NCBI GenBank assembly: GCA_018821785.1
Contig: JAHJLI010000066.1
Coordinates: 48,262 to 112,261, forward strand
From: Pseudomonadota bacterium
GTDB taxonomy: Bacteria > Desulfobacterota > Desulfobulbia > Desulfobulbales > Desulfocapsaceae
DNA: 64,000 bases
Reading direction: 5' to 3'
The notes below the pieces were generated by a model. The model saw nothing but the letters and a program-made list of their open reading frames with translations. It was not told the origin of the DNA and did no database searches. The position numbers were made by a program, and so were the translations under genes. The first letter of the stretch is position 1. Each line of letters starts with the position of its first letter. Shown here in pieces: positions 1-64,000 of this stretch.

Positions 1-5
1 TATAT

Positions 6-82
6 TTAGTACCTTAGAAATTCGTTTCTTGTTTTTTATTAAGGAACTTCTAAGGCACTTATCCCGTTTATCGGGGTTAGAG
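6..82 (+). repeat. Dispersed palindromic repeat, copy A
   Basis: CCTTAGAA...TTCTAAGG stem plus GGCACTTATCCCGTTTATCGGGGTTAG core. Confidence 0.75.
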
Positions 83-199
83 AAAGTCGGTGGGATGGTG
101 GTGGTGCCGTTGAAGATTGCCGGCATAGTCAAAGGAGCTTTTGTGGGCCCGTGCAAGAGAAAACTATTTGTCTTTTTCAACTATATCCTTGAAAGTGAT

Positions 200-1135
200 A
201 TGGCTCTGCCGGAGCTGACAGATATCGATGATCCAGCCGCGCTGGCGGATATTTATTTTCAGGTTTCTGACGATCAGACCGAATACACCAGAGCTCGGGA
301 ATGGCTGCACCACTGGAAGGCACCGGACCAATCAGTGACCCTCTCTTTTGCCAGAGAGGAAGATACGTTGTTTCTGCATTTTCCGGGTATGGCATGTTTC
401 GAAATAGGCAATAACGGTCATCTTGTCACCTGTCATGCCAGGCCTTCTCTCTCATCTGCAACGATTCGTCATCTCCTTTTGGACCAGGTCCTTCCGCGAC
501 TTTTCGCACATTTTTTTTCATGTAGCGTTTTCCATGCCAGTTTCGTGGTTGTTAACGGCAAAGGAATTTGTTTTCTGGCAGATTCTGGTTGGGGTAAATC
601 AACCATTGCTGCCGGCTTGGGCGGAGCAGGCCATACGATCTTGACGGACGATTGCCTCAGTATTGCTGTACGCAATCATCGTATCACTGGTACCCCGGCC
701 TATTGCGGAATCAGACTCTTAGCCGATTCGCTTGAAAAGCTCGGAGGTTCCTTGAAAACTCCACGGGAAACAGTCGCTGAATATACCTCCAAAAAGCGAA
801 TTTCCCTGGCACCCCAGGAAACTTTGGGCTCTTTGGCTTTGGAAGCTCTCCCACTGCAAGCCCTCTTTCTTCTGACCTCGCCGCAAGAAACAAAAGACTG
901 CCATAAACCAGAGATAGTTTCTGTGGGTGGAATTTCAGCCATGAAGGAGCTCCTGAAAAACAGCTTTTGCCTTGATGTTCATGATCAGCAATGGCAACAG
1001 GCTCACTTTCGGCGAGTTTCTGCGGTAGCCGCCAGTGGCCTACCTATCTTCTCTCTGCGTTACCCCAGAAAGTACCAAACCCTTCCCGAAGTTGAAAAAG
1101 TCATCATAAAGACCTTGGATCAACTCTCAAGATAA
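200..1135 (+). CDS. HPr kinase/serine kinase-like protein of a lasso peptide cluster
   Basis: ORF 29..1135; P-loop ADSGWGKST and LTDDCLSI motif; upstream of lasso cyclase. The TTG start at 29 lies inside a dispersed repeat, so Met at 95 or 200 is more likely. Confidence 0.75.
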   Translation: MALPELTDIDDPAALADIYFQVSDDQTEYTRAREWLHHWKAPDQSVTLSFAREEDTLFLHFPGMACFEIGNNGHLVTCHARPSLSSATIRHLLLDQVLPRLFAHFFSCSVFHASFVVVNGKGICFLADSGWGKSTIAAGLGGAGHTILTDDCLSIAVRNHRITGTPAYCGIRLLADSLEKLGGSLKTPRETVAEYTSKKRISLAPQETLGSLALEALPLQALFLLTSPQETKDCHKPEIVSVGGISAMKELLKNSFCLDVHDQQWQQAHFRRVSAVAASGLPIFSLRYPRKYQTLPEVEKVIIKTLDQLSR

Positions 1136-1153
1136 ATAGGTAGAAGAGGTAAA

Positions 1154-3067
1154 ATGAGCGGTATACTCGGAACCATCCAAACTATGGGAAATCGTTTTGA
1201 CCCCAATACATTTAAAGCCATGCTGGATTCGCTTCATCAACGTGGCCCGGATGGGATAGGTCTCTGGCACAACCACATTGTCGGACTTGGTCACCGAATG
1301 CTCCGCACTACCCCTGAAGCGCATTTAGAAAAACTCCCCTGGCACGATGTAGAAACTGAGTGCGTCATTACCTCGGATGCCCGTCTCGACAATCGGCGTG
1401 AACTGATAGGCGCATTGGGAAAACACAATTTTAAAATGGAGAGTATTCCAGACAGCAGTATCATTTTGCGATCCTATCAGAAGTGGGGCAAGAATTGCGT
1501 ACACCACCTCATTGGTGATTTTTCCTTTGCTATCTGGGATATCAACAAACAGCAACTTTTTTGTGCCCGCGACTTTCTTGGGGTAAAACCTTTTTACTAC
1601 TGTTTCCTCAACGGACTGTTTCTGTTCTGTTCAGAAGCGCGGGTTATTGCCAGATACTCCGGTTTGCCGTTCAATATTAACGAACCACGTATCGCCGACT
1701 CTCTCACTCCCCACCTTGAGGGATACGATACAATCTCAACCTTCTATAAAGAGATATTCAAGCTTTCCCCCGCCCATACACTTGTGTTTAAAAACAACCA
1801 TGTTCAAATCAATCGATACTGGCAGCCGGAACCGCAAGAGGCGAATGTTTTTAAGTCCGACGATGAGTACCGCGAGGCACTGACTGAAATCTTGACACGG
1901 GCAGTGGCAGACCGGTGTCGCGGAGAAAAAGCCCCGGCTGTGCTTCTGAGCGGCGGAGTGGATTCTGCGGCGGTTATGGGTATTGCTCAATATTTTTGCA
2001 GAGATATCTCCGGTAATATCGTCCATGGCTACTCAGGCTCCTCGGAAGACATCTCAGGCTGTAAAGAATCGAGAATGATATCAGTACTGAGTGGCAGCGG
2101 AGAGATGAACCATCATCTCTACACACCCAACAACCTGAGCGAGCATCTGGACCCTGTTTTTGATCTTGTCTCGCAACTGCACGAACCATTTGACTTTGGC
2201 ATGATTCTTCACTTTCTGCTTTATCAGCAAGCTGCCAAAAACGGCAGCCGGGTTATGCTCGATGGCGTCGATGGTGATATCGCGGCGTCTCTTCCCTCTA
2301 GTTATCCAACTCATCTTCTGCGACAATTTGCTTTCAAGACAGCCTGGCACGAGATTTTTGCACAAAGCCACAATTTTTTAGCTGGAAAGGTCTCGCCATA
2401 TAAGCAGTTATTGGGCTATTTCCTCTCAGCGTTTACCCCCCAGATCTTGAAAGAATATCGCTGGCGACTCAAACTGCCGGCAATGATGAGAGAATATCTG
2501 GCCGATTCAGTGGCCGCCGAACCATTTGCCGAAAAAGTGGGTTTACAGGACAGGTTGCTGACGTTTGAGAGAACGCATAGGAAACAAGAGCTTTCTTTCC
2601 CTTATGAGGTCTCTCTCAACCGTGTACAACATCCATTCCTGACCGTCGGTCTCGAAAGATACGACAGGGTGGCCTCATTATGCTCCATAGAACCGCGGCA
2701 CCCCCTTCTCGACAAACGAGTAATTGACTTTCATATGGGCTTGCCTTGGAACCAATTTATGCGAGAAGGTTGGTCAAAGTTTCTTCTCCGTCGGGTAGCT
2801 GAACAGTTTGTGCCACGGGAGGTGTGCTGGAGAGTCGGCAAGGAGCATATGGGCTGGCAGTTCACCAAAAAAATGTTGCAGCTCAAACAGGATGCAATTT
2901 ATCAGCAAATTTTATTGCAAGATGATAAGGTTAAGAAAATGATTAAATCGGAATTTACTTCTTGCCGATTAAGAAAAGATGGGGACAATAAAGAATCTCA
3001 ACAAACAGCAATTCATACTGACGTCGCTGGATTAGTTTTATGGCTGAATAACAATCAGGAACTGTAG
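1154..3067 (+). CDS. Asparagine synthetase-like lasso peptide macrolactam synthetase (C protein)
   Basis: 637 aa; N-terminal glutaminase-like domain (MSGILG..., QRGPDG, DARLDNRREL) and synthetase PP-loop LLSGGVDSAAV; directly precedes a lasso precursor. Confidence 0.88.
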   Translation: MSGILGTIQTMGNRFDPNTFKAMLDSLHQRGPDGIGLWHNHIVGLGHRMLRTTPEAHLEKLPWHDVETECVITSDARLDNRRELIGALGKHNFKMESIPDSSIILRSYQKWGKNCVHHLIGDFSFAIWDINKQQLFCARDFLGVKPFYYCFLNGLFLFCSEARVIARYSGLPFNINEPRIADSLTPHLEGYDTISTFYKEIFKLSPAHTLVFKNNHVQINRYWQPEPQEANVFKSDDEYREALTEILTRAVADRCRGEKAPAVLLSGGVDSAAVMGIAQYFCRDISGNIVHGYSGSSEDISGCKESRMISVLSGSGEMNHHLYTPNNLSEHLDPVFDLVSQLHEPFDFGMILHFLLYQQAAKNGSRVMLDGVDGDIAASLPSSYPTHLLRQFAFKTAWHEIFAQSHNFLAGKVSPYKQLLGYFLSAFTPQILKEYRWRLKLPAMMREYLADSVAAEPFAEKVGLQDRLLTFERTHRKQELSFPYEVSLNRVQHPFLTVGLERYDRVASLCSIEPRHPLLDKRVIDFHMGLPWNQFMREGWSKFLLRRVAEQFVPREVCWRVGKEHMGWQFTKKMLQLKQDAIYQQILLQDDKVKKMIKSEFTSCRLRKDGDNKESQQTAIHTDVAGLVLWLNNNQEL

Positions 3068-3265
3068 ATGAAACAGCACCAAAAATATCAGGACAATGTC
3101 CTTAGCATTCTCAAGAAAAAAATCTACAGCAAGCCGGTTTTGACAGTATTGGGGGAGGTTTCCGAGTTGACGACAGGTGGCAGCACGCAGGCCTCAGAAT
3201 TGAGCAACAATGGTGAATGCAAAAAAAACGTTGGCAATGGCCACAATAACACCCCCCGCTGCTAA
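3068..3265 (+). CDS. Lasso peptide precursor
   Basis: 65 aa; leader matches YxxPxLxxxGxxxxxTx exactly (YSKPVLTVLGEVSELTT), then core GGSTQASELSNNGECKKNVGNGHNNTPRC with Gly1 and Glu8 (8-residue ring). Start abuts the cyclase stop. Confidence 0.88.
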   Translation: MKQHQKYQDNVLSILKKKIYSKPVLTVLGEVSELTTGGSTQASELSNNGECKKNVGNGHNNTPRC

Positions 3266-3275
3266 AGCAAAACCA

Positions 3276-3340
3276 AGGGGTCAGGTCTCAACTCTTGACA
3301 TTCGAGCAACTAAACATGTCAAGTGTTGAGACCTGACCCT
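3276..3340. repeat. Inverted repeat (REP/RAYT-like hairpin) between precursor and RRE gene
   Basis: AGGGGTCAGGTCTCAACTCTTGACA / TGTCAAGTGTTGAGACCTGACCCT, about 24-bp arms with one mismatch. Confidence 0.8.
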
Positions 3341-3369
3341 CTCACTGCACATGACCCTCTCACTGCACA
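3334..3369. repeat. 18-bp tandem duplication (TGACCCTCTCACTGCACA x2)
   Basis: Directly visible; the first copy overlaps the right arm of the hairpin. Confidence 0.9.
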
Positions 3370-3379
3370 AAGAGAAGTT

Positions 3380-3703
3380 ATGGTTGAAACTGATTTATCG
3401 GCAATGATTGATACAAAAATCGATACGTTGATCTTCCGCAGATCACCCGCCAGTATTTCTACCATACTTGAAGGAGAAACAGTTATTCTTGATATAGAAT
3501 CAGGCGTATACAGCGGTCTCAATGAAGTAGGTACGTCAGTGTGGAACCTTCTGGAAAATCAGGTAACTTTTGCCGAGATACGAGAAACAATTTTAGCAGA
3601 ATTTGATGTTGCCTTAGAGGAGTGCTCAGAAAATCTGGTATCTTTTTTAAAGGAACTCGAACAGAATAAACTGATAGAGGTAAGGGTTGGTACGAATACG
3701 TAA
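3380..3703 (+). CDS. PqqD-like RRE protein (lasso B1)
   Basis: PqqD-like VILDIESGVYSGLNEVGTSVWNLLE ... EFDVALEECSENLVSFLKELEQNKLIEV. ORF opens at 3323; Met at 3380 preferred. Confidence 0.85.
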   Translation: MVETDLSAMIDTKIDTLIFRRSPASISTILEGETVILDIESGVYSGLNEVGTSVWNLLENQVTFAEIRETILAEFDVALEECSENLVSFLKELEQNKLIEVRVGTNT

Positions 3704-4124
3704 GTTCTTCTGTTTACCTGCAGAAGAAAAAGTAATTTTTCTTCGAGCTCTATTTCTTCTTGTTTATGTTCGATTTTCCTTACAATTCAAACAATTTAAA
3801 AACGTTGTCAAAGATGTTTCCAATAAAGCAGCGTCGCAAAATTCTGTTCAAAAAAACAGCATCCTGCCTTCTAGAGTCGCCCACCTGTTAAATGCTGCCG
3901 GAAATACTATCCCTTACACAACCTGTCTCCCAAGAGCTTTAGCGGGTTCAATTTTATTGAGCTCACTGGGGTATCAAACCAAGCTACACATCGGTGTAAC
4001 CAGAAAAGACGGCAGTATGCTAGAGGCACATGCATGGTTAACTCTTAATGGCAGTGTCATTGTCGGCTACCGTTCGGATCTGGATTGCTACCAGCAATTT
4101 AATCAGGATACAGGAGGAAGCTGA
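3687..4124 (+). CDS. Transglutaminase-like lasso leader peptidase (B2)
   Basis: TCLPRALAGSILLSSLGYQTKLHIGV ... LEAHAWLTLNG: Cys/His of the B2 family; overlaps the RRE ORF. Confidence 0.85.
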   Translation: MVRIRKFFCLPAEEKVIFLRALFLLVYVRFSLQFKQFKNVVKDVSNKAASQNSVQKNSILPSRVAHLLNAAGNTIPYTTCLPRALAGSILLSSLGYQTKLHIGVTRKDGSMLEAHAWLTLNGSVIVGYRSDLDCYQQFNQDTGGS

Positions 4125-4148
4125 TTTACCTATTCTTTTTCTCATGAA

Positions 4149-5546
4149 GTGGCCTTAATTTTACGGCATATGAGTGATAATGCAGAGAGCTACAACATGG
4201 ACCATCGATCATCTACAACAGCTAATCATTTGCAAGACACCGCAATGCTTATCTTTAGCGCAGCTATCAAGGCGGTCGATCCGGAGGAATGCGTCAATCG
4301 CTGGTTGCGGCTCAACAATACTGATCTGCTGATAGGCCAGGATGCTTATCCTCTTGCTGCCAACGGCAAGCTGTATCTGATAGGGATCGGTAAGGCAGCT
4401 GCGGCCATGGCCCACGCCACCGAAACGCTGTTTGGCGACCGCATCAATGATGGGGTGATTATTACCAAATACGGCCACGGCATGGCCTTGAAGCATTGCC
4501 GACTGCTTGAGGCTGGGCATCCTGTCCCGGATGATAATGGGGTTGAGGCCACCACCGCCCTCCTTGACCTCGTCGCTACCGCGACCCGCGACGACCTCAT
4601 TCTTTGTCTTATCTCAGGAGGCGGATCCGCCCTTTGTCCAGCCCCCGCAGCCGGTATTACCCTGGCCGACAAGCAGGCCACCACCCGGCAGCTTCTCGCT
4701 TCCGGGGCGACAATCCACGAAATCAACACCATCCGCAAACACCTGTCGCGCATCAAAGGCGGACGACTGACCCGAGCTACAAATGGGGCTCGTCTTGTCT
4801 CGCTGATCCTTTCCGACGTCATCGGCAACGACCTGGATATCATTGCCTCCGGGATAACCGCGCCTGACCCTTCCACCTTTGGCGATTGCCTGGCCATTCT
4901 CGGCCATTATCAGCTGCTCGACATGATTCCCGAGGCCGTCAAGCACCATCTTAAAGCAGGCACAGAAGGTCTGCAGGAGGAGACACCGAAGCCGGGAGAT
5001 CCGGTTTTCGTAAAGATTCGCAACTACATGGTCGGCTCTATCGCCGACGCCCTTGCCGCAGCCGCCGTCAAAGCTGAAGAGCTTGGTTTCCACCCACTGA
5101 TACTCACCTCCACCCTTCAGGGTGAGGCGCGGGAGGCTGCCAAGGTGTTGGCCGGCATTGCCATAGAGTCTCGCAGGTCTGGACAACCGGTCCCGCCACC
5201 CACCTGCATGCTGGCCGGCGGCGAAACCACTGTCACACTTCGCGGCCAGGGACTTGGCGGCCGGAACATGGAATTTGCTCTGGCCGGGGCAATGGCACTT
5301 GCCGGTACACGCGACACCCTGCTCCTCTCTGCCGGTACGGACGGCACAGATGGTCCAACCGATGCGGCCGGTGCCTTTGCCGACGGCACGACGGCTACAC
5401 GGGCTGGGGCTTTGAAAATGTCGCTTACCCAGCACCTGGCCGACAACAATTCCTATAGATTTTTTCTGCCGCTAGGCGATCTTTTTATTACCGGCCCGAC
5501 CCGCACCAACGTCATGGATATTGTGATCTTTCTGATTGATGTCTGA
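4149..5546 (+). CDS. Glycerate 2-kinase, MOFRL family
   Basis: GIGKAAAAMAHA, GHPVPDDNG, LISGGGSALCPAP, LAGGETTVTLRGQGLGGRNMEFAL, SAGTDGTDGPTDAAGA. Start may be 4170 or 4197. Confidence 0.88.
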   Translation: MALILRHMSDNAESYNMDHRSSTTANHLQDTAMLIFSAAIKAVDPEECVNRWLRLNNTDLLIGQDAYPLAANGKLYLIGIGKAAAAMAHATETLFGDRINDGVIITKYGHGMALKHCRLLEAGHPVPDDNGVEATTALLDLVATATRDDLILCLISGGGSALCPAPAAGITLADKQATTRQLLASGATIHEINTIRKHLSRIKGGRLTRATNGARLVSLILSDVIGNDLDIIASGITAPDPSTFGDCLAILGHYQLLDMIPEAVKHHLKAGTEGLQEETPKPGDPVFVKIRNYMVGSIADALAAAAVKAEELGFHPLILTSTLQGEAREAAKVLAGIAIESRRSGQPVPPPTCMLAGGETTVTLRGQGLGGRNMEFALAGAMALAGTRDTLLLSAGTDGTDGPTDAAGAFADGTTATRAGALKMSLTQHLADNNSYRFFLPLGDLFITGPTRTNVMDIVIFLIDV

Positions 5547-5591
5547 ACCTGATGACCTGGTAAAATACTCAAGAAAAGAAAGGTATACAAG

Positions 5592-5726
5592 ATGTCCTAT
5601 TATCAGGCCCCCGAGGAGATTCTTGATGATCCGGCCGAAGCAGCAAAGCTGGCAAAGCAGGCCTACGAGACCGCTTTGCGCAGTGCCGCAGACAAAGATC
5701 GAAAAAAATCTTCTTGCCTTAAATAA
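5592..5726 (+). CDS. Small hypothetical protein (44 aa)
   Basis: MSYYQAPEEILDDPAEAAKLAKQAYETALRSAADKDRKKSSCLK; below the ORF-track length cutoff; weak evidence. Confidence 0.35.
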   Translation: MSYYQAPEEILDDPAEAAKLAKQAYETALRSAADKDRKKSSCLK

Positions 5727-5862
5727 CTTTTTGGATCTGAAGTTTTATGCAAATTAACTTTCCCACCAACATGCCCCGGAGGATGACTTTGCGGGTGGAT
5801 GGTTGTTGTAAATACGGGAAGTGTCCCAGTTTATAATAATCTAGCTAATGGCCAAGCACAAG

Positions 5863-5890
5863 AGGCAAGTCCAATTTATTGGCCTTGCCT
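5863..5890. terminator. Hairpin downstream of the PEP-CTERM gene
   Basis: AGGCAAGTCCAATTTATTGGCCTTGCCT dyad, 3' of the minus-strand gene ending at 5919; no clear T-run. Confidence 0.45.
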
Positions 5891-5918
5891 TGGTGAGTCT
5901 ATTCTATTGTAAGAGATA

Positions 5919-6584
5919 TCAGGCTTTCTTTTTCCTTCGTACCGCAACAATACCTGCTAAACCAACTCCCATGAGAAGCATAGTTGCAGGTTCTGGAACA
6001 GGGCCCGGGGCTACCAAACCCTGGTATCGCGTTCCAGAGTCTGTTTTCCCAGGGCTGATCCAGTAGAAATCGGAGACATTATAGGTATTGGTGCTAAGAG
6101 TACTTAGCATGGTATTGTATAAATTTGTTACGTTAGAAGAACTCTTCACAGTGTCAAGCCGGTACACATCGTCTCCCTCCACCACGGTCCAGATGGCCGC
6201 CTGAAGGGCTACAGCCTGATCCCCCTGCCCCCCAATGCCATAGTTATGAAGCAACCATGCCACCTTTCCAGCATTGGATACCGCTTGGCCGTCAATTTTC
6301 CCTGCACGATCCACAACTGTGTTATTATATTGACTATTTACATAGACATCGGTAAACAGATCGACACAGTAGAGGTAGGCTAGGTTGACTCCGTCGAGAG
6401 TCGAATTACTTACCGACCCACCGCCTTCCATGATTGCCACTGGATCCCAGCTTCCATTGTCGTTTTGATCAACAAGGGAATAAATCGGCGACGAGTACGG
6501 ACTTCCCACATATAACAAAGATGCCTGGGAACCTGTCGCAACCAACAACACCAAACATACGGCATAAAAACACGTTTTTTTCAT
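5919..6584 (-). CDS. PEP-CTERM sorting domain protein
   Basis: N-terminal signal peptide; C-terminus VPEPATMLLMGVGLAGIVAVRRKKKA. Confidence 0.9.
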   Translation of the reverse strand: MKKTCFYAVCLVLLVATGSQASLLYVGSPYSSPIYSLVDQNDNGSWDPVAIMEGGGSVSNSTLDGVNLAYLYCVDLFTDVYVNSQYNNTVVDRAGKIDGQAVSNAGKVAWLLHNYGIGGQGDQAVALQAAIWTVVEGDDVYRLDTVKSSSNVTNLYNTMLSTLSTNTYNVSDFYWISPGKTDSGTRYQGLVAPGPVPEPATMLLMGVGLAGIVAVRRKKKA

Positions 6585-7194
6585 TTCGATTGCCTCAGAT
6601 TATTTAATAACAGTCTCAGAAAAACAAAAAGGAGATATCTTCTATTTGGTTTTTACAGTGCTCCTTATTTTTTGTAGAGCAAAGTAATTAATTTCAATCT
6701 TAAAATCCGTAATTCTCTAAATTCTTACTTCTAAATCTCACTGCATTATTTGTACCAACCGAATCCATTTAGTTAGCAATCATCATTTTTTTCATAATGT
6801 TCTTAATGATTTTATCCAAGCCACCTTTGTCTTTCTACAAAATTACTCTTATTTTTCAAGTTGTTACCAACACATTCGCAAAAATTATTAATTTTCAATT
6901 TCATATTGGGAAGTGCTCTTACAATTTTGACTTACGGTTTTGAAAACATAATTCCAAAATTGTAAGACCAAAAAATTGAGAATGGTTACCAAAAATAATG
7001 TTCCGTAAAAACGGTCTGATTCTTTTCGGTTTTCCGGAGCTGGCCATATGCCTCGGCTTCTGAGAACAAGGAGGAAAAGCTGCAGCGCCATTTTGCATGG
7101 GGGGGGGAAGTGGAGACAATACAAGAAACACAGCTGTGCAGCGGCCCTTGACGGTACCACCGCACATTATAAATATATCTATAATATTAATCGG

Positions 7195-8025
7195 CTACAA
7201 ATTCGATTCAGCCGACAACATGCTCCACGGAATGACCTTATTGCGACCTGTCTGTTTGGCGTGGTACAGAGCCTTGTCGGCGCGATCAGCAAGATCTTCG
7301 AGGGAGTCATTATCCTGGTATTGGGCGAGGCCGATGGAGATTGTCATCGAAAATGGCAGGTCGGGGTTCAGTTCGGTTTGAATGCCGAGCCTGATCCGTT
7401 CGGAAAAATTGATGGCAGCCGACTCATCGGTCGCCCTGAGGAGGATGATAAATTCTTCACCACCCCAGCGGACTATGGTGTCATAGGGGCGGCATTGCTT
7501 CTCCAGATACCTGCTCGTTTCCTGCAAGGCAATATCTCCGAAATGATGGCCGTGGTTGTCGTTGACCCTTTTGAAATGATCAAGATCGAGGAACAACAGG
7601 GTCAGCGCCTCCCGCCGGCGCAGGCTGCGGGCACATTCATCATGAAATATATGCGCGAAATAGCGACGATTCTTTAAACCGGTAAGTGGGTCGTGGATGG
7701 ACATTTCCTTGAGTTGCATGACCATTTCTTTTATTTTGTTTTCCTTGTCGTTCCTGATGGTACCAAGGATGCCAAAAACAACACCGAACAGGAGTGGGTG
7801 GGCAAGAAACAACCACTGCATCGGACTGCCCAGGACTTCGCCCATCAACCCTTCAAGGCTTTTCGAACCAAGGAAATGCACATGCAGCAGGATCGTGACA
7901 AGAGGAATCGGCAGGCCCCACAGAATCCCAAACCAGATATAAATATTTTCACCAAGGTTATAACTGAAAGGCTGCCGCACAGCAGCGCCGAACTCCTTGA
8001 TCTGTTTTGGTATGTTGATTAACAT
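7195..8025 (-). CDS. Diguanylate cyclase (GGDEF domain; GGEEF) with N-terminal membrane segment
   Basis: DPLTGLKNRRYF, LFLDLDHFKRVNDNHGHHFGD, RWGGEEFIILL. Confidence 0.92.
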   Translation of the reverse strand: MLINIPKQIKEFGAAVRQPFSYNLGENIYIWFGILWGLPIPLVTILLHVHFLGSKSLEGLMGEVLGSPMQWLFLAHPLLFGVVFGILGTIRNDKENKIKEMVMQLKEMSIHDPLTGLKNRRYFAHIFHDECARSLRRREALTLLFLDLDHFKRVNDNHGHHFGDIALQETSRYLEKQCRPYDTIVRWGGEEFIILLRATDESAAINFSERIRLGIQTELNPDLPFSMTISIGLAQYQDNDSLEDLADRADKALYHAKQTGRNKVIPWSMLSAESNL

Positions 8026-8041
8026 GCCCTGTTTACCAGTG

Positions 8042-8070
8042 AAGGTCCTTTTCCAGTTTATCGGGGTTTA
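8042..8070 (+). repeat. Dispersed repeat, partial copy B
   Basis: AAGGTCCTTTTCCAGTTTATCGGGGTTTA. Confidence 0.6.
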
Positions 8071-8331
8071 AAATGATGATACCTGATGATACCTAATGAA
8101 TGGGTAGCCGTCACTGGGAATTTTCCTCCCTCATTGTGCAGCAGCGCATTCCCCCGGCAATCCCTTGTCGACGGCAGCCATCATTCATAAAGGTGGCCTG
8201 GTTGATCATCCCAGAATAATTATAAGAAACCTTCTTCCCTGCGGTTTTTCGGTGACAAAAGATGCCACTGCGCTATGATGATCCAAGTTGACTTTTTCCT
8301 CTATCATCTCTCAGAAAGGAAAGGTGCAGGC

Positions 8332-9972
8332 ATGATTATCGGGATTGATGTCGGCGGGACCCATGCCGATGGTGTGCTGCTTGATGGCGACAAACTCCTG
8401 GGAAAACACAAGGTAAGTGTCGACCAGCAGCAGCTCAGCGATGTCATCATAACCCTGCTGCAACACCTGGTTCCGGGCGACCGCAGCAAACTGACGCGCA
8501 TTCACCTGAGTAGCACCCTCTGCACCAACGCCATTGTTACCGGCTCGCTTGAGCCCGTCGGCATGTTGATCCAGGCTGGGCCAGGAATGAACCCCGACTT
8601 CTTCGCCAGAAGCTGCTCGACCTGGTTTCTTGATGGGGCCATCGACCACCGCGGCCAGATCCTCCGTGACCCTGATCCGGCAAAAATCGACGCCGCAGCT
8701 GTAGCCATGCTCCAGGAGGGTATCAACTCCATTGGTATCGTCACCAAGTTTTCCCATCGCAACAACCGCCATGAACTGCAGGTGGCCGAGCGACTGGCCG
8801 GACATTTTGCCCATGTCAGCATGGGCCACCGCATCTCCGGTCTGCCCAATTTCCCGCGTCGGGTGTACTCAACCTGGCTGAACGGCGCGCTGTCATCACA
8901 GTTCAACCTTTTCAAGAATGCCCTGGAACAGGGCCTCAGACATCTGGGCATCACCTGCCCCTGCCATGTCCTGAAGGCCGACGGCGGCACCATCCCCTTC
9001 TCCAGGGCCTGTGAATTCCCGTGTGAAAGCGTGCACTCCGGTCCCTCAGCAAGCGTCATGGGCTGCCTTGCCTTAAGCTCCCAAACCGATGATGCCGTGC
9101 TCCTCGATATCGGTGGCACCACCACCGATATCGCCCTGCTGGTCGACGGCGCCCCCCTGCTCGAACCTTACGGCGTCAACGTTGCCGGCCGTCCCACCCT
9201 GATCCGGGCGCTGAAAACAACAAGCATTGGGCTCGGCGGCGACAGCCGGGTCGCCTGGCACAACGGCACATTTCGTATCGGCCCCGAACGTCAGGGTACC
9301 TCGATGGCAGAAGGCGGATCGGCGCCAACACCAACCGATGCCATGGTGGTTCTCGGCAAACTCTCCATCGGCTCACAGCAAAAGGCGGGGATGGCCATGC
9401 TGGCACTCTGCCCCAGGGAAGCCCCGGAGTACACGGCAACCCTTCTGCTCGAGTCCTTCGCCCAGCATATCAGACTGGCTGTCGAAACGATGATCGAAGA
9501 GGTTTTCGCAAGGCCCGTGTATACCGTCGCCGCACTGCTCCATCGACGCCGCATACAACCCCGGCAGATCGTTGCTATTGGCGGACCGGCAGAAGCACTT
9601 CAACCGTTTCTTAGCGAGTCCTTGTTTCTTCCCTGCACTGTTCCCGCCAATTACGAGGTTGCCAACGCCATCGGTGCCGCTCGCGCCCGGTTGACCGTGC
9701 AGGCAACCCTGTATGCCGACACTGGCGACGGACGACTGAGCATCCCGGAAATCTCCTGTCTGGAAAAAATCGCATCCCGATTCACCATGCCCGACGCCGA
9801 AAAACGCCTTAAGGATGCAATAGATACAATGGTTGCTGAGATGGGCATGAAAACCTGCCCGGAAATTGATTTTCTCGAACGCCTGGAAATGAATGTGGTT
9901 CGTGGCTTTTCAACATCCGGAAAAATCCTGACTCTCAAGGCCCAGATCAGGCCCGGACTTACCACCATCTGA
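8332..9972 (+). CDS. Hydantoinase/oxoprolinase family protein
   Basis: MIIGIDVGGTHADGVLL, HSGPSASVMG, LLDIGGTTTDIALL, IGLGGDS. ORF opens at 8275. Confidence 0.88.
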   Translation: MIIGIDVGGTHADGVLLDGDKLLGKHKVSVDQQQLSDVIITLLQHLVPGDRSKLTRIHLSSTLCTNAIVTGSLEPVGMLIQAGPGMNPDFFARSCSTWFLDGAIDHRGQILRDPDPAKIDAAAVAMLQEGINSIGIVTKFSHRNNRHELQVAERLAGHFAHVSMGHRISGLPNFPRRVYSTWLNGALSSQFNLFKNALEQGLRHLGITCPCHVLKADGGTIPFSRACEFPCESVHSGPSASVMGCLALSSQTDDAVLLDIGGTTTDIALLVDGAPLLEPYGVNVAGRPTLIRALKTTSIGLGGDSRVAWHNGTFRIGPERQGTSMAEGGSAPTPTDAMVVLGKLSIGSQQKAGMAMLALCPREAPEYTATLLLESFAQHIRLAVETMIEEVFARPVYTVAALLHRRRIQPRQIVAIGGPAEALQPFLSESLFLPCTVPANYEVANAIGAARARLTVQATLYADTGDGRLSIPEISCLEKIASRFTMPDAEKRLKDAIDTMVAEMGMKTCPEIDFLERLEMNVVRGFSTSGKILTLKAQIRPGLTTI

Positions 9973-9982
9973 GGAAATATCC

Positions 9983-11302
9983 ATGTCGTCTTCCTATATG
10001 CCCCACGCCCCGCACAAAACCGCTTTGATTCTCTTTCCGGCCTTCGACTGGTGCATCAGCCCCAATCATCCAGAGCGCGAGGAACGCCTCCTCTACACCA
10101 GGGACCAACTGATCGAGGAAGGCCTCGAAGATGTTGAAAACATCCTTTTTTTCAACCCGGAACTGGCTACTTTCCATGATATCAACCGGGTCCATCTCTC
10201 TGTCCCTTCGGCGGAGAAACTGCTCACCGAATCGCACCTGATCTCAGCCGGTGGCACCCTTCGCGCCGCACGGGCAGTCATGGAAAAGGAGGCGGAAAAG
10301 GCCTTCGCCATCGTCCGCCCGCCCGGCCATCACGCCATGCAGACTGTCTTCGGTGACCGTGGCTTTTGCGTCATTAATATCGAGGCGATCATGGTTGAAT
10401 ATATCCGTCGTCACTACGGGGTGCGGAAAATTGCCATCGTCGACACAGATTGCCATCACGGCGACGGCACCCAGGATATCTTTTACAACGATCCCGACAC
10501 CCTTTTTATTTCCATGCACCAGGACGGCAGAACCCTGTATCCCGGAAGCGGCTTTCTTCACGAAACCGGTGGCCCAGCAGCGGAAGGCTATACCGTCAAC
10601 ATTCCCCTGCCGCCGAATACCTGCGATGCTGGCTTTGACATGGTCATGGAACGGGTGGTGATGCCGATCCTTGACGAGTTCGAACCGGAACTTATCATCA
10701 ATTCAGCCGGCCAGGACAATCATTACACCGATCCAATCACCAACATGAACTTCACCGCCCAGGGCTATGCCCGGCTCAATCGCCTTCTCGACCCCGATAT
10801 CTGCGTACTCGAGGGCGGCTACTCCATCGAAGGAGCCCTGCCCTACACCAATCTCGGCATTATTCTCGCCATGGCCGGCATGGATTTCTCCCAGGTCCGG
10901 GAGCCTGACTACGATCCAGGCAAATTCGTCCAGCCGCCGGAAATGAACCGTTACATAGAAGCCCTCTGCACCAAGGCCCTGGCGGTTTTTTCCGGTCGGG
11001 GCGGAAGACGACAGGAGGCGCAGCAACGGCGAATCGTCACCAATCAAAAAAATATCTTTTACGACACCACCGGTTTTCACGTCCAGGAGAAGACCAGCTA
11101 CCACCTCTGCCCTGAATGTCCGGGATATTCCGAAATAAAGGCCACCGGCCACAATCGGCACATCCATGCCTTTACGGTGCCGTTCAATGGTTGCCCCAGA
11201 TGTCAGAGCGAAGCCAAAGATGTATTCAGTAAGCTCAAACCGGAGCCGGGAAAAATCACCGCTCTGCAGGACCGGGTTGAGGATATTTACGAAACCAAAT
11301 AG
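9983..11302 (+). CDS. Histone deacetylase superfamily protein with C-terminal Zn-ribbon-like segment
   Basis: RPPGHHAM, VDTDCHHGDGTQDIFY, MHQDGRTLYPG, LEGGYS; C-terminal CPEC...CPRC pairs. Confidence 0.88.
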   Translation: MSSSYMPHAPHKTALILFPAFDWCISPNHPEREERLLYTRDQLIEEGLEDVENILFFNPELATFHDINRVHLSVPSAEKLLTESHLISAGGTLRAARAVMEKEAEKAFAIVRPPGHHAMQTVFGDRGFCVINIEAIMVEYIRRHYGVRKIAIVDTDCHHGDGTQDIFYNDPDTLFISMHQDGRTLYPGSGFLHETGGPAAEGYTVNIPLPPNTCDAGFDMVMERVVMPILDEFEPELIINSAGQDNHYTDPITNMNFTAQGYARLNRLLDPDICVLEGGYSIEGALPYTNLGIILAMAGMDFSQVREPDYDPGKFVQPPEMNRYIEALCTKALAVFSGRGGRRQEAQQRRIVTNQKNIFYDTTGFHVQEKTSYHLCPECPGYSEIKATGHNRHIHAFTVPFNGCPRCQSEAKDVFSKLKPEPGKITALQDRVEDIYETK

Positions 11303-11527
11303 GGAATCACTGGCCTGCAAGCATCTCCCAATGAGGACGCCCATCTGCATGCCGTCCTCTCGTCTCCCAAAGAGATGACCGTACCTGCCCAGAGATCACG
11401 ATCCGCACCTTCCCGATACCTCATCTTGAGTTACTGATCTCCCCAAACTATCAGATCGCACCCCAGCACCCTTGTCTGCATTACCTGCTGCCCACAAACT
11501 CAATTATCGAGCCAGTATAATTTTTTC

Positions 11528-11573
11528 TTGACTGAATATTCTTGGTATTGTACTAACTGACTGATCAGTCAGT
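11528..11573 (+). promoter_or_regulatory. Putative promoter overlapped by a TetR-type operator
   Basis: TTGACT (11528-11533), 17-bp spacer, TACTAA (11551-11556); perfect 18-bp palindrome ACTGACTGATCAGTCAGT (11556-11573). Confidence 0.7.
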
Positions 11574-11574
11574 A

Positions 11575-12195
11575 TTGAAAAATTTCTTACTCCAGGGAAG
11601 TGCGAATGCCGAAGAAATCAAAAAAGCCGACATCCTCGATACGGCCACCATCTTATTTGCCAACAAAGGCTTTACCAATACCTCGATGACTGAGGTGGCG
11701 AGCCTCACCGGCATTGTCGGCGCGACCATCTTTTACCACTTCAAGACCAAGGAAGAGCTGTTTGTCTCGGTACTTGAAAACGTCAAGACCGGGTTGGTCG
11801 AGGCATTTTCCCTGTATTTCCAGGAAGAACATTTCCCATCCGGCCTGGAAAGGCTGCTCGGTGCGATTGCCTATCATCTCCATATCGCGGAAATCAAAAA
11901 GGAGTGGTTTCTCCTGCTGCGCAGACATTACACCCACGAACTGGCCGCAGTAAATCCGACTTGTCGCCAACATCTCGAAGTTGTCTATACCTGCCTGGTC
12001 GAGATCTTTGAAAAAGCGCTGACCATCGGCCAGGAGGATGGCTCAGTCGGACAGCTGTCAGCCAAGAAGACTGCCCTGATCATCCTCGCCATGGTTGATG
12101 GAATAATTCAATTGGAAAGCAACAATTTATATAATGCGGGAACGCTCTACAGTGAACTGTTGGCGTCCTGCCGGAAAATGGTGGAAAACAAATAA
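11575..12195 (+). CDS. TetR/AcrR family regulator
   Basis: ILDTATILFANKGFTNTSMTEVASLTGIVGATIFYHFKTKEELF. TTG start. Confidence 0.88.
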   Translation: MKNFLLQGSANAEEIKKADILDTATILFANKGFTNTSMTEVASLTGIVGATIFYHFKTKEELFVSVLENVKTGLVEAFSLYFQEEHFPSGLERLLGAIAYHLHIAEIKKEWFLLLRRHYTHELAAVNPTCRQHLEVVYTCLVEIFEKALTIGQEDGSVGQLSAKKTALIILAMVDGIIQLESNNLYNAGTLYSELLASCRKMVENK

Positions 12196-12211
12196 TAAAT
12201 AGGTGGAGTGC

Positions 12212-14335
12212 ATGCTGACAAAAATCTTTCCGTTTCTCAGTTGGTTGAAGGGCTACAACACGAAAACATTCCGGCTGGACTTTATAGCCGGGCTGACGGT
12301 CGCCCTGGTCCTTATCCCCCAGTCGATGGCCTATGCCCAATTAGCAGGGATGCCCTCGTACTATGGGCTATATGCAGCCTTTCTGCCGCCGATGATTGCG
12401 GCGCTCTTCGGTTCCAGCCGACAGCTGGCAACCGGACCGGTGGCGGTGGTATCCCTTATGACTGCCGCATCCCTGGCCCCCTTGGCGTCTGCCGGAAGTG
12501 AAGGCTATATCGCCTACGCACTGCTGCTGTCGCTGATCGTCGGAACCTTCCAGTTTCTCCTCGGTGTCCTGCGTCTCGGCCTGGTCGTCAACTTCCTTTC
12601 CCATCCGGTGGTAAACGGCTTTACCAATGCCGGAGCGATCATCATCGCCACCTCGCAACTGGCAAAGATGTTCGGGGTGTATGTCGACGGCAAGGCACAC
12701 CACTATGAAACCATCATCGAAGTCTGCAAGAGTGCGGTGCATTACACCCACTGGCCGACCTTTATTATCGGAGTCGGCGCCTTTGCCTTGATGTTCGTCT
12801 TAAAGAAGATTGCGCCGAAGGTACCTAACGTCCTGGTTGCCGTAGGCTTAAGCACTGTCATTTCCTGGGCAATAGGGTATCAGTATGACACCAAAGCGGA
12901 TATCTCAACCATTCAATCCGAAAAAACCAGGGAGCTTGTTGCCTCTTTTAATGCGGTAATGAAGGCCAAACCGGAGCTTGAGGCAAAACAGGCCGAAGCC
13001 GGAAAGATCCTCGATGAAGCGAAACAATCCCACAACGGCATGACGGTTCTGGAGGCCGAACATGAGGTAAAAACTCTCCAGTTCGGTATAGAAGAACTGA
13101 GTGTAAAAGGTGCCGAACTGCGTAAGGAACTCCGTGACATCCTGTTAAAAGGGGTCCCTACCGAAAGTGGCATGACCTACTACGCAAAAGGAGAAGTCCC
13201 TGCCGGAGCGGTGGATGACGGCCGAACCTGGCGGTTGAAGGTCGGTAACAGAGCCCTGAAGACCGAGGAATTGACCATGATGGGCGGCGGTGCCGTAGTA
13301 GGTGAGATTCCCCAAGGGCTGCCTTCTTTTTCCATCCCGCCTCTTGATATGCGGGCTATTCCCCACCTTCTGTCGGCCGCCATCATCATCTCCCTGCTCG
13401 GCTTTATGGAGGCGATCTCCATCGCCAAGGCCATGGCCGCCAAAACAGGCCAGCGGCTTGATCCAAACCAGGAATTGATCGGCCAGGGTCTTGCCAACAT
13501 CATCGGCTCAATGACCAATGCCTATCCCGGATCCGGCTCATTTTCAAGGTCGGCGGTAAACCTCCAGGCCGGTGCGCTCACCGGCATGTCCAGCCTTTTC
13601 ACCAGCGTCACTGTCGGCCTGGTACTCCTGTTTTTCACCCCGCTGCTCTATCATCTGCCACAATCTGTCCTGGCCGCGGTTATCATGATGGCGGTCATCG
13701 GCCTGATCAACGCCTCCGGCTTTATTCACGCCTGGCATGCAAAAAAATACGACGGCATCATCTCCGTTTTCTCCTTCCTGATGACTCTGGCCTTCGCGCC
13801 GCATCTCGACAAGGGTATCATTATCGGTGTTGTTCTCTCCCTGGCGGTCTTTCTCTATAAAAGTATGCGCCCCAATGTCTCGACCCTTTCCCGGCATGAT
13901 GACGACTCCCTTAAAAATTCCGTCATGCATGGCTTGAAAGAATGTCAGTATATTGACATGATCCGCTTCGAAGGACCACTGTTTTTTGCCAACGCCAGTT
14001 ATCTCGAAGACAAGATAACCGACCGGATGATGAATAAAAAAAGCCTCAAACACATCGTCATCGTCGCCAACGGTATGAATGACATCGATGCCTCGGGCGA
14101 GGAAGTATTGTCCCTGGTCGTCTCCACCGTACGCAGCGCCGGGCTGGATATCTCCTTCTGCGGCGTCAACGAAACAGTCATGGCGGTTCTTGAGAGAACC
14201 CATCTCATAGAAAAAATCGGTCGAGATCATGTCTACTCGACCATGGAAAAGGCGATATGCGCAGTACATGATACCGCCCATAAGAAATCTGAAGAAAACG
14301 AGTGCCCACTTACCAATGTGTGCTATATTTCTTAA
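12212..14335 (+). CDS. SulP family anion/sulfate permease with STAS domain and coiled-coil insertion
   Basis: DFIAGLTVALVLIPQSMAYAQLAGMPSYYGLYAAF, GSSRQLATGPVAVVSLM, AYPGSGSFSRSAVN; C-terminal STAS. SD GGTGGAG precedes ATG 12212. Confidence 0.92.
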   Translation: MLTKIFPFLSWLKGYNTKTFRLDFIAGLTVALVLIPQSMAYAQLAGMPSYYGLYAAFLPPMIAALFGSSRQLATGPVAVVSLMTAASLAPLASAGSEGYIAYALLLSLIVGTFQFLLGVLRLGLVVNFLSHPVVNGFTNAGAIIIATSQLAKMFGVYVDGKAHHYETIIEVCKSAVHYTHWPTFIIGVGAFALMFVLKKIAPKVPNVLVAVGLSTVISWAIGYQYDTKADISTIQSEKTRELVASFNAVMKAKPELEAKQAEAGKILDEAKQSHNGMTVLEAEHEVKTLQFGIEELSVKGAELRKELRDILLKGVPTESGMTYYAKGEVPAGAVDDGRTWRLKVGNRALKTEELTMMGGGAVVGEIPQGLPSFSIPPLDMRAIPHLLSAAIIISLLGFMEAISIAKAMAAKTGQRLDPNQELIGQGLANIIGSMTNAYPGSGSFSRSAVNLQAGALTGMSSLFTSVTVGLVLLFFTPLLYHLPQSVLAAVIMMAVIGLINASGFIHAWHAKKYDGIISVFSFLMTLAFAPHLDKGIIIGVVLSLAVFLYKSMRPNVSTLSRHDDDSLKNSVMHGLKECQYIDMIRFEGPLFFANASYLEDKITDRMMNKKSLKHIVIVANGMNDIDASGEEVLSLVVSTVRSAGLDISFCGVNETVMAVLERTHLIEKIGRDHVYSTMEKAICAVHDTAHKKSEENECPLTNVCYIS

Positions 14336-14380
14336 TATTGATAAAATGGATATGTACAGCCCGTCCAAAAAGGAGATTCT

Positions 14381-15604
14381 ATGTCTGTCATAACAATAAT
14401 CGGAGCAGCCTTCAGCAAAAAATCAGCGGTTATAAAGGAACTCTCTGCCTCTTCCGGATACAAAACAATCGATCAGCAGAAGATCCTGGCCGATGCGGTG
14501 ACAAGCTCGGGAATGACCGAAGGGAAAATTCTCGGAGCCTTTACCGCCAAGACCTCGATCTTTAATCGTTTCACCCATGAAAAAGAACGGTCGGTAGCGC
14601 ATCTGCGCCTGGCACTGGCAAATCTCATGACCGAAGACCAGCTGCTGATAACCGGTCCGGTAAGTTTTCTTGTTCCCGACAAGATCAGTCACGTACTACG
14701 TGTCTGCCTGGTTGCCGAGCTGAAGTTTCGCATCAATCAAGCCATGCAGCGGGAGGGCATAACAGAAAAAACCGCTCTGCTACAAATTCGACAGCAGGAC
14801 GAAGATCTCGCCGCCTGGCTGAAGATGTTGAACCGAGGTACAGATCCCTGGGCCACCGGATTGTACGATGTCGTGGTACCGATGGATAAAACCGATGTAG
14901 CCGCTGCCGCGGCACTTATCCTGGAAAAAGCAGGCAGCGACGTGGTCACCAAAACCTCCCACTCGCAGGCAGCCCTCGCCGATTTCCTGCTGGCTGCCCA
15001 GGTCGACGTAAAACTTGCCCAGGAAGGACATAACGTCTCAGTTGATGCCAGAAAAGGAGCCATTACCCTGACTATCAACAAAAACGTCCTGATGCTTTCC
15101 AGGCTTGAGGAAGATCTGAAATCGATCGTCGAGAAGGTGCCGGGGGTTGAGTCTATAACCACCCGTATCGGTGAGGGTTTTCATCAACCCGACATTTACC
15201 GTCGTTATGATTTCGAGATGCCATCGAAAGTATTGTTGGTCGATGATGAACGGGATTTCGTCCAGACCCTGTCCGAGCGTCTCATCATGCGCGATATGGG
15301 CTCGGCCGTAGCCTATGACGGCGAATCGGCCCTAACCATGATCGCAGATGAGGAACCGGAAGTGATGATCCTTGACCTGAGAATGCCTGGCATCGACGGT
15401 ATCGAGGTGTTACGTCAGGTGAAGACTACCAACCCGGACATTGAAGTCATCGTTCTCACCGGTCACGGAACTGAAAAAGACAAGGATGTCTGTATAGAAC
15501 TTGGCGCCTTTGCCTTCCTTCAGAAACCTGTCGATATCCAGCTTCTCAGCCAGACCCTGATGAAGGCCAACGAGAAGGTTCAAAGCAAGAAAAACCGGAC
15601 ATAA
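14381..15604 (+). CDS. Cytidylate-kinase-like domain fused to a C-terminal response-regulator receiver domain
   Basis: N-terminal ~200 aa resembles Cmk-like family with degenerate P-loop (IIGAAFSKKSAVIKEL); C-terminal KVLLVDDERDFVQTL...MILDLRMPGIDG...VLTGHG...FLQKPVD. Confidence 0.72.
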   Translation: MSVITIIGAAFSKKSAVIKELSASSGYKTIDQQKILADAVTSSGMTEGKILGAFTAKTSIFNRFTHEKERSVAHLRLALANLMTEDQLLITGPVSFLVPDKISHVLRVCLVAELKFRINQAMQREGITEKTALLQIRQQDEDLAAWLKMLNRGTDPWATGLYDVVVPMDKTDVAAAAALILEKAGSDVVTKTSHSQAALADFLLAAQVDVKLAQEGHNVSVDARKGAITLTINKNVLMLSRLEEDLKSIVEKVPGVESITTRIGEGFHQPDIYRRYDFEMPSKVLLVDDERDFVQTLSERLIMRDMGSAVAYDGESALTMIADEEPEVMILDLRMPGIDGIEVLRQVKTTNPDIEVIVLTGHGTEKDKDVCIELGAFAFLQKPVDIQLLSQTLMKANEKVQSKKNRT

Positions 15605-15612
15605 TGCCACAG

Positions 15613-15641
15613 GCGAGAGCAGGCATTGAGCCTGCTCTCGC
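15613..15641. terminator. Perfect 12-bp stem hairpin between coupled TCS genes
   Basis: GCGAGAGCAGGC-attga-GCCTGCTCTCGC; no T-run, so could be an attenuator or processing site. Confidence 0.6.
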
Positions 15642-15665
15642 AACTCAGGCAAACTTGAGGCTGTC

Positions 15666-17405
15666 ATGTCGATATTAAATCAATTCAAACCGGAATTTTG
15701 GCATAATAGTGAGCTCTCCACCGGTCCATTCCGACAGATGTTCAATTATCGGCGGATCTGGAAGATTGCCGTTCTGCTGATTTCACTGGTAACCCTCCTC
15801 CCCCTCATCTTCATTACCAGTATCGACTACAACTTTACCCAGAAATCGATCGATTCTGAAAACCTGCTCCGCACCCTGCGCATCGGTTCAAATGCCAAAC
15901 GTTCTATCTCTTTTTTTCTCAGCGAACGAATCTCCGCCCTGTCTTTTGTCGTCCGGACCAATAATCTACAGGAACTGTCCCAACCGGAAAACCTTGGCAT
16001 CATTCTCACCAATCTACGTGACAGCTTCAATGGCTTCGTCGACCTCGGAGTGATCGATCAAAACGGCCTGCAGATTAATTATGTGGGACCTTATCCCCTG
16101 GAAGGCAAAGATTACCGTGACCAGGAATGGTTCAAAGAAATCAAAAAAAAGGGTTTTTATATCAGCGAAGTGTTTCTTGGCTTTCGTAATGTCCCGCATC
16201 TTATCATTGCCGCAAAACATTCTCTACCGGACGGCTCATTCTATATATTGCGAGCGGCGCTCGACACCAACCGCTTCAATGAACTTTTGAGTGATTTTGA
16301 ACTGAGTGGTCGAGGAGATGCCTTTCTCATCAACCATGCAGGTGTCATTCAAACCCCAACCCTTTACCACAGCCAGATATTTGAAAAGATTCCCTACTCG
16401 GTACCAACGTATTCAACACATACGGAAATAAGAGAAGAAAAAAACAAGGCCAAAGAAGATCTCATTATTTGTTCGGCATTTATCCCCGACTCCCCCTATA
16501 TTCTCATCATCGTAAAAAAGAAAGACGATTTGATGAAGTCGTGGCGAGAAACCCGCTTCAAACTCATCATCTTTCTCGTCATCAGCATAAGTGTCATACT
16601 CCTGGTGATCCTCGGCGTCTCGACCTATATGGTCAACAGTATGTATCTCCTCGATCAGCGTCGTTTAAGCACCCTGCATCAAGTTGAGTATTCCAACAAG
16701 CTGGCATCGATCGGCAGGCTGGCTGCGGGTGTCGCCCATGAAATCAACAATCCGCTGGCAATCATCAATGAAAAAGCCGGCCTGATCAAGGATATTATCA
16801 CCTATACCGATACCGGTCCCAAAAATTCCAGGATAGTCGAACTGATTGATTCGGTTTTGGCTTCTGTCGAACGCTGTGGTAAAATCACCAAAAGGCTGCT
16901 CGGTTTCGCCCGTCACATAGACAGCGCCATTGAAAATGTCCAGCTCGGTAATATCATAACTGAAGTCCTCGGTTTTCTACACAAGGAAGCAGAATACCGC
17001 AACATCGCCATCAAAATTAATGTTGCTGACAATATTCCCGAATTTCAAAGCGATCGCGGCAAACTGCAGCAGATTTTTCTCAATATCATCAACAATGCCT
17101 TCTCAGCCATGAGTGACGGTGGCTGCCTGGATATCAGGGTGTGGCGTGAAGGCGAAAGCGATGTCGTCGCCAGCATCACCGACAACGGCTGCGGTATGTC
17201 GGAAGGTGATCTGGGTAAGATTTATGAACCCTTCTACTCCACCAAGACCAAGACCGGCGGCACCGGACTTGGTCTGTCGATCACCTACGGGTTAATTCAG
17301 GAACTTGGCGGCAAGATTCATGTGACCAGCAGACTAGGGGCGGGCACCACCTTCACCATCACCCTCCCGCTCAAGCCTGCCAACCCGGCAAAGCAGGATT
17401 CTTAA
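15666..17405 (+). CDS. Membrane sensor histidine kinase (Cache-like sensor, HisKA, HATPase)
   Basis: AAGVAHEINNPLAIINEKAG, NIINNAFSAMSDGG, DNGCGM, TGGTGLGLSI. Confidence 0.9.
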   Translation: MSILNQFKPEFWHNSELSTGPFRQMFNYRRIWKIAVLLISLVTLLPLIFITSIDYNFTQKSIDSENLLRTLRIGSNAKRSISFFLSERISALSFVVRTNNLQELSQPENLGIILTNLRDSFNGFVDLGVIDQNGLQINYVGPYPLEGKDYRDQEWFKEIKKKGFYISEVFLGFRNVPHLIIAAKHSLPDGSFYILRAALDTNRFNELLSDFELSGRGDAFLINHAGVIQTPTLYHSQIFEKIPYSVPTYSTHTEIREEKNKAKEDLIICSAFIPDSPYILIIVKKKDDLMKSWRETRFKLIIFLVISISVILLVILGVSTYMVNSMYLLDQRRLSTLHQVEYSNKLASIGRLAAGVAHEINNPLAIINEKAGLIKDIITYTDTGPKNSRIVELIDSVLASVERCGKITKRLLGFARHIDSAIENVQLGNIITEVLGFLHKEAEYRNIAIKINVADNIPEFQSDRGKLQQIFLNIINNAFSAMSDGGCLDIRVWREGESDVVASITDNGCGMSEGDLGKIYEPFYSTKTKTGGTGLGLSITYGLIQELGGKIHVTSRLGAGTTFTITLPLKPANPAKQDS

Positions 17406-17506
17406 TGATACTCCCAGGAGAGATAGGACTTTCCATGAGAAATTTGACGCAAAAAACCAGCAACCAATTCCTTTAGGGGATAAAAACATCAGCGGAGAAA
17501 GAAGCA

Positions 17507-17860
17507 ATGCATGTGTTATTGGTAGACGACGAAAAAGAATTTGTCAACACCTTGGCCGAACGTCTTTCCTTTCGAGGGTTTAAAGTCGATTACGCTATCC
17601 GTGCCCTTGACGCCTTGGCCCTTGCGGAAAAAAATGTTTACGATCTGGCAGTCCTCGACATGAAGATGCCGGGCACCAACGGTCTTGAACTGAAGGGCCT
17701 TCTGGAAAAGATACAAAAGGACATGAAATTCATTTTTCTCACCGGCCATGGTTCAGAAGCTGACTACGTTGCCGGCTCATCCGAATCGGCTTGCTATCTT
17801 GTCAAACCTGTCAAGATAGACGCCCTGATAGCCAAGATGCTAGAGGCGGTGAAACCATGA
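17507..17860 (+). CDS. Response regulator (receiver only)
   Basis: VLLVDDEKEFVNTL, AVLDMKMPGTNG, FLTGHGS, YLVKPV. Confidence 0.9.
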   Translation: MHVLLVDDEKEFVNTLAERLSFRGFKVDYAIRALDALALAEKNVYDLAVLDMKMPGTNGLELKGLLEKIQKDMKFIFLTGHGSEADYVAGSSESACYLVKPVKIDALIAKMLEAVKP

Positions 17861-18519
17861 AAAGTGGTGAGATGCATGTCCAATATGACGCTATAGGCGG
17901 AGCCGGCTTACAATTTTTCGGTAAGGTTTCCGCTTCAATTGCCCATGAACTGAAAAATGTCCTGGCAATTATCAATGAGAATGCCGGGCTCCTCGAAGAC
18001 CTGTCCTACGCAGCCCAGCGGGGCTCTGCCATCGACCCGGAACGCCTGAACCGGGCCTGCCTGCAATTTACCAAGCAGATACAACGGGCCGACGGGATTA
18101 TGAAGAATATGAGCCGCTTTGCCCACAGCGTCGACGTTTTTGACGCCCAGGTAGCTCTCCATGAATTGGTTTGCTTGGTTGCAAATCTTGCCGGCCGGTT
18201 GGCGGCCATGCGCAAACTCACTATCGAGGTCACACCAGCAGCAATTCCGATTGCCTTTTCCGGCAACCCATTTCTCCTGCAGAACCTCATCTGGCTCTGT
18301 CTTGAATTCGCCTTCGGAGCTACCTCAGCAGGGAGTACGCTGCTGCTTGCTCTCGCCAAAAACGAGACCGGCATCACCCTGCGGATTAGCGGGATAGACA
18401 GCCTTGAAAACAACTTTCCCAGCCGAATGCCTGCCGGATATGAAGACCTTCTGGCGGCCCTCGGAGCCAAACTTTCGGTAGATAAAGACACCAAAGAGTT
18501 GATCCTGGACCTGCCCTGA
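17857..18519 (+). CDS. HisKA-like protein with degenerate ATP-binding domain (possible phosphotransferase)
   Basis: SIAHELKNVLAIINENAGLLEDL retained; N/G1/G2 boxes not recognisable. ATGA overlap with upstream RR. Confidence 0.7.
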   Translation: MKSGEMHVQYDAIGGAGLQFFGKVSASIAHELKNVLAIINENAGLLEDLSYAAQRGSAIDPERLNRACLQFTKQIQRADGIMKNMSRFAHSVDVFDAQVALHELVCLVANLAGRLAAMRKLTIEVTPAAIPIAFSGNPFLLQNLIWLCLEFAFGATSAGSTLLLALAKNETGITLRISGIDSLENNFPSRMPAGYEDLLAALGAKLSVDKDTKELILDLP

Positions 18520-18582
18520 CCGTTTCGGGAGCGATCCTGTTGAAGGAACACTCTCATTTCTCTATTGCAATAGGGGGACCCC

Positions 18583-19011
18583 ATGACTGAAAAAATACTG
18601 CTGATCGATGACGAAGAGGATTTTTTGGCTGTTATGTCCGAACGGATGAAAGCCAGAAACATGGAGGTGTCGACCGCCTCCTCAGCCAAAGAAGGTCTCG
18701 AAAAAGCGGACTCCGGGAACTATGACGCCGTCATTCTTGACCTGATGATGCCGGAAATGGACGGCATTGAAACACTGAAACGCCTCAAGGAAAAAAATCC
18801 GGATCTGGAGGTCATTCTCCTTACCGGCCATGCCACTATCAAACAGGGCGTCGAGGCTATGAAACTCGGAGCTCTTGATCTGCTCGAAAAACCGGCGGAC
18901 ATCAATTCATTAACGGATAAAATCCATGCCGCTCAGGCCAAAAAGATGCTGATCGTTGAAAAGAAGAATGAGGAGATGATTAAAAAAATCATGGCCACCA
19001 AAGGATGGTGA
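18583..19011 (+). CDS. Response regulator (receiver)
   Basis: ILLIDDEEDFLAVMSERMKARN, VILDLMMPEMDGIETL, LLTGHAT, LLEKPAD. Confidence 0.92.
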   Translation: MTEKILLIDDEEDFLAVMSERMKARNMEVSTASSAKEGLEKADSGNYDAVILDLMMPEMDGIETLKRLKEKNPDLEVILLTGHATIKQGVEAMKLGALDLLEKPADINSLTDKIHAAQAKKMLIVEKKNEEMIKKIMATKGW

Positions 19012-19545
19012 CAGTCGCCGTGGCAGGCCAGAATATTTTCCGTCCTTCTCAAGAAACGGAAACACTCGTATTGTCACAGGTTTCATCGAATCCCCCACTT
19101 AAAAGTGGTAAGACCTCGTTACCGCTTCGATATGAATTCCATTTTTTTCTCCAGGAAATTCGCTTTCGGGGGAATCGTATTTTGTGTGTTCCGATTACAT
19201 TCATGTTTTGAAACACAGATCCTGAGACACACCAACCCAATACGGGATAATTACAACCAGTTTTTTTGTTTCTATTTCTGCATGTTATTGCATTTATACT
19301 GACACATACATTCATCGCATAAAGAGTATAAATTATATTTATTAGTTCCATGAAATAATTATTGAAAATTGTTTAAATCCTTGCTAAATTCCCATCCTTG
19401 TTGAATCAAGGTCGGCGGCGGTTTTATTTCCCTGTTTTTTCTGTGTTCGGATGTTTTTGAAACAAATCGAAACTGACCAGCAATCAATAAACCAATTTTC
19501 AAGGCAGACTCATACGCCCAACACCAGAACAATACTCTCGAGGTT

Positions 19546-20019
19546 TTGATGTTCTACTCACTGGCGCTGTCAATAATGCTTTCCGGTTTCTGGCTGGTCA
19601 ACTCCGGCCACTACAATCCCCTTATGCTGTTTTTCATGCTGGTTTCTGTGCTCTTCGTCGTATTCCTCTGCCACCGCATGGATGTTATCGATGGCGAGTC
19701 TCAGCCCCTCAACTTGACTTTTACCATCCCCACCTACTGGCTCTGGCTTGCCAAGGAAGTGGTTCTGGCCAATATCGCCGTAGCCCGTAATGTCTGGCAG
19801 GGTCCAGAATCTATCAGCCCAATGCTGGTATATGTCAAAGCCGGTCAGAAAACCGATCTTGGTATGGTTATTTACGCCAACTCCATTACCCTTACTCCTG
19901 GAACAATTACCATCGACCAACAGGGTAAACAGCTCACAGTTCACGCCTTGACCAGAGAGATGGCTGCAGATATGCTTAAGGGCGAAATGGATCGCCGAGT
20001 CAGCCGGGTGGAGGGATAA
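19546..20019 (+). CDS. mrpE: Na+/H+ antiporter subunit E (MnhE/MrpE)
   Basis: MrpE-like topology and ITLTPGTITI motif; first gene of Mrp operon. Confidence 0.87.
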   Translation: MMFYSLALSIMLSGFWLVNSGHYNPLMLFFMLVSVLFVVFLCHRMDVIDGESQPLNLTFTIPTYWLWLAKEVVLANIAVARNVWQGPESISPMLVYVKAGQKTDLGMVIYANSITLTPGTITIDQQGKQLTVHALTREMAADMLKGEMDRRVSRVEG

Positions 20020-20291
20020 TGTTTGCAATTACTGCTGTTGCCATTCTCGTCGTCATGGCCTTGGCCTTGGCCCGAGCCTTTTTGGGACCGACTCTCTATG
20101 ACCGAATCTTGGCTGTCAACAACTTCGGTACCAAGACCGTTCTGCTGCTCGCGGTGATGGGTTTCCTCAGTGGTCGTCCTGAATTTCTTGATATCGCAAT
20201 CGTCTATGTACTTATAAATTTCATCAGTGTTATCGGAATCCTGCGCTTTTTTGAATACGCAGGGAAAAAGACTGCTGAAGAGGAGGCCTGA
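20019..20291 (+). CDS. mrpF: Na+/H+ antiporter subunit F (MrpF)
   Basis: ARAFLGPTLYDRILAVNNFGTKTVLLLA; order. Confidence 0.88.
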   Translation: MFAITAVAILVVMALALARAFLGPTLYDRILAVNNFGTKTVLLLAVMGFLSGRPEFLDIAIVYVLINFISVIGILRFFEYAGKKTAEEEA

Positions 20292-20635
20292 TGGCAATCC
20301 TGATAGATATAATCAGCTGGATTCTGTTGCTCGCCGGCAGTTTTTTCTGCTTCACCGGGGGTGTTGGCCTGCTGCGTTTTCCAGATTTCTTTTCCCGGAT
20401 CCACGCTGCAAGCCTGACTGATACCCTTGGGGCCGGGCTGATCCTTATTGGCCTCATGTTTCAGGCCGGTTGGGGCCTGGTTCTCCCAAAACTCATCCTG
20501 ATCCTGTTGTTTTCCGCGATCACCGGCACAACCGCAAGCCATGCCATGGCCAAAGCCGCCCTAAAAAGCGGTCTGCAACCGCAGGTCGTCGGCAGTGTGA
20601 AGTCAGAATCTGGAGGTGCGCCATCGAATTCGTAA
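20291..20635 (+). CDS. mrpG: Na+/H+ antiporter subunit G (MrpG)
   Basis: GGVGLLRFPDFFSRIHAASLTDTLGAGLILIGL. Confidence 0.9.
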   Translation: MAILIDIISWILLLAGSFFCFTGGVGLLRFPDFFSRIHAASLTDTLGAGLILIGLMFQAGWGLVLPKLILILLFSAITGTTASHAMAKAALKSGLQPQVVGSVKSESGGAPSNS

Positions 20636-21612
20636 TCAACATTGTCCTGCTCAGTTTTTTGGTCGCCACTGCCCTGGCTATCGTCTGCCTTGACGACCTT
20701 TTTGCAGTAGTCATGCTGGCTGGCATATACAGCCTGCTTTCCGCCTGTTTTTTCGTCGATCTTGACGCAGTCGATGTCGCCTTCACAGAGGCCTCGGTTG
20801 GAGCCGGTATTTCAACTCTGTTGATGCTCGCCTCGCTTAAGCTGGTCAAACGCTACGAAGACAAAAGTCGCTACAAACCGCTCCTCGCCCTCGGGGTGGT
20901 CACTGTTACCGGTGCCCTGCTGATCTATGGCACCCTCGATATGCCACACTTCGGGGACCCCGGCGCACCCGTCCATCATCATGTTGCCGACCGCTATATC
21001 GAAAAGTCGATGGGTGAGATAGGGGTACCGAACATCGTCACCTCGATCCTTGCCGCCTACAGGGGTTATGATACCCTCGGGGAGACTTGTGTTATCTTTA
21101 CTGCAGGCATCGGCGTCATGTCTTTGCTTATGGTTTCCCGTCGCACCAGGGAGGAGTCGAGAAAGAAGGTCCCGGCCGATATGAGCCAACAGGTGATCCT
21201 CCGAATCGTCGCTAAAATGATGATCCCCTTCATCCTGATCTTTGCTCTTTACGTTCAGTTCCACGGGGATTATGGGCCAGGCGGTGGATTTCAGGCTGGA
21301 GTAATTTTTGCCGCCGGAATCATTCTCTATACCATGCTCTTTGGTCTCGGTGTTGCACAGAAAGTCTTCAGCCCGGAAGTCATCAAACTGCTCACCGCCT
21401 TTGGTGTGCTTGTCTACGCCGGAGTGGGGATGACCTGTATTTTTCTTGGCGGCAATTTTCTGGATTACAATGTACTTGCCCATGACCCGGTTCATGGCCA
21501 ACATCTTGGGATACTGCTTATCGAGTTGGGGGTCGGAACCACCGTTGCCGCGGTGATGACCACCATCTTTTTCGAGTTCACCTGGCGTACCGTCAAACAC
21601 AGATACAAATAA
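20470..21612 (+). CDS. DUF4040/MbhD-like plus MrpB-type subunit (fusion); start uncertain (~20630)
   Basis: LDDLFAVVMLAGIYSLLSACFFVDLDAVDVAFTEASVGAG; MrpB GDYGPGGGFQAGVIFAAGIILY. No ATG near the mrpG stop in this frame; ORF coordinates reported. Confidence 0.8.
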   Translation: MGPGSPKTHPDPVVFRDHRHNRKPCHGQSRPKKRSATAGRRQCEVRIWRCAIEFVINIVLLSFLVATALAIVCLDDLFAVVMLAGIYSLLSACFFVDLDAVDVAFTEASVGAGISTLLMLASLKLVKRYEDKSRYKPLLALGVVTVTGALLIYGTLDMPHFGDPGAPVHHHVADRYIEKSMGEIGVPNIVTSILAAYRGYDTLGETCVIFTAGIGVMSLLMVSRRTREESRKKVPADMSQQVILRIVAKMMIPFILIFALYVQFHGDYGPGGGFQAGVIFAAGIILYTMLFGLGVAQKVFSPEVIKLLTAFGVLVYAGVGMTCIFLGGNFLDYNVLAHDPVHGQHLGILLIELGVGTTVAAVMTTIFFEFTWRTVKHRYK

Positions 21613-22028
21613 TGAATATCCTAGGACTCTACAATTACTGGATAGTCGTGATTTTGATATTGATCGGTTTCTATATCGTTATCGCCCACGAAAACCTGAT
21701 CAAGAAACTAGTCGGCCTGACAATTTTCCAGACTGCGGTGTTTTTCTTCTACATCAGCGTCGGCAAGATCAAAGGCGCCACCGCCCCTATTCTTAACGAC
21801 AGCTTGCAAGTCTACTCCAATCCCTTGCCCCATTGCCTCATCCTCACCGCGATCGTTGTCGGCATCTCAACGACCGCTCTGGGGCTTGCCCTGGTTGTCC
21901 GCATCCAGGAAGCATACGGCTCGATCGAAGAGCATGAACTCCATGCACAGGACAATAACGACCAGCTTGAGTCTCAGCTAGAGGCATACGGCACAAGAAA
22001 ACAATTCAATATCATGAAGAGAACATAG
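21612..22028 (+). CDS. mrpC: MrpC/NuoK-like subunit
   Basis: PLPHCLILTAIVVGISTTALGLALVVRI. Confidence 0.88.
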   Translation: MNILGLYNYWIVVILILIGFYIVIAHENLIKKLVGLTIFQTAVFFFYISVGKIKGATAPILNDSLQVYSNPLPHCLILTAIVVGISTTALGLALVVRIQEAYGSIEEHELHAQDNNDQLESQLEAYGTRKQFNIMKRT

Positions 22029-22032
22029 TCGA

Positions 22033-23511
22033 ATGACTGCTCACTATCCGGTTCTTCAGGTCATAGTCCCTCTGTTGGCGGCACCGTTCTGCCTTGTTCT
22101 GCGGATACCTCGCCTGGTCGCTATCTTTGCCATTCTGGTTAGCGCCACCGCTTTTCTCATCAGCACCGCTCTTCTCCAACAGGTGCTGAGTCACGGCATA
22201 GTGATCTACGAATTAGGCGGTTGGGCCGCTCCATGGGGAATCGAATACCGCATCGATCAACTCAACGGCTATCTCCTGGTCCTCATTTCGGGGATAAGCA
22301 CCGTGGTGCTCATCGCTGCCCAGAGCAGTATCGGCCGGGAGCTGCCTGAAAACCGACACACCTTCTTCTACACCGCCTACCTGCTCTGCCTCACCGGTCT
22401 ACTCGGTATCCTCGTCACCGGTGATGCCTTCAACCTCTTTGTCTTTCTTGAAATAGCGTCTCTTTCCTCCTATATTCTCATTGCCCTAGGTACCGACAGG
22501 CGAGCTCTCACTGCCTCATACCAGTACTTGATCATGGGCACCATTGGAGCCACCTTTATCATTATCGGTGTCGGCCTGATGTATATGATGACCGGCACCC
22601 TGAACATGCACGATCTGTCGCAGCGTCTGCCGGAAATTTATAAATCGAGGACGGTGCTCTGTGCCTTTGGTTTTTTCATCGTCGGGGTCTGCCTGAAACT
22701 CGCTCTCTTTCCCCTGCATCTTTGGTTGCCCAACGCCTACGCTTACGCCCCATCGATAGCTACCGCCTTTCTCGCGGCGACCTCCACCAAGGTTGCTGTT
22801 TACGTCCTTATCCGCTTTATCTTCAGCATCTTTGGTATCAATTTTGTAATCACATCACTACCTCTCAGTGAAATTTTTCTCGTTTTGGCCCTGGCCGGCA
22901 TCTTTGCCGCGTCAATCTCGGCAATTTATCAGCTCAATATCAAAAGATTATTCGCCTATTCGAGTATTGCGCAAATCGGCTATATGATCCTCGGCCTTGC
23001 TATCGGCACGCAACTTGGTCTCACTGCAACTCTTCTTCATCTCTTCAATCATGCTCTGATGAAGGGCGCCCTGTTTCTTGCCATCGGGGCCGTGGTTTAC
23101 CGGATCAACAGTTCCCAGCTGCATCATTACGCTGGCCTCGGAAAAAAAATGCCTTGGACTATGTCCGCCATCGTAGTAGGTGGTCTGAGCCTGATAGGGG
23201 TACCACTCACTGTAGGATTTGTCAGCAAGTGGTACCTGGTGACTGCCCTGCTCGATAAAGGGTGGTGGCCTGTTGCGGTGCTGGTCCTGCTCAGCTCACT
23301 TCTGGCTGTGGTGTATGTCTGGCGGATTGTCGAGTGGATCTACTTCACCCCGCCGAGGATTATTCTCACTGACATTCAAGAAGCCCCACTCAGCCAGCTC
23401 ATCCCTATCTGGCTGCTGGTTCTAGCAAACCTCTATTTTGGTGTTGACACTCGCCTGACGGTTGGTGTGAGCAAATTAGCCGCCCAAAGCTTGTTTGGAG
23501 TGACTTTGTGA
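22033..23511 (+). CDS. mrpD: Proton antiporter-like subunit D (first)
   Basis: NuoL/M/N-type: GDAFNLFVFLEIASLSSY, LFPLHLWLPNAYAYAP, YSSIAQIGYM. Confidence 0.88.
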   Translation: MTAHYPVLQVIVPLLAAPFCLVLRIPRLVAIFAILVSATAFLISTALLQQVLSHGIVIYELGGWAAPWGIEYRIDQLNGYLLVLISGISTVVLIAAQSSIGRELPENRHTFFYTAYLLCLTGLLGILVTGDAFNLFVFLEIASLSSYILIALGTDRRALTASYQYLIMGTIGATFIIIGVGLMYMMTGTLNMHDLSQRLPEIYKSRTVLCAFGFFIVGVCLKLALFPLHLWLPNAYAYAPSIATAFLAATSTKVAVYVLIRFIFSIFGINFVITSLPLSEIFLVLALAGIFAASISAIYQLNIKRLFAYSSIAQIGYMILGLAIGTQLGLTATLLHLFNHALMKGALFLAIGAVVYRINSSQLHHYAGLGKKMPWTMSAIVVGGLSLIGVPLTVGFVSKWYLVTALLDKGWWPVAVLVLLSSLLAVVYVWRIVEWIYFTPPRIILTDIQEAPLSQLIPIWLLVLANLYFGVDTRLTVGVSKLAAQSLFGVTL

Positions 23512-24971
23512 TGCAGCTGTCGCCGGAATTGATGCTGTTGATGACTATCTTGGTGCCGGCTGGAGCCGTGCTCGGTATCCTGGCCACCGATCGTTATCCC
23601 AACCTTCGCGAAGGAATAACCATCGCCGCAAGCCTGGTCCTTATCTACCTGGTAAGCAGTCTCTACGGCATCGTCAGCGACGGAGGAAGTGTGCAACTGC
23701 TTGGACCGGACTTATTTCCAGGCTTTTCGCTCACTTTCACTATTGAGCCTCTCGGCATGCTCTTTTCCCTGGTCGCCGGCTATCTCTGGCTGGTCACCAC
23801 GGTATACTCCATCGGGTATATGAGGGGCCATGGCGAAGACAAACAGACCCGTTTCTACGCCTGTTTCGCCATTGCCATCTCCTCGGTCATGGGAATGGCC
23901 TATGCCGGCAACCTGTTCACTCTTTTTATTTTTTACGAGGTATTGACCCTTTCCACCTATCCCCTGGTCACCCATGCCGGAACCACCAAAGCCAAACAGG
24001 GGGGCCGTGTCTATCTCGGGGTATTGCTCACCACTTCAATTCTTTTCCTGCTCCTGGCCATCATCGGCACTTGGCATACCGCTGGCACACTCACCTTTAC
24101 CCGAGGCGGGGTCTTCCCGGCTGAGGTTCCAACCCTGGTGACCGGAACCCTGCTGGTTCTGTTTATATTCGGCATCGGCAAAGCTGCAATCATGCCCTTT
24201 CACCGCTGGCTGCCGGCGGCGATGGTTGCCCCTACTCCGGTAAGTGCCCTGCTTCATGCCGTGGCAGTGGTCAAGGCCGGTGTCTTCACGGTAATGAAGG
24301 TCTGTGTCTATATCTTCGGCCTTGATCTGCTGAGTATTCTACCGACCACCAACGTGATGCTGTACCTCGCGGCAACCACTGTCATCCTTGCCTCAATTGT
24401 CGCGATGCGCCAAGACAACCTCAAGGCCCGGCTGGCCTATTCCACCGTCAGCCAGCTCGGCTATATCACCATCGGGGCTTTGCTGGCAACAAGCGCCGGG
24501 GTTATCGGAGGATCGATGCATATCGCCATGCATGCCTTCGGCAAGATCACCTTATTCTTCTGTGCCGGTGCCATAATGGTAGCCTCTCATAAAACCGAGA
24601 TCAGTCAAATGCGGGGCCTTGGCTGGCGAATGCCTATTACTATGGCCGCTTTTTTCATCGGGAGCTTAAGCATCATCGGTTTGCCACCCACTGGCGGCAC
24701 CTGGGGAAAATGGTTTCTCATGGTCGGGGCGCTTGATGCCGGACAATGGCCGATCATGGCGGCGCTGATGCTCAGCTCGCTGCTCAATATTGCCTATCTT
24801 CTGCCGATCCCGTTGCGAGCCTTCTTTTCAGGTGTCCCACCAGAAAGTCCGCTGCAGATCAAGGAAGCGCCACTCCCTTCTCTGATCGCTCTTTCTGTCA
24901 CTGCCATTGGGTGCGTTATTTTGTTTTTCTTTACCAACCCGCTTTATCAATTAGCTAAGGCAATTCTCTAG
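23508..24971 (+). CDS. Proton antiporter-like subunit (second)
   Basis: GNLFTLFIFYEVLTLSTYPLV, MPFHRWLPAAMVAPTPVSALLHAVAVVKAGVF, YSTVSQLGYI. Confidence 0.86.
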   Translation: MMQLSPELMLLMTILVPAGAVLGILATDRYPNLREGITIAASLVLIYLVSSLYGIVSDGGSVQLLGPDLFPGFSLTFTIEPLGMLFSLVAGYLWLVTTVYSIGYMRGHGEDKQTRFYACFAIAISSVMGMAYAGNLFTLFIFYEVLTLSTYPLVTHAGTTKAKQGGRVYLGVLLTTSILFLLLAIIGTWHTAGTLTFTRGGVFPAEVPTLVTGTLLVLFIFGIGKAAIMPFHRWLPAAMVAPTPVSALLHAVAVVKAGVFTVMKVCVYIFGLDLLSILPTTNVMLYLAATTVILASIVAMRQDNLKARLAYSTVSQLGYITIGALLATSAGVIGGSMHIAMHAFGKITLFFCAGAIMVASHKTEISQMRGLGWRMPITMAAFFIGSLSIIGLPPTGGTWGKWFLMVGALDAGQWPIMAALMLSSLLNIAYLLPIPLRAFFSGVPPESPLQIKEAPLPSLIALSVTAIGCVILFFFTNPLYQLAKAIL

Positions 24972-24987
24972 CCCCCCGGAAACTGTT

Positions 24988-25284
24988 ATGGCAAAGATCA
25001 CCCAACATATTTTTGACAAGCCTGGAAACGTCCAGCGTGTACTCTACGCTCTTTATGGCTGTTGTGCCGCTTTGTTCATCCTCGATTTCATTATCCACCG
25101 CCATAAGATCCATCCATGGGAAGGACTCTTAGGTTTCTATGCGGTGTATGGCTTTGTCGGATGTGTGGTCCTGGTACTCGTCGCCAAATGGATGCGGCTC
25201 TTTCTGATGCGCGACGAAGATTACTACGACCGGGAGGAACTTGAGGTCGACGACCAGCAAGGAGGCAATCATGTGGGCCGCTGA
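24988..25284 (+). CDS. Small 2-3 TM protein within Mrp operon
   Basis: 98 aa, hydrophobic segments, between antiporter genes. Confidence 0.7.
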   Translation: MAKITQHIFDKPGNVQRVLYALYGCCAALFILDFIIHRHKIHPWEGLLGFYAVYGFVGCVVLVLVAKWMRLFLMRDEDYYDREELEVDDQQGGNHVGR

Positions 25285-26974
25285 AATTCCCGCCTTTCTC
25301 CCATTTTTCATCGGTGCGGTACTGGCTCTTTTCACCAAAGGCCCGCTCCGGGGTACCCTGATGCTGGCCACAATTATCGCCAGCGGAGTGCACCTCTGGC
25401 TGGTTCCCGGAGACGTGCGAGTCACCCTGCATTTTCTTGATTATCAACTGACACCTTATCGAGTGGACAAGTTAAGCCTGATGTTTGGCTACGTCTTCCA
25501 CATCGCTGCTCTGATCGGAGTGATCTACTCCCTGCACGTCAAAGATACCATGCAACAGGTCGCCGCCATGATTTACGCCGGCAGCGCACTCGGTGCTGTT
25601 TTTGCGGGAGACTTGCTGACCCTCTTTGTATTCTGGGAGATACTCGCACTCAGTTCGGTTTTCCTAGTCTGGGCCAGGCGGACCGAAAGGGCATACCAAG
25701 CCGGTATTCGCTATCTCATTATCCAGGTATTGTCGGGGGTTATTCTCCTCGCCGGCCTGCTTTTTCATGCTTCCAAAACCGGTTCACTGGCCTTCGAATA
25801 CATTGGTCTTACCGGGGTTGGCGGCTGGTTGATTTTTTTCGCTTTCGGTATCAAGGCGTGTTTTCCGCTCCTTCACAACTGGCTTACCGATGCATATCCC
25901 GAAGCGACCCCCACTGGGGCCGTATTTCTCAGTGCCTTTACCACCAAAGTGGCGGTCTATGCCCTCGCCCGCGCCTATCCAGGCACGGAACTGCTGGTCT
26001 ACATCGGCGCGACGATGACCTGCTTCCCGATCTTTTTTGCAGTTATTGAAAACGATCTGCGTCGGGTGCTCGCCTACAGTATGATCAACCAGATCGGCTT
26101 CATGGTCTGCGGCATCGGCATAGGCACCGCTCTGGCAATTAACGGCGCCGTTTCGCATGCTTTTAACGATATCATTTTCAAAGGCTTGCTGTTCATGTCG
26201 ATGGGCGCGGTGCTGCACATGACCGGGCGCATGAACGGTTCAGACCTCGGTGGCCTGTACAAGAGTATGCCGAAGACTGCGGCACTATGTATCATTGGCG
26301 CCGCATCGATATCCGCCTTCCCATTGTTCAGCGGTTTTGTCAGCAAATCGATGGTTATGTCGGCGGCTCTGCATGAAGGTCACACTTGGGTCTGGCTGAT
26401 GCTGCTGTTCGCCTCCGCCGGTGTCTTCCACCATGCCGGCATCAAGATCCCGTACTTTGCCTTTTTTGCCCACGACTCCGGAATCCGTACAACCGAGCCA
26501 CCGCGAAACATGCTGTTGGCCATGACCATTTCCGCCGGACTCTGTCTGATAATCGGTATCCATCCTGCCTGGCTCTACAGCCTTCTGCCATTTGACACCG
26601 GCTACAACCCCTACGACGCAACCCATGTCCTCGGACAAACGCAGCTGTTGTTCTTTTCCGCCCTCGCTTTTGTCTGGTTGAATCTGCGTGGTCTCTACCC
26701 GCCGGAACTGCACTCTGTTAATCTCGATGCCGAATGGATCTACCGAAGAATGTTTCCGCAAATCCTTCGCTCATTTTTTGCCTGGCTCTGGCGTGTCGAC
26801 GCCTCGGTACGGGGTGCGGCAATGGAAAAAATCCACAACCTTTTTGGCTACCTGGTGCAATTCCACTACCCCGGCGGCAACGTTTCTCGTATGCGGCCCA
26901 CCGGCAATATGGTTATGTGGGTAGCCGTACTACTGGCTGTCTATATGTGGTTACTGCTGAGTTTCGTCGATTAA
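25271..26974 (+). CDS. Proton antiporter-like subunit (third)
   Basis: GDLLTLFVFWEILALSSVFLVW, CFPLLHNWLTDAYPEATPTGAVFLSAFTTKVAVY, YSMINQIGFM. Start 25271 (ORF opens at 25241). Confidence 0.86.
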   Translation: MWAAEIPAFLPFFIGAVLALFTKGPLRGTLMLATIIASGVHLWLVPGDVRVTLHFLDYQLTPYRVDKLSLMFGYVFHIAALIGVIYSLHVKDTMQQVAAMIYAGSALGAVFAGDLLTLFVFWEILALSSVFLVWARRTERAYQAGIRYLIIQVLSGVILLAGLLFHASKTGSLAFEYIGLTGVGGWLIFFAFGIKACFPLLHNWLTDAYPEATPTGAVFLSAFTTKVAVYALARAYPGTELLVYIGATMTCFPIFFAVIENDLRRVLAYSMINQIGFMVCGIGIGTALAINGAVSHAFNDIIFKGLLFMSMGAVLHMTGRMNGSDLGGLYKSMPKTAALCIIGAASISAFPLFSGFVSKSMVMSAALHEGHTWVWLMLLFASAGVFHHAGIKIPYFAFFAHDSGIRTTEPPRNMLLAMTISAGLCLIIGIHPAWLYSLLPFDTGYNPYDATHVLGQTQLLFFSALAFVWLNLRGLYPPELHSVNLDAEWIYRRMFPQILRSFFAWLWRVDASVRGAAMEKIHNLFGYLVQFHYPGGNVSRMRPTGNMVMWVAVLLAVYMWLLLSFVD

Positions 26975-27185
26975 ACGGTAGCAGAGTGCAGGAGAAATAG
27001 CCCAATGCACGACATCTAGAAGGCTATTGTTAAGCAACTCGCCGTGTAAAACTGACCTTCGGAGAGAAGGCTTGGACACACACAGGAGTCGTTATGAAAT
27101 ATGGGCTATTGCCTCCCATTTTCCCTACTGCTCCTGATGCAGTTCTGAACATTGCGTAGGCTATATACTGGTTATTAAACACAGC

Positions 27186-27614
27186 TCAAGCCAGTAAACC
27201 GATAACACGCATCTCATTTATCAGTCGCTCCTTTTCAATCGGTTTTACGATATAGGATGTAGCTCCCCCCCTTGAATATGCCTTAACTACCGTTTTAGCA
27301 TCATCCAAAGCCGAAATCATGATTACCTTGACCTCGTTAGAACCTATTATTCCGATGGACAACTCAATCTCGCGGATTTTAATCAAGGTCTCATTGCCGT
27401 CTATAATTGGCATCATAATATCCATACAAATGAGGTCATAAGGTTCATCCTTGCGCCAAGCGACACGAAAGGCTTGAATTGCTTCTTCCCCGTTGACGGC
27501 GATATCGATAACACCATACTCCTCAAGGATATCGCGAAGTATTTGCCTGACCATAAAATCATCTTCAACTATTAATATTTTCAACTTCGACCTTTGTTCG
27601 CTTGGCATTCTCAT
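27186..27614 (-). CDS. Response regulator
   Basis: ILIVEDDFMVRQIL, ICMDIMMPIIDGNETL, VKPIEKERL. Confidence 0.9.
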   Translation of the reverse strand: MRMPSEQRSKLKILIVEDDFMVRQILRDILEEYGVIDIAVNGEEAIQAFRVAWRKDEPYDLICMDIMMPIIDGNETLIKIREIELSIGIIGSNEVKVIMISALDDAKTVVKAYSRGGATSYIVKPIEKERLINEMRVIGLLA

Positions 27615-27638
27615 CCTCCGAATGTTATTAGGGCCTTA

Positions 27639-27710
27639 CAGATTATTTTGTTATTTTACTTTAACAAAAATAATCTGCGAAAGGTACTTATCCCGTTTAC
27701 GGGGTAGATC
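27639..27710 (+). repeat. Dispersed repeat, copy C
   Basis: CAGATTATTTTGTT...AACAAAAATAATCTG stem plus AAAGGTACTTATCCCGTTTACGGGG core. Confidence 0.75.
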
Positions 27711-27716
27711 CTCTCT

Positions 27717-29846
27717 TTATAACAATGTACGAAGCAACTGCCTGACCCTCGGTTCCTGGCGGAACCTTTCAAACTCTAGGGCCAAACTGCCTATCTGGCT
27801 TTGGACATCCTGTTTTTTCCTTATCTGCATCAAGAGACTGAAGAGTTCATCAGCGAGACTGGTTGCCCCAATCTCTACAGCCCTTTCCTTCAAGCCATGC
27901 ACTTCCTGCTCAAAAAAAAGGTCATTACCCTCAGAGACATCGTTATTTTTGAGCATATTAATTGTCTGTGGAGTATCTCGCAAAAACCTTCTAAGCCGTT
28001 CAAACAGCACTTCGCTATTGCCGGATGCCTTGCGTGATGCATCATTTTCATTAAATATCTCCCCAACCAGAACGGGCGCACTTTGCGCATCGTGCCTTTT
28101 TTCACTGTTCTGCAACAGCCTTTTACAGCACCGGTCACGGATAGCCTTGCGTGCTTTGGCAATAAAATGATCAACGGCAAAAGGCTTGGCGATGAAATCA
28201 TTCATTCCAGCCTGCAGGCACCGCTGTTTTACCCCATTGCCGGCCAATCCGGTTAAGGCAATGATCGGCAAAGATTGCTCTGCCCCTATTCCGGCCAACG
28301 ATTCCCGCTCACGAATTTGCCGGACAACCTCGTAACCATCGATCCCCGGCAGCTTTAAATCCAAGAACATCAGGTCAAAAGACCGGTTGGCGCACTCTTG
28401 CAGAGCTGTCACTCCATCTACTACATTGACAACATCATACCCTTCATGTTCGAGAATTTCACGAATAACCCACTGATTGGTTTTGTCATCCTCTACCACC
28501 AGAACAGTTCCTGCATTCGCGGGGTAAGACGCGGCGACAACAGAATGTATCCCTTCGGTTTCCTCATCGACCTTGTCAACTCTTATAGTTGAAATACCAA
28601 AACGGCAGGTAAAATGGAAAGTGCTTCCTTGCCCTAACACGCTTTCGACCCAAATACGTCCGCCCATCATGACCACCAGCTTGCTGCAGATATTCAGACC
28701 AAGACCGACCCCCCCGTATTTGCGTGTTGTTGAACTATCAGCCTGAGTAAAGGCTTCAAAAATGAGGGCCATTTTGTCTTTTTCAATGCCAATACCGCTA
28801 TCACCAACCGAAAAATGAAGCTCAACCTGCTGCTCTTCATGACTTCCCTCGATCTGGGTGCTGCATGTCAATACAATCTCACCGAACTGAGTGAACTTGA
28901 TGGCGTTCGACACCAAATTCAAGATGATCTGCCGCAGGCGGTTTGGATCACCGACAACAGCGACCGGCACCTCGTCAGGTATGACACTGGAGATCTTTAT
29001 AGTTTTTCCCTCAGCCTGAAAATGCTGCAAATCGATAACAGACTGAATAACCTTTCTCGGATTAAAGGACAGGTTTTCAAGACGCAGCCTTCCCGCTTCA
29101 ATTTTTGAGAGGTCAAGAATATCGCTGAGAAGATTGTGCATGATCACGGTTGAGACCCTCGCCATCTCCAGATAGGTTTTCTGCTTGGGACGAAGCTCCG
29201 TGTCAAGAACAAGATTGAGTAAACCGATGGCACTGGTCATGGGAGTGCGAATTTCATGGCTCATATTTGCTAAAAATTCGCTTTTGGCTTTATTGGCATT
29301 TTCAGCTAGGAGCTTTGCCTCACGAAGGGAAATCTCAAGAATCCTACGCTCTTCTATTTCCTTTTGCAACTGTCTGTTCGCTTCGCTTAGAGCGGCGGTT
29401 CTCTTTTCTACCAGTTCTTCAAGGTTATGACGATATTCCTCCAGCTGCATTTGATTATTTTGCACATCCTGAAACAGTTTCCGTTTCTCCAGGCCTTTTT
29501 CTATGACAATTCCCAGTTCAGTGAAATCAACTGGCTTCTGAAGGTAGTCGAATGCACCAGCGCCCATGGCATTGATTGCCGTTTTGATATCGCTGAACCC
29601 GGTGACAACGATGCATTGCAACAGCGGGTATTGCTTTGCTGCCAGAGTAATGAGTTCACATCCATCCATACCGGGCATATTAAAATCGGTTATGAGGATA
29701 TCAATGTCTTCGACTTGCATTATCGCCAAGGCTTCAACCCCTGATGATGCACCCAGCACTTTGTATGACTGGCGCGTCAATCTCCGCACGTATAAATCCA
29801 CCAGGTTCGGTTCATCATCGACAATCAGAAGATTTGCTCTCAACAT
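27717..29846 (-). CDS. Hybrid histidine kinase (REC-HisKA-HATPase-REC)
   Basis: LLIVDDEPNLVDLY; EFLANMSHEIRTPMTSAIGL; GVGLGLNICSKLV; second REC VLVVEDDKTNQWV. Confidence 0.92.
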   Translation of the reverse strand: MLRANLLIVDDEPNLVDLYVRRLTRQSYKVLGASSGVEALAIMQVEDIDILITDFNMPGMDGCELITLAAKQYPLLQCIVVTGFSDIKTAINAMGAGAFDYLQKPVDFTELGIVIEKGLEKRKLFQDVQNNQMQLEEYRHNLEELVEKRTAALSEANRQLQKEIEERRILEISLREAKLLAENANKAKSEFLANMSHEIRTPMTSAIGLLNLVLDTELRPKQKTYLEMARVSTVIMHNLLSDILDLSKIEAGRLRLENLSFNPRKVIQSVIDLQHFQAEGKTIKISSVIPDEVPVAVVGDPNRLRQIILNLVSNAIKFTQFGEIVLTCSTQIEGSHEEQQVELHFSVGDSGIGIEKDKMALIFEAFTQADSSTTRKYGGVGLGLNICSKLVVMMGGRIWVESVLGQGSTFHFTCRFGISTIRVDKVDEETEGIHSVVAASYPANAGTVLVVEDDKTNQWVIREILEHEGYDVVNVVDGVTALQECANRSFDLMFLDLKLPGIDGYEVVRQIRERESLAGIGAEQSLPIIALTGLAGNGVKQRCLQAGMNDFIAKPFAVDHFIAKARKAIRDRCCKRLLQNSEKRHDAQSAPVLVGEIFNENDASRKASGNSEVLFERLRRFLRDTPQTINMLKNNDVSEGNDLFFEQEVHGLKERAVEIGATSLADELFSLLMQIRKKQDVQSQIGSLALEFERFRQEPRVRQLLRTLL

Positions 29847-30109
29847 GCCCTGTCCTTATCTCGTTATCGCGTCGCAGTTACAGTGCCAATAAACCTGAGG
29901 ACAGGAATTTTATTCGTTCCAGCCCCCAGCATTTTCAGCTCACAAATGATATCTGAGAGCTGAAATGGCAGGAAGTGTATTTTTAATAGGAAAATTGGTT
30001 TCCACAGAACCTTACAATTGGAGTATCGGAATCGCAAATTTTTTTATCACTCTCGATAAACCGGCGGACAGCCGTGGGCAACCAACGGTCGGAACAGATG
30101 GTGCATGCA

Positions 30110-30150
30110 ATGCGACCTGAAGGGACTTACCCCGTTTACCGGTGTTAGAC
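30110..30150 (+). repeat. Dispersed repeat, copy D
   Basis: GAAGGGACTTACCCCGTTTACCGGTGTTAG. Confidence 0.65.
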
Positions 30151-30157
30151 AGTCGTC

Positions 30158-32368
30158 TTAAATGATTAGGGGCTGAGGGCTTAACTCCTCATGTATCGCT
30201 GCCGCGAGTTCCCGGATCATCAGCGGCTTTTTGAGAAACCTGCCTGCCCCCAGGCGCAGGGCTTCCTTGACATCATCAGTTTCCGCATAACCGCTGACGA
30301 TGATCGCCTTCTGGCCAGGGTACATCTGAATAATCCGTTCATAAGTCACTCGACCATTGATGCCGGGACTCATGATCATGTCGAGAATAACCAGATCGAC
30401 CGGCTGGCGCTGCAGATATTCGAGAGCCGATTCACCGCTCGGCACCGACTCGACCCGATATCCGAGTTTTTCGACGATACTTGAAGTGATCAATCTCTGG
30501 GTGCTGACGTCGTCAACCACAAGAAGGGTCTCGCCTCGCCCTTTTAAGCGGGCCAGATCAACGGTCGGTTCAGCGAGCTGCTCAAGTTTAGAGGTGACCG
30601 GAAAATAAAGGGTAAACTGCGTCCCCACCTCTGAACTGGCGACATTGATATAGCCGTTGTGGTCCTGCACCACGTTCCAGACGACGGTAAGTCCAAGGCC
30701 CGTGCCGCTTCTCCCCATGACTTTTTTAGAGTAAAACGGTTCAAATATTTTCTCCAGATCTTCACTCCCGATGCCCTTGCCCTGATCGGCGACCGTTAGT
30801 ACCACATATTCGCCTTCCTCAATGTCGGAATTGCTCCGTGACAAGGTGTCAATCTGCTTGTTTTCAAGCGATATCGTCACCTGACCGGGGGAGCTGCTCG
30901 CCTCGAAACTATTCGATACAAGATTCATGAGGATTTTACGGATGTGCACGCGGGAGCCCATGATGTTTACCGTATCGGGCGCCAGGTTGGTCGAGGTAGT
31001 GATTCCGGGATGATAGTGTTCGATCATCCGGAAATCCGGAGATTGCAGATAATCTTCGATAATTGCCCGTAGATTTATCGGTTCTTTGGCAACCGCAACG
31101 CCACGGGCGACGGTCAGCAGATCCTGGACAATTGCCGAAGCCCGCATCCCTGATTCACGCATTATCTCGATCGGTCGCCGCATCTTGTGACCTTCCGGCA
31201 ACTCAAAGAGGAGGAGTTCGGGATAACTGACAATCCCTGAAAGGATATTGTTGAGATCATGAGCCACCCCCCCTGCCAGCAGACCGAGGGATTCCATCTT
31301 CTTGGCCCGGGCTTCGAAGAGGCGACTTTCCTGTAGCGCTTTTTCATTTCTATTCCATTCGGTTACATCCGTGAGAGTGCTGATTCCCCGCATATCCGGG
31401 AGAAGAGCGTCGCGGAACTCGATATCCCGGACTTTGCCATCTTTGCAGGTGACTCGGTATTCACAGATGGACCCGTCCCTGCCCATCGCTTTCCAGTGCT
31501 GCATTGTCTGCTGCCGGTATAGCGGGTCGGGGTAGGCGAGGCTCGACCAGTCCGATAACTTCCGGAGGTCGGTTGCATCATAGCCGGTAATTTGCGTAAA
31601 AGCGGTATTGAGATGAAGGATAGTGTGGTCCTTGTCCCACACCGAAACACCCAAAGGAATGTGGTGCAGCAGGCTATTCAGCAGAGCATGTTGCTGCTGG
31701 ATTTCTTTGTTGGCGGCAATCTCCTTGTTTTTGATGGCAATCTGGCTAAAGAGCAGGGATATCAACATAAAAGCGAGAATCAAGGTAAAAATGAAAAGTA
31801 TATTGACGCTGCGCTGAAAGATCTCTAAACGGTTGCGTTCCTTTTCGAGGATATTCTGTGCTCCGACCTGCGACTCAATCCTGATCCTGGCGGCCTTATG
31901 AAAGGCCTCGGTTATTCGCTCCCGGATGATACTCAGAGCAATAGATGAATCCGGTGGATAACCTGATACGCCATCACCCATCCATATCTGCAAATCGGCA
32001 ATGGCCGGAGCAATAACCGCATGAAAGGCCGAGGCGTTGACCATGTTGTTTGCCACATAGGTATCTCTCAGTTCAACAATCCGACTATGGGCAAGGCGGA
32101 TATTCGACTGCAACTCGGCGATATGCAGGGGATCTTTGGTGACCGCGGCAACACGAGCCGAAGAAACAACTGCGGAAATATCCTCGAGAGTCATAGACAG
32201 TGAGTTCAGCTCGCCAACAAGGGTTGTCGGGAGGTTTTTCTCAATGGAATTGAGGGTTTTGTTGGTGTAGATGATAACAGAAGCTACGGCAAGAAAGACC
32301 AACAGAATGCTGGCGAACATGAGGCCTTGGGAAACTGATCGCCGGGACGAAGACTCCACATCGGTCAT
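30158..32368 (-). CDS. Hybrid histidine kinase with TM sensor, PAS, HisKA, HATPase, REC
   Basis: LLAGGVAHDLNNILSGIV, GTGLGLTVVWNVV, LVVDDVSTQRLITSSIVEKLGY; 2 TM segments flanking a helical sensor region. Confidence 0.9.
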   Translation of the reverse strand: MTDVESSSRRSVSQGLMFASILLVFLAVASVIIYTNKTLNSIEKNLPTTLVGELNSLSMTLEDISAVVSSARVAAVTKDPLHIAELQSNIRLAHSRIVELRDTYVANNMVNASAFHAVIAPAIADLQIWMGDGVSGYPPDSSIALSIIRERITEAFHKAARIRIESQVGAQNILEKERNRLEIFQRSVNILFIFTLILAFMLISLLFSQIAIKNKEIAANKEIQQQHALLNSLLHHIPLGVSVWDKDHTILHLNTAFTQITGYDATDLRKLSDWSSLAYPDPLYRQQTMQHWKAMGRDGSICEYRVTCKDGKVRDIEFRDALLPDMRGISTLTDVTEWNRNEKALQESRLFEARAKKMESLGLLAGGVAHDLNNILSGIVSYPELLLFELPEGHKMRRPIEIMRESGMRASAIVQDLLTVARGVAVAKEPINLRAIIEDYLQSPDFRMIEHYHPGITTSTNLAPDTVNIMGSRVHIRKILMNLVSNSFEASSSPGQVTISLENKQIDTLSRSNSDIEEGEYVVLTVADQGKGIGSEDLEKIFEPFYSKKVMGRSGTGLGLTVVWNVVQDHNGYINVASSEVGTQFTLYFPVTSKLEQLAEPTVDLARLKGRGETLLVVDDVSTQRLITSSIVEKLGYRVESVPSGESALEYLQRQPVDLVILDMIMSPGINGRVTYERIIQMYPGQKAIIVSGYAETDDVKEALRLGAGRFLKKPLMIRELAAAIHEELSPQPLII

Positions 32369-33432
32369 TGTTGCACCATCCCCCGGTCCCGGTAAAAACG
32401 CTCCGCCCCGGGGTGCAAGGGAATGGAGACACCCAGCAGGGCTGAATCCAGGGTGATGGCCTTACCGAGAGGGTGTCCTTCCTGCAGGAGTTTAATGGTC
32501 TCCTGGCTGAAAAGTGATTCGGTGACGGCATAGGCCATATCATCGGACATTTTACTCCCCACGATCAGGAGGGCATACACCTCGAGCGTCGGAGTTTCGG
32601 GAACGTCACGATACGTACCCTTGCTTATTTTCCCAGGAGCAAGGTACTTATATTGTTGACTGATAGCGGCTGCGACAGACGGATCAATGGGGAGAATGGT
32701 AATACCGGTATCGAGCAGTTTACTTACCGCCGCATTCGGCGCCCCGGCCATAATGGCAAAACCCTGCAGCTGGCCGTTTTTCATCTTGTCCTCGGTGAAA
32801 GCTGGCTTGAGATAGAGGGGGAGGAGATCTTGTTCGCTCATACCATGAGCCTGAAGAACAATATTCGTTATCACTCGTGTCCCAGAGCCGATTTCATCGA
32901 CGGAAATCCTTTTACCTTTGAGATCGCCATAGGTGTTAACCCCGGCATCTTTTCTCATCACCAACTGAAATTTCTCAGAATACAAGCCGGCAATAGCTCT
33001 GACGTTTTCAGCATCCAGGAGATCGGCAAAATCGCCCTGGCGGTTATAGGCAAGGGCGGCGATATCCGCCTGCACCATCCCGGCTTCAAGCTCTCCGGCG
33101 ATGACGGCACGAACGTTTTCAATTGATCCAGCCGAATTCTGGGCAACCCCGATGAAGCCCTGTAAGACTGAGGGATCCTTGGTCGCCGAAACGGTCAGGC
33201 CGGTGGCTATGAGCTTGCCGACCGGATAATACACGCCGGTACTTCCGCCGGTGCCAATACGAAATGGTGTAAAGGCCTGTGTGGATAGACAGGACGCAAG
33301 AAAAAGGATGACGGCCAAAGGCACCACCAGAACCTGACCACTCTTACCTCTGCAGACATTTGCTTCCTGCCACCAGCCACATCGCCAAACCTGCGAAGTT
33401 GTCCGCCGGCATAAGGTGTTAAGTGACAACAT
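32365..33432 (-). CDS. TAXI-family TRAP solute-binding protein
   Basis: FRIGTGGSTGVYYPVGKLIATGL ... VQADIAALAYNRQGDF ... ISVDEIGSGTRVI; overlaps kinase start by 4 nt. Confidence 0.88.
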   Translation of the reverse strand: MLSLNTLCRRTTSQVWRCGWWQEANVCRGKSGQVLVVPLAVILFLASCLSTQAFTPFRIGTGGSTGVYYPVGKLIATGLTVSATKDPSVLQGFIGVAQNSAGSIENVRAVIAGELEAGMVQADIAALAYNRQGDFADLLDAENVRAIAGLYSEKFQLVMRKDAGVNTYGDLKGKRISVDEIGSGTRVITNIVLQAHGMSEQDLLPLYLKPAFTEDKMKNGQLQGFAIMAGAPNAAVSKLLDTGITILPIDPSVAAAISQQYKYLAPGKISKGTYRDVPETPTLEVYALLIVGSKMSDDMAYAVTESLFSQETIKLLQEGHPLGKAITLDSALLGVSIPLHPGAERFYRDRGMVQQ

Positions 33433-33826
33433 GATTCCCTCCTTACAAGTTTAGGAGCCGTTACAGCACTGCATAACGACTGTTCCCCCTCCCAAAAAAA
33501 ATAATTGCTTCAGTAAGCTGAGGGTTTCTGAGATTAATGGGATTCTAACACAAATCAATACGTTTAGTAAATGCAGCCAGTCGATATTAATTCCCTTTGC
33601 CCAGCAGGAAAAGAGGTTGGGTAGCACCATCAAGGCAAGGCACGTCCCCCGAATTTCTTTTTGGTGAAAGAACAACGCTTATTTAACCGGTAGAAATTTG
33701 ACAGGCTGCTTTCTCTTTCATACAATGCGGTATCTGTTTTTTTCATCCTCCGCCGAGAGTGTCAGCGCACAGGGATATTTCTCCTGAGCGGCTAAGGCGG
33801 ACTTCCTTGCCGGCGACCAGTTAAAG

Positions 33827-35329
33827 ATGATGGCCAACACAGACCGTGCCACAGTGGATATAAAAAAGAAAAAAGTCCTCGTAGTCGACAACAATCCGGT
33901 CATTCTCAAGCTCATGCATGAGTTCCTGACAAGAAGCGGACACGACGCGACCTGTGTGGGTGACGTCTTCGGTTGCCTCGACACACTGGTCGAAATGACA
34001 CCAGATGTCATCTTCATAGACCTCATTATGCCGAGGATCGGCGGCGACGATCTGTGTCGCATTCTCCGCAACATGGATAACCTGCAGAACTGTTATCTGG
34101 CCATTGTCTCAGGCGTTGCCATCGAGGAGCAACTCGACTACCGGCAGCTTGGTGCAGACGCCCTCATTGCCAAAGGCCCTTTCAATGAGATGCGGTTGCA
34201 CATCCTCCAAGCCCTCAGCGATTCGGAAAAACCTCGGCACGATATCACCATCCCGACTCTGCAAGGTGCGGAAAACCTTCACGTCCGCCAGGTTTCCCAA
34301 GAATTGCTGCAAAACAATCATCATTTGAAATTCATTCTTGAAAGTATGTCGCAAGGCGTTATTGAACTCCTCGGGACCAGAATTGCCTATATCAACCCCA
34401 AAGCCGCCAAATTTCTTGGCCTCCCCCGCGAGAAGCTTCTCGGCAGGTATATGTCGGCCACATTCCCCCAGCTGTTGCTTGATGCCATGGCCGCCATCTC
34501 AACGAAGCACCAGCCTAGCCCCGGGCCGATTCAACTGAACGGCTACCAGGTCATACTAGAACATTTCGCCGTAGCCGGCCCACCTCCAAGCACCATGCTC
34601 ATGCTTTCAGATATCACCGAAAGGCGGCAGATGGAGGTGGTCATTGAGGCCGCCAATCTCACTAAAAACCTGGGCTACGTGTTTTCAGGCATCCGCCACG
34701 AGATCGGCAATCCGGTTAACTCCATTAAAATGGCCTTAAGCGTTTTACAGAGAAATCTTGCCGAGTACGACCGAGACACCATCGCCCTGTTTGTCGATCG
34801 CTCCTTACAGGAAGTTACCCGCCTTGAGTATCTGCTCAAAGCCCTGAAGAATTACAGTCTGTTTGAGCGGCCGGTTATGGAAAAGCTGCCGGTTGCTGTA
34901 TTCCTCACCGATTTTATTTCCCTTATTCGCAACGATTTCGAAAACCATCATATCAAAATCCACCGCATCCTTCCCAATGACGACCTGCTTGTTCTGGCCG
35001 ATAGCCGCGCTCTGCACCATATCATGCTCAATCTGATCACCAACGCCGCCGATGCCCTATCCGACTGCCAGAATCCGCAGATCATCGTCAGCGCCGGTGA
35101 ATCACCAAACGGGATAGAAATCAAGGTTGACGATAACGGCAAGGGGATCTCCGAGGCGGACCAACAGAATTTATTCAAGCCGTTTTTCACATCGAAAGCT
35201 GCCGGGACCGGACTTGGCCTGGTAATCGTACAAAAGATGCTCCTGGCCATGAATGGCAGGATTTCCGTTGAAAGCTATCAGGGAATGGGGACGACGGTTA
35301 TTATTACCTTGCCCGGAGTGGACAGATGA
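33827..35329 (+). CDS. Receiver-PAS-histidine kinase protein
   Basis: VLVVDNNPVILKLMHEFL; GIRHEIGNPVNSIKMAL; AAGTGLGLVIVQKML. Confidence 0.88.
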   Translation: MMANTDRATVDIKKKKVLVVDNNPVILKLMHEFLTRSGHDATCVGDVFGCLDTLVEMTPDVIFIDLIMPRIGGDDLCRILRNMDNLQNCYLAIVSGVAIEEQLDYRQLGADALIAKGPFNEMRLHILQALSDSEKPRHDITIPTLQGAENLHVRQVSQELLQNNHHLKFILESMSQGVIELLGTRIAYINPKAAKFLGLPREKLLGRYMSATFPQLLLDAMAAISTKHQPSPGPIQLNGYQVILEHFAVAGPPPSTMLMLSDITERRQMEVVIEAANLTKNLGYVFSGIRHEIGNPVNSIKMALSVLQRNLAEYDRDTIALFVDRSLQEVTRLEYLLKALKNYSLFERPVMEKLPVAVFLTDFISLIRNDFENHHIKIHRILPNDDLLVLADSRALHHIMLNLITNAADALSDCQNPQIIVSAGESPNGIEIKVDDNGKGISEADQQNLFKPFFTSKAAGTGLGLVIVQKMLLAMNGRISVESYQGMGTTVIITLPGVDR

Positions 35330-36708
35330 TTAAACAAGGGGGCAGAACACTTCTGATCATAGACGACGACCGCCTGTTCTGTGAAGCCGTAATAGCTTTT
35401 TTCAAGAACGCCGCCTTCACCACAGTCTCTGTGCAAACCGGCAGGGATGGGCTGACTTGGTGCAGTAACAACCGGGCTGATGTCGTTCTTCTCGACCAGA
35501 AGCTTCCCGACAGTGAGGGTCTGCAGCTTTGCCAGGCGATTCTCGGCCATTGTGAACAGGCTAAGATCATCTTTATTACCGCCTACCCGAGTTTTGATCA
35601 TGCCGTGCAGGCACTGCGTAATGGCGCCCACGATTACCTATCAAAGCCGATGGAGCTGGAAGAGCTGCAGCTGGCCGTCGAGAGAGCCTTTAGAACCGTT
35701 GAACTGGAAAGGGTCGAACAGCTGCAACAGCTGCACATCAGCAGAGATTCACGACAAAATAAACTCATCGGCAGACATGGCGGACTGCGCGCGGTCAACC
35801 ATCTGGTAGAACTCGCCGCCGCCAATCAAGCACCAGTTCTAATTACCGGGGAAACAGGAACCGGGAAAAACGTCGTCGCGAAAGCCATTCACTATTTTCA
35901 TGATGACCACGCCCCGTCTTTTGTCGATGCAAACTGCGCCGCCTTGCCGGAAAACCTGATAGAATCTGAGCTATTTGGCCACGAACGTGGGTCTTTTACC
36001 GGCGCTCTGAGCCTGCGCAAAGGGCTCTTTGAAATGGCCGAGGGCGGAACGCTTTTTCTTGATGAAATCGGCGAAATCCCCCTCCATCTCCAGGCTAAGT
36101 TGCTCGGAATTTTAGACAACGGTGTCCTCAGGCGCATTGGCAGCCAGACTGCAAGAAAAATCGACGTGCGGATAATAGCCGCCACAAATATTGACCTTGA
36201 ACAGGCGGTCATCCACAAAACTTTCAGGGAAGATCTGTACTACCGCCTGAGTGTCATGAGAATCCACATGCCGCCCCTATGTCAGAGGCGAGAAGACATT
36301 GCCGAACTCAGCCGTTATTTTCTGAAGGAAATTGCTCCGGACCAAAACCTCACCCTGCCTCCAGAAGAACTCCATGCCATGAAAGATTATCCCTGGCCCG
36401 GTAACGTCAGGGAGTTGAGGAACATTTTAGAGAGGGCAATAATCCTGAGAACAGACAAAACCGTACACCCTGCCCACCTCCTTGCCCATAAGCCGGACCC
36501 AGACCCAGCAAAATTTGCCGCCTCAGCCCCACATCCTGCCGCCTTGCTAATCAAGCCCTTGGTCGATATGGAAAAAGAACATATCCGAAACGCCCTTACC
36601 GCTTGCGCGGACAACCACACCCACGCCGCAGCAGCCCTCGGCATTGCCCGCTCGACACTCCTCCGGAAAATAGAGCAGCACCGCCTCAAACCAGGTGACT
36701 CAAAATAG
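35326..36708 (+). CDS. Sigma-54-dependent NtrC-family response regulator
   Basis: REC, AAA+ GETGTGKNVVAKAIH, ELFGHERGSFTGA, LFLDEIGEIP, C-terminal HTH; overlaps upstream kinase. Confidence 0.93.
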   Translation: MIKQGGRTLLIIDDDRLFCEAVIAFFKNAAFTTVSVQTGRDGLTWCSNNRADVVLLDQKLPDSEGLQLCQAILGHCEQAKIIFITAYPSFDHAVQALRNGAHDYLSKPMELEELQLAVERAFRTVELERVEQLQQLHISRDSRQNKLIGRHGGLRAVNHLVELAAANQAPVLITGETGTGKNVVAKAIHYFHDDHAPSFVDANCAALPENLIESELFGHERGSFTGALSLRKGLFEMAEGGTLFLDEIGEIPLHLQAKLLGILDNGVLRRIGSQTARKIDVRIIAATNIDLEQAVIHKTFREDLYYRLSVMRIHMPPLCQRREDIAELSRYFLKEIAPDQNLTLPPEELHAMKDYPWPGNVRELRNILERAIILRTDKTVHPAHLLAHKPDPDPAKFAASAPHPAALLIKPLVDMEKEHIRNALTACADNHTHAAAALGIARSTLLRKIEQHRLKPGDSK

Positions 36709-36883
36709 GACAGTGGAGCAAAACAGGTCGCCTGCTTGTGAACTCCGAAACCTAACCATCGTTCCCTCCTCCCTTTCCACAGCACCAATTTCCTCTACTT
36801 CCAGACAAATCACCAAACGATCATTCCCTTGGCACGCCATATGCTAGATCATGATAAACAGATTCGATGTGCCTCTCAGCCTC

Positions 36884-36960
36884 TGACCCCCATAAAGGGG
36901 ATAAGTACCTTCACGAAATTCATCCTTAAAAAGCAAGAAATGAATTTCTAAGGTATCTAA
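36884..36960 (-). repeat. Dispersed repeat, copy E (inverted)
   Basis: Reverse complement reads TACCTTAGAAATTCATTTCTTG...GAAGGTACTTATCCCCTTTATGGGGGTCAG. Confidence 0.8.
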
Positions 36961-36971
36961 ATGGACCACCC

Positions 36972-38150
36972 ATGAACAAGGTGCTCATTGTCGACGACGA
37001 AGTCAGATTTTTACAGAGTATTGAAGCCGGTCTGGCAAGTTACCGTGACCGCTTCAATGTCATTACCGCTATAAACGGTCGTGAAGCCCTGGAAATCCTC
37101 AAAAAGGAAAAGATCGACCTCCTGGTGACCGATCTGCGGATGCCGGAAATGGACGGTTTTTCCTTGCTCGCCCACGCCTCGGTGACCTATCCTTTCATGC
37201 CTGCCATTGTCATGACCGCTTTTGCCACTCCGGAAATAGAGGAAAAAATCAATATGACCGGTACTGCAAAACTCCTTGAAAAACCAGTTGAATTTGACCG
37301 TTTGGCAGAAGCGATCCTGGAGGGACTACAACAGGAAGGAAAAGAAGGAGCTGTTGCCGGCTTTTCTCTGGCTAATTTTCTGCAACTACTGTCTCTCGAA
37401 GAAAAAACCTGTCTCCTCAACGTTAAAAATGACCGGATAGATGGGTACATTTATCTGGAACAGGGTGAGATCGCAGCGGCGGTGGCAGGAACGATCAAAG
37501 GCGAAGAGGCTTTTTATCTCCTTCTTGCCTGCGAAAATGTCCGAATCATCTTCAAAAAATTGCCGCAAAAGAAAATTGCCAGAGTCATCAACAAGCCCCT
37601 CATGTCTCTGCTTATGCAGGGTATGAGCCTAATAGACGAGGAAAGTCATAGGCTTGCGACAACTCAGCCGGTTGCAAACGATCCGCAACCACCACCCACA
37701 GATAACACGGAAGACGAGGAAGAAACAACAAATCAACCTATCAATGAAGGAGAAATCATGAGTAACCTGGAAGAGACCCTAAACAAAATGAGAGATATCG
37801 AAGGCTTCATGGCAGTCGGAGTTTTCACGCCAAACGGAGAGATGGCCGCACAGGTCACAACCTCCAACCTGAAACTGGCGGAGATTGGCTCCCTTGCCAA
37901 CGATGTCCTGCTCAAGGCCCAAAAAGCAACCGATGTAATGAATGTCGGACGGGGACAGGTTGTCCATATCGAGGCACCAAAAGCCCACGTCATTGCCCGC
38001 TGTCTCAATGAGGCCGATGATTTTTCACAGTCCCAGGCTGGTAAAGCCCATATTCACCTTGTCTTGTTGCTGGCGAAAGATGCTAACCTGGCAATGGGCA
38101 AAATCAAACTCGAATCCATCATTCATCAGGTTGCCGAATCTTTTCGCTAA
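36972..38150 (+). CDS. Receiver-DUF4388-like-Roadblock/LC7-like fusion protein
   Basis: VLIVDDEVRFLQSI...MDGFS; FSLANFLQLLSLEEKTCLLNV...GYIYLEQGEIAAA; C-terminal MSNLEETLNKMRDIEGFMAVGVFTPNGEM. Confidence 0.8.
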   Translation: MNKVLIVDDEVRFLQSIEAGLASYRDRFNVITAINGREALEILKKEKIDLLVTDLRMPEMDGFSLLAHASVTYPFMPAIVMTAFATPEIEEKINMTGTAKLLEKPVEFDRLAEAILEGLQQEGKEGAVAGFSLANFLQLLSLEEKTCLLNVKNDRIDGYIYLEQGEIAAAVAGTIKGEEAFYLLLACENVRIIFKKLPQKKIARVINKPLMSLLMQGMSLIDEESHRLATTQPVANDPQPPPTDNTEDEEETTNQPINEGEIMSNLEETLNKMRDIEGFMAVGVFTPNGEMAAQVTTSNLKLAEIGSLANDVLLKAQKATDVMNVGRGQVVHIEAPKAHVIARCLNEADDFSQSQAGKAHIHLVLLLAKDANLAMGKIKLESIIHQVAESFR

Positions 38151-38490
38151 AGGGCAGCTAACCTCCCAGCGCATCCTGAGAATCCGGTCGACACCTCGGA
38201 TTCTTAGGGAGTGCTGCCAAAGAATTCTGAATATGTGGCACCAATACCCGCCATGGGTTGTAAGTCATGTGTGCTTCTTTTAAGGTCGTTCGTCAAAGAC
38301 TGACAGGTATCTGCCTTTACCCTGCATCCTTCAATCATTGCCTGCACTCGCCTTTCCCACTCTTTCATTAAACCATACGCCTAGCCGATTAAGCACCCCT
38401 TCACTCCAGACCGTGAATGCTGCTTGAGAAATCTGGGCATTTGTAGTAGATGTTGGCATCATGAACATTTCTTGCTGATAGGAGGTCCAC

Positions 38491-38862
38491 TTGGAAATTG
38501 ATGACTTTTATAAGGCCAGGAAAAAGCTCGGGAAAACCCAGAAAGAACTCGCTGAGCTTCTCGGCCTGGCTATGAAAACAGTACAATGTTATGAGCAAGG
38601 CTCAAGAAAAATTCCGGCGTACATTGAACGCGAAGTGTGGTATCTCCTCAGCAATCAAAGGGGAATTCCAATAACCACCGAGATGTGCTGGGATGTTGTC
38701 GAATGTGGTGTGAAAGAGCAGTGCCCCGCCTGGGAGTTTCAAACCGGACATATGTGCTGGTTCATCTGTGGCACCATGTGCGAGTGCACCAAGGGTTGTA
38801 CGCTCGAGGAAAAAAGCGGTAAATGTCGTTCCTGTATGATTATCCAGGATCTTCTGGCTTAG
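38491..38862 (+). CDS. XRE-family HTH protein with C-terminal two-CW Cys-rich domain (paralogue 1)
   Basis: RKKLGKTQKELAELLGLAMKTVQCYEQGSRKIP; CW...CGVKEQCPAWEFQTGHMCWFICGTMC...CRSC. Confidence 0.85.
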   Translation: MEIDDFYKARKKLGKTQKELAELLGLAMKTVQCYEQGSRKIPAYIEREVWYLLSNQRGIPITTEMCWDVVECGVKEQCPAWEFQTGHMCWFICGTMCECTKGCTLEEKSGKCRSCMIIQDLLA

Positions 38863-39125
38863 AAGGCCTGAGGTACTCATTCGGGTACAATTTTAACCGC
38901 CATTTTTCTCTTTGCCCTGCCCATTGTTATCAAGAATGATGGTGGCAGCTTCTGCTCTTCCGGCAATGATTTCCCTGTTGGGTCAATGAATTCGGCCAAC
39001 GTCAAAGGAAATTCAAAGCCATCTTATGCAGGATCTGGTTTTTTTAAAGAATGTGTTTATTTTGTCAGTAATGGTTATTGTTTTTACTGATTGTCAATAC
39101 TCTCACTAAAGATTGAGGATCTGTT

Positions 39126-39497
39126 TTGAACAAAGAAGATTTCAAGATTTTACGAAAAAAACTTGGCAAGACTCAAATACAACTGGCAGAAATCCTGGGA
39201 ATGTCGCTGAAGACAATTCACAGCTATGAGCAGGGGTGGCGAGTGATACCCATGCACATCGAACGACACCTGTATTTTTTGTTGATCAATCAAAGAGGCA
39301 GAAATGATACATTGACACCATGCTGGGAGAAAAAACTCTGCGAAGTAAAAGAGCAGTGCCCCGCCTGGGAATTCCAGAGCGGTCATCTGTGCTGGTTTTT
39401 GTGCGGCACCTTGTGCAACTGTGCCCAGGATGCCTGTCACAAAGTAAAGTTAGACCTTTGTAAAGAGTGTGACATTTTCAAAGCATTGATGAAATAG
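39126..39497 (+). CDS. XRE-family HTH / two-CW protein (paralogue 2)
   Basis: LGKTQIQLAEILGMSLKTIHSYEQGWRVIP; CWEKKLCEVKEQCPAWEFQSGHLCWFLCGTLC. Confidence 0.85.
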   Translation: MNKEDFKILRKKLGKTQIQLAEILGMSLKTIHSYEQGWRVIPMHIERHLYFLLINQRGRNDTLTPCWEKKLCEVKEQCPAWEFQSGHLCWFLCGTLCNCAQDACHKVKLDLCKECDIFKALMK

Positions 39498-39717
39498 CTG
39501 AAAACTTTGGAACACCGCAGTAATATTCAGGAAAAATGATATTTTCATTCATTGAACACAAGTGTGCTTTATCACTAAAACAACTCAATCCTGGCATTAC
39601 GCCGGTAAATATACCTTAAAGCTGAGGCCCCCCAGAAAAACTGACGAATACCAGGCAGGCCTTGACCTCTTTAACAAGCAACCAATAGCCTAGACGGTCA
39701 GAACCTTCCCACTCCCT

Positions 39718-40107
39718 CTATTCAAGCAGGGAGGTGAATATTCTGCAACTTCTGCAATTCTGCAATTTATCCCGGCGTGAAGCCTCAGACGTGCAATCGC
39801 ATTTCGTTCCACACAGAAACCAGCACAGATGACCGCTCTGGAATTCCCAGGCCGGACATTTTTCCTTATTGGTGCATTGTTTTTTCTCCCAGCAAGGAAT
39901 CAGATTCTGTTTTCTGCTTCGCTGATTACTAAGAAGAAAGAACATTTGTCTTTCGATATGAGACGGAATCGCTCTGCGCCCCTGTTCATAACTGTGTATC
40001 GTTTTAACCGATACGCCAAGGAGCTCAGCCAGCTTTTGCTGCGTTTTATTGAGTTTTTTTCTTGCCGGAACAAATTCATCTTTGTTCATAAAAGTTCCTC
40101 TCTTCAC
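39718..40107 (-). CDS. XRE-family HTH / two-CW protein (paralogue 3)
   Basis: LNKTQQKLAELLGVSVKTIHSYEQGRRAIP; CWEKKQCTNKEKCPAWEFQSGHLCWFLCGTKC. Likely start at internal MNKDEF. Confidence 0.85.
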   Translation of the reverse strand: MKRGTFMNKDEFVPARKKLNKTQQKLAELLGVSVKTIHSYEQGRRAIPSHIERQMFFLLSNQRSRKQNLIPCWEKKQCTNKEKCPAWEFQSGHLCWFLCGTKCDCTSEASRRDKLQNCRSCRIFTSLLE

Positions 40108-40304
40108 CCTCTGTAAAAATCACCCCCAGCGATAAGATCACAAAAAATGCATCTTCATCGCGGCGACAACAAACAATTGCCGGCTCAATGCACTTGTGTT
40201 GGAGTCAGTTTACCCGATCTTCGCTGGATTGATGCCCCCCCGTCCGAACTCACAACATATCGACCCCGGAAGAAGGACCGGGATCGATATCTGCAATTGA
40301 CGGT

Positions 40305-40646
40305 TCAAGAAGAACCACTCACCTTCCCCATGAGTCTCTGAGCAACAGCTATAATTTCACCTGCGAAGTAGGTCCGATTGTCAGGATTGTTGGTACCTGT
40401 GATTATCCATTTGTTGAGCGGCGATTCCGGGTCAGAGCAGAAGTTGACTTTTTGCTCCCCCTCCACCATTAAGCATTTTGTACATTTATCGCCCGTCAAT
40501 TCCAGATCGCAGAGCGGGCAGAGATTTTTCCAGGGCTTTGCCAATTTCGCCACATGGGTGACATAGTATTCTCGGTCATGGGCTGGATGCTTATAAAGCC
40601 ATGTCCACATTTTCACCATTTCTTTTGACATTTCTGCTACTTTCAT
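40305..40646 (-). CDS. Cys-rich small protein (paralogue A)
   Basis: KMWTWLYKHPAHDREYYVTHVAKLAKPWKNLCPLCDL...CTKCL; homologous to 40717..41052. Confidence 0.75.
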   Translation of the reverse strand: MKVAEMSKEMVKMWTWLYKHPAHDREYYVTHVAKLAKPWKNLCPLCDLELTGDKCTKCLMVEGEQKVNFCSDPESPLNKWIITGTNNPDNRTYFAGEIIAVAQRLMGKVSGSS

Positions 40647-40716
40647 TTCCCTACCTCCTCGTTTGAGATTGTATTTACTTCTTCAGATCTCGTGGTTGCC
40701 TGCGAAAAAGGTTCTA

Positions 40717-41052
40717 TCAAACAGAAGCAACCAGCCTCCCCCTGATCGTCTTTGCCATGGCGATGATATCGCCTGCATACAAAGTCCGATAGTCCGGATT
40801 GTCTAACGTGGTCTCTCTCCATTTTCTAAAAGGTGATTCGGGATCAGTGCAAAATGAGCCTTTTTGATCTTCCCAAGTCATAAGGCATTTGGAACATGTA
40901 TCCTCGGCCAAGTCGCAAACTGGGCAGTTGTTCTTCCACGGCTTACTCGGCTTGGCGACATGGGTGACGTAATACGCTTTATCATGTGCCGGATGCCTAT
41001 AAAGCCATGTCCACATTTTCATTACTTCGTTTAACGCTTCCATCTTTTTCAT
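40717..41052 (-). CDS. Cys-rich small protein (paralogue B)
   Basis: KMWTWLYRHPAHDKAYYVTHVAKPSKPWKNNCPVCDL...CSKCL. Confidence 0.75.
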   Translation of the reverse strand: MKKMEALNEVMKMWTWLYRHPAHDKAYYVTHVAKPSKPWKNNCPVCDLAEDTCSKCLMTWEDQKGSFCTDPESPFRKWRETTLDNPDYRTLYAGDIIAMAKTIRGRLVASV

Positions 41053-41196
41053 TTTCCTGCCTCCACACTTGAGATTGTGTCCTCACTAGTCTTTCTTGTA
41101 ACTGTTTTGACGAAACCTGAGGAAATTGATTGTCCACTCGCCTCATACTTGAATTGCAATAATAGTTAATTTGTTAGCCGCCCTGTTCTTGTCTTA

Positions 41197-41395
41197 TGCG
41201 ACAAAGTGGTATTTCAGGCATATGCACATTACCGAAGCGCAGCAAAAACCTCTTTGCTTTTCACCACAGAGTAGTATATTTTTATTTTTTCCTTACTGAA
41301 TAGGCATTCAGCGAGACATTGTGTTTCATTACGACGTTGTAGTATTAAATTTATTCATCACTACTACAGAGTCGTATTTCTTGCATATGTACATA
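41197..41395 (-). promoter_or_regulatory. Inverted block of phased operator units facing the minus-strand Cys-rich genes
   Basis: 15-mers TGCGACAAAGTGGTA (41197), CACCACAGAGTAGTA (41262), TACGACGTTGTAGTA (41330), TACTACAGAGTCGTA (41362); reverse-complement heads TTTCaggCATATGCACAT and TTTCTTGCATATGTACATA. Confidence 0.65.
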
Positions 41396-42076
41396 ACCTT
41401 ATACTACATACGTATAGCATGCCGAAAAAAAAAGCAAGGGGAATTGCTAAAAAAAATACCTGTGAACAACTCAAGTCTTCCCGGCAGCAAGGGCATCTTT
41501 GCCAGGTTTGATCGATAACATCATGATTTTATATTCTTTTTTTGTTCTGCTTTAAATCCGCTGCGAACAGTTCTTTTCCCCCAACATGCCCAACCTTGAC
41601 AAGCCATAGTTTTTTTCACTTGCACGCGGATGTCGGACATTTGCGGTACAACAGCAACGACCGTGGCCATTCGTTCCTCTGGTGTATGATACAAACGAGT
41701 ACCACTCACCCTCTTTCACCCAATCTTCCGTAAGGAAAACCTCCTAAATCGAACTGGTAAGTACCGGCCCAAGCCGTTTACACCAACTTTAAGCAATATC
41801 AATGAGAGGCTAACGGAAGATCGAACCTTGAAGAAAAGCTGCTATGAACAATGAGAATATTAATTTTCATGATGGTAAATTAAGTAGTTACATGTAGAAG
41901 TTTATCGAAATAACTCATTTGCAGGTTTTTTTTGGGCAGGTTAAAAACGGCCGTCCTTGCCGAATTGACACGCAAATACGTTTCCGAGGACTTGATGCTA
42001 CAACCGTCCAGTTCATTTTTAAAATATTTTTTGATTTACCCTTGCTATTTTTCGCGACTTGTTTTAAATAATACTT

Positions 42077-42498
42077 ATGTGCATACGCTAGAAATACTAC
42101 GTTGTAGCAATCTTTTGTATGTCGATAACTACATTGTGGCACTTGCCGGGGTTATTATTTTTTTTGTTATTTTTATGTGCATAAGCAAGAAATACTACAA
42201 TGTCGTAATTGACAATTGGATCTGTGAGATACCGTGATGGCTGTTCATAGTATTATTAGTGTGTTCAAATTATGTGCATAAGATAAAAATACTACATTGT
42301 AGTAACCGAGAATCGTAAATGTAATACATTGTGGTGATAAATTTTCACAGAATGTAACACGTCTCTATTATGTGTATAAGCAAGAAATACGACATTGTCG
42401 TACTGCCCGTCCGGGACCAGTAATACATTGTCGGAGGAAAGGGGAATTAACAGATGCACCCCGACTTAGGGCATACATCAAAAGCGGCACATTGTCGC
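42077..42498 (+). promoter_or_regulatory. Tandem ~97-bp repeat array carrying TACKACATTGTMGTA operators upstream of the Hdr operon
   Basis: Heads TATGTGCATAAGCAAGAAA-like at 42077, 42174, 42271, 42369; 15-mers at 42096, 42127, 42193, 42290, 42322, 42388, 42421, 42484. Confidence 0.8.
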
Positions 42499-42627
42499 AG
42501 TATGCAATTAGCCTGGAATTACTTTCATCGACATGAGGTATTTGAGTTTTGATAACTAGCTTTTCGGGCAGTCTGAGAAGCGATTTCCTTCCGCCCACGT
42601 TATTTGTGGTCTTTCAAGGGGAAAGAT

Positions 42628-44943
42628 GTGAAGAAAAACAGTATCAACCCAAATTTGTACAACGAGGTCAAGCAGCTTGGGGCCAAGGACATGGAAGCAT
42701 GCATGCAGTGCGGCAACTGCGCGTCGGCTTGTCCTTTGTCTGCTGGGGAAAACACCTTCCCCCGAAAAATCTACCGCTATCTCCAGCTCGGCCTGAAAGA
42801 TAAGCTGCTGGAATCACCCGAGCCCTGGCTCTGCTATTATTGCGGTGATTGCAACACCGATTGTCCACGCGGCGCGGAACCAGCCGAAACAATGATGGCA
42901 GCCCGCCGCTGGCTGATAACCCAGTACGACTGGACTGGGCTTGCCGCGAAATTCTATACCTCGCCGAAAACGGAGGTAGGCGCCTTTTTGGCGATCGCGC
43001 TCTTCGTTATTTCGCTGTTCGTGATCTTCCATGGCCCGGTCGTCACCGACCGTGTGGAGCTCAACACCTTTGCACCGGTCCATTGGGTCCATATCGGCGA
43101 CCAGATCATGATCCTCATCGTGTTCGCCCTGCTGTTCGCCAATGCCGCCAAAATGTATTTCGGCATCATGCAGGGCACCAAAGTGCCGCTCCATCTCTAT
43201 CTCACCCAGGCACCAGTCTTCATAGTCAACTATTTCACCCAGAAACGTTGGCGAAAATGCGGCACCGGTACTGGCAGCGCCTGGTGGCGGCACTTCTTCT
43301 TGTTCTCCGGCTGGGTAACAATGGAAGTCTTGGTCATGATAACCCTTGCGGCGTTTCAGACTGATATCGTCCACCCCTTCTGGCATCCGACACGCATTTT
43401 CGGTTACTACGCCACCATCGCCTTGATGTTCGGCGCCACTACCATGCTCTACAGTCGCTGGTTCAAAAAGGAGCAAAAGCTGCATCGTTATTCAGATTTC
43501 ACTGATCTCTTCTTCCTGGTTTTGATCATCGCCATTGCCGCTACCGGCATCATGGTGCACATCTTCCGTTTGGCCGGTTTACCCATCCTCACCTACACCA
43601 TCTATGTCATCCATGTGGGAATCTGTGTCGGCATGCTCGTCCTGATGCTGCCCTTCGGCAAGCTTTCGCATCTCATGTACCGACCCCTGGCTATTTTTCT
43701 ATGCACAATAAAAGAAAAGGCTCAGAAAGAGTCCGAGGCAAAATTCGCTACTATCCGCCAACAAGTTGGTGATGCCTTCCAAAGCTGCATGCAGTGCGGC
43801 ACCTGTTCCGCTGTCTGCGCCGGGGCAGAAGTCGCTGCTTTCAACCCGCGTCTGGTGCTCCGTAATATCTCTTTAGACCGTGGATCCAATGTCTCGGTTG
43901 ATAACGCTGCATGGGGCTGTGTTACCTGCAACAGTTGTGTTGAACATTGTCCTCGCGGCATCGGCGTCCTTGATCTTATCAAGTCGGTTCGTCGCCAGGT
44001 GGTTGCGGCCGGCCTACTGCCGAAGAGTTTTGAGACCCCGATCTCAAGCCTGAAGAAAAATGGCAATCCATGGGGCGGCAAGAAGGAAAATCGCCTCGAC
44101 TGGGCACAAGGGGCAAAACTCCCTTCCTATACTCAAGAGCACGAATATTGCCTTTTCACTTGTTGCACAACGGCATACGACAATGCGAGTGACAAACCAG
44201 GACAGAAGGCAGGCCTGGCACTGCTCAGCCTCATGTCCCATGCCGGGATTTCTTATGGAAGTCTTGGCACCAAGGAAAATTGTTGTGGTGACATGGTCGA
44301 CAAAGTCGGCGCGGCCGATGTGGCTGCCGATCTGACCAGGAAAAATACTGAGATGTTCCTCGGTGCCGGGGTCAAGAAGATCCTCACTACATCGCCCCAT
44401 TGCCTGAATTCTTTTATTCACGATTATCCAGGATTAAAAACGGCAGTGAACATTGAACATGCTGTAGAACTCCTCGACAAACTCGTAGCGGATGGCCAGC
44501 TGAAACCGGTCAAAAAGCTGGATCTCTCGGTCACTTACCACGACCCATGCTATCTTGGCCGTCACAACAGTCTGTATGATGCGCCCCGCAGAATTCTCTC
44601 TGCCATCCCAGGATTACAGCTGATAGAAATGCAGAATAGCAAGGACCGCAGCCTCTGCTGTGGCGGTGGCGCCGGTGGACCCTGGAAGGTAGGCACAAAG
44701 GAGATGAGTCTTTCTGAAATTCGAGTCAAGGAGGCCATGGAAACAGGGGCCTCAGTGATCGCCACGGCCTGCCCCTACTGCATTCGTACTCTTAACGAGG
44801 CGATAGTCAAACTCGCTGTCGGAAACAAAATTAAAGTCCAGGATATATCGGAACTGCTGCTGCAGTCGGTGGACTTGTCGGACACTTCCGGCAAACCTGG
44901 AATCAACCATATGAGCTTTTCTCAGGAGGGCCTCCATGTCTGA
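42628..44943 (+). CDS. QmoC-like (HdrC ferredoxin + NarI-type cytochrome b) fused to HdrD-like ferredoxin/CCG domains
   Basis: CMQCGNCASACP, CYYCGDCNTDCPRGAEP, TM region, CMQCGTCSAVC, CVTCNSCVEHCPRG, CCG motifs ENCCGDM and LCCGGGAGG...CPYC. ORF opens at 42604; GTG 42628 has SD. Confidence 0.82.
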   Translation: MKKNSINPNLYNEVKQLGAKDMEACMQCGNCASACPLSAGENTFPRKIYRYLQLGLKDKLLESPEPWLCYYCGDCNTDCPRGAEPAETMMAARRWLITQYDWTGLAAKFYTSPKTEVGAFLAIALFVISLFVIFHGPVVTDRVELNTFAPVHWVHIGDQIMILIVFALLFANAAKMYFGIMQGTKVPLHLYLTQAPVFIVNYFTQKRWRKCGTGTGSAWWRHFFLFSGWVTMEVLVMITLAAFQTDIVHPFWHPTRIFGYYATIALMFGATTMLYSRWFKKEQKLHRYSDFTDLFFLVLIIAIAATGIMVHIFRLAGLPILTYTIYVIHVGICVGMLVLMLPFGKLSHLMYRPLAIFLCTIKEKAQKESEAKFATIRQQVGDAFQSCMQCGTCSAVCAGAEVAAFNPRLVLRNISLDRGSNVSVDNAAWGCVTCNSCVEHCPRGIGVLDLIKSVRRQVVAAGLLPKSFETPISSLKKNGNPWGGKKENRLDWAQGAKLPSYTQEHEYCLFTCCTTAYDNASDKPGQKAGLALLSLMSHAGISYGSLGTKENCCGDMVDKVGAADVAADLTRKNTEMFLGAGVKKILTTSPHCLNSFIHDYPGLKTAVNIEHAVELLDKLVADGQLKPVKKLDLSVTYHDPCYLGRHNSLYDAPRRILSAIPGLQLIEMQNSKDRSLCCGGGAGGPWKVGTKEMSLSEIRVKEAMETGASVIATACPYCIRTLNEAIVKLAVGNKIKVQDISELLLQSVDLSDTSGKPGINHMSFSQEGLHV

Positions 44944-47900
44944 GCGAATTGGGTTTTTCATCTGCCACTGCGGGATTAATATCGCCTATCGGGTCAGAGT
45001 CAAGGAGGTAGCAGAGTATGCCGCTACCTTTCCGGGCGTAGTGGTTGCAAAAGATTATCTGTTTATGTGTTCGGACCCAGGTCAGGACTTGATCGAAAAG
45101 GACGTTAAAAATTTCGATCTGACCCGAGTGGTTGTAGCTTCCTGTTCGCCCCGTATGCATGAAAAAACCTTCCGGGCGGCAACCCAAAGGGCCGGGCTCA
45201 ATCCCTACAAGGCCTTTCATATGGTCAGCGTGCGTGAACATAGTTCCTGGGTGACAGAGAACGAAGACCAGGCAACCGCCAAGGCCATTACCATAGTTCG
45301 AGCCGGACTTATGCGGGTCACCAACCAGAGCGCCCTCACTCCAAGCAAATTCTCCGTTAACCCAAACACCTTGATACTCGGCGGCGGCATTGCTGGAATG
45401 CAGGCGGCTCTCGATATCGCAAGCTCCGGCAACAAGGCTTATCTGGTGGAACGGCAACCCACCGTCGGCGGCCATATGCTGCAGTATGACAAGACCTTCC
45501 CGACACTTGACTGCGCTGCCTGTATCGGCACCCCGAAGATGGTCGCCGTCGGCCAGGAAAAAAACGTCATTCTCATGACCAATTCCGAGGTTGAGAGCGT
45601 CAGCGGCTTTATCGGCAACTTCAAGGTGGCCGTCAATCAACGCTCGCGCTACGTCAAGAGCAACTGCACCGGCTGCAGCGACTGCGCCAAGGTCTGCCCG
45701 GTGGATTTCCCGAATGAATGGGATGTGGATACAAAGATGCGCAAGGCCATCTATATTTCATTTCCCCAAGCGGTTCCGGTGCGTTATGTCATTGACAAAA
45801 AGGACCGTGGCCCCTGCGTCCAGACCTGTCCGGCGGGCATCAACATCCAGGGTTTTGTCGCCCTGATCAAGGTCGGCAAACCTGCCGAGGCCCTGAAGCT
45901 GATCATGGAAAAAATGCCGCTTCCCGGCAGCCTTGGCCGTATCTGCCCCGCCCCGTGCGAGACCGAATGCCGGCGCAAAGAAGTCGATAATCCCTTAGCC
46001 ATATGCCAGTTGAAGCGTTTTGCCGCCGATTCGGTCGATTGGGCAACGCTTCCTGTGCCAACCATCGAGGTGAAACCTGAAAGCGAAAAAGTGGCGATCA
46101 TCGGCGCCGGTCCTGCGGGTCTCTCGGCCGCCTACTTCCTGGCCCTGAAAGGCTATCACCCGACCATTTTCGAAAAGGCGCCGTTCGCCGGCGGTATGCT
46201 GCGCTTCGGCATCCCAGACTACCGGTTGCCCCCCGCTATCCTTGAACAAGAGGTCAACTACATTAAACGTCTTGGCGTCGATATCCAGCTGGGTGCGGGC
46301 ATCGGCAAGGATCGTCCGGTCGGAAGCCTGTTTGCTGAAGGCTTCAAAGCCATCTATCTGGCAACCGGTGCCTGGAAGAGTCGGAAAATGAATATTCCCG
46401 GAGAAGATGCTGAGGGTGTTATGCACGGTATTGACTACCTCAACCTCCTCAACCTGAAGAAACCGGTAAAAACCGGCAAAAGAGTTGTTGTGGTCGGCGG
46501 CGGCGACGTAGCCATTGACGCTGCCCGCGAGGCCCTGCGGCAAGGTGCCGCCGAAGTGAAGATGGTTTACCGACGCTCTCGAGATGAGATGCCCGCCGTC
46601 AAACACGAAATCCAGTCTGCCGAGGATGAAGGCATCAAAATCGACCTCCTTGTCAACCCGATTGCGGTGCTCACCGAAGACGGCAAACTTACGGGGCTGC
46701 GCTGTATCAAGATGGCCCTTGGCGAACCGGATGAATCGGGGAGAAGACGCCCGGTTCCTGTGGAAGGTTCGGAATTCGATATCCCCTGTGACATGATGAT
46801 TCCGGCTATCGGGCAGCAGGTCAACCCGGCCTTTTTGGAAGGGACGACCGGCGTCGAACTGACCCGCTGGGGCACCGTGGCCGCCAACGCCCTTACCTAC
46901 CAGACCAGCGTTCCCGGCATCTTTGCCGGTGGAGACATGTTCACCGGCCCGTCAATCGCCGTTGAGGCTGTAGCCGCCGGCCAGCAGGCAGCGATCTCCA
47001 TCGAGAAGTTTTTACTTGGTGAAGAGCTGACCGAAAACCGCCCCGTGAAACCAAAGGGCACCGACTGGAAGCCGATTCCGAAAAAGCCGTTTGTAGCCTC
47101 CCGGACGAAAATGCCGACTCTGCCGGTTGCAGATCGTATCGGTAATTACAAGGAAATCGAGACCGGCTTCACCGTTGAGCAGGCCCAGACCGAGGCATCC
47201 CGTTGTGTCGATTGCGGTGGCTGCTGTGAATGCAAGCTCTGCCTCGACCAATGCAAGGCCGGGGCCATCGATCACGACATGACCGACAAGCAAGAGACCA
47301 TCGATGTCGGTTCGATCATTGTCGCCACCGGTTTCGATCCAATGAATCCATCGAAGATGAGTCAGTACGGCTACGGTAAATACCGCAACGTATTTACCAA
47401 TATCGAATTCGAGCGACTCTCCAATGCCACCGGACCAACCTCCGGTAAATTACGCAAGCGCGACCTCAAAGATCCGATGAAATTCACCGATGCTCCGAAA
47501 AGCGTAGCTATCCTTCACTGCATCGGCAGTCGTGATCAAAACCATCATGAGTACTGCTCACGTACCTGCTGCATGTATGCCTTGAAATACGCCCATCTCT
47601 TGAAGGATAAATGCGGTCACGATACAGAGATCTATAACTTCTATATCGACATGCGCTGTTTCGGCAAGGGCTACGAGGAATTTTATAAAAAGGTGCAGGC
47701 TGAAGGGGTGAAAATGATCCGCGGCAAAGTCGGTCTCATCACCGAAGATGCCAACGGCATCCTCACCGTCAAGGGTGAAGACACTCTGTCCAACCGCCTG
47801 GTCGAGATTCAAGTTGAGATGGTCATTCTCTGCACGGCGATGGAGGCCCGGCCCGATGCCTCAGATGTTATGCGCAAATTCGGTATAGGTATCGGTTCGG

Positions 47901-48310
47901 ACGGCTTCTTCCAGGAAGAACATCCGAAACTTGCACCGGTCTCAACCCCGACCAGCGGCGTCTTCCTCGCCGGTGCCTGTCAGGGACCAAAGGATATTCC
48001 CGACACCGTGGCCCAGGCCAAAGGTGCCGCGGCCGAGTGCCTGGCGCTCAGTTCGGCAGGCGTCGTTGAAGTGCCGCCGATGATATCTTCTATAGACCGC
48101 GATATCTGCGTCGGTTGTCAACTCTGTATCGGACTCTGTGCCTACACGGCAATTGAGTTTAATCAGTACGCCGGCATCAGTGAGGTCAATACGGCAATAT
48201 GTAAAGGATGCGGAAGTTGTGCCGGGGCATGTCCCAGTGGGGCGGCCAAGGTGCGACATTTTACCGATAAACAGATCTTTGCGGAAATCGATGGGATTTT
48301 ACTTAACTAA
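44936..48310 (+). CDS. HdrA-like flavoprotein with GltD-type NAD(P)H:FAD oxidoreductase insertion
   Basis: FFICHCGINIAYRV, LILGGGIAGMQAALDIA, TFPTLDCAACIGTPKM, inserted GltD-like ...IIGAGPAGLSAAYFLALKGYHPTIFEKAPFAGGML..., C-terminal 2x[4Fe-4S]. Confidence 0.88.
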   Translation: MSERIGFFICHCGINIAYRVRVKEVAEYAATFPGVVVAKDYLFMCSDPGQDLIEKDVKNFDLTRVVVASCSPRMHEKTFRAATQRAGLNPYKAFHMVSVREHSSWVTENEDQATAKAITIVRAGLMRVTNQSALTPSKFSVNPNTLILGGGIAGMQAALDIASSGNKAYLVERQPTVGGHMLQYDKTFPTLDCAACIGTPKMVAVGQEKNVILMTNSEVESVSGFIGNFKVAVNQRSRYVKSNCTGCSDCAKVCPVDFPNEWDVDTKMRKAIYISFPQAVPVRYVIDKKDRGPCVQTCPAGINIQGFVALIKVGKPAEALKLIMEKMPLPGSLGRICPAPCETECRRKEVDNPLAICQLKRFAADSVDWATLPVPTIEVKPESEKVAIIGAGPAGLSAAYFLALKGYHPTIFEKAPFAGGMLRFGIPDYRLPPAILEQEVNYIKRLGVDIQLGAGIGKDRPVGSLFAEGFKAIYLATGAWKSRKMNIPGEDAEGVMHGIDYLNLLNLKKPVKTGKRVVVVGGGDVAIDAAREALRQGAAEVKMVYRRSRDEMPAVKHEIQSAEDEGIKIDLLVNPIAVLTEDGKLTGLRCIKMALGEPDESGRRRPVPVEGSEFDIPCDMMIPAIGQQVNPAFLEGTTGVELTRWGTVAANALTYQTSVPGIFAGGDMFTGPSIAVEAVAAGQQAAISIEKFLLGEELTENRPVKPKGTDWKPIPKKPFVASRTKMPTLPVADRIGNYKEIETGFTVEQAQTEASRCVDCGGCCECKLCLDQCKAGAIDHDMTDKQETIDVGSIIVATGFDPMNPSKMSQYGYGKYRNVFTNIEFERLSNATGPTSGKLRKRDLKDPMKFTDAPKSVAILHCIGSRDQNHHEYCSRTCCMYALKYAHLLKDKCGHDTEIYNFYIDMRCFGKGYEEFYKKVQAEGVKMIRGKVGLITEDANGILTVKGEDTLSNRLVEIQVEMVILCTAMEARPDASDVMRKFGIGIGSDGFFQEEHPKLAPVSTPTSGVFLAGACQGPKDIPDTVAQAKGAAAECLALSSAGVVEVPPMISSIDRDICVGCQLCIGLCAYTAIEFNQYAGISEVNTAICKGCGSCAGACPSGAAKVRHFTDKQIFAEIDGILLN

Positions 48311-48321
48311 GGAGCTAAGTG

Positions 48322-48750
48322 ATGAGCGAGTTTGAACCCAAAATAGTGGCTTTTTTTTGTAACTGGTGCACATTCACCGCAGCGGATCTTGCCGGTACTT
48401 CCCGCCTGTCGTACCCGCCGAATATCAAGATCATCCGGGTAATGTGCAGTGGCATGGTCGACCCGAAATTCGTCCTCAAGGCATTCCTCAATGGAGCCGA
48501 CGGGGTATTGGTCGGCGGATGCTGGCCTGGCGATTGTCATTACATCAATGGCAACTTTAAAGCTAGGCGTCGAGTGGCACTCCTGACCGAAATTCTCAAA
48601 CAGTATGGAATAGACGAAGAGCGTTTCTGGCTGCGGTGGATTGCCGCAAGCGAAGGCAATATGCTCAAGGAAGTTGCAGACTTGATGACGGCGAAACTGA
48701 GAGAACTTGGCCCGAGCCCCCTGCAACAAATGGGACAAATGGTTGGTTGA
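48322..48750 (+). CDS. MvhD-like hydrogenase delta subunit / electron transfer protein
   Basis: FFCNWCTFTAADLAGTSRLSYPPNIKIIRVMCSGMVDP, GGCWPGDCHY. Confidence 0.9.
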   Translation: MSEFEPKIVAFFCNWCTFTAADLAGTSRLSYPPNIKIIRVMCSGMVDPKFVLKAFLNGADGVLVGGCWPGDCHYINGNFKARRRVALLTEILKQYGIDEERFWLRWIAASEGNMLKEVADLMTAKLRELGPSPLQQMGQMVG

Positions 48751-48769
48751 GACACGGAGACGACTAAAA

Positions 48770-49900
48770 ATGGCTACTTTTGCAAAATTGTCTTTTAACA
48801 AAGACGAACTCAATAAAGAACTATCTGGTTTTTTCAAAGGCATCCTGGAAAACGGCGCAGTCGACGCCGTCCTTGCCCCTATGGCCCAAGGCAAGAAAGG
48901 GGTGCGTTTATCCCTCGTCACCTCAGCTGCCAATACCGGCGCGGTGGATCCCTTTGCCCCGGTCGCTGCAGTCAGCGGGGCAAAAATCGCCTCGTCGCTT
49001 ACCGCCAGACCCTCCGGGCGTAAGGTAGCAATGGTCTTGCGCCCCTGTGAGATCCGCGCCACGGTTGAACTGGTGAAACTGAAGCAAGTCAACCTCGACG
49101 ATGTCCTGATGATCGGCATGGACTGCCTCGGTCGCTACGAAAACACCGATTTCACCAAATTTCAGGAACAGGGCGGCACCTCCGAATCCTTCCTCGATAA
49201 TGCCCAGGCTGGAAAGACGGCGACCGGCGATTTCGATGTCGCCGGTGCCTGCAAGATCTGTGAATTTCCAGCTGCCGACAACATCGATCTTCGCCTCTGT
49301 GCCATTGGCTCCGGAAGTGGCGCGGTGCATATCGAGGCGGTGACAGAGAAAGGCAAGGCGGCCCTTGAGAAATCGGGTGTGAAAATTGGTGATGCTCCGG
49401 CAGGCCGAGACGAAGCGGTGAAGAAACTTGTTGCCGTCCGTACCGAGGCAAGAGATAAAAAATTTGCCGAATTCCGGGCCGAGACCGATAATTTCCAGGC
49501 CTTGGGCGAGAAACTGTCAGCCTGCATCAACTGCTATAACTGCCGGGTGGCGTGTCCGGTGTGCTACTGCAAGGAATGCGTCTTTGTCACCGACACCTTC
49601 CGCCATACCGGCGATCAGTTCATGATGTGGGCCGACAAGGGTGGCTTGCTGAAAATGCCCAATGACACCATGTTCTACCATCTGACCCGGATTACTCATA
49701 TGAGTCTCTTCTGCGTCGGCTGCGGACAGTGTACCAGCGCCTGTCCCAATGATATTGACCTGATGCCGCTGTTCAGAACATCAGCCGATAAAACTCAGGC
49801 CAAGTTCAGTTACCAGGCAGGACGTTCGGTCGAGGAAGAGCAGCCGATGGCTGGCTTTGAAGCCGATGAACTGTTTGAAGTGACTGGTCAAGCTAAATAG
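48770..49900 (+). CDS. Coenzyme F420 hydrogenase/dehydrogenase beta-subunit-like (FrhB family) iron-sulfur protein
   Basis: VAMVLRPCEIRATVEL, MDCLG, CINCYNCRVACPVCYC, CVGCGQCTSACPNDI. Confidence 0.82.
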   Translation: MATFAKLSFNKDELNKELSGFFKGILENGAVDAVLAPMAQGKKGVRLSLVTSAANTGAVDPFAPVAAVSGAKIASSLTARPSGRKVAMVLRPCEIRATVELVKLKQVNLDDVLMIGMDCLGRYENTDFTKFQEQGGTSESFLDNAQAGKTATGDFDVAGACKICEFPAADNIDLRLCAIGSGSGAVHIEAVTEKGKAALEKSGVKIGDAPAGRDEAVKKLVAVRTEARDKKFAEFRAETDNFQALGEKLSACINCYNCRVACPVCYCKECVFVTDTFRHTGDQFMMWADKGGLLKMPNDTMFYHLTRITHMSLFCVGCGQCTSACPNDIDLMPLFRTSADKTQAKFSYQAGRSVEEEQPMAGFEADELFEVTGQAK

Positions 49901-49910
49901 GAGTAATATT

Positions 49911-52900
49911 ATGGCAGAAAAAAAGCCTACCGGTACAGTCCTCGTGGCTGGAGCCGGTATATCTGGAATCAAGGCGGCCATAGAGTTAGCTGAAGTAGGG
50001 TATAAGGTGCTGCTGACCGATGCTTCTACCCAGATTGGCGGTATTTTGGCCAAACTTGATTACCAGTTCCCGACAGATCATTGTGGCATGTGCCGCATGC
50101 TGCCCATGGTGGGCCGCGAATACTCTTCGCAGTATTGCATGCGAAAAAGCCTGTTTCATGAAAATATTGAAATCATGCCCTTTGCTGAGATTCAGGCAGT
50201 GCATGGCGATGCGGGAAATTACAAGGTCGACCTGCTGAAACGGGCACGCTACGTTGATCCGTCTCTCTGCAACGAGCTGGAGGAATGTATCGCCGTCTGT
50301 CCTGTGGAAGTCGCCGATGAATTCAACCACGGCCTCACCAAGCGTCGCGCCATTTACCAGGCGATCCCGCACAACACCCCGAAGATGCTGGCTATTGATA
50401 TGCAGGCCTGTACCAGCTGCGGAGAGTGTGTCAAGGTGTGTACTTCCGGTGCCATCAATCTTGAGGCGCAGGATGAGATGGAGACCCGCGAGGTGCATTC
50501 CATTATCCTCGCCTCCGGAGTAAAACTTTACAATACCCGTGAGTTCGAGGATGCCAAGTCCTATGCGGTTTCTCCCGATGTTGTCTCGTCGCTGGCCTTT
50601 GAGCGAATGATGAGCAGTTCCGGCTCATACCGTGACGGCGAGATTAAACGCCCCTCAGACGGTAAGCCAGCGAAAAACATTGCCTGGATCCAGTGTATGG
50701 GTTCCCGCAACCGGCGCCAGAAAAGGGATTACTGCTCGTCCATCTGCTGCATGTTCGCCCTGAAAGAGGCGGTGCTGGCCAAGGAAAAAGGCGGCCCAGG
50801 TGTCGAATCGACCATCTTTTATATGGATATGCGGACGTTTGGCAAGGGCTTCCAGCAGTACCGGGATGATGCGGTCGAAAAACACGGGGTGAATCTTATC
50901 CGCTGCCGGGTGCAGGGTGTTATGAAGAAGCCTGATGGTGCACTTGAGATCCGCTATTTCGATCCGGAAACCAACGAGTTCTTCATCAAGGAGTACGACC
51001 TCGTGGTCCTGTCAACCGGTCAAATCCCTTACGAAACTCATAAAAAATGGGCGGATCTTTTAAATGTTGGGCTTGATTCCCGTGGTCTTCTGGCAACGGA
51101 AGAGTACAGCAAGATCCGCCTTGCCGGCAAACCGGGGCTTTTCATCTGCGGATCGCTGATGGGACTTACCGATGTCAGTGAGGCGATGTCGAGCGGCATT
51201 GCAGCAGCCGGTGAAGCCACCAAATTTCTCTGCGGCATTGGTGCCGACACCGTTAAAGAGGAAGAAATTCCTGAGCCCACCGCTAACGAGCGGGAATTGT
51301 CTCAGGTGTCAGTTGCCCTCTGTAAATGCGGCGAGAAACCAGGTGCCGAAGGCATCGATTATGCCCTCCTCAGCGCCGAACTGCAAAAGTATCACAGCGT
51401 CGGCGAGGTGCAAATCGTCGAATCGTTCTGCAAAGACAATGGTGAAACCGCGGCCGTTGATATCCTTAGTCAGACCAAATGCAACCGCCTGCTGATCGGT
51501 GCCTGCCAACCATTTATGTATCGGCAGAATCTGAAGAATGTCGCCCGCAAGGCTGGGTTCAATTCGTCCCTGGTCGAGGTCTTTGACCTTTTCGGCATTG
51601 CCCGCCAAGGCATGACTCAGCCATCGATTAAAGAGTGGACCATGCGAGCGGCACACGAGGTCAGGGCCGATATCGAAAAGTTGAATTTCAAACCAGCCCT
51701 CCATGTCAGTGCCTTGCCGATCAATCAAAACGCCCTCGTTGTCGGTGGCGGCTTCGGCGGCATGCAGTCGGCCCTGTCACTTGCCATTCGCGGGGTGCCG
51801 GTGCACCTCGTTGAAAAAGATGGCCAGTTAGGCGGCTATCTCGGCAACAATGTCGAGGCAACGGTCGATGGTCTTGCCCCGATGGCCAAGGCCCAGGACA
51901 TGCAGCTGAAGGTCTATCAAAATAAGAACATTACCGTCCATCTCAACTGCGAGGTGGAGAGCACCGTCGGCACCCTTGGCTCCTTTGAATCAAAGCTGGT
52001 CTATAAAGACAGCGGCGAGACAAGCTACCTGCATCACGGCGCGGTCATTATGGCCACAGGTGGACATGAAGGTGCAACCACGGAATACGGCTTAGGAACC
52101 AGCGATCTGGTCATGACCCAGGGACAATTGAAAAAAGGTCTGGCCAGTGGCGACATCGATGTCAGCGGCACCGAGAACATTGTCATGATCCAGTGTGTCG
52201 GTTCGCGGCAAAAGGAAGGACGGCGCTACTGCAGCCGCATCTGCTGCATGTGGGCTATTGCCAACGCCCTGAAGATTAAGGAAAAAAATCCAGACGCCCG
52301 GGTGTTTATTCTTTACCGTGATGTGATGACCTACGGTTTTTACGAACAGTATTATTCCAAGGCCAGGACGGCCGGTATCATTTTCATGAATTACAGCCTG
52401 GACAATAAGCCGCAGATGGAAATGGTTGAAGGCAAACCGGTTGTTAAGTTCATGGACACTGTCTTAAACGAAGAAATCGAACTAACCGCCGATCTGCTCG
52501 TCCTCTCAACCGGCGTTGACCCTGAGGAAAGCAACAACAAGCTCGCTTCCGCCTTCAAGGTAGGGTTAAACGACGACGGTTTTCTTGCCGAGGCCGATTC
52601 GAAATGGCGGCCGATTGAATTCCAGCAGGTCGGCCTGTATCTGGCGGGCACTGCCCATTCACCCATGCCATTGAAAAGCGTGATCATGCAAGCCGAGGCG
52701 GCAGCACAAAAGGCCTATGCCTATCTGTCGGGACGGGAAGTGCATACGGCCGGCGTCGTCTCCAAGGTCAAAGACGCTCACTGCATACGCTGCCAACGCT
52801 GTGTAAATATCTGTCCCTACGGGGCAAGATCGTATGATGATATGGAAAATTGCATCAGTGTCGACCCAGCTGCATGCCAGGCATGTGGTATGTGCGCCGT

Positions 52901-53009
52901 TGAATGTCAGAATAATGCAGCGGAGGTGGCCGGCTGGACCGACAAACAGCTTTTTGCCGTCATTGACGCCAAACTCATGGATGATCTGCTCCTGTCTCCT
53001 GTCGAATAA
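49911..53009 (+). CDS. HdrA-like flavoprotein (second, two FAD-binding modules)
   Basis: VLVAGAGISGIKAAIELAEVGYKVLL, WIQCMGSRNRRQKRDYCSSICCM, second ALVVGGGFGGMQSALSLA, VGSRQKEGRRYCSRICCM, terminal ferredoxin. Confidence 0.87.
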   Translation: MAEKKPTGTVLVAGAGISGIKAAIELAEVGYKVLLTDASTQIGGILAKLDYQFPTDHCGMCRMLPMVGREYSSQYCMRKSLFHENIEIMPFAEIQAVHGDAGNYKVDLLKRARYVDPSLCNELEECIAVCPVEVADEFNHGLTKRRAIYQAIPHNTPKMLAIDMQACTSCGECVKVCTSGAINLEAQDEMETREVHSIILASGVKLYNTREFEDAKSYAVSPDVVSSLAFERMMSSSGSYRDGEIKRPSDGKPAKNIAWIQCMGSRNRRQKRDYCSSICCMFALKEAVLAKEKGGPGVESTIFYMDMRTFGKGFQQYRDDAVEKHGVNLIRCRVQGVMKKPDGALEIRYFDPETNEFFIKEYDLVVLSTGQIPYETHKKWADLLNVGLDSRGLLATEEYSKIRLAGKPGLFICGSLMGLTDVSEAMSSGIAAAGEATKFLCGIGADTVKEEEIPEPTANERELSQVSVALCKCGEKPGAEGIDYALLSAELQKYHSVGEVQIVESFCKDNGETAAVDILSQTKCNRLLIGACQPFMYRQNLKNVARKAGFNSSLVEVFDLFGIARQGMTQPSIKEWTMRAAHEVRADIEKLNFKPALHVSALPINQNALVVGGGFGGMQSALSLAIRGVPVHLVEKDGQLGGYLGNNVEATVDGLAPMAKAQDMQLKVYQNKNITVHLNCEVESTVGTLGSFESKLVYKDSGETSYLHHGAVIMATGGHEGATTEYGLGTSDLVMTQGQLKKGLASGDIDVSGTENIVMIQCVGSRQKEGRRYCSRICCMWAIANALKIKEKNPDARVFILYRDVMTYGFYEQYYSKARTAGIIFMNYSLDNKPQMEMVEGKPVVKFMDTVLNEEIELTADLLVLSTGVDPEESNNKLASAFKVGLNDDGFLAEADSKWRPIEFQQVGLYLAGTAHSPMPLKSVIMQAEAAAQKAYAYLSGREVHTAGVVSKVKDAHCIRCQRCVNICPYGARSYDDMENCISVDPAACQACGMCAVECQNNAAEVAGWTDKQLFAVIDAKLMDDLLLSPVE

Positions 53010-53021
53010 GAGGTGGTAACT

Positions 53022-53522
53022 ATGGATTTAAAAGGATCAATACAGGATTTATGGAAAGACATTTACAATACCGGTGATCTTCATCACTGTTTTAACTGCA
53101 GTACCTGTCTTTCTGGCTGTCCCGCCAGTTACGGGGATCCGCCGCTTTTGGTCAGGAATCTGGCCCGAATGGTGATTCTCGGACTTGAGGAAGAGCTTCT
53201 CAACGAGGACACCCCTTGGGCCTGTGTCTCCTGCTCAAAATGTGAGGAGATGTGTCCGATGGACGTCAAGCCCTTCGAGATGATCCTGGCCATCCGTCAG
53301 TGGCAAAGTGCCAACGACGAAACCCGCGTGCCGCCGTCGATTGTCGAGATCTACAAGAGGGGCTACACCCAGGCGGTTGGGGTGAATACCGATCTCCGGG
53401 ATTCGCTTGGCTTACCGGAGTTGAAAACCATTACCAACAATCCCGAGCTACTGCAGATGTTTCGCGAGATGCTTATGAAAACACCGGTGGTCAGCGCCAA
53501 CGACTATATGTTCGGTGGGTGA
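53022..53522 (+). CDS. HdrC-like ferredoxin subunit
   Basis: CFNCSTCLSGCPAS, CVSCSKCEEMCPMDV. Confidence 0.88.
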   Translation: MDLKGSIQDLWKDIYNTGDLHHCFNCSTCLSGCPASYGDPPLLVRNLARMVILGLEEELLNEDTPWACVSCSKCEEMCPMDVKPFEMILAIRQWQSANDETRVPPSIVEIYKRGYTQAVGVNTDLRDSLGLPELKTITNNPELLQMFREMLMKTPVVSANDYMFGG

Positions 53523-53650
53523 TGAAAAGCGGCAGAATGGCTAACCAGCTGTGAATAGAACCGTCTGTGTCCTTGCCGGGCACAACTCATGGGAAGGATC
53601 AAACGGTTCATCCCTGGTACGATTCTTTCCATATTAAAGAGGATTAAGAA

Positions 53651-54538
53651 ATGGAATTATGTCTTTTTCTTGGGTGTAACACCCCGGCTATCCGACCTGA
53701 TGTAGAACGGGCGATACGGGCATCGATGCCTATTCTGGGTATCGATCTGGTGGATGCCGACAATTATGTCTGCTGTCCGGCCTTCGGTGCTTTTCCTTCC
53801 ACCGACACTGATTCCTGGCTTGCGACCAGCGGCTGGAATCTTTCCATCGCCGAGGAGAAGGGCTGCGATATAGTTGTGCAGTGCGGCTCCTGCTACAGTT
53901 CCCTGCGCATGGGCCGCGAGCATATCATGCATCATCCTGAAAAACAGGAGCGTGTCAACGAATTGCTTGAGCCCACCGGCCGCAGGGTTGATGGTCGCTC
54001 AAAGGTTCGCCATGTCTCCGAGGTCCTCTATAAAGAGATCGGGCCGGAAACCATTGCCGGGCAGCTTAAAAAAAGCCTTAAAGGCATGAATGGCGTGGTG
54101 CAGTATCCCTGCCATACTCTCTTCCCAAGCGAGGTCGTCGGTTTTGAGGACTCAGCCAGAGAACCGAAAGGCATGCGGCGACTGGTCGAGGCCCTGGGTG
54201 CGAATGTCAACAGTTACAGCCGTGAGCTGCAATGCTGTGGCGGCGCCGGCGGATTCATGAAGAGCACCCCGGAGCAGGCCATCGAATTCGCCCAGTCAAA
54301 GTTCGATGCAATCCTGGCCGAAACCCAGACCGACTTCATTGCCGTGTCCTGCATCACTTGCCTGATGCATATGGAAAATGTGCAAAACACGTTGAACAAA
54401 AGGGTTGGTGAAGAGCGCTACAAGATACCAATCTTCGATTACAATCAGCTGCTGGCGCTGTGTCTTGGCTTCGAAGCGAAACAGGTAGCGTCCATATGCA
54501 ACGTTCCAAGGGATTCGGTGCTCAGTCGTATAGCCTGA
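53651..54538 (+). CDS. HdrB-like CCG-domain subunit
   Basis: FLGCNTPAIRPDVERAIR, VCCPAFGAF, CCGGAGGFMKS, CITC. Confidence 0.88.
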   Translation: MELCLFLGCNTPAIRPDVERAIRASMPILGIDLVDADNYVCCPAFGAFPSTDTDSWLATSGWNLSIAEEKGCDIVVQCGSCYSSLRMGREHIMHHPEKQERVNELLEPTGRRVDGRSKVRHVSEVLYKEIGPETIAGQLKKSLKGMNGVVQYPCHTLFPSEVVGFEDSAREPKGMRRLVEALGANVNSYSRELQCCGGAGGFMKSTPEQAIEFAQSKFDAILAETQTDFIAVSCITCLMHMENVQNTLNKRVGEERYKIPIFDYNQLLALCLGFEAKQVASICNVPRDSVLSRIA

Positions 54539-54695
54539 CCGATCAGGCGTCATCGCCGAATCGGTTTTGCAGAGCAGGTTCATGTCTTGGTTGTCCGAGA
54601 AATCTGCACTCGGACACCAGGCACGAATTCTTTGAACTGTTCAGGACGACCCAACCCTTTTCAATCTCATGCCCTCACCTTCGGAGGTACCTATC

Positions 54696-55157
54696 ATGAA
54701 TTTTAAATCAATCGATGAAATACTCGGTTTTGCAATAGAAAAAGAAAAAGAGGCGGTGGCCTTTTATACCGATCTCAGCAAAAAACAAACAACAGACGCC
54801 CTGCTCCTGACCTTTCGGGAATTGGCGCAAGAGGAAGCAAAACACGTCAAACTGCTGACCAATATCTCAAAAAATCAAAATGTGATCAAGTCCTATGAGC
54901 TGAAAAAAGTTCCCGACCTGAAGATCAGTGACTACCTGGTGGAGATGGAATATTCCGAAGGCATGATCATGCAGGATATTCTCGTGCTCGCCATGAAACG
55001 GGAAGAAATGGCCGTAAAACTCTATACCCAACTGGCCATGGGTTCGGCAGACGATGAGTCCATCAAACTCTTCAAACTCTTGGCCCAGGAAGAGTCAAAA
55101 CACAAACTGACCTTTGAAAAGCTATACGATGACGGCCTTGCCGGGCAAGGGCATTAA
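54696..55157 (+). CDS. Rubrerythrin/ferritin-like protein
   Basis: EILGFAIEKEKEAVAFYTDLS ... ELAQEEAKHVKLL ... LAQEESKHKLTFEKLYD. Confidence 0.85.
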   Translation: MNFKSIDEILGFAIEKEKEAVAFYTDLSKKQTTDALLLTFRELAQEEAKHVKLLTNISKNQNVIKSYELKKVPDLKISDYLVEMEYSEGMIMQDILVLAMKREEMAVKLYTQLAMGSADDESIKLFKLLAQEESKHKLTFEKLYDDGLAGQGH

Positions 55158-55257
55158 GCCGTTGTTAAAAAATAACATGGCCTGAGCCATGCTGGAAACG
55201 GTACAAGGGGCCGGAAGGAAATGGTTTAAACTGTCCTAGAAAACTTCCCGATGGCTC

Positions 55258-56511
55258 CTACGTCTGGAGATAGTTGCCGGCTTCTCTGTAGCCAAATTCC
55301 TTGTGCATGCTGCCCTTCAGATCTTTTACCAACCTCTCCAAGGCTACTCTATACAGAACAGGGTCTTGCCAACTCCGAAAATCACTTATCTCCCGGGTGC
55401 TGCGAATCATTTTCGCCCAGGCTTTTTGGCTGGTAAATATTGCATCATCAATGGTGATTGGAAAAAGGACCTGATTATCATTGATGTAATTTTTCTTCAC
55501 CCGTTCTCTTTCGAGTGCTGCCCCCACCTCATTTTCCATCCAGAAGCCGGCAAGGGATTTCTGTGACAGAATTATGAGCAGCATGTCCTGCATTTTCACC
55601 ATTTTATCAATTTCATGTCTGATTTTCCTGCCGCTTTTAAGGCTTTCACTTGCAAGCCAGCAGCGCACCCCTTGGTTCTGCAGATCTTTTTTAAATCGGT
55701 CGGCAAAATCCTCGTTTTTTGAGGAATATGAGATAAAACATGAAAAATATTCGGAAGGATTGCCAATAAGTGAGGGACTTGCTTCAATCAGATTTTGTGG
55801 TACTCCGGCATGACGAAGGAAATGGTCCGGGATATTCCCGCCAGATTGAAAAAGGGTATCGATTCCGATAGTCGATGGGGCGTGGTGAATAACCTCAGAC
55901 AAGCCGATTGCATGGCTTAAATCGCAATCGGAAAAGATCGTCCCACCAAGACCGGCACCTTGGAAATTGGTGTTTCTCAACAAAGTATCAGAGAAAATGG
56001 TGCCGTTAAGAAGGGTCCTCTGCAGGCTGGCATCCCAAAGATTGGCATTTACCAGGTTGGCTCTTTGCAGATTTGCTCTCTGCAGGGTAGCTCTGCGAAA
56101 ATTGGCCCCCTGGAGGTTAGCCCCCCACAGATTTGCCCCCCGGAGATCGGCTTCAAAAAGATTTGCTTCATGCAGGTTTGCTTCACGAAGATCGGCTCTG
56201 CGAAGATTTGCACCTATCAGGTTGGCCCCCTGAAACTCGGCATACATAAAATACCCGGCAAAGAGATTGGCCCGGGCGAGGTTGGCGGTTTTAAGGTTAG
56301 CCCCTTCAAGGTTAGCTCCTACAAGATCAGTTCCCTGAAGATCGGCACCATGAAGATTTCCGCCGTGCAGATCGACCCATTGCAGGTCCATTGCCGAGAG
56401 ATCTGCTCCTTCCAGTTGCGCCCGGAACATATATTTTTGTCCCTGAACAAATTCTCTCCAGGCATCAACACCCCCACTACGGAGAATTTTCAAGTGTTCT
56501 TGATTTGCCAT
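55258..56511 (-). CDS. Pentapeptide-repeat protein with C-terminal TIR domain
   Basis: Long A(D/N)LxxAN pentapeptide tract; then SCFISYSSKNEDFADRFKKDLQNQGVRCWLASESLKSGRKIRHEIDKMVKMQDMLLIILSQKSLAGFWMENEV. Confidence 0.9.
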   Translation of the reverse strand: MANQEHLKILRSGGVDAWREFVQGQKYMFRAQLEGADLSAMDLQWVDLHGGNLHGADLQGTDLVGANLEGANLKTANLARANLFAGYFMYAEFQGANLIGANLRRADLREANLHEANLFEADLRGANLWGANLQGANFRRATLQRANLQRANLVNANLWDASLQRTLLNGTIFSDTLLRNTNFQGAGLGGTIFSDCDLSHAIGLSEVIHHAPSTIGIDTLFQSGGNIPDHFLRHAGVPQNLIEASPSLIGNPSEYFSCFISYSSKNEDFADRFKKDLQNQGVRCWLASESLKSGRKIRHEIDKMVKMQDMLLIILSQKSLAGFWMENEVGAALERERVKKNYINDNQVLFPITIDDAIFTSQKAWAKMIRSTREISDFRSWQDPVLYRVALERLVKDLKGSMHKEFGYREAGNYLQT

Positions 56512-56850
56512 CGAGATCTCCGTAGCATATTGAGGAGCAGTCACTACATTGCCTGGCCATTTTCAATTTCTAATTTTCTGCTCCCTATAGTGCTTCCAGT
56601 AGTATCTCCGGCTAAGCCCCTTTTTACTCAGGATCAACACTGGCCTTCAATCAATATAGCAAACACAATGTGCTAAATCACGCTTAAACATGTGGATGCT
56701 CATCACTGCCGACGAGTACGGGAGACAATGGCAACACAAGATAGCACTTTGAGCGTACTATGCTTTAGCATTGTGCAGCACAACAAGGCATTGCTTGTAA
56801 AACATCGCCTGTAAAAATTGACGGCAATCATTGTAAATTTTCAGCTGGAC

Positions 56851-56904
56851 ACTACTAATACTTGGTAGTATATAAATGGGGATGTTTTCTGCTACTCGGT
56901 AGCA
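56851..56904. promoter_or_regulatory. Two palindromes upstream of DUF1641/SQR operon
   Basis: ACTACTAATACTTGGTAGT (56851-56869) and TGCTACTCGGTAGCA (56890-56904). Confidence 0.5.
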
Positions 56905-57054
56905 CAATATGGAAAATCGGTACAGAAGAGTGGTTCAAGGTACCAGCATAACCGGCCTGCGAGGAGCAGCTCAGGGTTTTTCGATAATGGCGTAGTAGTT
57001 TATTCATGAAATCGAAATTGCGACGGCAATTTAATCAAAAAGAGAACTAAAGCA

Positions 57055-57972
57055 ATGGATGAAGCCCTAATACTACAAAAACTAGATGCCCTTTCCAATG
57101 AGATTCAATCGCTGAAGACCGGTATGGTGGCAGAGCTGAGAAAAGACATGCTGCCGATAAGCCAGACAACCGGCCCACTTGTCGCAGACTGCCTCTCCGA
57201 ACTTGACCAAGAACATCGGAGAGAAGATCTCGTACATTTCATGAGGAATATGGTGCTCAACGTCGAGACGTTGAACTCCCTCCTCTCTACGGTCAAAGGT
57301 GCGATGGAGCTCAAGAATGAAATGGAGCCCATCGCCAAGCAAGTTCTCCCCAGGATCACCGATCTTTTTGCCGACCTTGACGGGCAATACGATCTCGACG
57401 AGGTTGCCGCCCTGCTGCGCAACACCCTGACCAACGTCCATCATTTCAACACCGCCATCACCATGCTCAAATCAGGCATGGAACTGAAAGACGATATCGA
57501 GCCGATGGCCAAACTTCTGCTACCCAGGATCATTGAACTCTTCCAGGAGATGGATGGTCAGTATGATGTGGAAGAGATGGCCACCCTGCTGCGCAATACA
57601 CTCAGCAACATGCATCACTTCAATACCGCCATCACCCTGCTCAAATCGGGCATGGAATTAAAGGACGAAATTGAGCCCATCGCCAAACTGACGCTACCGA
57701 AAGTCATCGAATTTATCGGTGAAATGGGAGGTATGTTGACGGTTGCCGGAACCGCCCTGGAATCCCTGAAGGGTTGCAAGTTCTCACCGGCACAGGCAGA
57801 GGCAATGAGTAATGTCATTCGTTCCATTGATCTGAGTAAGCCGAACAAAATCGGCCCGGTCGGAGCCCTTAAAAAACTCTACGATCCGAAGATCCAGGAA
57901 GCCTTGGGCGTTGTATTCATGATGTTGGAAGCAATGGGTTCCATGGTGCAAGCCCATAGGGACAACAAGTAA
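57055..57972 (+). CDS. DUF1641-type protein with 58-aa internal tandem repeats
   Basis: Repeat LLRNTLTNVHHFNTAITMLKSGMELKDDIEPMAKLLLPRIIELFQEMDGQYDVEEMAT; C-terminal LKKLYDPKIQEALGVVF; adjacent to SQR. Confidence 0.8.
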   Translation: MDEALILQKLDALSNEIQSLKTGMVAELRKDMLPISQTTGPLVADCLSELDQEHRREDLVHFMRNMVLNVETLNSLLSTVKGAMELKNEMEPIAKQVLPRITDLFADLDGQYDLDEVAALLRNTLTNVHHFNTAITMLKSGMELKDDIEPMAKLLLPRIIELFQEMDGQYDVEEMATLLRNTLSNMHHFNTAITLLKSGMELKDEIEPIAKLTLPKVIEFIGEMGGMLTVAGTALESLKGCKFSPAQAEAMSNVIRSIDLSKPNKIGPVGALKKLYDPKIQEALGVVFMMLEAMGSMVQAHRDNK

Positions 57973-58060
57973 TTGTAATTTAAGAAGGTTATCACAATCT
58001 AAGAGATAATCTCTCAGACCAAAGATGTAAGAATCTAATAGACAGGAGGGAGAATACGCC

Positions 58061-59302
58061 ATGAAAAAGCTTGTCATCCTCGGTGCCGGATGCGGCGGCA
58101 CGATGATGGCCAACAAAATGAGAAAACATCTTGATCGTAATGAATGGAATATTACGATCATAGATAAAGACAATATCCATGATTATCAGCCTGGATATCT
58201 CTTTGTTCCCTTCGGAATCAACACAGAAAAAGAAATCCGAAAAACCAAGAGAGAATTCATTAAGCCGGGAATCGATTTTGTCATCTCTGAATTGGTCAAT
58301 GTAGACTGGGACAAACAGGAAGTTACCACCAATACCAAGGGTAAATTCCAGTACGATATTCTCATCATGTCGACTGGCTGTGATGTAAGGCCCGAAGAGG
58401 TGGAGGGACTTGCTGAAACGTGGGGCAAGGATGTCCATGGGTACTATCGCTATGATCATTGTATCGATCTGAAGAAAGCCCTGGCCCAGTTCCAAGGCGG
58501 CAAACTGGTGGTCAATATCGCCGAGATGCCGATCAAGTGTCCGGTTGCACCGCTCGAATTCGCTTTCCTTGCCGACTGGCACTTCCAGGAGCGCGGTATC
58601 CGTGACAAGGTGGAAATCGAGTTTGTCACTCCTTTGACCGGCGCCTTCACTAAGCCAGTTGCCACGGCGGTTCTGGCCGCAGCCTGCGAGCAGAAAAATA
58701 TCAAGATCACTCCGAACTTCGCCCTTGGTAGTGTAGACGGCGAAAGGAAAGTGATTTCCTCCTACGATGGCACCGAGGTCAACTATGATATGTTGGTCTC
58801 CATTCCACCGAACTTCGGTTCCCAGGTGATGATCGACTCTGGAGTCTCTGATCCGATGGGATATATCCCGGTCGACAAACATACCTTGCAGCCGAAAGAT
58901 CGCAGCAATGTCTGGGTTCTCGGCGACGGCACCAACGTCCCGACCTCCAAAGCCGGTGCGGTGGCGCACTTCCAGGCTGATATCCTGGAAGAAAACATCA
59001 TGGCCTTCATCAACGGGGAGGCCCAGCACGCACGCTCCGATGGGCACGCACTCTGATTCATCGAATCAGGCTTCGGGAAAGCCTACGTAATCGACTTCAA
59101 CTACGACATCGAACCAGTAGTCGGAGATTATCCGTTCCCCTCCATTGGGCCCATGGGGCTTTTGAAGGATACGGAAATGAACCACCTCTCCAAACTTCTC
59201 TTCAAATGGGCATACTATAACCTGCTACTGGCAGGGACATGGCTTGGCCCCCCGGCAATGCAGACCGCCGGAAAACGGATGAACATGATCAAGAAGAAGT
59301 AA
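58061..59302 (+). CDS. Sulfide:quinone oxidoreductase, candidate selenoprotein (in-frame TGA 59054-59056 read as Sec)
   Basis: N-terminal LVILGAGCGGTMMANKM, EMPIKCPVAPLEFAF; frame continues through one TGA: SDGHAL-(TGA)-FIESGFGKAYVIDFNYDIEPVVGDYPFPSIGPMGLLKDTEMNHLSKLLFKWAYYNLLLAGTWLGPPAMQTAGKRMNMIKKK-TAA (59302). 414 codons including stop. Confidence 0.75.
59054..59096 (+). promoter_or_regulatory. Putative bacterial SECIS-like hairpin
   Basis: UGAUUCAUCGAAUC-AGGCUU-CGGGA-AAGCCU-ACGUAAUCGAC: 6-bp upper stem, G-containing loop about 17 nt after UGA; UGAUU can pair with AAUCG as a lower stem. Confidence 0.5.
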
Positions 59303-59323
59303 CCCGATCAGGTTCAAACATTT

Positions 59324-59365
59324 AAAAGCCCCTTGGTAACCAGGTTACCAAGGGGCTTTTTTTTT
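59324..59365 (+). terminator. Rho-independent terminator after the full-length SQR frame
   Basis: AAGCCCCTTGGTAAC-CAG-GTTACCAAGGGGCTT followed by a T-run. Confidence 0.95.
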
Positions 59366-59490
59366 AGGCTGATTATTCACGCTTTACAGCTCGTTGTTCT
59401 AGAGGGAATGGTTATTGACTGGAAGCGTCTTTCTTATTGACCCCAAATATGCAGCAATTCATCACCTTTCATATCATCCAACCTCATAAA

Positions 59491-59542
59491 TAGTCGCATA
59501 ATGCGACTATCAACGGTCGCACAGAGTTGCATTTGTGCGACC
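59491..59542. promoter_or_regulatory. Paired palindromes upstream of NifX/ParA cluster
   Basis: TAGTCGCAT-A-ATGCGACTA (59491-59509, perfect) and GGTCGCACA-N10-TGTGCGACC (59515-59542). Confidence 0.7.
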
Positions 59543-59668
59543 CTGTCATCTCACGGCCGAATGCTTGGCACTACCATCGTAACAATATATATAACCTTAT
59601 TTCAGTGACATAAAAGACGGTGATGGCAATCGGTCATGTCGTGGCATCTAATTTGCTTCATTAAAGTC

Positions 59669-60133
59669 ATGAAACAGCAACAAGTTGAAGAAAGAATAGC
59701 AATTACCGTTTGGGATCAGCGAATCTCTCCGGTGTTCGATTCCGCTCGGACCCTGTTGATAGCAGAAATCAAGGAAAATGCGTTAGTGGGTACCTCGTTT
59801 CGCAAATTTGACCTTGATCACTCATTGGCATTGTTGCAGATCCTGCGTGCCGAAAAGGTCACGACCATTATTTGCGGTGCAGTTTCCGAGGGACCTGCCG
59901 GCATGCTTATGGCTGCAGGTTTTGAATTAATTTCATTTGTCGCCGGTGATGTGCACAGGGTGTTGGAAGCCTTTATCAAAGGTGAACAGCTCGGGGAAAA
60001 TTTCAAGATGCCTGGTTGCGGCAAGAACATCTGTTGCCGGGGAAAGATCCGTCGTGGTCGTGAAATCGGCACCTTACGTAACAATGATCGTAGGGAAGAG
60101 GTCAAGGCAGAGGTGGCAACCGATAACCGATAA
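59669..60133 (+). CDS. NifX/NifB-like dinitrogenase FeMo-cofactor family protein (1)
   Basis: RIAITVWDQRISPVFDSARTLLIAEI ... CGAVSEGPAGMLMAAGFELI. ORF opens at 59636. Confidence 0.78.
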   Translation: MKQQQVEERIAITVWDQRISPVFDSARTLLIAEIKENALVGTSFRKFDLDHSLALLQILRAEKVTTIICGAVSEGPAGMLMAAGFELISFVAGDVHRVLEAFIKGEQLGENFKMPGCGKNICCRGKIRRGREIGTLRNNDRREEVKAEVATDNR

Positions 60134-60219
60134 TCATTTTTACCGACGGTTCCCAAATGAACGGAAAACAATAATGGCTGTCGGGGTAACGGCAGCCTGA
60201 TTTTAAAGAGAGGGTATTC

Positions 60220-60612
60220 TTGAAAGTCTTATTTGTAACAAAAGACAGTATACGATTTTTCGCTCTGGAAGCAAAACTGCGGCGCCAACAGGAGCTCGAG
60301 TTGGTGGTGGTTGCGACTGGAGCAGCGGGGCTTACACAGATCAAGGGCAAACAGGTAGACCTGGTGATTGTCGACGAGCAGTTGGTCGACATGAGCGGTA
60401 TTGCTTTTGGCAAACAACTCGTCAAGGTGAATCCGCTGGTCAATTCAGCGATGCTCAGTACGCTTACGGACGAAGCATTTCACGAGGCAACCGAAGGCCT
60501 GGGGGTATTGATACAACTGCCGTCGCAACCACAGGAAAAACATGCCGATGCGCTGCTTGCCATCCTCCAAAAAATCAGTTCCCTCCTGCAACCCGTAGTG
60601 CAGCAATCGTGA
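60220..60612 (+). CDS. Receiver-like protein, degenerate
   Basis: VDLVIVDEQLVDMSGIAFGKQL; no recognisable conserved Lys-Pro at the C-terminal position (VLIQLPSQP). TTG start. Confidence 0.6.
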   Translation: MKVLFVTKDSIRFFALEAKLRRQQELELVVVATGAAGLTQIKGKQVDLVIVDEQLVDMSGIAFGKQLVKVNPLVNSAMLSTLTDEAFHEATEGLGVLIQLPSQPQEKHADALLAILQKISSLLQPVVQQS

Positions 60613-60626
60613 AAGGTGGCAAAATC

Positions 60627-61487
60627 ATGATCATCAGCGTAGCAAGTGGCAAGGGCGGCACAGGCAAAACCACTATTTCAGTGAATATAGCACTAGCTCT
60701 GGGTGAGGGGGTTGAGTTGCTCGATTGTGATGTTGAAGAACCCAATGCTCATCTTTTCCTCAAGCCGAAAATTGAACGAAATGAAAAGGTCGAGGTTCCG
60801 ATCCCACTCGTCGATCTCAACAAATGCACCTTTTGCAAAAAATGCTCGGATATCTGCCGGTTCAATGCGCTGGCGATCGTCGGGGAAAAAGTACTCGTTT
60901 TCCAGGAACTCTGTCACAGTTGTGGCGGCTGCATGGCCGTCTGTCCCGAAGGGGCGATAACCGAGACTGGTCGGGAGTTGGGGTTTCTTAATTTTGGCGC
61001 AAGGGATGGCATCGGTTTTATTAATGGACGACTGCGGGTCGGTGAGGCCATGTCGCCACCACTGATCAAACAGGTGCGGGCAGCATCGAATTCAGAGCTC
61101 ATCACCATCATTGATGCCCCTCCGGGAACATCGTGCCCGGTAATCGCTGCCATGAATGGCGCTGATTTTATCCTCATGGTAACCGAACCGACTCCCTTTG
61201 GTCTCCACGACCTGAAACTGGCAGTGGAAGCAGTGCGATTACTCGGTATTCCCTGTGGACTGGTGGTCAACCGTGCTGATATCGGTGATCACAAAGTGTT
61301 TGACTATGCAGAGAGTGAAAATCTTCCTGTCTTGCTAACCATCCCCTTTGACCGTCGTATTGCCGAGGCCTACTCCCGGGGCAAGAACATCGTCGAAGAA
61401 TTCCCAGAATGGCGGGAGCGATTTATGGAACTCTTTCGCAAGATCGAAGCAATAGTCAACGAAAGAGGAGGGGTGGCTCATGCGTGA
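60627..61487 (+). CDS. MinD/ParA-type P-loop ATPase with inserted ferredoxin domain (1)
   Basis: IISVASGKGGTGKTTISVNIA; CTFCKKCSDICRF, CHSCGGCMAVCPEGA; DAPPGTSCPV. Confidence 0.9.
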   Translation: MIISVASGKGGTGKTTISVNIALALGEGVELLDCDVEEPNAHLFLKPKIERNEKVEVPIPLVDLNKCTFCKKCSDICRFNALAIVGEKVLVFQELCHSCGGCMAVCPEGAITETGRELGFLNFGARDGIGFINGRLRVGEAMSPPLIKQVRAASNSELITIIDAPPGTSCPVIAAMNGADFILMVTEPTPFGLHDLKLAVEAVRLLGIPCGLVVNRADIGDHKVFDYAESENLPVLLTIPFDRRIAEAYSRGKNIVEEFPEWRERFMELFRKIEAIVNERGGVAHA

Positions 61488-62385
61488 AATAGTAATTATC
61501 AGCGGCAAGGGCGGTACCGGTAAAACTTGCCTGACTGCTGCCTTTGCCGCCCTGGCTAAAAACAGTGTCCTCTGTGACGCAGACGTTGATGCCGCCGACC
61601 TCCATCTGTTGATGCAACCCGAGGTTCAGCAACGGGTTGATTTTATGGGCGGCTGCAAAGCTGTCATTAATCCAGAGCTTTGCACCGATTGCGGCACATG
61701 CAAAGACCTCTGCAGGTTCGACGCCATCACTGAACAGTTTCAGGTTGATGCCATCCGTTGTGAAGGTTGTGGTGTTTGTGTGGATTTTTGTCCGGTTGCA
61801 GCCATCGAGTTTCCAGTGCAACGTAGCGGCGAATGGTATCTCTCCGAAACCCGATTTGGTCCTATGGTCCATGCCCGGCTGGGTATTGCCGAAGAAAATT
61901 CCGGCAAGTTGGTCAGCCTGGTCCGTAAGGAGGCACGGCAACTCGCTGAAAAACGGGGTGCCAATCTCATCATCACTGACGGTCCTCCGGGCATCGGTTG
62001 CCCGGTCATCGCTTCCATCAGCGGGGCCACTGTCTTGGTGATCGTCGTCGAACCAACGGTTTCCGGTATTCATGATATGGAGCGAGTTGTCGATCTTGCC
62101 GCCCATTTCAAGGTCCCGGGCATGGTTTGTGTCAATAAGTTTGATCTCAACGTCGAGATGTCTGAGACCATTGAGGAACTGGCACGAAAGCGTAATTTTG
62201 CAGTACTTGGCCGGGTATCATTTGATCCAGCCTTCACCAGGTCCATGGTCGAAGGTAAAACCTTGTTCGAATATGGCGACCCGACCGCAACCTGGCAACA
62301 GGTCCGCGATATCTGGACGCACATCATCAACTCACCTTCCATGAATACCTTAGGGATCTTGGATCTTAAATCAACAATTCAATAA
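61480..62385 (+). CDS. MinD/ParA-type P-loop ATPase with inserted ferredoxin domain (2)
   Basis: IVIISGKGGTGKTCLTAAFA; CTDCGTCKDLCRF, CEGCGVCVDFCPVAA; DGPPGIGCPV. Confidence 0.9.
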   Translation: MREIVIISGKGGTGKTCLTAAFAALAKNSVLCDADVDAADLHLLMQPEVQQRVDFMGGCKAVINPELCTDCGTCKDLCRFDAITEQFQVDAIRCEGCGVCVDFCPVAAIEFPVQRSGEWYLSETRFGPMVHARLGIAEENSGKLVSLVRKEARQLAEKRGANLIITDGPPGIGCPVIASISGATVLVIVVEPTVSGIHDMERVVDLAAHFKVPGMVCVNKFDLNVEMSETIEELARKRNFAVLGRVSFDPAFTRSMVEGKTLFEYGDPTATWQQVRDIWTHIINSPSMNTLGILDLKSTIQ

Positions 62386-62403
62386 TCACGGAGAAAGAAG
62401 CAA

Positions 62404-62784
62404 ATGACTATGGTGCGAGTAGCAATCCCTTCCGAGGGTAACGGCGGCCTAGAAGGCAAACGGGCAGGACATTTCGGACATTGTGATGTTTTCACTTGTT
62501 TTGATGTTGAAGACGGACAGATCAAGCAGGTTGCCATTCTGGCCAACAAAGAACATGTTCAAGGCGGCTGCATGGTGCCGGTCAATCTGCTGGCTGAGGC
62601 CGGTGTCAACGCCCTGGTGGTCGGCGGCATTGGTATGCGACCTCTCATGGGATTCAAGCAGGTTGGCATCGATGTATATCATGACGGCGAGCGGATGGAC
62701 ATCCGCCCGGTGGTTGAGGATTTCGTTGCCGGCAAACTGCAGAAGATCAGCGACGATCAGGTCTGCGGTGGTGGCGGGCACTGA
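62404..62784 (+). CDS. NifX/NifB-like family protein (2)
   Basis: VRVAIPSEGNGGLEGKRAGHFGHCDVFTCFDVEDG...VNLLAEAGVNALVVGGIGMRPLMGF. Confidence 0.85.
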   Translation: MTMVRVAIPSEGNGGLEGKRAGHFGHCDVFTCFDVEDGQIKQVAILANKEHVQGGCMVPVNLLAEAGVNALVVGGIGMRPLMGFKQVGIDVYHDGERMDIRPVVEDFVAGKLQKISDDQVCGGGGH

Positions 62785-62862
62785 TCAAACCCCCGTAAAA
62801 GGGCTAAGTACATTAACGAAATTCATTCTTAAAAAACAAGAATTGAATTTCTACGGTACTCA
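62784..62862 (-). repeat. Dispersed repeat, copy F (inverted)
   Basis: CCCCCGTAAAAGGGCTAAGTACATTAACGAAATTCATTCTTAAAAAACAAGAATTGAATTTCTACGGTACT. Confidence 0.8.
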
Positions 62863-62880
62863 AGAACAAAGGAGGCAAAA

Positions 62881-63239
62881 TGAAAGTAGCCATAACAGCA
62901 AAAGGAACATCGCTTGACAGTGAAATCGATCCGCGCTTTGGCCGGGCACCATATATTCTCATTGTCGATACAGATACCCTTGAATTTGAAGCACTGGACA
63001 ACAGCAGTAATGTCAATGCCTTCAAGGGTGCAGGTATTCAAGCTGCCACCATGGTAAGTGACAAGGGAGCCGAGGTACTGATGACCGGCTATTGCGGCCC
63101 CAATGCCTTTGTTACTCTTGAAGCAGCCGGTGTCAAGGTCGTCGACGATATCACCGGCAAGGTTCGGGATGCGATCAAAACCATCAAAGAAGGCAAAGCA
63201 ACCTATGCCACGGCTGCAAATAAAGAGGCGGACTGGTAA
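62881..63239 (+). CDS. NifX/NifB-like family protein (3)
   Basis: MKVAITAKGTSLDSEIDPRFGRAPYILIVDTDTLEFEALDN; SD AAAGGAGG. Confidence 0.88.
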
Positions 63240-63431
63240 TCCTGTCATACTGTGACGATCAAGACATAAAATAAAACAATCGGCCGAGGGAGGAGGCCAC
63301 TGCATTTTCAATATGTTTGAGGGCTACTGCCGTCTGGGTGGAGAGCTGATGTGAGAGTGTATTGAACTCGCCAACCAGAGAAAGGTGAGATGCGTTTTTT
63401 TAAATATTCACTTCATTAAAAAGGAGATATC

Positions 63432-64000
63432 ATGAAAGAACAACTCATCAACTATGAAACATTTATCAAGATTTCGAACGCAATTTCACATTCAAATGAA
63501 CCGGAAGAAGTTGCTTTGATGACGGTTGAGGGGATCAAGACTGCGCTCGACATCAAGGGCTGCGCCTTATTTTTACTCAACCACAAAACCGATGAGCTTG
63601 AAATCGCAGCATCCTACGGATTGAGCCAAAAGTATCTGAATAAGGGGCCGATAAGTGCCTTGCATTCCATTGCCGAATCCCTCAAAGAGGGCCCGGTGGC
63701 AATTTATGACGTGATGGATGATCCGAGGCTTCAGTATCCTGAGGCCGCCCGCAAAGAAGGCATAGTATCGATTCTTTCCGTACCCATTCAAGTACATAAT
63801 AAGATCTTGGGAGCAATGCGTGTCTACACCGCTGAGCCATGGGAGTTTACCATCAATGATGTCAATTTTGTCAACGCCTTGGCACAACTTGCCGGAATGT
63901 CGATAAGTTTCGCCAGATATTCGAAGGGGATGAAAAGCAGTATTGAGGTTTTGAAAACGATGCAGGAGGTTCAGGCCCATAGAAATACACGAATGACTCC
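63432..64000 (+). CDS. GAF-domain protein, truncated by window edge
   Basis: Open frame from ATG 63432 (MKEQLINYETFIKISNAISHS...GCALFLLNHKTDELEIAASYGLS...ILSVPIQVHNKILGAMRVYT) to the end of the window; SD AAGGAGATATC. Confidence 0.75.
   Translation, partial: MKEQLINYETFIKISNAISHSNEPEEVALMTVEGIKTALDIKGCALFLLNHKTDELEIAASYGLSQKYLNKGPISALHSIAESLKEGPVAIYDVMDDPRLQYPEAARKEGIVSILSVPIQVHNKILGAMRVYTAEPWEFTINDVNFVNALAQLAGMSISFARYSKGMKSSIEVLKTMQEVQAHRNTRMT

Follow-up and report, generated by a model that had tools for sequence, protein, structure and literature searches.

Gene Content and Genomic Setting

The analyzed window is a stretch of 64,000 nucleotides that begins at base 48262 of its 112 kb contig. 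Five genes of the forward strand occupy its first part (approximately positions 95–4124) and encode, in this order, an HprK-like kinase, a cyclase, a precursor peptide, a discrete RRE protein (B1), and a leader peptidase (B2) (Table 1). Thus, the order kinase-cyclase-precursor-RRE-protease described by an earlier note on this DNA is borne out, and the identification of the locus as a lasso cluster is upheld both by profile matches and by comparison with a paralogue from the same genome and five related precursors. We conclude that this is a genuine lasso cluster with a complete biosynthetic set and no adjoining exporter. The latter feature, noted initially for the window, holds after the search range was widened: no ABC exporter was found in the 12 kb upstream of the window, where the neighboring genes encode an AI-2E family transporter, an alpha/beta hydrolase, and a 139-aa protein. 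Downstream, the cluster is followed by a DUF4147/MOFRL (glycerate-kinase-like) gene and then by unrelated genes.

Table 1. Features of the lasso peptide locus and the paralogous precursor gene (positions in the window unless a locus is given).
Feature	Position	Strand	Basis or remark
HprK-like lasso precursor kinase	95–1135, start uncertain	+	TIGR04352, TIGR00679
Lasso cyclase (C protein, asparagine-synthetase-like)	1154–3067	+	PF00733, NF033535
Lasso precursor A, 65 aa	3068–3265	+	NF033521
Leader of precursor A	3068–3175	+	predicted
Core of precursor A, GGSTQASELSNNGECKKNVGNGHNNTPRC	3176–3262	+	predicted
REP palindrome, inverted repeat with 24-nt arms	3278–3339	.	arms 96% complementary
18-nt tandem direct repeat, overlaps REP edge	3331–3366	.	
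B1, discrete RRE (PqqD family)	3380–3703	+	PF05402, NF033536, solved RREs
B2, transglutaminase-like leader peptidase	3687–4124	+	NF033537, PF13471
Paralogous precursor A2, MNVEQLAQEPLSNDPRKEYHKPILTTLGKVSELTTGGSAPETENTNPEVGPPFPNGTPRP	L046:9206–9388 (contig C234, same genome)	-	intact

The cyclase matches the Asn_synthase domain PF00733 (E = 4e-35), and its top NCBIfam match is the lasso cyclase model NF033535 (lass_lactam_cya), at 469 bits under a cut-off of 525. A search of named genomes with the cyclase yielded two distant loci and no others. B1 is similar to PqqD (PF05402, E = 1.7e-16) and to the solved lasso RREs 9x90 and TbiB1 (5v1u); its score against NF033536 (lasso_PqqD_Bac) is 66.5 bits, under the cut-off of 80. 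B2 scores 70.4 bits against the lasso B2 model NF033537 (cut-off 33) and matches PF13471 with E = 1.3e-18. Neither the kinase nor B2 has an anti-phage defence match, and no Rfam matches were found in the window.

The host genome encodes DsrA (profile score above the cut-off), and hence a sulfate- or sulfite-reducing lifestyle is likely, in line with the initial description of the genome as anaerobe-like. A run of large iron-sulfur and heterodisulfide-reductase-like genes at 42604–53009 of the window, Qmo/Hdr-like by eye, would fit a sulfate reducer. Another gene of the window (55258–56544, reverse strand) encodes a pentapeptide-repeat protein with an apparent C-terminal TIR-like domain, recognized by eye only.

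The kinase is similar to TIGR04352 (HprK_rel_A, E = 7e-6) and TIGR00679 (E = 2e-7). The start at TTG 29 that had been proposed for it found no support, as the reading frame extends upstream past the start of the window and contains an in-frame ATG at 95. We prefer the latter, with TTG 29 or an upstream start possible: the region conserved among homologues begins near position 165, and the AlphaFold2 model has low confidence over the 18 residues that follow ATG 95. The model as a whole has a pLDDT of 88, and among PDB folds it is most similar to those of HPr kinase and PEPCK. Residues H147, G167-K168-S169, and D185-D186 are invariant. A His, GK[ST], and DD are the residues listed for lasso kinases (PMC10368454), and the window kinase retains them at the same spacing, save for an Ala in place of the first P-loop Gly. 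The kinase shows no visible decay, its frame being intact and its active site invariant.

Precursor Peptide and Its Paralogue

Typical lasso precursors have a YxxPxL leader with Thr(-2) and a core with Asp or Glu at positions 7–9 for the lactam ring. The precursor of the window exceeds the cut-off of the lasso leader model NF033521 (22.6 bits vs 19) and has the motif residues Y(-17), P(-14), L(-12), G(-8), T(-2), G1, and E8. The strict pattern YxxPxLxxxGxxxxxTxG followed by the acidic residue has a single occurrence across the six frames of the window and is absent from all 60 block shuffles. The exact leader consensus claimed in the earlier note is therefore confirmed, and its counts for the core (29 residues with G1, E8, C15, and C29) are correct. 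The 8-residue Gly1-Glu8 ring and the possible tail disulfide, both suggested there, gain support as predictions from the profile matches, the paralogue, and the five related precursors. With known lasso cores reaching 30–33 residues (PMC13352647), the 29-residue core is long but no record. It contains no aromatic residue to lock the thread.

The only strong matches in a search with the precursor profile were the two copies in this genome. The second copy, A2, belongs to a relic lasso cluster on contig C234 (L046:9206–10049), which comprises an intact B1 (43% identical to that of the window), a B2/cyclase deletion remnant, and then the intact A2; beyond A2 lie apparent transposase remnants without a Pfam match. 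The two precursors share the leader end, Gly1, Ser3, Glu8, and the TPR-X end. As a sequence comparison, A2 provides the best evidence supporting the predicted core boundaries of the window precursor. We infer that the window enzymes could also process A2 in trans.

Both Cys residues of the window core lie in the tail. A single disulfide wholly within the tail defines class IV lasso peptides, and hence a C15–C29 bond, which probably forms, would make this a class IV peptide. The number of Cys residues is even in 10 of the 12 Cys-bearing cores gathered (shuffle p = 0.0009). Different arrangements were seen at other loci. Two related precursors (L037:7081–7293, GCAGSGAD..., and L081:5722–5943, GCPGSGSD...), whose genes lie on the strand opposite to the cyclase, carry a Cys at position 2 of the ring and another in the tail, an arrangement that would suit the rare class III lasso peptides. 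The core at L103:10073–10282, ANEDCTNTDCAFPGATGCDDVCS, has four Cys, with a spacing that, to our knowledge, is unlike that of the described two-disulfide (class I) lasso peptides.

The REP palindrome begins 12 nt past the precursor stop codon. Its arm motif has 21 matches in the genome, including the two arms themselves. On contig C166, members of this dispersed set flank a gene for a Y1/IS200-like transposase (PF01797), as expected of REP elements. As RNA, it would form a strong hairpin (fold z = -6.5), and an effect on the stoichiometry of the precursor and B1 is conceivable. We rejected the possibility that insertion of the REP accounts for the missing C-terminal Ser, because A2 has the same TPR-X-stop end with no such palindrome after its stop codon. 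A role as the breakpoint of a B1-B2 move is not supported either, since the kinase also comes first in the closest relative, L079.

A Kinase Clade and Its Precursors

Of the 258 genomes of the order, 45 encode a lasso B2 protein that scores above the cut-off, and hence lasso clusters are ordinary in this lineage. We read precursors and kinases at related loci, placing the core boundaries of the distant ones by keeping the 17-residue distance from the leader Tyr or Trp; a few of these distant cores have no acidic residue at positions 7–9, so their boundaries are uncertain. In the kinase tree, the window kinase falls into a clade of eight (support 0.94). Precursors were readable for six clade members and for 20 other loci.

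All six clade precursors have Gly1 and an acidic residue at position 8, compared with 2/20 others for the latter feature (Fisher p = 1e-4, kinship ignored); the non-clade precursors mostly have the acid at position 9. A C-terminal Ser is absent from the clade (0/6) and present in 16 of the 20 others (p = 9e-4, likewise with kinship ignored), all 20 of which have a Ser within the last two positions. The clade precursors end in T, T, T, T, K, and C. A Gly-Ser pair in the ring occurs in 6/6 clade precursors vs 3/20 others (p = 4e-4, noticed post hoc); the serine is at position 5 in the other five and at position 3 in the window. These tests ignore shared ancestry, and four of the six clade members represent one genus. 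At the sequence level, the new result is a small clade of HprK-fold kinases tied to Gly1/acid-8 cores, none of which ends in Ser. This provides a testable kinase-precursor rule: the common kinases of the order go with a C-terminal Ser, and this clade with a Gly1/acid-8 ring and no C-terminal Ser.

Candidate Phosphorylation Site

Lasso peptides offer stable scaffolds and show activities that include antibacterial ones; among their modifications, phosphorylation is one of the least understood. The kinase is the least ordinary point of the cluster, as the peptide lacks the residue that such kinases usually target, and the phosphorylation site is its one modestly interesting question. PadeK, ThcoK, and SyanK modify the C-terminal Ser of lasso precursors (PMC9266682), BsfK adds its phosphate to core Ser3 in a precursor with a C-terminal Asp (PMC10368454), and LppK likewise acts on Ser3 (PMC13381572). 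Paeninodin-type phosphorylation of a C-terminal Ser is excluded here, because the core ends in Cys and the clade, as opposed to most other precursors, has no Ser-ended member. Given this, and the presence of Ser3 in both the window precursor and A2, Ser3 is favoured: if the kinase is active on this precursor, the odds that Ser3 would be its target appear slightly better than even by analogy with BsfK. The BsfK type is marked by Ser or Thr at core position 3 and by Ile or Val at leader position -2; the window precursor has Ser3, but Thr at -2.

Proposed Maturation and Alternative Explanations

The genes, motifs, kinase fold, and clade relations described above suggest the following route. B1 would bind the YxxPxL leader, which B2 would remove before Gly1, after Thr(-2)-Thr(-1). 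The cyclase would join Gly1 to the side chain of Glu8 around a 21-residue loop and tail, in which C15 and C29 probably pair. Phosphorylation of the precursor by the HprK-fold kinase probably precedes cleavage and targets a hydroxyl away from the C-terminus, most likely that of ring Ser3, next to Gly2. We assign a probability of roughly 55% to this overall explanation, i.e., a lasso cluster without an adjoining exporter, whose product would have a class IV tail and a kinase acting on a non-C-terminal hydroxyl.

The strongest competitor, which we consider possible though clearly less probable, accepts the same lasso cluster with a kinase that acts elsewhere (tail Thr26 or another Ser/Thr) or is left over after the loss of a C-terminal hydroxyl. 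Among the six clade precursors, four have a terminal Thr (those of the window and L080 do not), and the ancestral target could thus still be a C-terminal hydroxyl that the window core, with its terminal Cys, has lost. On the other hand, the invariant active site and intact frame of the kinase are at odds with a leftover gene, and A2 likewise has no C-terminal hydroxyl.

It is improbable that the cluster is silent or decaying. The lack of an ABC exporter in the upstream 12 kb, the strong hairpin expected in the transcript between the precursor and B1, and the relic state of the second cluster all point that way; however, none of the five frames is disrupted, the REP is located outside the coding sequences, and in a motif search that misses some, most of the fetched clusters of the order showed no ABC-type ATPase within 6 kb. 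That the precursor is a chance ORF beside asparagine-synthetase-like genes is very unlikely: short ORFs are common and the cyclase scores below the cut-off of its model, but the leader model is above its own, the pattern is absent from shuffles, and a paralogous precursor adjoins B1 and cyclase remnants on another contig.

Beyond the preferred explanation with its non-C-terminal phosphorylation, a bolder version is speculative and rather doubtful: the distinct kinase clade would phosphorylate the Gly-Ser serine inside the 8-residue ring of peptides that keep Thr(-2) in the leader, as is usual, and often contain a disulfide, and A2 would be matured in trans. If true, this would be a second, separately organised ring phosphorylation besides that of BsfK, here on a class IV peptide, and A2 would be an orphan paralogous precursor served in trans by the window machinery.

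Comparison with Known Systems

Lasso clusters are also present in delta-proteobacterial anaerobes (Desulfobacca, Geobacter, and Pelobacter), i.e., in other organisms and with other precursors; some clusters in the survey that describes them contain HPr kinase genes, known, as here, at the gene level (PMC4289311). The clusters of paeninodin (PadeA/PadeK) and other C-terminally phosphorylated lasso peptides share the HprK-like kinase and split B1/B2 with the window; the substrates of PadeK, ThcoK, and SyanK end in Ser, whereas the window core ends in Cys (PMC9266682). By core length, the window peptide resembles pandonodin (class IV, 33 aa) and achromonodin-1 (30 aa), and pandonodin also has a Cys pair in the tail, the disulfide of the window peptide being a prediction; unlike both, the window cluster has split B1/B2 and a kinase (PMC13352647).

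The bsf cluster of Bradymonas sediminis (BsfA/BsfK/B1/B2/C) shares with the window split B1/B2 and an HprK-like kinase, as judged from its published description (PMC10368454). The cores are also alike in having Ser3, an 8-residue ring starting at Gly1, and no C-terminal Ser; they differ in residues -2 (Thr in the window vs Ile in BsfA) and 8 (Glu vs Asp). In addition, the window core has 29 residues and two Cys, and the window cluster, in contrast to bsf, contains neither a transporter nor a nucleotidyltransferase gene (PMC10368454).
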